Virus record (IMG/VR): IMGVR_UViG_3300033146_003140
Coordinates: 1 to 30,705 of that record
Origin: a virus
Length of the DNA: 30,705 nucleotides
Direction: 5' to 3' (one strand)
Positions 1 through 30,705 of the stretch are shown piece after piece (the first letter of the stretch is position 1; every line of letters begins with the position of its first letter). The notes under the pieces are model-generated. The model was not told the DNA's origin. It ran no database searches and worked only from the letters and a program-made list of their open reading frames with translations. The translations under genes were made by a program, and so were the position numbers.

Positions 1-27
1 CGGTTGAGGGTTTGTTTGAGGGAATTA

Positions 28-50
28 TAGCACCCTGAAAAAGGATGCTA
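28..50. other. Small inverted repeat near the left edge
   Basis: The arms TAGCA and TGCTA (28-32 and 46-50) can pair, and CC/GG inside them extends the stem around an A-rich loop. No U-run follows on either strand, so a terminator is not clear. The rest of 1-105 is AT-rich, with no gene or motif I can support. Confidence 0.3.
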
Positions 51-107
51 AGAATGAGAATAAATAATATAAGAATAAATACACTGTCAATGTTATTGAG
101 TAAACTG

Positions 108-195
108 TTGAGTGATGAAAAGTTCATCAGTCTTTTTATTGAGTGATGTGTAAGGCATCAGTCTTTTTACTGAGTGATGCTTGTCATCAGTCTAA
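108..195. repeat. Three tandem hairpin repeats (GAGTGATG-N5-7-CATCAGTC)
   Basis: Three copies of a roughly 30-bp unit follow each other. Each has the form TGAGTGATG, a short variable loop (AAAAGT, TGTAAGG, CTTGT), then CATCAGTCT. In each, TGATG pairs with CATCA, and the first copy extends to TGATGAA/TTCATCA. The first two are followed by a TTTTTA tract when read rightward, so on the plus strand they look like weak stacked terminators. Read leftward they lie directly downstream of a CCGATATA motif at 200-209. The stems are conserved and the loops vary, which suggests the structure matters. They could be terminators, processing or protein-binding hairpins, or iterons. No leader, cas genes or spacer-length unique sequence accompanies them, so this is not a CRISPR array. 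Confidence 0.6.
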
Positions 196-199
196 TGAC

Positions 200-209
200 G
201 TATATCGGG
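200..209 (-). promoter_or_regulatory. CCGATATA promoter-like motif, leftward
   Basis: The minus strand reads CCCGATATAC here. It matches the motif found before many genes of this phage. It points left into the hairpin repeats and lies at the downstream end of the candidate structured RNA. No gene start follows within the window, so its target is unknown. Confidence 0.4.
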
Positions 210-640
210 ACGCAAGTTCTCAGCCATGTCTGGCCAGGTTTGATGCAAGGGGTTACGTTGTCTTGTTTCTTCCATGAAAAGGAATATACCTGTTATAGCG
301 TCAGAAAGGCTTTTCTCCAGGAACGGAGCGACTTATCTGGGAGTCTGACCACGCAACGGTCACTAGGCCGAATCTCCATCGAAATAGGGCACATATCCGG
401 GGCCGCCTAAAGAACTTTCGTTCCCGAGGCGGGGTCTTTCCAAAATCTCGAAAAGAATCTTCAAAAAGAATCTTCAGAAAACATTGGAAAGCACCACAGT
501 TTTATGTTTTTAAACTTATCTGATATACCTTTGAAAAGCTCCCAGAAGCCAACTTCCAAAGATTCAGACAGGGTTTAGAGGCACTGATTGACCCCCTTTT
601 ATTGATAGCAGTGACACACATTCTCTATCAAGACATTGTC
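210..640 (-). ncRNA. Candidate structured noncoding RNA, leftward
   Basis: This stretch carries no convincing protein gene and is richer in G and C than its surroundings. On the minus strand it folds by eye into several hairpins. TTGATAG/CTATCAA pair at 602-631. CTTTGGAAG/CTTTTCAAAG, with an inner GCTT-CTGG-GAGC, lies at 529-561. CCGCCT/AGGCGG encloses GAAC-GAAA-GUUC at about 401-430. TGACC/GGTCA, CTCC/GGAG and GCCA-GACA-TGGC follow, the last enclosed by ACGUAA/UUGCGU. The GAAA loop is a GNRA tetraloop only on the minus strand. Two CGATATA motifs pointing left (641-655 and 673-690) lie just upstream in that orientation. I do not recognise the RNA family, and the ends are approximate. It is not a tRNA, tmRNA or RNase P RNA that I can identify. 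Confidence 0.5.
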
Positions 641-655
641 TCTAAATATATATCG
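641..655 (-). promoter_or_regulatory. CGATATA promoter-like motif, leftward (proximal copy)
   Basis: The minus strand reads CGATATATATTTAGA followed by GACAAT. It is the second of two near-identical leftward motifs placed immediately before the candidate structured RNA. With the copy at 673-690 it forms a direct repeat about 34 bp apart, which suggests tandem promoters. Confidence 0.5.
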
Positions 656-672
656 TATTTAAATATATATTG

Positions 673-690
673 TTTCTAAATGTATATCGG
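673..690 (-). promoter_or_regulatory. CCGATATA promoter-like motif, leftward (distal copy)
   Basis: The minus strand reads CCGATATACATTTAGAAA just past the stop codon of the last gene in the leftward operon. Since no protein gene follows downstream, the likely product is the structured RNA at 210-640. Confidence 0.5.
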
Positions 691-699
691 AAATTAGAA

Positions 700-1026
700 T
701 TAAGTTTGCTGAGGTAAAAAAGTTAACAAATGATTAACAAGACTTCTTTTGAGGTCTGAATAATTATTTACGGGGCCTTTTAAAGTTATTGAATATGTGT
801 CCCAAACTTTGTTGATTAAAAGTCTGGCTTCGACACGTGGGAGGTTCCATTCAAGAATCACTATACCAGATTCTCGAAGGTCTTTTTTAATTTCTTTTGG
901 TATAATACCTTTAACATCTCTGGAGGGGGCAGTTCTGGGGTTTCTGCAAAACTCTCCATGATGATTTTTGAATTCACTGAAATCAAACTCAACAGTTTTC
1001 TTTTCAGTCTTCATTTTATGTCTCAT
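700..1026 (-). CDS. Hypothetical protein, last gene of leftward operon
   Basis: A 108-residue soluble protein that I do not recognise. It has a basic N-terminus, one cysteine, no membrane segment, and a C-terminal half likely to be alpha/beta (around ILEWNLPRVEARLLINKVW). Its ATG overlaps the TGA of the preceding gene (ATGA), so translation is probably coupled to that gene. An alternative ATG lies four codons further in. It closes the leftward operon, and two leftward promoter-like motifs follow right after its stop. Real coding status is supported mainly by the tight overlap and by the codon use it shares with its neighbours. Confidence 0.65.
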   Translation of the reverse strand: MRHKMKTEKKTVEFDFSEFKNHHGEFCRNPRTAPSRDVKGIIPKEIKKDLRESGIVILEWNLPRVEARLLINKVWDTYSITLKGPVNNYSDLKRSLVNHLLTFLPQQT

Positions 1027-1262
1027 TCGACAATCCTAACAGGTGCATTTGCCATAATGTATTTGTACTCTTCAATACCAGCATCAGGTCTTTTGGCTAC
1101 TACTGCATACATTCCGTCTGATTTAATAAAGTACCAAGGAGATTCACTTTCTGTTTCTCCGTGAAGGACAACAAACTTATCTCCTTTGTTCAGTTTCCAT
1201 AATCTTAGGACACCATCAGACCCTTTGCAGTTGCCACGTTCTAGCTCAATTATTTTCTTCAT
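1023..1262 (-). CDS. Hypothetical small protein
   Basis: A 79-residue protein of unknown function. It is rich in beta-prone residues and has a WYFIKSDGMYAVVAKRP segment, which suggests a small beta-barrel or SH3-like fold, but this is only an impression. A strong ribosome binding site (GAGAGGAG, 6 nt before ATG) fixes the start and lies inside the end of the upstream gene. Its stop overlaps the next start as ATGA. It is part of the tightly packed leftward operon. No catalytic or metal-binding motif is visible. Confidence 0.65.
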   Translation of the reverse strand: MKKIIELERGNCKGSDGVLRLWKLNKGDKFVVLHGETESESPWYFIKSDGMYAVVAKRPDAGIEEYKYIMANAPVRIVE

Positions 1263-1521
1263 TTTCTGCTCCTCTCATTTCTTCTAATTCTAGTTCTACG
1301 AGTTCTAAAGCTTTTCTATATTTTTTAAGAAGGTAACTGTCGGCACTTATGTCGGCATACTTTCCACCATTTTTATAGTTATCGTGAATACGTTCAGCAA
1401 TAATTTTTATCTTCTCTGCTATAGAATCTCGTTTTAATCTTACTGCATCTATATGATACATTTTTACAAATACTTTAGGGTCAACCCCATACAGCTCTTT
1501 TGTAGAATCAAATTGCTTCAT
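1246..1521 (-). CDS. Hypothetical helical protein
   Basis: A 91-residue protein, highly charged and predicted to be mostly helical. The C-terminal third (KYRKALELVELELEEM) has a coiled-coil-like heptad pattern. It ends in an acidic, Asn-rich tail. The ATG follows GAAGG at 6 nt and starts within the end of the upstream gene; the gene's own end overlaps the next gene by 17 bases. No domain is recognised. Such small helical proteins are common in phage early or host-takeover operons, but that role is only inferred here. Confidence 0.65.
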   Translation of the reverse strand: MKQFDSTKELYGVDPKVFVKMYHIDAVRLKRDSIAEKIKIIAERIHDNYKNGGKYADISADSYLLKKYRKALELVELELEEMRGAENEENN

Positions 1522-1711
1522 GGAGTGCCTTCAGAACTTTATCGTATTCCTCAAAAGCTTTGTCTTTTAGCTCTGAATGAAACTCTACAAGTTCCTCTCC
1601 AATTACTACATAGTACCACCACAGGTCAGCACTTTCATCGAAAACAGGGATTGAGACTCCATTAACAAGAGATTTATTAATCCACATATTGTCTATCTTT
1701 AGTAATTTCAT
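1508..1711 (-). CDS. Hypothetical small protein
   Basis: A 67-residue protein with a central aromatic patch (ADLWWYYVVIGEELVEF) and a helical C-terminus. It has no membrane span of sufficient length and no known motif. The start is supported by GAAGGA 6 nt upstream of the ATG, inside the end of the previous gene. It overlaps both neighbours, as is typical of this operon. The function is unknown. Confidence 0.6.
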   Translation of the reverse strand: MKLLKIDNMWINKSLVNGVSIPVFDESADLWWYYVVIGEELVEFHSELKDKAFEEYDKVLKALHEAI

Positions 1712-2190
1712 TGTACGTCCTTCATTATTGATATATCAGATGTTTTAACGACATCCGCTTTTGTTTTTATGTTCCTGAGAATTTTATCTGTCATTCTGTG
1801 GTCAACTATGTCAACCATTGCAGGGATTTTGCAAGGACGATTGTCCCAAAAATCTGAAATAACTCTCAGTAATCTCGTTAGTTCCTTGGGGGAACCATTT
1901 CGGGTCACTATCATATCCACAGAATAGTATGGTTTTAAGTGCAGTGACATATCCAGACTGATAATTACAACTCCGTCATCAGAGGAGTGTATAAAAGTTA
2001 TTGGTGTCTCAGTTCCATATATATTATAACTTACTTTAACACTTTTTTCAAGAGCCCTCATATGTTCTATAAAACTGTCATGTTCAGAGACTTCTAAAAG
2101 TCCCTTATACATTCTTTTATAAGCACTTTTAAGTAACTCTATGTCTTCTTCTCTGAAGAACTTCCAAGAATTTCCTGCACTTTCTTCCAT
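1708..2190 (-). CDS. Hypothetical protein
   Basis: A 160-residue soluble alpha/beta protein that I do not recognise. A helical N-terminal half (about residues 15-50) is followed by strands around VKVSYNIYGTETPITFIHSSDDGVV and then another helical segment. The ATG has a good site (AGGGAG, 8 nt away), so I keep this start even though it overlaps the end of the upstream gene by 52 bases in a different frame. It ends by overlapping the next start by 4 bases. The genes before and after are also unknown. Confidence 0.65.
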   Translation of the reverse strand: MEESAGNSWKFFREEDIELLKSAYKRMYKGLLEVSEHDSFIEHMRALEKSVKVSYNIYGTETPITFIHSSDDGVVIISLDMSLHLKPYYSVDMIVTRNGSPKELTRLLRVISDFWDNRPCKIPAMVDIVDHRMTDKILRNIKTKADVVKTSDISIMKDVQ

Positions 2191-2498
2191 GTTATTGTCT
2201 CCCTGGGCAACAGTGTACCACTTTCATCATATATTTCAGTGTCTATTACTGACTCTACATCAACATAGGTTATATTCTCAATACGACCTGCTGAAATAAG
2301 TGGGCCCGGAGTCAATTTTACAATCTCTTCACCGTCTTTCCAGGCTTCTAGCATAGACACTGTGTCAATATCTTCTACCTCTACCAAAAATGATTTTCGG
2401 GTTATATGAAGTTTCTTTACAAAAAGATTCCCGCATCCACACTCAGGAGAGGCAATCCCTAAACACTTTCTGCATTGAAATACATACTCAAACTTCAT
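2139..2498 (-). CDS. Small zinc-ribbon-like protein
   Basis: A 119-residue protein with a four-cysteine cluster near the N-terminus: CRKC at about residues 10-13 and CGCG at about 20-23. The pattern C-x2-C-x8-C-x-C would suit a zinc ribbon or knuckle. The remainder looks like a beta-rich domain. The start overlaps the previous stop by 4 bases. The last 52 bases are read in a second frame by the next gene. Zinc-ribbon proteins in phage operons are often nucleic-acid-binding or interfere with host machinery, but which applies here cannot be told from sequence. Confidence 0.65.
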   Translation of the reverse strand: MKFEYVFQCRKCLGIASPECGCGNLFVKKLHITRKSFLVEVEDIDTVSMLEAWKDGEEIVKLTPGPLISAGRIENITYVDVESVIDTEIYDESGTLLPRETITWKKVQEILGSSSEKKT

Positions 2499-2749
2499 TT
2501 TCTATCCATTCTAGGTTTCATCTTTGAGTTATACTCTAAAATTTCTCTGACACTTTGCAGGTAAAGTTCCTCCGAAGCAAAATCATCAAGAGGGTCGTAA
2601 CACTCTTTGTAAGAAACCCTGTAGAGAACATTAGAGATTGTAGCAGAGCCTACTTTAAATCTATCAGCAAGCTCATATACCGCAACTCCTTTGAAAACAC
2701 TTCTAACAATCTCTTTGACCTGCTCACAGTTAAGTTTTCTTGGTAACAT
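2495..2749 (-). CDS. Small helix-turn-helix DNA-binding protein
   Basis: An 84-residue protein whose residues 6-48 match the resolvase/Hin-type helix-turn-helix pattern: a helix with EQVKEIVRSVFKG, then VAVYELADRFKVGSATISNVLYRVSYK. The turn Gly and the ATISNVL recognition-helix pattern are typical. It has no catalytic domain, so it is a DNA-binding protein rather than a recombinase. An excellent ribosome binding site (GGAGGAG) lies at the end of the upstream gene, whose stop abuts this start. It may regulate the operon or the divergent control region at 4147-4361; that is inference. Confidence 0.75.
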   Translation of the reverse strand: MLPRKLNCEQVKEIVRSVFKGVAVYELADRFKVGSATISNVLYRVSYKECYDPLDDFASEELYLQSVREILEYNSKMKPRMDRK

Positions 2750-3319
2750 TTACCACTCCTCCTCTCCTATATATTCAATAGCACCTTTGTTTAACTGCTC
2801 CCCATCTTTCAGATTTTCTTTTTTTCTTTCTACATAGGAATCAATTATTCTTTGAAGTTCTTTTTCTGGCCCTATAAAATCTTTTGGTTTTTGTATTTTG
2901 CCCGCTGCGTTCTTTTTCGTCCCTTTTCTGAAGTTTGCATTGATAACCTCTGTGAGACCCTCTTGGATAACATCAAGAATATCATCTTCCGAGACACCTT
3001 TTTCTACTAAATCACCGAACATAATGGATACCATAGTGTCAAAAAAAGTGGTATTTTCAAAGAATTCTGAAAAATTTCTTGCAGTTCTGTCTCTAGAACT
3101 TTTTATAATACTACCAACACCAACAAAAAGAGTGTCTAAAAAGGCATCTAAACGGTCTACGGTAGAACCTGCTGCATAAAACTCTTCAATTTCTTCAAAA
3201 AACATATCAGATTCAAGTGTTTTATCATATTTTAGGTCATTTCTTTCCTTATTCCACTCAAAAATCCTATAAAACTGCTCCTCTGTCACAAAATATGATA
3301 ATTTTACTGCTAAATCCAT
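2750..3319 (-). CDS. MazG-like nucleotide pyrophosphohydrolase
   Basis: A 189-residue, all-alpha protein resembling the phage members of the MazG/PRA-PH superfamily, which hydrolyse nucleoside triphosphates or related nucleotides to monophosphate and pyrophosphate. The metal-binding pattern is visible: E42-E43 with E45-E46 in FFEEIEEF, then D55, D58 and D62 in DRLDAFLDTLFVGVG. A later segment, VINANFRKG...GKIQKPKDFIGPE (about residues 127-150), resembles the family's VHRSNMSK...GKxxKGPxYxPP tail. The start follows GGAGAAATAA and abuts the previous stop. In phages such enzymes are thought to tune nucleotide or alarmone pools during infection. The family call is fairly good; the substrate is unknown. 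Confidence 0.7.
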   Translation of the reverse strand: MDLAVKLSYFVTEEQFYRIFEWNKERNDLKYDKTLESDMFFEEIEEFYAAGSTVDRLDAFLDTLFVGVGSIIKSSRDRTARNFSEFFENTTFFDTMVSIMFGDLVEKGVSEDDILDVIQEGLTEVINANFRKGTKKNAAGKIQKPKDFIGPEKELQRIIDSYVERKKENLKDGEQLNKGAIEYIGEEEW

Positions 3320-3616
3320 TTATTTCTCCTTCATTTTCCATATAATTAAAGGAATATCCGCTTCTATTTTAGAATAAGAGCGTCTATTACGCTTTAATCC
3401 TAAATATTGACGAACTTTCCTAACAGTTACACCGTCTTTATACCCTAAAAGTTCCGCTAAGGCATGGTCTGACAAGTATAGATAATTCTTTGTAATGAAA
3501 TCAACACGCTCCGGAGTTAGTGTCTCGGAGGTCAGATGAATTCTTTTACGGTTCTCATCTAGTTTTGTCAAGTCTCCATATGGGAACTTTTCAGCTTTTT
3601 TTAGAATATTTTCCAT
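3320..3616 (-). CDS. Small helix-turn-helix-like protein
   Basis: A 98-residue protein. I start it at the ATG at 3616 because AGGAG lies 5 nt upstream; an upstream GTG at 3622 would overlap that site. Residues around 40-75 (VDFITKNYLYLSDHALAELLGYKDG, then VRKVRQYLGLKRNRR) look like a helix-turn-helix with a basic recognition region, as in phage DNA-binding or homing-type modules. A TATAAT-like box and AGGAG in the 35-base gap before it suggest a possible internal promoter. It is the second gene of the leftward operon and its stop abuts the next start. Confidence 0.65.
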   Translation of the reverse strand: MENILKKAEKFPYGDLTKLDENRKRIHLTSETLTPERVDFITKNYLYLSDHALAELLGYKDGVTVRKVRQYLGLKRNRRSYSKIEADIPLIIWKMKEK

Positions 3617-3657
3617 ATCCACTCCTATATGATATTATATGTTGTCTTAAATACACC

Positions 3658-4146
3658 TTATGGAACTCTAAAAGGGCATACTTCATCTACTACTTTGAAT
3701 CCATAAGTTTTACCATTAAAGTTTGTTGAGGCAAGGGCTGTCATCATTTTTTCACATGTTCCTGATTTGAACTTCACATATTTTTCAACAACTTCTTTAG
3801 AAGCTTCGTCAAATTCAAATATAGAGTTTGGGACAACCATCCCATAATTTATTTTAAGCCAATTATCAAATTCTGCCAACAAAAAATAAGACGTTATATA
3901 TTTCATATCGTTTTTATGTAGAATTGAAACTCCCTTTGAGAAAACTGGAGCAGAATAATAATATCCTACTTTTTTTACACTCAAAGCAAAAGTTGATTTT
4001 AGCTCTGAAAGTTTATTTGCATTTAATACAATAGGTGTCAGATACATTAATTTATTGTTGTTATCAAAATCTTTACAAGCTCCTTGTAAGAACTTTTTAG
4101 TGTTCTGGGGTATAGTCTGCCAATCAAGAATATTGTCATTTTTCAT
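3658..4146 (-). CDS. Hypothetical protein, first gene of leftward operon
   Basis: A 162-residue soluble protein of unknown function. It is mixed alpha/beta with several aromatic residues (KVGYYYSAPVFSKG, KYITSYFLLAEFDNW) and three cysteines, and has no signal peptide. The ATG follows AAGGAG at 7 nt. A CCGATATATATTC motif lies only about 15 nt upstream of the ATG, so the 5' leader would be very short. As the first product of the leftward operon it would be made in large amounts. No homologous family comes to mind. Confidence 0.65.
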   Translation of the reverse strand: MKNDNILDWQTIPQNTKKFLQGACKDFDNNNKLMYLTPIVLNANKLSELKSTFALSVKKVGYYYSAPVFSKGVSILHKNDMKYITSYFLLAEFDNWLKINYGMVVPNSIFEFDEASKEVVEKYVKFKSGTCEKMMTALASTNFNGKTYGFKVVDEVCPFRVP

Positions 4147-4160
4147 AGTGCTCTCCTTAT

Positions 4161-4173
4161 GAATATATATCGG
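4161..4173 (-). promoter_or_regulatory. CCGATATA promoter of leftward operon
   Basis: The minus strand reads CCGATATATATTC, ending about 15 nt before the ATG at 4146. It is the only such motif found upstream of the ten leftward genes, so it probably drives the whole operon. No clear -35 element is visible. Confidence 0.6.
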
Positions 4174-4361
4174 TGATTCTTAAAAAGAGAGAGAGCAGTG
4201 TTTTGCGGCGAGAGCGTGCTTTGCAGCCGGTTAAGACCAATCAGGTTTATTCTTTTTTCAAAAGAGCTTCTTTTTTAAACTCTTTAAAGAGATATATTAA
4301 CAATCTAGAAATAGTTACTCTTTTTTCTAGAATTCGATAAATATACACGAAAGGAAAAATC
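4174..4361. promoter_or_regulatory. Divergent control region with two inverted repeats
   Basis: This 190-base gap separates the leftward operon from the rightward structural block. It holds a perfect 12-bp palindrome, CTCTTTAAAGAG (4280-4291), and an inverted repeat TCTAGAAA/TTTCTAGA (4304-4311 and 4324-4331). The second sits just upstream of the rightward CGATAAATATA box, as an operator would. A short GC-rich patch (about 4204-4231) contains CGGC/GCCG. No protein gene is visible. Confidence 0.45.
4335..4345 (+). promoter_or_regulatory. CGATAAATATA promoter of the packaging genes
   Basis: A variant of the phage's CGATATA motif lies 17 nt before the ATG at 4362, followed by the leader GAAAGGAAAAATC. 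Nearly the same leader precedes the gene at 13924, supporting a shared promoter-plus-leader module. Confidence 0.5.
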
Positions 4362-4604
4362 ATGTTTTTTGTAAGATTTAAATCAACCCCACTATTAAAA
4401 ATATTAAGATTGAAGGAAGGTGAATTGTATTTTCAGTGTGTTTGTGGAAGACCTGGAAAAGTAAAGTTAAAAGATTTTAAACCAACTTCAAGATGTATTA
4501 AATGTGAAAATAAAAAGACCCCGGAAGTCTCTATAAAAGAGCTACAAATATTATTTGATATTATGTATGAGTACATAACGATACCTTATTATAAAAAGGA
4601 TTAA
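4362..4604 (+). CDS. Small zinc-ribbon protein preceding terS
   Basis: An 80-residue basic protein with a clear two-pair cysteine pattern: CVCGRPG (about residues 27-33), then CIKCENK (about 46-52). C-x-C followed by C-x2-C suggests a treble-clef or zinc-ribbon nucleic-acid-binding fold. It is the first gene of the rightward block, has an AAAGGA ribosome binding site, and ends one base before the small terminase start. That position hints at a role in packaging or in switching on the structural genes, but no family is recognised. Confidence 0.65.
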   Translation: MFFVRFKSTPLLKILRLKEGELYFQCVCGRPGKVKLKDFKPTSRCIKCENKKTPEVSIKELQILFDIMYEYITIPYYKKD

Positions 4605-4605
4605 A

Positions 4606-5070
4606 ATGCAGGATATAGTAAAATTGGACGATATAGAAACAACAGAAGTAATATCTGAAACTTCCTCTGTTGAGTCATCAAAACCTATTTCATTGACAGA
4701 GAGAAAAGTGAGTTTAATGTATGCAGACGGAAACTCTCACAGGACTATTTCAGATACATTGGGAATACCTGTTCAAACAGTTAAAAATATTCTTTCCAGA
4801 GAACATATAAGAGATTTTGTAGGAAATTTGATAAAAGACCAATATACAACTTTGAAAGAAGGTCGTTTAAGAGTCTTAAATAAAATTATTGATGATAAAA
4901 TTGCTAAATTAGAAGAAGAATCCGGAGGGGATTTAGCAGGTTCTACAAAAAAAGACATAGTAGACCTGATGGTTATCATGGATAATATGCTAAAAGAGAG
5001 AGAAAAAGCAGAGTTAGGCACCACTCAAGATACTTATATACAGGTCATTCAACAAGTTTTAAAAGATTAA
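4606..5070 (+). CDS. terS: Terminase small subunit (probable)
   Basis: A 154-residue protein with the layout of a small terminase, which recognises phage DNA and hands it to the large subunit. A helix-turn-helix at about residues 30-68 (ERKVSLMYADGNSHRTISDTLGIPVQTVKNIL) is followed by a long helical oligomerisation region rich in K and E (about 80-140) and a short C-terminal tail. The acidic N-terminal 28 residues look disordered. It is two genes upstream of terL, separated only by the outer-membrane protein gene. The length is normal for the family. The assignment rests on domain layout and synteny. Confidence 0.7.
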   Translation: MQDIVKLDDIETTEVISETSSVESSKPISLTERKVSLMYADGNSHRTISDTLGIPVQTVKNILSREHIRDFVGNLIKDQYTTLKEGRLRVLNKIIDDKIAKLEEESGGDLAGSTKKDIVDLMVIMDNMLKEREKAELGTTQDTYIQVIQQVLKD

Positions 5071-5090
5071 AACCAATTTATTTTAAATAA

Positions 5091-5100
5091 CCGATATATA
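5091..5100 (+). promoter_or_regulatory. CCGATATATA promoter of the outer-membrane protein gene
   Basis: CCGATATATA sits alone in the 71-base gap between terS and the outer-membrane protein gene, 41 nt before its ATG. This gives the inserted gene its own transcription signal, as expected for a moron. Confidence 0.6.
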
Positions 5101-5141
5101 CACAGAATTTAAAAGATTCTCATTTATTCTAAAGGATTTGT

Positions 5142-5714
5142 ATGAAAAAAATTGTTATGCTAATGGCATTTGTTGGTACTCTGTGGGCAGGCGGTGATGT
5201 TGCTCCTGTTGAGCCTGTTGTTTCTGTAGTTAAGCAAAAGGACTTCTATGTTGGTGCTGGTCTAGGTACTACATGGAATTACAGAAAAGGGGATTTTGAG
5301 TTTGCGGATGATGAAAAATACTCTAAAGTAGACCCTGCGGTTGGTATTAAAGCCGGATACACATTCTACAGAGATGGAGATTTTAGTGCATCAGCTGAAG
5401 GTCGTTTGGTTTCTACTTTTAACAGTAATGATTTGGACACTACTGTTTATTCAGCCTTTCTTGTGCCAAAATATAAAGTAGCAAAAGATGTATCTGTGTA
5501 TGGACTTCTTGGAGGGTCTCATCTTAGACTCAATGAAGGCAGTTATAATACCTCTAAAAATGCTTTTGCGTTCGGTGTAGGTGCAGAGTATGACCTCACT
5601 AAAGATGTTGTATTGTCAGCTGACTGGGTTTCTAACGCATGGAACAAAAAAGTAGGCTGTGAAAAAGACTTTAACAACGATACCGTAATGGCTTTTGTTT
5701 CTTATAAGTTTTAA
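5142..5714 (+). CDS. Outer-membrane beta-barrel protein (phage-carried moron)
   Basis: A 190-residue protein with a signal peptide (MKKIVMLMAFVGTLWA, cleaved after residue 16). The mature start GGDVAPVEPVV is typical of small outer-membrane proteins of Campylobacterota such as Sulfurimonas relatives. The rest alternates polar and hydrophobic residues in about eight strands. Examples are FYVGAGLGTTWNYRKG, VGIKAGYTFYR, VSVYGLLGGSHLRL and FAFGVGAEYDL. It ends in VMAFVSYKF, with the C-terminal Phe used for barrel insertion by BamA. The fold is like OmpA/OmpW/Opa-type 8-stranded barrels. It lies between terS and terL with its own promoter. It would act in the host envelope, perhaps altering a phage receptor, blocking superinfection or changing surface properties; this is inference. 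Confidence 0.85.
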   Translation: MKKIVMLMAFVGTLWAGGDVAPVEPVVSVVKQKDFYVGAGLGTTWNYRKGDFEFADDEKYSKVDPAVGIKAGYTFYRDGDFSASAEGRLVSTFNSNDLDTTVYSAFLVPKYKVAKDVSVYGLLGGSHLRLNEGSYNTSKNAFAFGVGAEYDLTKDVVLSADWVSNAWNKKVGCEKDFNNDTVMAFVSYKF

Positions 5715-5716
5715 GC

Positions 5717-7057
5717 ATGATTAATGATGAAATCAAGACATACTTAGAAGTTCGCTCTAAAATAGACCTTTATAAAGTCTGTAAATTACTTGGTTTCACA
5801 CCCCATAAAGGCCAGGAAGAATACTTTAATATTATCAATAAAGGTAATTTCAGTGTTCTTACAGCCAATATGGGTAGGCGTTTCGGGAAGACAGTGAGTA
5901 TCTCAAGAGTTGCTTCTACAGAACTCCTTGCCCCTAACGCATCAGTCCTCATTGTTGCACCCTCTCATACTAACGCTAAAGTTATTTTTAACGAAATATT
6001 CAAAGACACTTCTACACTTGGTATAAAGTTATCTACAAAGGACATTAAAGGGTTAACACTGTCTTTTGCAAATAACTCACGTGTACAGGTTATTACCTCA
6101 AAAAACTATGACTCCGCAAGGGGGTATCATTTTTCGCTGGTAATTTATGAAGAGTACACTTATATAGATAACCTGGCAATGATTATGGAAGAAGTAATTG
6201 GCCCTGCCCAGGCTGACTACGGATTTAAAAACGGATTTGCAAACTCAAAAACAATTTTAATAGGTACCGCTACAGGAAAAGGGACAGAGGCTTATAAGAT
6301 TTTTAGAAAAGGCCTTAAAGATTCTCCTTATTATATTCCCGGGCATATATCTTTAACATTTCCAACATCTGTTAATCCATTCATATCTCCTGATTATATT
6401 GAGAATATGAAGTCAAAACTAGACCCGGTCTCTTTTCAGAGAGAGTATTTATGTCAATGGACAGAAACAGATGAAGAATTAGTTTATTATGCCTTTAAAC
6501 GAAGCCGTAATGTTATTTCTGCTGTAGAGGCCGAGAGTTATATTAATCCAGACACTCAATATTATGTAGCTATTGATGTTGGGTTTGCTGATAACACAGG
6601 GTTCTTACTGGCTTTAATACAACCATTTACGGGGCGAATTATTATAATAGACGAGTATAAAAACAGTGAGGTGCCTTTAAGTTCTCATGCAGCCGCCTTT
6701 AAAGAAAAAGAAAGTTTGTATGGAGTTAAAAATGTTACACGTGTGGCAGACCCTTCAGCGGCACAGGTAATAGCAGATTTAGCGGCCGATTATGATTATG
6801 TTGTTGGCCCTGCTCTCAATGCAGTAGAAGCGGGTATTCAAGCGGTTAATAATAAATTCCACCATAAAGAGCTTCTGATTTCCGATAAATGTGTTAATAC
6901 TATTCAAGAAATAGAAAATATGTATTGGAAAAATGCCGCCACAAAAACTGTGAAAAGAGATAAAAAATTTAAGCATTTTGACCTGGCATTATCAACTTTG
7001 CGTTATCTGGTGTATACTCACGATATAGTAACAAGCCAAAGTATAAAATTGTTTTAA
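5717..7057 (+). CDS. terL: Terminase large subunit
   Basis: A 446-residue packaging motor. It hydrolyses ATP to pump DNA into the prohead and cuts the concatemer. The Walker A variant is MGRRFGKT (about residues 51-58). Walker B with its catalytic Glu is LVIYEEY (about 141-147), and a coupling motif GTATGKG lies at about 182-188. The RNase H-like nuclease domain shows its acidic residues in VAIDVGFAD (about 284), VADPSAA (about 343) and KHFDLALSTLRY (about 418). The length is normal. The ATG is 2 bases after the stop of the barrel gene with no strong ribosome binding site, so translation may be coupled to it. The last codons contain a CGATATA motif at 7021. Confidence 0.95.
   Translation: MINDEIKTYLEVRSKIDLYKVCKLLGFTPHKGQEEYFNIINKGNFSVLTANMGRRFGKTVSISRVASTELLAPNASVLIVAPSHTNAKVIFNEIFKDTSTLGIKLSTKDIKGLTLSFANNSRVQVITSKNYDSARGYHFSLVIYEEYTYIDNLAMIMEEVIGPAQADYGFKNGFANSKTILIGTATGKGTEAYKIFRKGLKDSPYYIPGHISLTFPTSVNPFISPDYIENMKSKLDPVSFQREYLCQWTETDEELVYYAFKRSRNVISAVEAESYINPDTQYYVAIDVGFADNTGFLLALIQPFTGRIIIIDEYKNSEVPLSSHAAAFKEKESLYGVKNVTRVADPSAAQVIADLAADYDYVVGPALNAVEAGIQAVNNKFHHKELLISDKCVNTIQEIENMYWKNAATKTVKRDKKFKHFDLALSTLRYLVYTHDIVTSQSIKLF
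7021..7028 (+). promoter_or_regulatory. CGATATA motif at end of terL, before portal
   Basis: CGATATAG lies within the last codons of terL, 44 nt before the portal ATG, a spacing like that of the intergenic copies. Because it is inside coding sequence, chance is possible. Confidence 0.35.
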
Positions 7058-7072
7058 TAAAAGGAAACTAAA

Positions 7073-8452
7073 ATGGGATTATTTGATTTTTTTAAAAAAA
7101 CTCCTGACGAACAAGAGCCACAAGTACCATCAGCTATGACAATAGGGCCAGCTGTGGAAAAAGTGACAAGAGCCCAAAAGGAACTTATGACTCCTTACAA
7201 AGATGGTGGTCAAAATTTAGCCAAATCCAATGAAGAAAACTTTTTAGGAACCAGTGAGTTAGTTTTCAGTTGTGTGGATTATATTGCCAAAGCAGCTTCA
7301 CAGGCAACTCCAATTCTTTATTCATATAATGATAAAAAGTCCGAAAAGAAACCAGTGAAAGACAAGAAACTTCAAGCTTGGGTGAATCAACCTAATCCAT
7401 TTTGGACATGGGGAGATTTGTTAGAAGTGTCAATTCAAGGTATTTTATTGTCGGGTGGTGCATTTCTCACTCACGAAATGTCAAAGGGCAATTTTGAAAC
7501 ATGGTTTTTAGGGCCACCTTCTAAGGTTGATATTGTTCCTGATAAAGCTAAGTTTATAAAAGGTTTTATGTATGATAAAAAAATTCCTTATAAAGTAGAT
7601 GAAGTTTGTTATATAAAAAACCCGACATTAAATAATATGTATTACGGTATGCCAGCTGTACGTCCTTTGTTTGATACTCTTAGTTTAGAGGCTTCGGCAA
7701 TAGATGAGTTACAAACATTCTTTAATGGCTCTACAATTCTAACAGGAATCCTTAAAAGTGAACTGCCGTTGACTAATGAACAAATAGAAGTTTTAAGAGA
7801 ACAGTTTAATGCTCTTTACAGTAAACAAGGGAAATACAAAAGAGGTACAGCAGTTCTTCCATCAAAAATGGATTATAAACAGGTTCAGGCTTCTCCTAAA
7901 GATTCGATGTTGATTGAATCTATGTCTCTATCAGAACAAAGAGTATTGAGAGTCTTTAAGTTAAATGCGTTAGTGTTAGGGGGAGAAGCGGCTTCAACAA
8001 CACACCCTCAAGAACTAATGAAATCAGTATTCAATACGGCTGTAAGACCTTATTTATATAAAATTGCTGCACAAATGACATTGTTTCTCCAGAAGAAGTT
8101 TAATGACCCTTCATTAAGATTTGAATTTGATTTCGATAAAGTGGTGGAATTAGAAACATCTTTGGACACTAAATCAAGCTCTGCAAAAACATTATACACT
8201 ACAGGAGTGTCTACATTAAATGAGTCTAGAGACTTAGTAGGATTACCAAAACTTGAAAGTGAATATGCAGATATGAATATTGTTGCAGGGTACTTATTTG
8301 GTGAAAATTTCCAATACATTCAAGAGATTAATAAAGAAGACAGAGAGGCAGGAAAACCAACCTCAAAACCAGCTGGTTCGACTGACCCTCAAGGTGGTGA
8401 ATCAGACATGCCGGACAACACAAATACAAATGATAGCAATAATTCGATATAG
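7073..8452 (+). CDS. Portal protein (HK97-type)
   Basis: A 459-residue portal protein that forms the dodecameric ring at the capsid vertex through which DNA passes. It follows the HK97/lambda-like portal pattern: N-terminal MGLFDFFKK, a segment NFLGTSELVFSCVDYIAKAASQATPILY (about residues 56-83), ILLSGGAFLTHEM, and a long stem and crown region with an EQRVLRVFKLNALVLGG segment (about 288-304). The C-terminal 40 residues are low complexity and rich in N, D, P and S (disordered). The start follows AAAGGAAACTAAA. It lies between terL and the protease, as expected. Confidence 0.93.
   Translation: MGLFDFFKKTPDEQEPQVPSAMTIGPAVEKVTRAQKELMTPYKDGGQNLAKSNEENFLGTSELVFSCVDYIAKAASQATPILYSYNDKKSEKKPVKDKKLQAWVNQPNPFWTWGDLLEVSIQGILLSGGAFLTHEMSKGNFETWFLGPPSKVDIVPDKAKFIKGFMYDKKIPYKVDEVCYIKNPTLNNMYYGMPAVRPLFDTLSLEASAIDELQTFFNGSTILTGILKSELPLTNEQIEVLREQFNALYSKQGKYKRGTAVLPSKMDYKQVQASPKDSMLIESMSLSEQRVLRVFKLNALVLGGEAASTTHPQELMKSVFNTAVRPYLYKIAAQMTLFLQKKFNDPSLRFEFDFDKVVELETSLDTKSSSAKTLYTTGVSTLNESRDLVGLPKLESEYADMNIVAGYLFGENFQYIQEINKEDREAGKPTSKPAGSTDPQGGESDMPDNTNTNDSNNSI
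8445..8452 (+). promoter_or_regulatory. CGATATA promoter-like motif before the capsid maturation genes
   Basis: CGATATAG overlaps the portal stop codon, 30 nt before the protease ATG. The following bases (TCTTAATA) resemble those after the intergenic copy at 11017 (TCTAAAATA), supporting a real promoter for protease and capsid. Confidence 0.5.
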
Positions 8453-8482
8453 TCTTAATATTAATAAATGGAGAGATTTAAA

Positions 8483-9724
8483 ATGAAAAATAAAAATATT
8501 AACTTAGTAGTGAAAGAAACTACAACTTTTTTGCCTGAAAACAAAGAAGGTGTAGTAGTAATTTCCGGATATGCAAACAGGTATCTCGATGATGAGGGCA
8601 AGCTTGTAGTAGACAGGTCAGCGGAAAGTGTGCTTCCATCCGGGTATGATATTAAATCGTATATGAAGAACCCTATTCTTCTCTATCAACATAAAGGGGA
8701 CTCTCCTGTTGGGAAAGTAATCAATATTGATATTACACAAAAAGGTTTGTATATCGAAGCCGAAGTTCACAAAGCTATGAGCGAACAAACATATTACGGA
8801 GTAGAAAACGGTATCTTGAAAACATTTTCAATCGGATTCTCTGTAAAAGATGCAACAGAAAATGATGGTGTTTGGTTCTGGACTGCCGTGGAGTTGCTAG
8901 AAGTATCTATTGTTTCAGTTCCGGACAATCAAGAATCTTTGTTTTCTATTTTGACAGATTCTCCATGTAAATCTGGGGTATGTATGTTGGCCAGTCGTGC
9001 AACCTCTGTTAATAAAGTGAAAGAACTCAATAAAACAATTTCTACAATCCAGTGGAAAGAAGTTGATAAGGCAGTTCTAAGAGACAGTATTGAATCAGCA
9101 AATTTGCCGGAAGATGAATTAAAAGATGCGTTTTTGGTAGTGAAAGATTCTAACAAAAAAAGCACATGGAAGTTCCCACATCATACATACAATGAAGAGA
9201 CAAAATCTTTAGAGTTAAATGTAGGTGGCTTGACAAGTGCTTACTCCGCATTTAAAGGGGCTCTTGATAATCTCCCTAAAGAGACTATTCTTGATTGCGT
9301 TGAACATCTAGAAAAACACTTTTCTGAATTGGTCGATAAAGGAATTATCGAAGAGGTTCCCGAAGAACTTCTTAAAATTAAAGAAGGTGCTACAACTATG
9401 AAAAAAGACGCTCAAGATGATTCTCAGCAACCGGATGACAAAAATCCGATAGATACAAAAGAACCAGAGACTACTCCAGCAGATTCTAAAAATGTTGATG
9501 AAGGTAACAGTAAAAATGATGAGCCTGATAAAGGTAAGTCTGATACTCCACCTGCTGACGCTGATAGTAAGGACGAACCTCAAAAGGTTAATATGAATTC
9601 TTTAAAAGAATTTGTAGAAGATGCAAAAAATACATCTGAAGGGCTGAATACCCTGCTAGAAGTATATATGCTTATCGAGTCTACTATTAACGAGGCTCTA
9701 GAAAATCAAAACAATAAGGATTAA
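8483..9724 (+). CDS. Prohead protease with C-terminal extension
   Basis: A 413-residue protein. I use the ATG at 8483 because GGAGAG lies 7 nt upstream; an in-frame ATG at 8468 overlaps that site. Residues about 10-150 match the HK97 prohead protease (U35): VVISGYANRY, IKSYMKNPILLYQHKGDSPVGKV with the catalytic His, and FSIGFSVKD ... VELLEVSIVSVPDN with the Ser region. Residues about 165-290 form a second domain with STWKFPHHTYN, seen as an extension in other phage head proteases. After that comes a long acidic low-complexity stretch (P, D, K, E) and a final helix (about 375-410), which may act as scaffold. The family usually has about 200 residues, so this is a fusion. It ends 2 bases before the capsid gene. 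Confidence 0.88.
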   Translation: MKNKNINLVVKETTTFLPENKEGVVVISGYANRYLDDEGKLVVDRSAESVLPSGYDIKSYMKNPILLYQHKGDSPVGKVINIDITQKGLYIEAEVHKAMSEQTYYGVENGILKTFSIGFSVKDATENDGVWFWTAVELLEVSIVSVPDNQESLFSILTDSPCKSGVCMLASRATSVNKVKELNKTISTIQWKEVDKAVLRDSIESANLPEDELKDAFLVVKDSNKKSTWKFPHHTYNEETKSLELNVGGLTSAYSAFKGALDNLPKETILDCVEHLEKHFSELVDKGIIEEVPEELLKIKEGATTMKKDAQDDSQQPDDKNPIDTKEPETTPADSKNVDEGNSKNDEPDKGKSDTPPADADSKDEPQKVNMNSLKEFVEDAKNTSEGLNTLLEVYMLIESTINEALENQNNKD

Positions 9725-9726
9725 AA

Positions 9727-10938
9727 ATGGGTATTGAAGTAATTTCAAGACTACAAAAAGAAGTTGACACTCTTAAAAGTCAAATTGAAACTCAAAAGAC
9801 GGCAGAAGAGAAGAAGCTTGAAGACCTCAAAAAAGAATTTGAGGGTATGATTGCGGATAGAAAAACTTCTTTTGGTGACGATGAGGCAGCAACTCCTGAT
9901 GAGGTTGCAAAAGCAAGAAAAGAAGGTGCTGAACTGCATCTGAAAGCTATTTTGACCGGAAGAGACGTAACTTCTTTTGAAGAGTTTAAAGGTGTTGCTA
10001 ATATTGTTGAAAAAGCAATTAAACCTGCTGATGTTCCTGCATGGCTTGCAGAGGAATTTTCTAACTCTATCCTAGAAGAGTTGAAACTAGACCTCAAAGT
10101 TGAAGGACTGTTCCCTAAAATCACTATGCCTGTTAACAGAAATACATTCAGTATTCCTGCTAAAGTAGGTGAAGCAGTAGCGTATCTTATTGCTCCAGGT
10201 GACGATGCTATTGAGTCTGCAATTTCAGCAAGTAAAGTAAGTTTCCAAACAAAAAGAATCAAAACTCTAATTGGCCTTACTGACCAAGCAGATTTTGAGA
10301 CAGTAACAGCTATTGTTGACCTTGTAAGAAACGAGCTTGTTCGTTCTATTGCTCGCTCTACTGAAAAAGCACTTATTATGGGTGATGCTAACGGAAGTAA
10401 CCCTAATGATGTAACCAAAGCATTTGATGGTCTCTTGAAGAGAGCAGTTGATGGTGGTATGGTTGTTGATAATGGTGGTGGTGCAGTTACATCTGCTAAA
10501 ATCGCAGAAGCTAGAAAAGCACTCGGTGTATATGGTGTAAACCTTGCGGATGTTGTAATTGTTGCTCCTGTTGATGTAGCGTTCCAGATGATTGAACTTG
10601 ACGAAGTAATTACTGTAGATAAATACGGTGCTTCTGCTACAATCCTTACTGGTGAAATCGGTAAACTTTGGGGTATGCCTATTGTTGTTTCCGAGTATAT
10701 TTCTCATACACTGAAACCTGATGGTACTGAAGGTACTCCTGGTACTGATGACAAAACTGCTGTTCTTATTGTGAACAAACAATACTTTGCTGTTGCTGAC
10801 AGAGGTGTTGTAGGTGTTGAAACAGAAAGAAAAGCTGTTAGTTCTAGCACACTGTATGTAGGATATAGAGATATTGACTTCAACTCTGTTGCTATTGGCT
10901 CTGTGGCTGTTGCCGCTCTAACAAACGTGGGTAACTAA
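9727..10938 (+). CDS. Major capsid protein (HK97 fold)
   Basis: A 403-residue major capsid protein. Residues about 4-45 form a charged coiled coil (ISRLQKEVDTLKSQIETQKTAEEKKLEDLKKE), equivalent to the HK97 delta domain that is removed by the prohead protease and serves as built-in scaffold. The mature part has typical HK97 features: FPKITMPVNRNTFSIPA, VSFQTKRIKTLIGLTDQADFETV (E-loop and spine helix region), VDVAFQMIELDEV, and GKLWGMPIVVSEYI near the end. Codon use is the least AT-biased and most regular here (GTT and GCT rich), as expected for a highly expressed gene. A hairpin follows directly. Confidence 0.95.
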   Translation: MGIEVISRLQKEVDTLKSQIETQKTAEEKKLEDLKKEFEGMIADRKTSFGDDEAATPDEVAKARKEGAELHLKAILTGRDVTSFEEFKGVANIVEKAIKPADVPAWLAEEFSNSILEELKLDLKVEGLFPKITMPVNRNTFSIPAKVGEAVAYLIAPGDDAIESAISASKVSFQTKRIKTLIGLTDQADFETVTAIVDLVRNELVRSIARSTEKALIMGDANGSNPNDVTKAFDGLLKRAVDGGMVVDNGGGAVTSAKIAEARKALGVYGVNLADVVIVAPVDVAFQMIELDEVITVDKYGASATILTGEIGKLWGMPIVVSEYISHTLKPDGTEGTPGTDDKTAVLIVNKQYFAVADRGVVGVETERKAVSSSTLYVGYRDIDFNSVAIGSVAVAALTNVGN

Positions 10939-10990
10939 GCCCACACCTCCTCGGGCCTCCTTTTTCTCCTTTAGGGGGCCTAAAAAATCT
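10939..10990 (+). terminator. Possible terminator after the capsid gene
   Basis: GGCCTCCT (10954-10961) can pair with AGGGGGCC (10973-10980), with one G-T pair, around a pyrimidine-rich loop. An alternative GCCC/GGGC stem starts right at the capsid stop. The tail is A-rich rather than U-rich, so intrinsic termination is not certain. A promoter motif follows at 11017, which fits a transcription boundary here. Confidence 0.45.
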
Positions 10991-11016
10991 CTCCTTATCC
11001 CTCTTAATAAAATTAT

Positions 11017-11024
11017 CCGATATA
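11017..11024 (+). promoter_or_regulatory. CCGATATA promoter of the connector genes
   Basis: CCGATATA, followed by GTCTAAAATA, lies in the gap after the capsid hairpin and 28 nt before the ATG at 11053. It separates the abundant capsid transcript from the lower-copy connector genes. Confidence 0.6.
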
Positions 11025-11052
11025 GTCTAAAATACTTATAAAGGATATTACT

Positions 11053-11274
11053 ATGGTAAAAATCAAATACGTTGGAAAAGGCCTAGTGTCAAGAGGGATA
11101 AAATTCTCACAAACTCAAAATGATGGCCTCTATGATTTGTCAAAAGAAGATTATGAGTACCTATCAAAAACTTTCCCAGACAGTTTTATTATTATTGAAA
11201 ACTCAGTAAAGCAACCAAAAAAAGAACAAGAGCCTAAGACAAAAAGAGCAACCCGTAGAAAAAAAGAGGATTAA
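11053..11274 (+). CDS. Small basic head protein
   Basis: A 73-residue protein with a small beta domain (MVKIKYVGKGLVSRGIKFS ... LSKEDYEYLSKTFPDSFIIIEN) and a very basic tail (KTKRATRRKKED). Short proteins of this shape are often found between capsid and connector genes in siphophages and may help head completion or DNA contact. The exact role is unknown. The ribosome binding site AAGGA lies 8 nt before ATG. It is the first gene after the capsid terminator and promoter. Confidence 0.65.
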   Translation: MVKIKYVGKGLVSRGIKFSQTQNDGLYDLSKEDYEYLSKTFPDSFIIIENSVKQPKKEQEPKTKRATRRKKED

Positions 11275-11277
11275 ATC

Positions 11278-11829
11278 ATGGAAGCAGAACTGTTAGAGGC
11301 TTTCAAAAGGTACATTGATATTGATGTCGATGATGAAGACAAAGATGAAATCCTTGAAGATATACTAAAGTACACAGAAGATTATATTTATACATCTTAT
11401 GGTGTTGCTATTTTTGAAAGAGAAGTAGTAGATATTTTATACCCTACTTATGGCCCTGATGTTATTTACACAAATGACGGATATATTTCTGAAGTAGTAT
11501 CTTTTAGTGTTAACGGTGAAGATATTGATGTAACAAAACTGTCAGCATCAAAAAATAAAATAAGAATTTTAGATGGTGAAGCTATCCTATACTACACAAA
11601 TACAGTAGAGGTAAACTATAAAGTTGGTTACACAGTATTCTCTGATATACCTAAAAGTTTAGTTAATGCACTTTTTATTATCTCTAAAAAGATTTGGAAT
11701 GATTCTGTTAAAGATACTGACACATTATCATCTGTTAGCATAGGAATTAAAGAGACAATTCATGTTATCGAGGATATTCCTTTAGTTGCCAAACAATCGC
11801 TAGAAGCACATCGGATGTATAAGTTGTAA
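11278..11829 (+). CDS. Head-tail connector/adaptor protein
   Basis: A 183-residue protein matching the pattern of the head-tail adaptor (HK97 gp6/SPP1 gp15-like), which binds below the portal. A helical N-terminus (LLEAFKRYIDIDVDDEDKDEILEDILKYTEDYI) is followed by a beta insertion and then a C-terminal helical segment (IPKSLVNALFIISKKIWND). The beta part contains the frequent VEVNYKVGYT...IPKSLVNAL pattern. It follows the small basic protein closely, with AGAGGA before the ATG. The length is slightly above the usual 100-150 residues. Confidence 0.75.
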   Translation: MEAELLEAFKRYIDIDVDDEDKDEILEDILKYTEDYIYTSYGVAIFEREVVDILYPTYGPDVIYTNDGYISEVVSFSVNGEDIDVTKLSASKNKIRILDGEAILYYTNTVEVNYKVGYTVFSDIPKSLVNALFIISKKIWNDSVKDTDTLSSVSIGIKETIHVIEDIPLVAKQSLEAHRMYKL

Positions 11830-11831
11830 TT

Positions 11832-12344
11832 ATGGGAGTAACAGGAAAAATACACGTTGTAGGTAGTCCTATAAAAGCGTGGAAAAACTTTACACTTTCT
11901 ATTAATAATTACCGTCAGTCATACGCAGAAGACTTTTTATCAATTTCTCAAGAGGTTTTAGACTCTTGGGAGTATGATGTAAAAAAAGCGTTAGGAGTGC
12001 AATTACCTAAAAAGTATTGGCACAGAAGACGACCAAATTACCGTAAAAAATTTCCATATAGAAATAGGGGTAAACTACAGGATAGTATTGTAGCTACTGC
12101 AAAAATGAAAGTCACTGGCCAAGGTAATTTTTCTATTACGGGCTGGGCTGAATTAGCTGTACCTTACGCATCTTTCACAAATATCGGAGTTAAAAGGCGA
12201 AAAGGGGTTAAGACTCCTCCAGGGTGGACAGGCTGGGTAGATGATTTGTTATATGGAGATGGACGTGGGGGCATTACCTCTATTTCTGATATATTCGATA
12301 TACTTGTAACTGAACGAGAAGTTATCAGAGGATTAAAAATATGA
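11832..12344 (+). CDS. HK97 gp10-like neck/tail completion protein
   Basis: A 170-residue protein placed where siphophages carry the gp10-like neck or tail-completion protein that joins tail to head. The features fit. A helix comes before AYxxEVLDSWEYDVKKALGVQLPK, then a basic RGKLQDSIVATAKMKV, and then beta strands with WAELAVPYASFTNIGVKRRKG. The core 'GxLxxSI' and 'YAxFxNxG' patterns resemble this family. No good ribosome binding site is visible before the ATG, which lies 2 bases after the upstream stop, so translation is probably coupled. Confidence 0.75.
   Translation: MGVTGKIHVVGSPIKAWKNFTLSINNYRQSYAEDFLSISQEVLDSWEYDVKKALGVQLPKKYWHRRRPNYRKKFPYRNRGKLQDSIVATAKMKVTGQGNFSITGWAELAVPYASFTNIGVKRRKGVKTPPGWTGWVDDLLYGDGRGGITSISDIFDILVTEREVIRGLKI
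12296..12303 (+). promoter_or_regulatory. CGATATA motif inside the gp10-like gene, before the next gene
   Basis: CGATATAC lies 37 nt before the ATG at 12341, a spacing seen for the intergenic copies. It is within coding sequence, so it may be coincidence. Confidence 0.3.
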
Positions 12345-12754
12345 GTGTAAGAGAAGACATTGTAAATTCACTATTAGAAGACTTAAAAGCTACAGGTGAA
12401 TTTAAAAAATTGTATAAAAATGTGGTTCCTGTGTGGAGTCAGGTAAAGATGTTTCCAGCTGTAGCTGTAATATATGAAATGGAAGAAAAAGAGAGTGACT
12501 CCTCTTCATCCCGTTCTTGTTATTACAAAGGGACTATAAAAGTATATTTGTACAACAAACAACCAAAAACAAAATATGACGATATACTATCATCTCTAAT
12601 AGATGTTGTATATAAAGTCGTTGAGGAGAATGATATGTTGTGCAATTTTGTAATCTCTGCTGATGTTGCACGAATGAAGCGAGAGGGCGGTTTAGTGCAT
12701 CCATACGCTATTGCAGAACTGCAAATTGATGTGCGTTACAAATTAACATTGTAA
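12341..12754 (+). CDS. Tail terminator protein (gpU/gp17-like)
   Basis: A 137-residue alpha/beta protein. The length and layout (N-terminal helix VREDIVNSLLEDLKATGEF, central strands VWSQVKMFPAVAVIYEMEEKES, GTIKVYLYNK, C-terminal AIAELQIDVRYKL) are those of the tail terminator that caps the tail tube and joins it to the head. The ATG overlaps the previous stop as ATGA. It lies directly before the tail tube gene, the normal position. Assignment is from fold pattern and order. Confidence 0.7.
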   Translation: MSVREDIVNSLLEDLKATGEFKKLYKNVVPVWSQVKMFPAVAVIYEMEEKESDSSSSRSCYYKGTIKVYLYNKQPKTKYDDILSSLIDVVYKVVEENDMLCNFVISADVARMKREGGLVHPYAIAELQIDVRYKLTL

Positions 12755-12756
12755 TA

Positions 12757-12764
12757 CCGATATA
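12757..12764 (+). promoter_or_regulatory. CCGATATA promoter of the tail tube gene
   Basis: CCGATATA in the 42-base gap, 32 nt before the tail tube ATG. A separate promoter fits the need for many copies of the tube protein. Confidence 0.6.
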
Positions 12765-12796
12765 ACTTTAAGATAAAACAAAACAAAGGAAAAATA

Positions 12797-13828
12797 ATGT
12801 CAGTTTATCGTAGTAAGACCGCCGTATATGCGGTAATTCTTGAAAGCACTTTTAACGGTGGTGGAGTGTTTACAGACAGTGATGTTGTAGAGGTAACTTC
12901 TGATACTTCTCTAAAACCAGAAGTTGATTCTATTGAAAGAAAAGGTGTATGTGCATCTTTCGTACCAAAAGCTAAAGTTGCTGGTAAAGAGTTTGGTAGT
13001 GGCTCTCTTGGTGTTGAACTAATCCCAGACCCTACAGGTGCCGGGCTAACAGGTGGAAAAATTCTTAGAGTTGCTCTTGGTATTGAAGAAGCTCCAGGAA
13101 CAGATAGTGGAGCATTTATTGGATACTCTGATGCTGGTGTGACTCCTGCAAATAAAATTTACGAGGCACAGACAGGGGAAACTGGTACTGCTTATTTGTA
13201 CAAACTAAATAAGCCTTGTGGTACTCAAGAGTCTCTCGCAGTAAAAGAAATGCTAGGATGTGACACTTCTGATAGTCAATCTCTTGTATTTACAGGTGTA
13301 ATTCCTAACAACGTACAAATTGATTTGCCTGTTGCTGATGTTTGTACTGTTACATTTGATGTTGGTGCTTCTGCGTTCCAAACTTCATCTGGGGAAACTC
13401 CTCTTGTAAGTACCTGTTCAGCTGAAATTCCTTATGTAGGTAAAAACGCTAAGTTTACTGTTTCTGATGTTACTTACGAAGCAAAAGATGTTTCAATTTC
13501 TATTGAAAATACAGTATCAGACAGAGAAGCTATTACATCATCTGGTATTACAGATAAAGTAATTACTGGTAAGGTTGTTAAAGGGTCTCTTAAAATTACT
13601 TTTGAGAACTGGGATGAACTTAACAGACTGAAAAACAACACAGAGGCACAGTTGTATATTGAACTAAAAGCATCAGGAAATACTTTTGCTATTTATATTC
13701 CTTATGCTGTATGGTCTTCTGTTGGTGTTGAAGATGACGATGGTGTTCTTGTTAATGCTATTGAATTTGAGGCAGCTGTTGACCCAATTACAGACGAAGC
13801 AATTCTTATTGCACACGAAAACGTCTAA
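12797..13828 (+). CDS. Major tail tube protein
   Basis: A 343-residue beta-rich protein in the tail tube position, forming the stacked rings of the tail. The N-terminal YRSKTAVYAVILESTFNGGG and the repeated T, V, S and G-rich strands fit the family; SVEDxx-like strands appear as DVSISIENTVSDREAITSSGITDKVITGKVVKGSLKITFEN. Codon use is regular and GTT/GCT/TCT rich, like the capsid, suggesting high expression. It is longer than many tube proteins (150-250), so a surface domain may be inserted at about residues 95-190. It is flanked by a promoter before and a hairpin after. Confidence 0.85.
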   Translation: MSVYRSKTAVYAVILESTFNGGGVFTDSDVVEVTSDTSLKPEVDSIERKGVCASFVPKAKVAGKEFGSGSLGVELIPDPTGAGLTGGKILRVALGIEEAPGTDSGAFIGYSDAGVTPANKIYEAQTGETGTAYLYKLNKPCGTQESLAVKEMLGCDTSDSQSLVFTGVIPNNVQIDLPVADVCTVTFDVGASAFQTSSGETPLVSTCSAEIPYVGKNAKFTVSDVTYEAKDVSISIENTVSDREAITSSGITDKVITGKVVKGSLKITFENWDELNRLKNNTEAQLYIELKASGNTFAIYIPYAVWSSVGVEDDDGVLVNAIEFEAAVDPITDEAILIAHENV

Positions 13829-13830
13829 CC

Positions 13831-13856
13831 AAAAGTTCCTTGGAGGAACTTCCTCC
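13831..13856 (+). terminator. Hairpin pair after the tail tube gene
   Basis: AAGTTCC/GGAACTT (13833-13851, loop TTGGA) follows the stop closely and can form a terminator-like stem. It overlaps a second, exclusive palindrome GGAGGAA-C-TTCCTCC (13842-13856). There is no U-run, so this may be an attenuator, an RNA-processing hairpin or a protein site. A reverse-complement copy of the first hairpin lies at 22135-22155. Confidence 0.45.
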
Positions 13857-13886
13857 GGGGATTAAAAATCACTTTCTAAATTCTTT

Positions 13887-13896
13887 CGATATATAT
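13887..13896 (+). promoter_or_regulatory. CGATATATAT promoter of the tail chaperone genes
   Basis: CGATATATAT lies 27 nt before the ATG at 13924. It is followed by the leader AAAGGAAAAATC, which is also found before the gene at 4362. Confidence 0.6.
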
Positions 13897-13923
13897 TATA
13901 GAAATTATATCAAAGGAAAAATC

Positions 13924-14340
13924 ATGGCTATTATAGCAACCCCTAAAGCACAAACTACTTACAATTATGTACCTATGACTGAAAGAGGAGAGAAAAAACC
14001 TTTTACAGCTATCGTCAAAAGACTTTCTACAAAAGAATACACCTTTATCGAAGATAAAATCGCTAGGTTCAACCAAGACCAGTCTATTACATTCAATACA
14101 GGAACTTTTAACTGGGAAATAGTAAAAAAAGGTCTAGTAGACTGGGAGAATCTTACTGATGAAAAAGGAAAGCAAATTAAAATAGTTGTAGGAAGCGAAG
14201 GTGTACTAGACTCCAGCTTAAATTTACTACCACTTGACATTATTACAGAACTGGCTACCCTTATTGTAAATCTAACAAAAGACCCTGAAAATGCTTCTAT
14301 GTATTTGTCTGAGGATTCAGATGAAACAGAAGATAAGTAA
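13924..14340 (+). CDS. Tail assembly chaperone
   Basis: A 138-residue protein between the tube and tape measure genes. That is the place of the tail assembly chaperone (lambda gpG), which binds the tape measure and recruits tube protein. I start it at the ATG at 13924 because AAAGGA precedes it; an upstream in-frame ATG at 13840 would run through the hairpin and promoter. The N-terminus has a small beta domain, and the C-terminus is helical (LDIITELATLIVNLTKDPENASMYLS) with an acidic end. The last 20 bases overlap the next gene in the +1 frame. A frameshift link is possible but not shown. Confidence 0.75.
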   Translation: MAIIATPKAQTTYNYVPMTERGEKKPFTAIVKRLSTKEYTFIEDKIARFNQDQSITFNTGTFNWEIVKKGLVDWENLTDEKGKQIKIVVGSEGVLDSSLNLLPLDIITELATLIVNLTKDPENASMYLSEDSDETEDK

Positions 14341-15013
14341 GGGAATACACTTCTATACTCCTCCAGAATACAAAGATTCGGGCAAAATAACTATTATTTA
14401 TAGGGCTTTGTCTGAATCAGAAATTCGCTCTATAAGTTCATTGATGAATGAAGGAAGAAAATCCGAAGCCGCTTATAGAATACTTCAAATAGCAATAAAA
14501 GAAATTGAAAGTATGTCGGGCGATTCCCTCACTATAGATGACCTACCTCTTAAATTAGTAACTGACATAGCCACAGAAATTATAAATACCTCCACTGTTT
14601 CTGACGAAGAATTACGTAAAGTAAAAACGTCAGTAGCTCTTAAAACTGATGAGTCCTTTTCCGGAGAAACTTGGGACTGCAATGTTTGTAAGCAAAAAAA
14701 CTTAGATAAAACACGTAATTGTGGATTTCTATCAAAACAAGAGCAAGAAAAATACTATGACCCGGACTTTAAAGTTAAAGTAGGCAAAGACCTTTACACT
14801 CACTGCCCTATTTTCGATATAGATGTAGAACTTCTATCAGCCGCTATTGAGTGCAATAATATTTTAGAGCTTGGACAATTACCTGATGATGGTGGCTTCC
14901 TAGACCAAACCCAATTTTTCGTATTAGCTTCTCAAGAAGTCAAGTATAAAGTTGCAGAGGCACAGGAGAAAAAAATGAAAGAGATGGAAAGAAAATCAAA
15001 GAGTAGGAGATAG
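14321..15013 (+). CDS. Tail protein with zinc motif, overlapping the chaperone gene
   Basis: A 230-residue protein. The ATG at 14321 follows GAGG at 6 nt and is the best start. Helices at about 20-110 are followed by a cysteine motif WDCNVCKQKNLDKTRNCGFL (about 119-138) and a later HCPIFDI (about 160). This C-x2-C-x9-C...C set is a likely zinc site. Genes with this pattern occur between the tail chaperone and tape measure in other siphophages. The C-terminus is lysine-rich. It could be a chaperone partner (lambda GT-like) made separately instead of by frameshift. It ends 2 bases before the tape measure ATG. Confidence 0.65.
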   Translation: MKQKISKGIHFYTPPEYKDSGKITIIYRALSESEIRSISSLMNEGRKSEAAYRILQIAIKEIESMSGDSLTIDDLPLKLVTDIATEIINTSTVSDEELRKVKTSVALKTDESFSGETWDCNVCKQKNLDKTRNCGFLSKQEQEKYYDPDFKVKVGKDLYTHCPIFDIDVELLSAAIECNNILELGQLPDDGGFLDQTQFFVLASQEVKYKVAEAQEKKMKEMERKSKSRR

Positions 15014-15015
15014 TT

Positions 15016-18000
15016 ATGGCTAAAAAAGTCCTTAATGCAACCTTTAATATGGAGTTTAAGTCAGAGGGACTTGGAACCATCGAGAAACAGTTACAAGCTT
15101 TTGTTGCTAAAGTCCCGAAAATGGCCTCTGATGTTAAAATTATGGGGTTTACCAATGTTGCATCTGAAATAAAAAAAGCAGAGATTGAATTAGTCAATGC
15201 AGCAGAACGTTTAGTGGATTTTAAACAGGAAGCTCAAAGTGCTGAAATGTCTGTTACAGAGTTTGCTGTTGGCTTCCATAAAATAGCAACAGAAGCACAG
15301 TCCGCAAAAGCTAAAATAGAGGGTTTGTACAAAAGTGCAGCTTATAGTCAACAAGGAATGGCCACTACTTTTAGAAGAAATATAAAAGCTATTGAAGAAC
15401 TTGGTGGGACTACTTTAAGTGTATACAAAAAAGCTGCAAAAGAAGCTACAAATCTCCATGCAGCTATGGAAACTCCAGCAGGGGAAAAATATGTAAGGGT
15501 TCTTAACAAAGAGCTTGAAAAAGAATTAAAGTATTTGCACCAAATACAAGAAGCAAATAAAATAATTACAAGCATGAAAACTTACGGGGCTTCTGTAACT
15601 ACAAGAAAAGACTTTAGACCTTATATCTCAAAAGTAGCGTCTGAAAAGGTTGCTCCAAAAGAAAGAGAAATAGCCAGCCAACAATTAAATAAATTAATGA
15701 ATTTTTATGCTAGTCTAGAAAACAGGCAAAAAGATTTAAATTATTCTATTAAAGTGATGGCAGAAGAGTATAGTTTATCAACTTCTCATGTTTCTACTTT
15801 AACAAAACAGTTAAACAAAGCAGTAAAAGAGTCTGCAAATTTAGGAACAAAAGCACCACTGTCAGCTTTTAATAAAGATTTATCAAAACTCTCAGCACAA
15901 TTTAAAAAATTAAGAGATGCTTCTAGTAATCCACAGTTACCTCCTGTTTTTGACCAAATGATTAGAGCATTAAAAGGATTTGACGGTACCCTTGCTACTA
16001 CTATTGGAAAAATACCATTATTGTCAAAACAATTACAATCCGTAGGATATATAAAACAGGCCGCCGAGGTAAAACAATTAAGTGGTCACATAGGAAATCT
16101 TGGTGCTGATATTAAATCATTATCAGAAAAATTATCGTCCGGTATAATTTCCGAGGATGCAGCTGTAAAAGAATTCCAAAGAATTGCTATGAGTGTGAAC
16201 ACAGCGTCCTCTTCTTTTCAAGGCTTGGAAAAAGTAATTAGATTCACAACCACTAATATAGACGAAGAACTGGCAAAATCATTAACTATGTTCAAAAAAA
16301 TGGGTGGGTCTGCTTTTCGTGTGAAAGAAGTTACAGCAGCTTTGAAAGATATGGATAAAATCCTTTCTCAACCTGGTGGTGATGCTAAAATGAAAGCACT
16401 GCTAGCTAACCTAAACAAAGAAACAGAATATCTACAGAGAATAAAAGCACTACAATCCTCAATTTCATCTTTAGGGGTATCTCCAAATGGCTTTAATGTT
16501 CCTGATTTAAGAGCTAAATTAGTAGATAATTCTAAACAGTATTCATCTGTTGATAAGAAGGTGGCTGAAAATGCGTTGCGGGAATATGAAGCTGTTTTAG
16601 CAAAAGCCTCTGCAAAACAAACCGAGCTTAATAATAAAATCTCTGTTATGGCATCAAAATATGGGATGGCATCTACCGAGGTTACACTATATAGAAATAA
16701 AGTAAAAGATGCAGCTAAAGCTTCTGTAGAACTGGGCAACACAACTCCTTTTACAAATATTAATAAAGAATTGACCGAGCTTGGTAGTAAGTATAAATCT
16801 GTTCAAACTAAAATGGAAAACTCTTTAAATTCTACAATAGAGAACGCTAATAAAGTTGCTGACAGTGTTAAAAAAATAACAGTTTCAGAAGGCCTTAAAG
16901 AAAAACTTTTAGGGACTATTGATGAACCTTTAAATAAAATTAGAGGGACAGCAAATTTAACAGAGAGAGAAATTAAAGAACTGTCCGAAGCGTTTGTACC
17001 TTTAAAGACTTCAACAAAAACAATAGAAAGAGTTTACGGTAGCCTAGAACTTTTAAAAGATAAGTTAAAATCATTAGGGTATGAAGAAGCTCAGTTAAAA
17101 GAGCTTGATAACCGTTTTGAAGAATTAGCCGTAAGTGTTGCTAAAACAGGAAACACGCAGCCTTTATCATACTTCAAACAAGAACTGCAAACTATTGTTG
17201 GTGAAATTGAAAAGGTAGTTAATTCAACAAAGAAACTGCCATCATTAAGTGGTCTTGATATTAAATTGCCAGAAATTGATAAAGATGCTGCAAGAATGAT
17301 GAAAGACATGATTCAGGATGCTGCAAAATTAGATAGAAAATTGTTACAACTTGAGAGAAGCTATTCACAGCAAGTAGGGTCTTTAGAAAGAATGATTCAA
17401 GCTAAAAAACGTTGGGCAAAAGACACTGACATTAAAAAAGCTGAAAAAGCTCTCGAAAGATTAAAACAAAAGCTAGAACAAGTCAAAAAAACACAAGACG
17501 AGTTCAGGTCTGGTAAAGCCAGTGACATGTCATGGGTCAACAATAATATAAAACAAGCTAACAACTTAGAGCACGAATTGTACAGAGATGCTGAAAGAGC
17601 TAAACAATTAAAAGCAGAATTATCTAGCCTAAGCTCTATAAAATGGGGTACAAACATTATTAAGAGAGCTACTATGTACTTATCAATGTACACAGGGTTT
17701 TATCAGTTAGTCACATTGATTAGAAACGGTGTTGGGGCTATGGTTGAATTTGATAAAGCAAGCAGAACTATTGCAGCTGTTTTTGATATTTCAGCAGGTG
17801 CAGCAAAACACCTTGAAGATAGACTTATAGGACTTGGAAAGGCTTGGGGAGGAGCAGTATCAGATATTAATGAGGCAGCTCTTTCTTTGGGACGTGCTGG
17901 TATTTCTGCTGAAAAACTTGTAAAAGCCACAGAAGTTGTAATAAAAATGGCTAAATTGACAGGGGATAGTATTGCTACATCATCTTCTGCTCTTATTACT

Positions 18001-21000
18001 TATCAACAAGTTTATGGACAAGCAGGAGAGACACTAGAGACTCTAGGAGACCAACTAGCATATGTAGCCAACCAATCAAGGCTTAGTACCCAAGATATTG
18101 GAACATACTCTAACTATGCCCTTGCAGCAGCTAAATCTTCAGGGATTACAATGAAAGCGGTAAATGCTATGGCTATTGCTTTCTCTAATGCAGGTGTTAA
18201 TGCCTCTACTATTGGTACACAGATAAGACGTTTTTCTTCTCTCTTAAGAGACAATTCAACTGCAACTAAAGAATTCTTCCTGAAACTAGGAACTTCTCAA
18301 CAATTTATGAGAGAAGCTTTTGCAAGAGGTGGGAAAGATGCTGACAAAGCTCTTGTTGGGTTGATTCACAAATTAAAATCTTTAGGTTCGTTAGAGTTTG
18401 GTAAAACAATTAAAGGTATGGATATTCTAGCGGCTCAATCTATTACACTTTTAAAGAATAATGCTGATTCATTTTTAACACATTTTAGAAGGCTCAGTGA
18501 TGGTGTTGAGGGAGAGCTAGATAAATCAGACATCATTGCAAAATCTTACGAGGCTACATGGGAGAAACTTAAAACTGCAACTTCTGAAGCCTTTGCTAAG
18601 ATTGCTGAATCCATTGGCCCCAAACTTATTGAAATCATGGAGTCACTTGCTACTTCTTTTAGTAATTTCAGCCAAAACGCAAACACTGTAAAGGCTAGTT
18701 TTGATGCTTTGACAACAGCGGCGGAAGCCTTCTTTATTTTATTGAGTGGGAATATGTTAAAAGCAGCAGGGGTTTCTATTTTAAAATCTTTAGCCCCTTC
18801 ATTACTTTCATTGAGAACTGCTTTTATAATTTCAACCGAGGCCGGAGTAGGGTTTAAAAGTATGCTATCTACAGTAGCAGTTTCAGCAGTTTCATCAATA
18901 GGCAGTATATTCTCTATGGCTGGAGCTGTGAGGGCTTTAGGAGTAGCTTTTAAATTCCTTTTGACAAATCCTATAGGGATTCTTATTACCACAGCTGCTA
19001 CAGCATTTTCTGTATTCTCTTCAGAAGTAGAGGACAGTGCTGATGCAATAAATAAACTGAACGATGCTCAGTCTAAAATAAAAACAATTCAAGATAAAAT
19101 TATCGAGAATGATAAAAAGATAAGAGAAGAGAAAAATAAACTTTACGAAGTTATGACAAAACTAGAATCTGCCGATGGAGGAAATGAAGAAAAACTTTTA
19201 AAAGAAAAAGAAGCTATCTTTAAATCCATCAGAGGATATGAACAAAAAAACAAAAAATTGGAAGAGGGCAGAAAGCTTGCAGAAAACGCAGCAAAAGCTG
19301 AAAAATTACTTGCAGAAATTTCTTTGAAGCAAAGTGAGATTAATGGTGCAAAATCTTCGATGAAGCCTGGAGATTTTCAAGCAGCGGCTTATCTTGCAAC
19401 AACTAAAAAAGAATTATCTGACCTTCAACAACAATTTGAAGAGTTGAATAAAAAATCTCAACTGATAAAACTAAAAGGCAGTTTAGAAGTTGTTACAAAC
19501 AGAGTTAGAACTTTTGGGTATCTCATTAAAACCTTTAAAGGAAAAGTGTCAGAGGCCTCATTTAAATCTTGGGAAGAAGGACTGTCAAAATCAGTTTCGG
19601 AAGCTATTACTCTAAAATCAAAAATAGAAGAAATTAAAAATTCTGCTAGTGGTGCTTCATCTGCTCTTGAAATTATGACTAAAAAACAGGTTATGTCTGT
19701 TCTCAGTATTAATAAGTCTATAAGAAACTTAGTTAAAGCAGGGATGCCTACAGGAGATTTAGTTAATTATGGGTTTGAGGCTTTTGAGAACGCTGTGAGA
19801 AAATCTAAAAATCAAATTTTAGCTATAGAGGGAAATTTCCTAAATACTATTCAGGATAATGTTAATAAAGCGGCTGGTAATATTGATAAAAATACTAAAG
19901 AAAGAATAACATCTCTAGTAGCTGAAAGTGCTTCTCTTCTTGATAAAATTTCAACTGCATCAACAGCAAACGAGGCAGCAGGATACTTGCAAAAATTCAA
20001 TATTCTTATGCAAAAAATTAAATCTCTTGCCGGAGACTCCAGTGCGGAAATGACATCAGCAGCGGATGCAGCAATAGAAAATGCAAACTCTGTTGCAAAT
20101 TCATTGTTTAATATTCAATCAGATTGGGCTAAAACAGTTGCAAAACTAGCAGAAGACACTGGAAAAAGATACAAAAATCTCGTAAAAGATTTAACATCAG
20201 AGAGCAAATCAATTTCTGACCACTTTAAACTTGGGCAAGATGTATCAGAGTCTTATAATCAGTTTATGCAAAAAATAGTGAGATTATTCTCAGAGGTAAA
20301 TAAAACAGCCACAAAAGAAGCTAAAGATGCAGCTGCAAATATGATTGAAGGTATTAACAATATCTTTAATGATGAGAACAAAAAGAAACTGTTCTCTCCA
20401 GAGCAATTAAAAGCTTTAGATGAAGCGAAGAAAAAACTGATTGATGTAAAAGACGGCAAAATTGGCCCCAAAGAAGCTAATGACGCTATCGAGGAATTAG
20501 ACTCTTCCTTGCTGACAACTTCGGGAGATGCTACTATTCTTAAAGAGAACTTAATAGGAATAGCAGGGGCTTTCAGAGAAATGCAAAAAGCTTCCGGGCA
20601 AATAAGTGATTTAGGAGTATCTTTAACAGGAACTTTAATAGATGCTGATAGTATTATGAAAGGTTACTCTGCTTTACAGAAAACAAACGATTTGGTTGTT
20701 TCTTTTGCACAACGACAAAGTTCACTGTCTGACAAACAGCAAGAGAAGTTTAAAGCGGGCTTACAAGTACTCAAAGAGAAAAATGTAGAGTTTGAAAAAG
20801 GTGCAGTAAGGGCAACAGAAGCAATAGGGAAAAGTGCTCAAAAAACTAAGGATATGAAAGATGCCGCAACTAATTCATCTGGTTCTGTAAAAACACTTTC
20901 AAATCAACTTAAAAAATACGCTAATGATGCCGGGTCAGCTACTCAAAAAGCTAACGAATATGCTCAGGCTTTAAGAAACATAAATAGAACTATAGCTGAA

Positions 21001-22035
21001 AACTATAGACGAGGAACAGCAGGTTATGATTCTCAAGAAGAGTCCGAACAAATTTTGGAAGACCTTCACACAACAGGTCAAGGAAGACTAAGATATATAG
21101 ATTGGCTGCAAAGTGAGATTTATGCTAGAAAACGTGACTTAGATGGAAAATCTATTGAGTTGATAAGAAATGGTTCTCTTGGAGACCCAGGAGGACTAGC
21201 TTCCGGGTATGCAGAAAACAAACAACTCCATGCTCAGGCTTTGGAAGATATTTCAGCATTTTATGATGATAAAATCAGTCTTATTGCTACCAGTGAGCAA
21301 CTGTTAAGAGAACAATACCAACAAGGAACCCTTGAGAGGTTTGAGCTAGAAGACTCTTTAAGAGAGCTTGACTTAGAAAGAACAAGGGCTTTTGAAGAAC
21401 AGAAAAGTATGATTCAGAAAGAAAACCTTAACGCAAGCTTGGCAATGACAGGGTTGTTCCTTAATAGTATAAACACAACATTTGATACTTTAATGCAAGC
21501 TGGTTACATCAGGTCTAAAAAAATGTTTGAGACTATGAAAGCAATCCAGGTAGCTTCTACTATTATAAACACATGGGCAGCTGCTTCAAATGCGTTTGCA
21601 GAAGGTTCAAAAATGAGTGTCTTCATGGGGTATGCTATGGCGGCTGCCGCTGTTGCTGAAGGGATGGCACACTTGGCGGCTATTAAAGCACAACAAATGC
21701 CAACTGCAAAATTCCACACGGGGGGTTATGTTGATTACTTTAGTTCATCTGATAGTAGCAATAATGTACAATCACCTCTTGGGGGCTTAAAAGATAATGA
21801 AATCCCTGCTATTTTGCAAAAAGGAGAGTATGTTCTTTCTAAAAAAGATGTTAATTCTATCAAGGATGCTAAAAATAGATTTGGCCAACCCGAGGACACT
21901 GGTGCAACAAAAATGCAAGAGCAACCTAAAAATGAAGTTGTTATTATTAATACTATAGACGACTCTGTTATGGAACAGTGGGCTAACTCCAGAGCTGGTA
22001 GGGAAATTATTAACAATGTAATAGAACGAGATTAA
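15016..22035 (+). CDS. Tape measure protein (2339 residues)
   Basis: The tail tape measure, which sets tail length and is held in the tube lumen. Residues 1-880 are coiled-coil-rich with an internal duplication of about 298 residues (see finding). The TP901-1 type core starts at about 887 (YTGFYQLVTLIRNGVGAMVEFDKASRTIAAVF) and runs to about 1180. Two hydrophobic segments, at about 1234-1265 and 1301-1332 (VRALGVAFKFLLTNPIGILI), may insert in the membrane at DNA entry. A second long coiled coil occupies about 1340-2170. The C-terminus has the family's AKFHTGGYVDYF (about 2229) and LKDNEIPAILQKGEYVLSKKDV (about 2257). No peptidoglycan-hydrolase motif was seen. The length is large. Confidence 0.93.
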   Translation: MAKKVLNATFNMEFKSEGLGTIEKQLQAFVAKVPKMASDVKIMGFTNVASEIKKAEIELVNAAERLVDFKQEAQSAEMSVTEFAVGFHKIATEAQSAKAKIEGLYKSAAYSQQGMATTFRRNIKAIEELGGTTLSVYKKAAKEATNLHAAMETPAGEKYVRVLNKELEKELKYLHQIQEANKIITSMKTYGASVTTRKDFRPYISKVASEKVAPKEREIASQQLNKLMNFYASLENRQKDLNYSIKVMAEEYSLSTSHVSTLTKQLNKAVKESANLGTKAPLSAFNKDLSKLSAQFKKLRDASSNPQLPPVFDQMIRALKGFDGTLATTIGKIPLLSKQLQSVGYIKQAAEVKQLSGHIGNLGADIKSLSEKLSSGIISEDAAVKEFQRIAMSVNTASSSFQGLEKVIRFTTTNIDEELAKSLTMFKKMGGSAFRVKEVTAALKDMDKILSQPGGDAKMKALLANLNKETEYLQRIKALQSSISSLGVSPNGFNVPDLRAKLVDNSKQYSSVDKKVAENALREYEAVLAKASAKQTELNNKISVMASKYGMASTEVTLYRNKVKDAAKASVELGNTTPFTNINKELTELGSKYKSVQTKMENSLNSTIENANKVADSVKKITVSEGLKEKLLGTIDEPLNKIRGTANLTEREIKELSEAFVPLKTSTKTIERVYGSLELLKDKLKSLGYEEAQLKELDNRFEELAVSVAKTGNTQPLSYFKQELQTIVGEIEKVVNSTKKLPSLSGLDIKLPEIDKDAARMMKDMIQDAAKLDRKLLQLERSYSQQVGSLERMIQAKKRWAKDTDIKKAEKALERLKQKLEQVKKTQDEFRSGKASDMSWVNNNIKQANNLEHELYRDAERAKQLKAELSSLSSIKWGTNIIKRATMYLSMYTGFYQLVTLIRNGVGAMVEFDKASRTIAAVFDISAGAAKHLEDRLIGLGKAWGGAVSDINEAALSLGRAGISAEKLVKATEVVIKMAKLTGDSIATSSSALITYQQVYGQAGETLETLGDQLAYVANQSRLSTQDIGTYSNYALAAAKSSGITMKAVNAMAIAFSNAGVNASTIGTQIRRFSSLLRDNSTATKEFFLKLGTSQQFMREAFARGGKDADKALVGLIHKLKSLGSLEFGKTIKGMDILAAQSITLLKNNADSFLTHFRRLSDGVEGELDKSDIIAKSYEATWEKLKTATSEAFAKIAESIGPKLIEIMESLATSFSNFSQNANTVKASFDALTTAAEAFFILLSGNMLKAAGVSILKSLAPSLLSLRTAFIISTEAGVGFKSMLSTVAVSAVSSIGSIFSMAGAVRALGVAFKFLLTNPIGILITTAATAFSVFSSEVEDSADAINKLNDAQSKIKTIQDKIIENDKKIREEKNKLYEVMTKLESADGGNEEKLLKEKEAIFKSIRGYEQKNKKLEEGRKLAENAAKAEKLLAEISLKQSEINGAKSSMKPGDFQAAAYLATTKKELSDLQQQFEELNKKSQLIKLKGSLEVVTNRVRTFGYLIKTFKGKVSEASFKSWEEGLSKSVSEAITLKSKIEEIKNSASGASSALEIMTKKQVMSVLSINKSIRNLVKAGMPTGDLVNYGFEAFENAVRKSKNQILAIEGNFLNTIQDNVNKAAGNIDKNTKERITSLVAESASLLDKISTASTANEAAGYLQKFNILMQKIKSLAGDSSAEMTSAADAAIENANSVANSLFNIQSDWAKTVAKLAEDTGKRYKNLVKDLTSESKSISDHFKLGQDVSESYNQFMQKIVRLFSEVNKTATKEAKDAAANMIEGINNIFNDENKKKLFSPEQLKALDEAKKKLIDVKDGKIGPKEANDAIEELDSSLLTTSGDATILKENLIGIAGAFREMQKASGQISDLGVSLTGTLIDADSIMKGYSALQKTNDLVVSFAQRQSSLSDKQQEKFKAGLQVLKEKNVEFEKGAVRATEAIGKSAQKTKDMKDAATNSSGSVKTLSNQLKKYANDAGSATQKANEYAQALRNINRTIAENYRRGTAGYDSQEESEQILEDLHTTGQGRLRYIDWLQSEIYARKRDLDGKSIELIRNGSLGDPGGLASGYAENKQLHAQALEDISAFYDDKISLIATSEQLLREQYQQGTLERFELEDSLRELDLERTRAFEEQKSMIQKENLNASLAMTGLFLNSINTTFDTLMQAGYIRSKKMFETMKAIQVASTIINTWAAASNAFAEGSKMSVFMGYAMAAAAVAEGMAHLAAIKAQQMPTAKFHTGGYVDYFSSSDSSNNVQSPLGGLKDNEIPAILQKGEYVLSKKDVNSIKDAKNRFGQPEDTGATKMQEQPKNEVVIINTIDDSVMEQWANSRAGREIINNVIERD

Positions 22036-22036
22036 G

Positions 22037-23410
22037 ATGGAAGAAGGAACTTTAAAAACGGAGGGGCTTCTTGACAGTAGCTCAAAAAGTTCCTCTGAAA
22101 CAGAACAAACCAAAACTGAAATACAATTAAGTGAAAGTTCCTCCAAGGAACTTTTGAGGGCTTCTTATATTTCTTCCAATGAGACTGTTAAAGAAACAAC
22201 ACATGTACTTTTAAGAGATTCAAAAAAATTAACAGCACACAATGAACAGTTACTTGACACTATATATAAGGGTTCCTCAAGAACACAAATAAGTAAGTCT
22301 AAAATTAACCTGTATGACAATAGCCAATTTACGATTATTATGACCATAGTTGTATCAAATGTCGTCAATATGACTACTTCCAGTAGGGTACTACTAAGGT
22401 CTTCAAAAGAGGATGTAATAGATAGTGTTCCCACTAAAGATTTTACTGTAAGTAAGCAATATACAAATAATAAACTTTCTGATATAACAATTTCTTTAGA
22501 AGAGACAAAATCTATTAAAATAACCCATTCAAAATTATTAAACACAACTGTAGAAGTGTTTGAAAGAAACAACATACATATTAGGCCTTCCTTGCTAAAT
22601 AATTTTGAGCTTGTTGATTTGGAAGATAACAAAAAAATAGAAACTAATATCTGGCAACAACAAAGTATTTTGTCAGTAAATATAAAAGAATCTTTATTCT
22701 ATGCTTTGAGATTTATCAGAGGAAACCTTTTTGTAGTAAATATAAGAGAAACTGACAGTTTTATAATAAGGCCTTCTTTATTAGACCAATTTGAAATTAT
22801 AAATTTAGTTGACTTTAAAAGTATACGCTCAGATAATAATTACATCCAGAAAAAAGAGTACATAAATATATTCTCTACAAGTGTATTCTCAAGAAAAATA
22901 TCAACTAAAGTAAGACTGACAATACATTTAAAAGAAACAAACACATTTTTATTCCGGCCTTCACTGCTGTCTAAATATTTTATAGTAAAAATGACTGATA
23001 TATTCTTCTCAAGAGATAATATTGGTATTATTGAAATAAGAAAAGTTGTTCATCTAAAAGAGTCTTCGGTTTCGTGTTTATACTTGACTATACAAGGTGG
23101 GAGAAGGACAATACTAATAGGAGAAACTAACAGGTTTAATTATAGACCATCAAGATGGGTGATTAAAGAAAAAATTAACCATAAAGACCTAGGGTACTTC
23201 CAAAACTTTTATAAACCCGATAAAGATATTGAAACAATTATTACAAAGATTTCAGGGTCAGAGTCATATCATCATCAAATAAGATGGTACACCCGAATAT
23301 TTGAAAGAATATGTTACCAAATAGTTTCTTCTATTCCCGGATACCACTATAGGTTGCAAACAAAAATTAAACTTTATATTCATGAAACAAATATATTTAT
23401 AATAACATAA
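22037..23410 (+). CDS. Repeat-rich protein of unknown function after the tape measure
   Basis: A 457-residue protein that I do not recognise. The N-terminal 110 residues are Ser/Thr/Glu/Lys rich (SSSKSSSETEQTKTE). From about residue 172 a motif close to ETNxFxxRPSLL recurs. It occurs at about 172 (RNNIHIRPSLL), 235 (RETDSFIIRPSLL), 297 (KETNTFLFRPSLL), 361 (GETNRFNYRPS) and, partly, 447 (HETNIFIIT). Shorter relatives such as KESLFYALRFI and KESSVSCLYLTI lie between them. The units are beta-prone, so a solenoid or stacked sandwich is plausible. Its place between tape measure and distal tail genes suggests a tail component. There is no strong ribosome binding site; the ATG is 1 base after the upstream stop. 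Confidence 0.7.
   Translation: MEEGTLKTEGLLDSSSKSSSETEQTKTEIQLSESSSKELLRASYISSNETVKETTHVLLRDSKKLTAHNEQLLDTIYKGSSRTQISKSKINLYDNSQFTIIMTIVVSNVVNMTTSSRVLLRSSKEDVIDSVPTKDFTVSKQYTNNKLSDITISLEETKSIKITHSKLLNTTVEVFERNNIHIRPSLLNNFELVDLEDNKKIETNIWQQQSILSVNIKESLFYALRFIRGNLFVVNIRETDSFIIRPSLLDQFEIINLVDFKSIRSDNNYIQKKEYINIFSTSVFSRKISTKVRLTIHLKETNTFLFRPSLLSKYFIVKMTDIFFSRDNIGIIEIRKVVHLKESSVSCLYLTIQGGRRTILIGETNRFNYRPSRWVIKEKINHKDLGYFQNFYKPDKDIETIITKISGSESYHHQIRWYTRIFERICYQIVSSIPGYHYRLQTKIKLYIHETNIFIIT
22135..22155. repeat. Second copy of 21-bp palindromic element (inverted)
   Basis: AAGTTCC-TCCAA-GGAACTT-TT here is the exact reverse complement of 13831-13851. It lies inside the coding sequence of the repeat-rich protein. 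By eye, no third full copy was found. Confidence 0.6.
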
Positions 23411-23419
23411 AGGAATAAA

Positions 23420-23950
23420 ATGACACCTTTAACAGTACCGCCAGATTATGAGACTTACAAAGAAGTTTTATACTTTAAGACTTCGATTTTTTCTTCAAAT
23501 GATTCATCAGAAGCTAGACAAGCATTGCTGTCGAGACCAAAATTAAAATGCACATTTACTGCAACAGCGGCAAGAAGTCAGGATATAAATCTACTTAGGG
23601 GTCTTGTTTATAGAAATGATGAAGTGGTAATGTGTCCTATATGGTCTCAAGCACAAATTTTAGATTACTCTTCTTCCTCTCCATCATCTACTATTTATAT
23701 ACCGGAGCAAAGTGTGTTAAAAGTTGGTGATGACGTATTACTTACTGATGAAATGATAGGAGGAGAATACTTAGGCTATGCTAAAGTTGTGGAAGTCCAT
23801 TCATCAAATATAAAAGTAGATAAAGCATTTTCAGTGTCAAAAGGGACATTGTTTGCACCGTACAGAAAAGGTAAAATTAATGCTACAATTTCAAGTAAGA
23901 ACACAGTCGGCATGCTAGAGGCCTTTAATATTACTTTCGAGGAGTTTTAA
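23420..23950 (+). CDS. Distal tail protein (probable)
   Basis: A 176-residue, beta-rich protein. The N-terminal part (YKEVLYFKTSIFSSNDSSEARQALLSRPKLKCTFTA) matches the shape of distal tail proteins, in which a 'tdv..s..gxEqR.alrxxPr' stretch leads a beta-sandwich. It probably forms a ring at the tail tip between tube and hub. A clear AAAGGAATAAA precedes the ATG. It is followed by a second beta-rich gene of similar size, and the two may be partners. The gene order (distal tail, then gpL-like, then hub) supports the call. Confidence 0.6.
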   Translation: MTPLTVPPDYETYKEVLYFKTSIFSSNDSSEARQALLSRPKLKCTFTATAARSQDINLLRGLVYRNDEVVMCPIWSQAQILDYSSSSPSSTIYIPEQSVLKVGDDVLLTDEMIGGEYLGYAKVVEVHSSNIKVDKAFSVSKGTLFAPYRKGKINATISSKNTVGMLEAFNITFEEF

Positions 23951-23951
23951 A

Positions 23952-24542
23952 ATGGATTACTATAATGGGTATTATGTGTTTAACGAAATGCCGGACAAGG
24001 AAATGCAATTTACATTCCATGAACCTTACAAATTTATAGGTGCCAACTATACTACAAGAGACTCCTACGTGCTTAGTAAATCTACATTAACTATAACAGG
24101 AGAGTATGACCAAGTAAACTTAACAGAAAGAAATAAGTTTTTTTACCTATTTAATGATAAGGCTAAAGGAAGACTTAATAATTTTTATTTAAGAACTTTT
24201 GTGTGCAACTTAGAAGTAGTTGAAGATATATCATCAAGTGCAACATCAATTTATGTTAAAAATACTGATATGGACAAACGATATTTGTCTCTAGTAAATA
24301 ATGTACACTTATACAAAGAAGGGGCTAGCCATATACCTCAAATTATAACAGTAGATAAAGCGGCCGACCCCTCAAAAGAAATTATAGGGATTAATACAGG
24401 CTTCGGTATAACAATCCCGGCTGGCTCTTACTTAGAATTTGTATTTTTTGTGAGGTTAGACCAAGATACACTCGCTTTTGATATGACCGATATACATTAC
24501 AGTAAATGCACGTTAAAATTTAAAACTGCTAATAAGGTATAA
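23952..24542 (+). CDS. Tail tip protein, beta-rich
   Basis: A 196-residue, beta-rich protein placed between the probable distal tail protein and the gpL-like protein (lambda gpM-like place). N-terminal MDYYNGYYVFNEMPDKEMQFTFHEPY is aromatic-rich. A segment ITGEYDQVNLTERNKFFYLFNDKAKGR looks like the distal tail 'W..l.e.d...l..Ff...kGr' region. A GAGGAG site 7 nt before the ATG fixes the start. The family cannot be named with certainty; it may be a paralogue of the upstream gene. Confidence 0.55.
   Translation: MDYYNGYYVFNEMPDKEMQFTFHEPYKFIGANYTTRDSYVLSKSTLTITGEYDQVNLTERNKFFYLFNDKAKGRLNNFYLRTFVCNLEVVEDISSSATSIYVKNTDMDKRYLSLVNNVHLYKEGASHIPQIITVDKAADPSKEIIGINTGFGITIPAGSYLEFVFFVRLDQDTLAFDMTDIHYSKCTLKFKTANKV
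24487..24494 (+). promoter_or_regulatory. CCGATATA motif before the gpL-like gene
   Basis: CCGATATACATT matches the leftward copy at 673-690 and lies 49 nt before the ATG at 24544. It is inside the end of the previous gene, so chance cannot be excluded. Confidence 0.35.
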
Positions 24543-24543
24543 G

Positions 24544-25314
24544 ATGGAACTGTATATTATTAAATTATCAAACTCAGAAAAGTATTATTTTACTTCAAAT
24601 ACAACTGATATTACAACAACTAATTTTGAAGGAAGTACAGTAACATACAAAGCAATACCTATAAGCAGAAAAGAACTTGTGTATGATTTGGAAAATAAAA
24701 ATTTTGTTGTTATTGCCCCTTTAACGGAACCAGTCTTTCAAAATCTCGATTTAATTTCAAATGTTATGCCTGTATTTATTTCTATAAGAGACAGCTCTAC
24801 TCATAATATTATTTACCAAGGTACTATTTCAACAGCGGAGCATGATTATAAAAAAGGAGTTGTTGATATAAAACTTAAACAAAGGTTTACAGAGTTTGTT
24901 TCAGAGATACCAAAAAAGACTTACTCAAAATTTTGTCCTTACAGGCTGGGAGATAAATACTGTACTGTTAACTTAGATACTTACTCTGTTGATGCGGCAA
25001 GCGGTGAATTTACGATAGACGAGCTAACTATATATTGCGATAATATTAAAGGTTATGAGACAGGATATTTTACTAATGGCATGGTAAGAGCCAATACAGG
25101 TGAAACAATTTGGATTTTAGATTATAATGGAACATCAGGGTATGTCAAACTAATAACAAGATTTACAAGTGAGAGTAAAGTTTCAAACCTAACATTTATT
25201 CCGGGATGTGACAGGTCTATAGATACATGTGTTAGACGTTTTAATAACAAAGATAATTTTGGAGGGTTCCCTTATATTCCTGATAGAAACCCTGCAACGA
25301 AAGGATTTAGATAA
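24544..25314 (+). CDS. gpL/BR0599-like tail tip protein with likely Fe-S site
   Basis: A 256-residue tail tip protein. Four cysteines are placed as in lambda gpL: C131-x8-C140 (FCPYRLGDKYC) and C222-x6-C229 (GCDRSIDTC). In gpL these bind an iron-sulfur cluster. The C-terminus GCDRSIDTCVRRFNNKDNF, leading on to GGFPYIPDRNP, is the hallmark of the BR0599/gene-transfer-agent tip family. It joins the distal tail to the hub. The N-terminal half is beta-rich (tube-like). The site between the two Cys pairs is longer than in gpL. It ends TAATG, sharing one base with the next start. Confidence 0.85.
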   Translation: MELYIIKLSNSEKYYFTSNTTDITTTNFEGSTVTYKAIPISRKELVYDLENKNFVVIAPLTEPVFQNLDLISNVMPVFISIRDSSTHNIIYQGTISTAEHDYKKGVVDIKLKQRFTEFVSEIPKKTYSKFCPYRLGDKYCTVNLDTYSVDAASGEFTIDELTIYCDNIKGYETGYFTNGMVRANTGETIWILDYNGTSGYVKLITRFTSESKVSNLTFIPGCDRSIDTCVRRFNNKDNFGGFPYIPDRNPATKGFR

Positions 25315-25541
25315 TGTGGTTTTTTGCTTTTATTGCTTTAGCTATAACAATGGTAGTTGTATATCTGTTACTGCCTACACCAAAACAAGATAATAGGACT
25401 CCGGATAAAGCTGGTGCTGATGATTTTACATGGCCTACAAACAATAATGCCAGGTCGATACCAATACTGTACGGGTCAGTGTGGATGCACGGAAATACTT
25501 TAGAAGCTTCTAATTTAAGAAGTGTTCAAATTTGGAGTTAA
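25314..25541 (+). CDS. Tail hub protein, N-terminal part
   Basis: A 75-residue protein. A hydrophobic N-terminus (WFFAFIALAITMVVVYLLLP) is followed by DFTWPTNNNARSIPILYGSVWMHGNTLEASNL. This last part resembles the conserved start of phage hub proteins ('P...eg.pIPvlfGtvr..gpnv.w.gd'). It ends at an in-frame TAA; three bases later, in the same frame, the next gene begins with the segment that would normally follow. It therefore looks like the detached N-terminal domain of the hub. AAGGA before the ATG gives a usable start. Confidence 0.7.
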   Translation: MWFFAFIALAITMVVVYLLLPTPKQDNRTPDKAGADDFTWPTNNNARSIPILYGSVWMHGNTLEASNLRSVQIWS

Positions 25542-25544
25542 GTT

Positions 25545-27833
25545 ATGGGTAAGCATAAGAAGAAACACCAGTTAGTAGGATACGGATATTACTTTAGTTT
25601 TGTGTATGGGTTTTGTGAAAGAATAGAAAATTGGACTGGCTATAAAATGAATGGTCAATTTTTATGGCAAGGCTCAACATCTTCGGGGTTTGCTGTTCCT
25701 GTACCAACTGGTAAAAAAGGAGATGTTTATAAAAGCCCCGGTTCTGCTCACACATACGTTAATGTTTATTTTGGCTTACCTACTGATAATCCTACAGGCA
25801 TAAAATCAGGGATGAAATATAAAAACACAACAATAGCTGTTTTTAATGATGCTTTTGTTGGGGACAATACAACAAACATTCCTGATTATGAATTTAGATT
25901 TGAGAGATACAATGTAGGGGGCTCGTTACCTTACCAAAAAATAGGATATGGAGTAAACCCAGCCGCAATTATTTATGACATTTTAGTAAACCAACTTGAA
26001 GTTGACTCAAGTAGAATAGACATGACATCATTTAATAATGCCGCTAATGTTATGCACAATGAAGGCCTCGGGATGGCTTTTGTCTTAACAAGAGCTAAAA
26101 AGGGATTAGAGTGGATTAAGGAAATTTTAAGATACATGGATGCCGCTATGTATTTTGATTACGTTACTGGTAAATATGTCTTAAAGGTATTTAGAGGAGA
26201 TTATGACACATCAAGTATACCAGTATTGGACAATTCGTCTATATCAGATTTAAAAATAACTCGTTCAGGATGGACTGATGTAGTTTCAACATTTATATTT
26301 AAATACTCGGACACACACGCCGGAGAGGAACATACCTATATAGTAAATAATCCTGCGGCAAGAGAAGCAAATGGTTTTGAATCGACACAAACTTTTGATT
26401 ATACTTTGGTGTATGGATTTGACGCTATGCAGCCAATTATTGAAAGGGCAATTAAAAAGTTCGGTGCTCCAGGTGCGAAAGCAAAATTTAAAGTAAACTT
26501 TGTTGTGGGCTCAACTCTAAGACCCGGTGATGTGTTTTTGCTGGAGAATCCTGTTACAAAATTACAAGAGGTATACAGAGTAACAAAACTTGGAGGGGAT
26601 AAAGTAGAGAATCCTTATTATGATGTTGAAGCTATCTCTGATGTTTACGGGAGAGGATTTTCATTTTTACCCCCTGCAACACCACCATCCAACTCGGAAG
26701 TTGCTCATTGGGAAATACAAGAACCGCTTAATGCGTATATTTCAAAAATGCCTCATGAGTACCTTTTAGATGATACTATGCAATACAAACCTTTTCTTGT
26801 AATAGGAGCCCCCAGAGACAACAGTGAGTATGTAGAGGTAATACAAAAGCAATCTGCTTCTTTTGAATATGAGTTTAACAGTCCTACATTCCCTTGGAAA
26901 AGTGGTAAAATAGTGGGGGCCTCTAAAAATGGTATGCAAAAACTAGCAGAAATAGGATACCATCCTGATTTTCAAATAAAATTGTGGAATGATAAAGGAA
27001 TTTTTACAAGGTCTTACCACTGTAGCCCTGAAGAGTTCCAAAAAGGAACAATTATACTTGCTTCTCCAAAAGATGATTATCCTCTGTTCTATGCGAGAGA
27101 TTTGGATTTATACAAACCTGACCCTGACTCTTGGAGTGGCTCTTATGTTATTATTACAGGACTTTTAGACCCATATGCGGGGCCTGTTGACACGTGGTAT
27201 ACCGGGCCTGTTGACACTATTCATTCAATATACTGGGGCAGTAACTATGAAAACCAAGTGTATGTTCGTATTAATAGACCTGTAGATGACTCAGAGTTAT
27301 ATTATATTCAAGGTCATAGCCCTTATTGTGAAAATAGCTCAAACCCAAAGCGTTTAATTCAGCATAGATTTGCTAATACATTTTATGCTACGGACTGGGT
27401 TGATAATTACCCAAACGATTGTTTTTATATGCACAAAGCCGCCGGAGCTGAAAATTTAACTATTGAGTTAAACACTGCGGGTACGAAATATTTAATAAAA
27501 TGGACTCCTGTTGACTTAGTAGAGGGAGTAGCAAGACAAGATGCGGATTCTTATGTTGGTGCGGATGTTGAAGGCTCTGTGTTTGGTCAATATGCAATAG
27601 AAAAAGTAAGCTCGTCCGGTTCTGTTCAAAGCGTTTATGATAATATAAATATAAATTTTGTATCTGCTAGTAATAACGGATATATAGTATATGAGCTAGA
27701 TAAAACAGTAGGAGACTCTCAAATGTACTGGGCAGTATATCATTGGTCAGACGTATTAGGTGGGTCAACATCAGACGGCTCGTATTTAAATAATGGTACA
27801 AAAAGAGTGTATTTTACACTTCCCATAACATAA
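25545..27833 (+). CDS. Tail hub/central fibre protein, main part
   Basis: A 762-residue protein forming the tail tip hub (lambda gpJ/gp27-like, baseplate hub). The start (GKHKKKHQLVGYGYYFSFVYGFCERIENW) matches the common hub stretch 'KKqvvGYrYYlglhlalchGpv..i'. Residues about 120-380 carry the hub core (GYGVNPAAIIYDILVNQLEVDSSRID, a phage_tail_3-like region). The later part is beta-rich and probably a fibre-like attachment domain, with a repeated GPVDT (PYAGPVDTWYTGPVDTIHS). The ATG at 25545 has GGAG 7 nt upstream, overlapping the stop of the preceding small gene. It is in the same frame as that gene. Confidence 0.82.
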   Translation: MGKHKKKHQLVGYGYYFSFVYGFCERIENWTGYKMNGQFLWQGSTSSGFAVPVPTGKKGDVYKSPGSAHTYVNVYFGLPTDNPTGIKSGMKYKNTTIAVFNDAFVGDNTTNIPDYEFRFERYNVGGSLPYQKIGYGVNPAAIIYDILVNQLEVDSSRIDMTSFNNAANVMHNEGLGMAFVLTRAKKGLEWIKEILRYMDAAMYFDYVTGKYVLKVFRGDYDTSSIPVLDNSSISDLKITRSGWTDVVSTFIFKYSDTHAGEEHTYIVNNPAAREANGFESTQTFDYTLVYGFDAMQPIIERAIKKFGAPGAKAKFKVNFVVGSTLRPGDVFLLENPVTKLQEVYRVTKLGGDKVENPYYDVEAISDVYGRGFSFLPPATPPSNSEVAHWEIQEPLNAYISKMPHEYLLDDTMQYKPFLVIGAPRDNSEYVEVIQKQSASFEYEFNSPTFPWKSGKIVGASKNGMQKLAEIGYHPDFQIKLWNDKGIFTRSYHCSPEEFQKGTIILASPKDDYPLFYARDLDLYKPDPDSWSGSYVIITGLLDPYAGPVDTWYTGPVDTIHSIYWGSNYENQVYVRINRPVDDSELYYIQGHSPYCENSSNPKRLIQHRFANTFYATDWVDNYPNDCFYMHKAAGAENLTIELNTAGTKYLIKWTPVDLVEGVARQDADSYVGADVEGSVFGQYAIEKVSSSGSVQSVYDNININFVSASNNGYIVYELDKTVGDSQMYWAVYHWSDVLGGSTSDGSYLNNGTKRVYFTLPIT

Positions 27834-27848
27834 CTAAAAGGATTTATA

Positions 27849-28382
27849 ATGGCAAATTTAACAAATGGATTAGTAACAGCAGAAAAAGGCTCTACTGTCT
27901 GGAGAATTATTTATAATACTAATTTTCAAAAACTAGATGATATGATGGGAAATTTAGATAGTAATTATTACACAAAAACTGAATCTGACAATAGATATTA
28001 CACTCAGTCTCATATAACTAGCAATTATTATACAAAAGCTATTACAGACTCTAAGTATGCCCCAAAAACAGCTTTTTACAGGACAAAGACTAATTTAACA
28101 CTACAAAACTCTTGGACAAATGTTGGTACTCCATACGAAGACCTTTCATGGACACGTGACGATTACGATTTAGTTCATATTCAAGGTGTTGTTAAAGATG
28201 GTGCGGCAGGAACGGTTATAGCTACATTACCTTCAAGTGCAAGACCTTCCGGGGTAAGACTATTCCCTATTACTACTGCTACAAACACATTCGGAACTAT
28301 TGAAATAAATACTGATGGAGAAATTATATTTAGAGGCGGGGACAATACAAAAGTCTCTGTAGAAATCACTTTTAGAAGATAA
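27849..28382 (+). CDS. Tail fibre/receptor-binding protein
   Basis: A 177-residue protein. After a short N-terminal helical segment, residues about 38-70 hold repeats of NYYTKTESDNRYYTQSHITSNYYTKA. This is the YYTKxExD type found in trimeric phage fibres. The C-terminal domain (about 75-177) is beta-rich (LQNSWTNVGTPYEDLSWTRDDYDLVHIQGVV ... VSVEITFRR), as in small receptor-binding heads. It probably contacts the host surface. AAAGGA precedes the ATG. It is small for a fibre, so the next gene may complete the tip. Confidence 0.75.
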   Translation: MANLTNGLVTAEKGSTVWRIIYNTNFQKLDDMMGNLDSNYYTKTESDNRYYTQSHITSNYYTKAITDSKYAPKTAFYRTKTNLTLQNSWTNVGTPYEDLSWTRDDYDLVHIQGVVKDGAAGTVIATLPSSARPSGVRLFPITTATNTFGTIEINTDGEIIFRGGDNTKVSVEITFRR

Positions 28383-28383
28383 A

Positions 28384-30636
28384 ATGGACTCTATTGTAAG
28401 CATTAAAATATACCATAATGGTAAGCTATTATCAGAACAAATTGAGCATAATCTAATAACGGACTATGGGGATATTTATTATTCTAAAAAAGTTACGGGA
28501 GAGGATACCTCAAGTGAATTTCCAAATTTCTTTTTGGAACTTGGGGAGCACCCTGAATATGAATTAGTAGACCCTGATAAAGATTATAACGGCACAGTGA
28601 AGCCAGTTATGTCTGTTCCGTTAATTGAACAATACACAGAACCAATTACGTCAATGGTTTATAGATTTCATTTTAAAGGTGTACCGCCTGAACATCAAAA
28701 TAAAGTTATTTGGCAGTTGGCTATTGTTAACGGACTTACAGGAGTTGATAAAAAAGCAATTAATGTTTTGAATTTAAAATCCCCAATGAAACTTGTTGAT
28801 GACCTTGATTATTATATTTTAGTTAAGCACACAGTTCATTATCCGGGAACAGAAGATAATAAATGGTTTCACAGAAAACTGTTATATAACTCTGATATTG
28901 AAACAATGTTTTTAGACTTACCGGACTTAAAAGTAAATGAAAATAATATCTATATAGTCAAAGAGGAACCTTCAAGAATAACTGAAAAGTTTTCAACAGA
29001 AACTATAAATTATCCTGAAGAATTAACTAAAGATAGAATTGTTTATACAGTATATAAAAGTCTATGTTCAGGTGCGGATTACGGATGTACAGATAGACAG
29101 AACAGTGTATGGGCATGTGCTGATACTGATTTAATTTTAAAACAAGGCTTCACAGACAATATTAAAGACCTTTCAAATTATAACCACGATAGTTTTGTAA
29201 GCTACTCATGTTTTTTTGAGCCAAAAGAATCCGGAGTATATAGGTTTATTTCAACAGGTGGCTTTGCACAAGATGTTATTATAGAAGGCAAACTGTTTAT
29301 GCCTAACAAAACAGGGAAAGATTCTGAAAATGACTTTTATGAGTATGGCTATGTGCCTATGAAAAAAGGTCAAAAGTATTCTTTTGTGTGCAATTATGTT
29401 CATAAAAAAGGAAACAAATTTCAATTATATTTTATTCCACCCTCACAGGACAATGTTGATAATTTCAAACTACCTTTTAATCTCAAAGAGTTGTTGAATT
29501 ATGCCTCTGTGTACACATACAATGATGATAGACTTTCTAAAATCAATAGAAAAACAATTTTTGTATTAAAATATGGGTTAATAGAAAATTTTATAGGGCA
29601 AAGAAAGCATTATATTTTTAATGAAGCAGAGAAAAATAGATATTTAATACAAATATACAAGCCCGAAGCCAATAGACTTATTCCATTTACTCTACCGGAA
29701 GGGCTTAAAAATAAAACATTCAGCATAATTAAAATTAATACATATGATATTTACTATCGTTCAACTATTAAACTTATAGATGGAGGAATGGCTTTTCAAA
29801 CTACTCATATATACTCTGTAAATTTTAGGTTTAAAGCATACCAAGAGTTCACTTGTAGGAACCACAATACAACATTTTATTATTTTAAAATCAATACCTT
29901 AAAGGGGAATTTTGTCAAAAACTGCCATAATACCCATATAAGGAACATAAATTTTACTTTTAGTGTAAAAAATATTTGTGGAAATGGTCTTCACATTTAC
30001 GACACATCTTTAGATAATGAAGTAAAAACAATTTGCGGAAATGCGTTAAGAGCTTATAATATAGACTACCAAGAAGAATCAAAGTTATTATGTGTCACAG
30101 AAATATTAAATTTAAAGCCACCTTTTAAAATAATTATGGTTCCGGTAGACGAGCAATACAGTGAGCCAATTTGTTTAAGGAGAACTATCAGGTATCAGGG
30201 TATTTTTATAAATTATTATGGTGTATGCTACAGAAAGAGTGTCTATTGTAAAAATATAAAAGTTAATATTTTAAAAAATTGTGTGTATAAAAATACAGTA
30301 AAGATTTATAAGTTGTTCCATAATTGTGAAGGAATCACTTGTTTAATCGGCCCTTACACACGAATTTACACTATTCACACTAATATTGAATATATAATTT
30401 GTTTTCTTAACTTTACTAATATTTATTCAATATTTAAGAACAAACGAAAATACTATGAAGATGTTTGTGCAAAAGACTATACATACATCAAAGAAATCCC
30501 TGTTAATCCAACAGCAGGAAACATGAATAATTGTGCTGAACCCTCTTACATAAGAAATACCGATATAGATTGGAGAATATCAAAAGGGTTCTGTGCAAAA
30601 TTAATTATGCCACCTCCTCCAGGAACAGGCCCATAA
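28384..30636 (+). CDS. Large tail tip protein with PA14-like domain and Cys ladder
   Basis: A 750-residue protein that I cannot assign to a known family as a whole. The N-terminal part (1-270) is beta-rich. Residues about 282-356 (ESGVYRFISTGGFAQDVIIEGKLF ... MKKGQKYSFVCNY) look like a PA14-type sugar-binding barrel. From about 488 to 738 there are 15 cysteines, most 17-21 residues apart, within motifs such as ICGNGLHIYD and ITCLIGPYTRIY; this suggests a solenoid with a Cys column. The protein ends in PPPPGTGP. A tail-tip or host-binding role is inferred from its place after the fibre. It lacks a strong ribosome binding site and starts 1 base after the upstream stop. Confidence 0.65.
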   Translation: MDSIVSIKIYHNGKLLSEQIEHNLITDYGDIYYSKKVTGEDTSSEFPNFFLELGEHPEYELVDPDKDYNGTVKPVMSVPLIEQYTEPITSMVYRFHFKGVPPEHQNKVIWQLAIVNGLTGVDKKAINVLNLKSPMKLVDDLDYYILVKHTVHYPGTEDNKWFHRKLLYNSDIETMFLDLPDLKVNENNIYIVKEEPSRITEKFSTETINYPEELTKDRIVYTVYKSLCSGADYGCTDRQNSVWACADTDLILKQGFTDNIKDLSNYNHDSFVSYSCFFEPKESGVYRFISTGGFAQDVIIEGKLFMPNKTGKDSENDFYEYGYVPMKKGQKYSFVCNYVHKKGNKFQLYFIPPSQDNVDNFKLPFNLKELLNYASVYTYNDDRLSKINRKTIFVLKYGLIENFIGQRKHYIFNEAEKNRYLIQIYKPEANRLIPFTLPEGLKNKTFSIIKINTYDIYYRSTIKLIDGGMAFQTTHIYSVNFRFKAYQEFTCRNHNTTFYYFKINTLKGNFVKNCHNTHIRNINFTFSVKNICGNGLHIYDTSLDNEVKTICGNALRAYNIDYQEESKLLCVTEILNLKPPFKIIMVPVDEQYSEPICLRRTIRYQGIFINYYGVCYRKSVYCKNIKVNILKNCVYKNTVKIYKLFHNCEGITCLIGPYTRIYTIHTNIEYIICFLNFTNIYSIFKNKRKYYEDVCAKDYTYIKEIPVNPTAGNMNNCAEPSYIRNTDIDWRISKGFCAKLIMPPPPGTGP
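30560..30567 (+). promoter_or_regulatory. CCGATATA motif before the last gene
   Basis: CCGATATA lies within the end of the large tip gene, 79 nt before the next ATG. This is further than the other copies, so it is the weakest of the series. Confidence 0.25.
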
Positions 30637-30646
30637 AAGGAAAACT

Positions 30647-30705
30647 ATGAGTTGTAAAGCTTATTCTATACACACAGCAGATTTTACGTCACTAAGACCT
30701 CCATT
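30647..30705 (+). CDS. Start of a further gene (truncated by window edge)
   Basis: An open frame starts at an ATG after AAAAGGAAAACT and reads MSCKAYSIHTADFTSLRPP to the end of the window. A good ribosome binding site and tight spacing support a real gene in the tail-tip operon. Its product cannot be named from 19 codons. Confidence 0.55.
   Translation, partial: MSCKAYSIHTADFTSLRPP

Follow-up and report, generated by a model that had tools for sequence, protein, structure and literature searches.

A tightly packed phage fragment has a single long noncoding gap, from the leftward gene that ends at 700 to the left contig end; does this gap encode an RNA? The gap belongs to IMGVR_UViG_3300033146_003140, a virus contig of 30.7 kb without end repeats that is probably a fragment. 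By the window we mean the whole stretch of this DNA that was analysed, 30,705 nt in length. The terminase and major capsid protein of the window are distantly related to those of T5-like phages, at roughly 23-30% identity, and the RNA region adjoins the head and tail genes of this T5-like phage. Scans of viral contigs with alignments of the terminase, portal and capsid proteins revealed closer relatives, which are labelled G002, G003, etc. A profile search of genome contigs with the portal and capsid alignments found no relatives. Six of the closer relatives are 69-90 kb long, and the window is therefore probably a third or so of the genome.

An earlier note, made from the letters of the DNA, had proposed a large structured RNA on the minus strand of 210-640, in a stretch without a credible protein gene and with a GC content above that of the surroundings. 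Both observations on the composition of the region hold. The gap listing gives 411-699, to which we added the plus-strand ORF at 174-410 on the basis of its non-coding codon usage. This is the sole ORF longer than 60 amino acids in the region and scores -0.43 bits per codon when judged by the phage's own codon usage, whereas nine small genes nearby score -0.01 to +0.41. The leftward ORFs are all shorter than 40 amino acids, and examination of the short ORFs in the RNA region revealed no credible one, which leaves 200-690 without a credible gene. The GC content is 0.443 over 210-640 and 0.494 over 200-460, against 0.347 for the whole window. An RNA in this position is bounded on the right by the gene at 700 and a promoter-like array and is open on the left, with at most ~640 nt available in the contig, the left end of which is 200 nt beyond the RNA region. 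The features recognised here are:

205..641, minus strand: presumed noncoding transcript of ~430 nt with both ends predicted; no credible ORF, Rfam match or leftward terminator
635..689, minus strand: three 17-bp units in an upstream array, with TCTAAATATATATCGTA as the plus-strand consensus; putative tandem promoters of the RNA
511..577, minus strand: hairpin H1, ~22 pairs, loop asymmetric; z -2.81, complement -0.91; pair probabilities 0.77-0.98
433..495, minus strand: hairpin H2, ~25 pairs with a 13-nt direct repeat inside; z -4.37; mean pair probability 0.90-0.95
403..432, minus strand: hairpin H3, 12 pairs with a GAAA (GNRA) tetraloop; z -4.12; mean pair probability 0.92
205..399, minus strand: GC-rich 3′ half without excess secondary structure, z +0.11
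201..207, minus strand: further leftward CGATATA at the far (left) edge of the RNA region
108..193, plus strand: array of 31-nt hairpin units in tandem, with TTTTTA after the first two; resembles terminators of rightward transcription
24..51, minus strand: sigma-70-like promoter TTAGCA-16-TATAAT, its second hexamer preceded by TG; overlaps a 9-bp hairpin

The three hairpins are adjacent on the minus strand, at 403-577, and their mean pair probabilities are mostly 0.86-0.98. The complements of H2 and H3 have z values of -3.7 and -3.5. In H3 two pairs are G-U only in the leftward reading and the GAAA loop likewise exists only leftward, as had been noticed earlier. The minus strand of the 181 nt at 400-580 folds with z -4.72, against -2.61 for the plus strand, and 0 of 200 shuffles were as good; the region had been picked for its hairpins before testing, so these shuffle z values are somewhat flattering and a sampled background is the fairer yardstick. 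For this background we took 119 places elsewhere in the window on both strands, giving 238 strand-windows. In this run the minus strand of 400-580 reached z -5.4 while the best of the 238 other strand-windows reached -3.9, and the strand difference of 2.6 exceeds the 95% point of the background but not the 99% point. The GC-rich 3′ half, 205-399, has an ordinary folding energy. When judged by folding beyond composition, strand specificity and noncoding character, 400-580 behaves as a structured noncoding RNA, whereas 205-399 does not. The earlier count of at least six hairpins is thus upheld for H1-H3, which go beyond chance, and not for the smaller hairpins of 205-399. Similarly, the preference for the minus strand is confirmed at 400-580, whereas over the whole 471 nt neither strand folds better than the other (z -2.3 and -2.4). 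The domain demonstrable as RNA spans ~180 nt and makes up the 5′ end of the presumed transcript.

Two leftward CGATATA motifs had been reported directly upstream, and they are indeed present at 649-655 and 683-689, as exact copies within the three-unit array, together with a degenerate CAATATA at 666-672. CGATATA is the most over-represented 7-mer of the window, with 17 copies against ~1.85 expected, about ninefold. Most copies are on the plus strand, and many are found shortly upstream of virion-gene starts. In addition to those already listed they include:

5092, 7021, 8445, 11018, 12296 and 12758: examples among the 17 copies of CGATATA, preceding virion genes
4166-4172, minus strand: leftward CGATATA preceding the leftward gene at 4146
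8750-8756, minus strand: leftward CGATATA within a gene

Counted across the seven motif-using records (the window, G006, G007, G010, G011, G012 and G018), 30 of the 66 copies are situated 6-60 nt upstream of an ORF start, where ~2 would be expected. Outside the window, the copies preceding ORF starts are almost all at a distance of 33-41 nt, and CGATATA is nearly always on the virion-gene strand. The motif behaves like a phage promoter core, and because it is both over-represented and spaced before virion-gene starts it looks like the core of a late promoter, the late class being putative. The window is unusual among the motif-using records in having leftward copies, and those beside the RNA are notable because copies elsewhere are nearly all on the virion-gene strand. 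It is in this sense that the array at 635-689 may function as a promoter, with the RNA starting near 641.

To the left of the RNA region the tandem units at 108-193 may terminate rightward transcription; they were not listed by the terminator scan, and their stems are A+T-rich and interrupted. The promoter-like site at 24-51 probably serves a gene beyond the contig end. The inverted repeat of the hairpin that it overlaps is placed as an operator might be. The terminator scan revealed no recognisable leftward terminator between the RNA region and the left end of the contig, and the 3′ end of the RNA near 205 is therefore putative. A different explanation, which we consider unlikely, is that the RNA belongs to a leftward gene beyond the left contig end as its long structured 5′ leader, acting in cis in the manner of a riboswitch or attenuator. 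The contig end 200 nt further on, the missing leftward terminator and the additional leftward CGATATA at 201-207 would all suit a leader, but the separate sigma-70-like promoter at 24-51 would serve such a gene, a leader of more than 600 nt would be unusual for a compact phage, and the RNA that we describe below in G003 is followed by a tRNA and not by a leader's gene.

The earlier note had not recognised a family for this RNA, and neither did our searches. At the gathering score an Rfam search of the window matched no family, GOLLD and ROOL included, and a search of 1-800 up to E <= 5 returned noise only (SNORD124, rivX and CC2171). A group I intron and RNase P were also considered and set aside, the absence of an Rfam match being the sole evidence bearing on either. 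The Rfam search of the relatives returned tRNAs only, and the tRNA and tmRNA search of the 30.7-kb window, which ends 200 nt past the RNA region, returned none. Comparison of the RNA region with phages and plasmids by blastn gave no real match, and exact DNA patterns taken from the RNA gave either no match in viral contigs or seven chance matches without further similarity. A match in G002 at E 0.0025 was rejected as chance, being located inside an apparent protein gene with flanks that show no similarity. No homologue of the window RNA was found in the phages, plasmids and viral contigs searched. Antisense pairing of the RNA to the phage's own genes was not above that of shuffles.

Large phage noncoding RNAs such as GOLLD and ROOL, which assemble into homo-oligomeric cages, have striking structures but no known role in infection. 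Expression of GOLLD goes up during phage lysis, many GOLLD members exceed 800 nt, and ROOL is often located near tRNA islands (PMC12286853). The window RNA resembles both in being phage-encoded, noncoding and structured, and would share with GOLLD a late role, here predicted. In contrast to GOLLD, however, it has a presumed length of ~430 nt, is demonstrably structured over ~180 nt only, and has no match to the covariance model, which represents the conserved 3′ region, either at the gathering score or at E 5 (1-800). The window RNA also has no match to the ROOL covariance model, and it differs from both families, which frequently occur close to phage tRNAs, in that there is no tRNA in the 30.7-kb window, the contig stopping 200 nt beyond the region. 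Membership in GOLLD or ROOL is not supported. What stands of the original suggestion, a large ornate RNA like these two or else a regulatory transcript, is a leftward structured noncoding RNA with promoter-type motifs upstream; beyond their common status as phage noncoding RNAs, its likeness to GOLLD and ROOL is not supported.

Two of the related phages carry a noncoding element beyond the terminase side of their portal and capsid genes:

G002 79811-80360 (L113:1990-2260), plus strand: noncoding element on the strand opposite to the portal and capsid genes
G003 75370-76065 (L117:16965-17200), minus strand: noncoding element on the strand opposite to the portal and capsid genes

The place corresponds to that of the window RNA in a loose sense, being much farther from the terminase and having no neighbouring gene in common with the window. 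The two copies are 80% identical over 110 nt and 81% over 64 nt. Their alignment of 274 columns contains 60 pairs, with 16 two-sided changes and 0 broken pairs, against 0-1 two-sided changes in slid versions, although this covariation is partly built in, as these two sequences also served to derive the structure. Consensus folding gave z of about -7 on the strand of the element and -6 on the other. In G003 the element has a TTGACT-17-TATAAT promoter upstream and a tRNA-Arg directly after it, and Rfam detected nothing in the element but the tRNA. Four extra matches to the pattern of this RNA were discarded as chance, with no similarity outside the pattern. The element is a new RNA and is better supported than that of the window. 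The two RNAs share a corresponding region, the relative strand, membership of the same phage group (at a distance), the lack of an Rfam match and, in G003, a dedicated promoter. They differ in the association with a tRNA and a host-type promoter seen in G003, and they have no detectable homology in sequence or model. Local similarity between them was not above shuffles, and there was no covariance-model match in either direction; with filters off, the model built from the G002 and G003 copies scored at best 2.6 bits in window 1-1000, against 281-324 for its members. The covarying RNA shows that an RNA structure under selection can occupy the corresponding place in the genome.

In another two relatives the corresponding place looks different. 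About 2 kb past their homologue of gene 2495-2749 of the window, G011 and G012 have a conserved noncoding stretch, 73% identical over 605 nt, that is possibly a replication origin:

G011:37908-38490 (L171/L172) and G012:61030-61632 (L178): conserved and noncoding, with repeats of TTATTCACA/TGTGAATAA-like words and then A+T-rich repeats

Consensus folding of this stretch showed no RNA signal. Together with the three 17-bp direct repeats that adjoin inverted repeats in the window, this conserved place with its TTATTCACA-like words would be consistent with a region that acts as DNA, a replication origin or control region in which the A+T-rich array provides iterons or an unwinding element and the inverted repeats are protein sites. 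We regard this as improbable, since the units of the array carry a motif found genome-wide before virion genes, DnaA-box-like words form no cluster in 200-690, and the strand asymmetry in folding is not expected from a DNA element. Least probable is a non-functional spacer or the remnant of a lost gene, with hairpins that are accidental or derive from transcription boundaries, which the failure of all searches to find a homologue, the chance-level folding of the left half and the adjoining terminator-like repeats would allow, but which sits poorly with a gap that is the sole long one in so densely packed a fragment and has raised GC, with 400-580 being the best-folding 181-nt stretch among those sampled, and with tandem promoter motifs that point into the region.

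The stretch is probably an orphan phage noncoding RNA with a putative function, and the explanation that we favour, with slightly better than even confidence, is that ~641 to ~205 of the window encodes a structured leftward noncoding RNA of this T5-like phage. The computed basis is the absence of credible coding, the strand-specific domain at 577-403 and a promoter-like motif repeated two to three times upstream and pointing inward. In favour of an RNA we count the fold of H1-H3, the non-coding codon usage, the CGATATA enrichment and the covarying RNA in the corresponding region of G002 and G003; against it we count the lack of a homologue, the left half with no excess structure, the equal folding of the two strands at full length, the absence of a recognisable leftward terminator and the fact that the G002 and G003 RNA has no detectable homology to it. 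Transcription would start near 641 from the tandem CGATATA promoters when the virion genes are expressed, and the ~430-nt RNA would accumulate as a stable transcript acting in trans, late accumulation and trans action being suggested by the promoter class and by analogy with GOLLD. Hairpins H1-H3 may form a protected 5′ domain, with the GNRA loop of H3 serving to dock a partner or to make a tertiary contact, and the GC-rich 3′ half may bind a partner or be folded less regularly. The terminator-like tandem array at 108-193 would keep rightward transcription out. Such a mode of working would be the one assumed for GOLLD and ROOL, without membership in either.

Much more tentatively, the window RNA may belong to a rapidly evolving class of late phage RNAs, of which each phage would carry one at the corresponding place and which would be replaced, or have diverged beyond recognition, from one related phage to another. 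It is conceivable, with equal reserve, that the tRNA-linked covarying RNA of G002 and G003 is another member and that all do the same job in infection. As an independent example with identifiable late-type promoters in a compact phage, the window RNA would offer a small system for studying the function of such RNAs.

Several observations were made on neighbouring genes. The terminase genes (window:4606-7057) are on the strand of the portal gene, and in G002, G003, G004 and G013 they are on the opposite strand, an inversion between relatives. A small-protein gene, at window:5142-5714 and G004:81574-82086, has a signal-peptide-like start and resembles an outer-membrane protein; in G004 it adjoins the noncoding and tRNA region, in the window the terminase. 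In one relative an ORF situated amid tail genes, at L006:16080-17123, reads, as judged by its sequence only, like the small subunit of ribonucleotide reductase.
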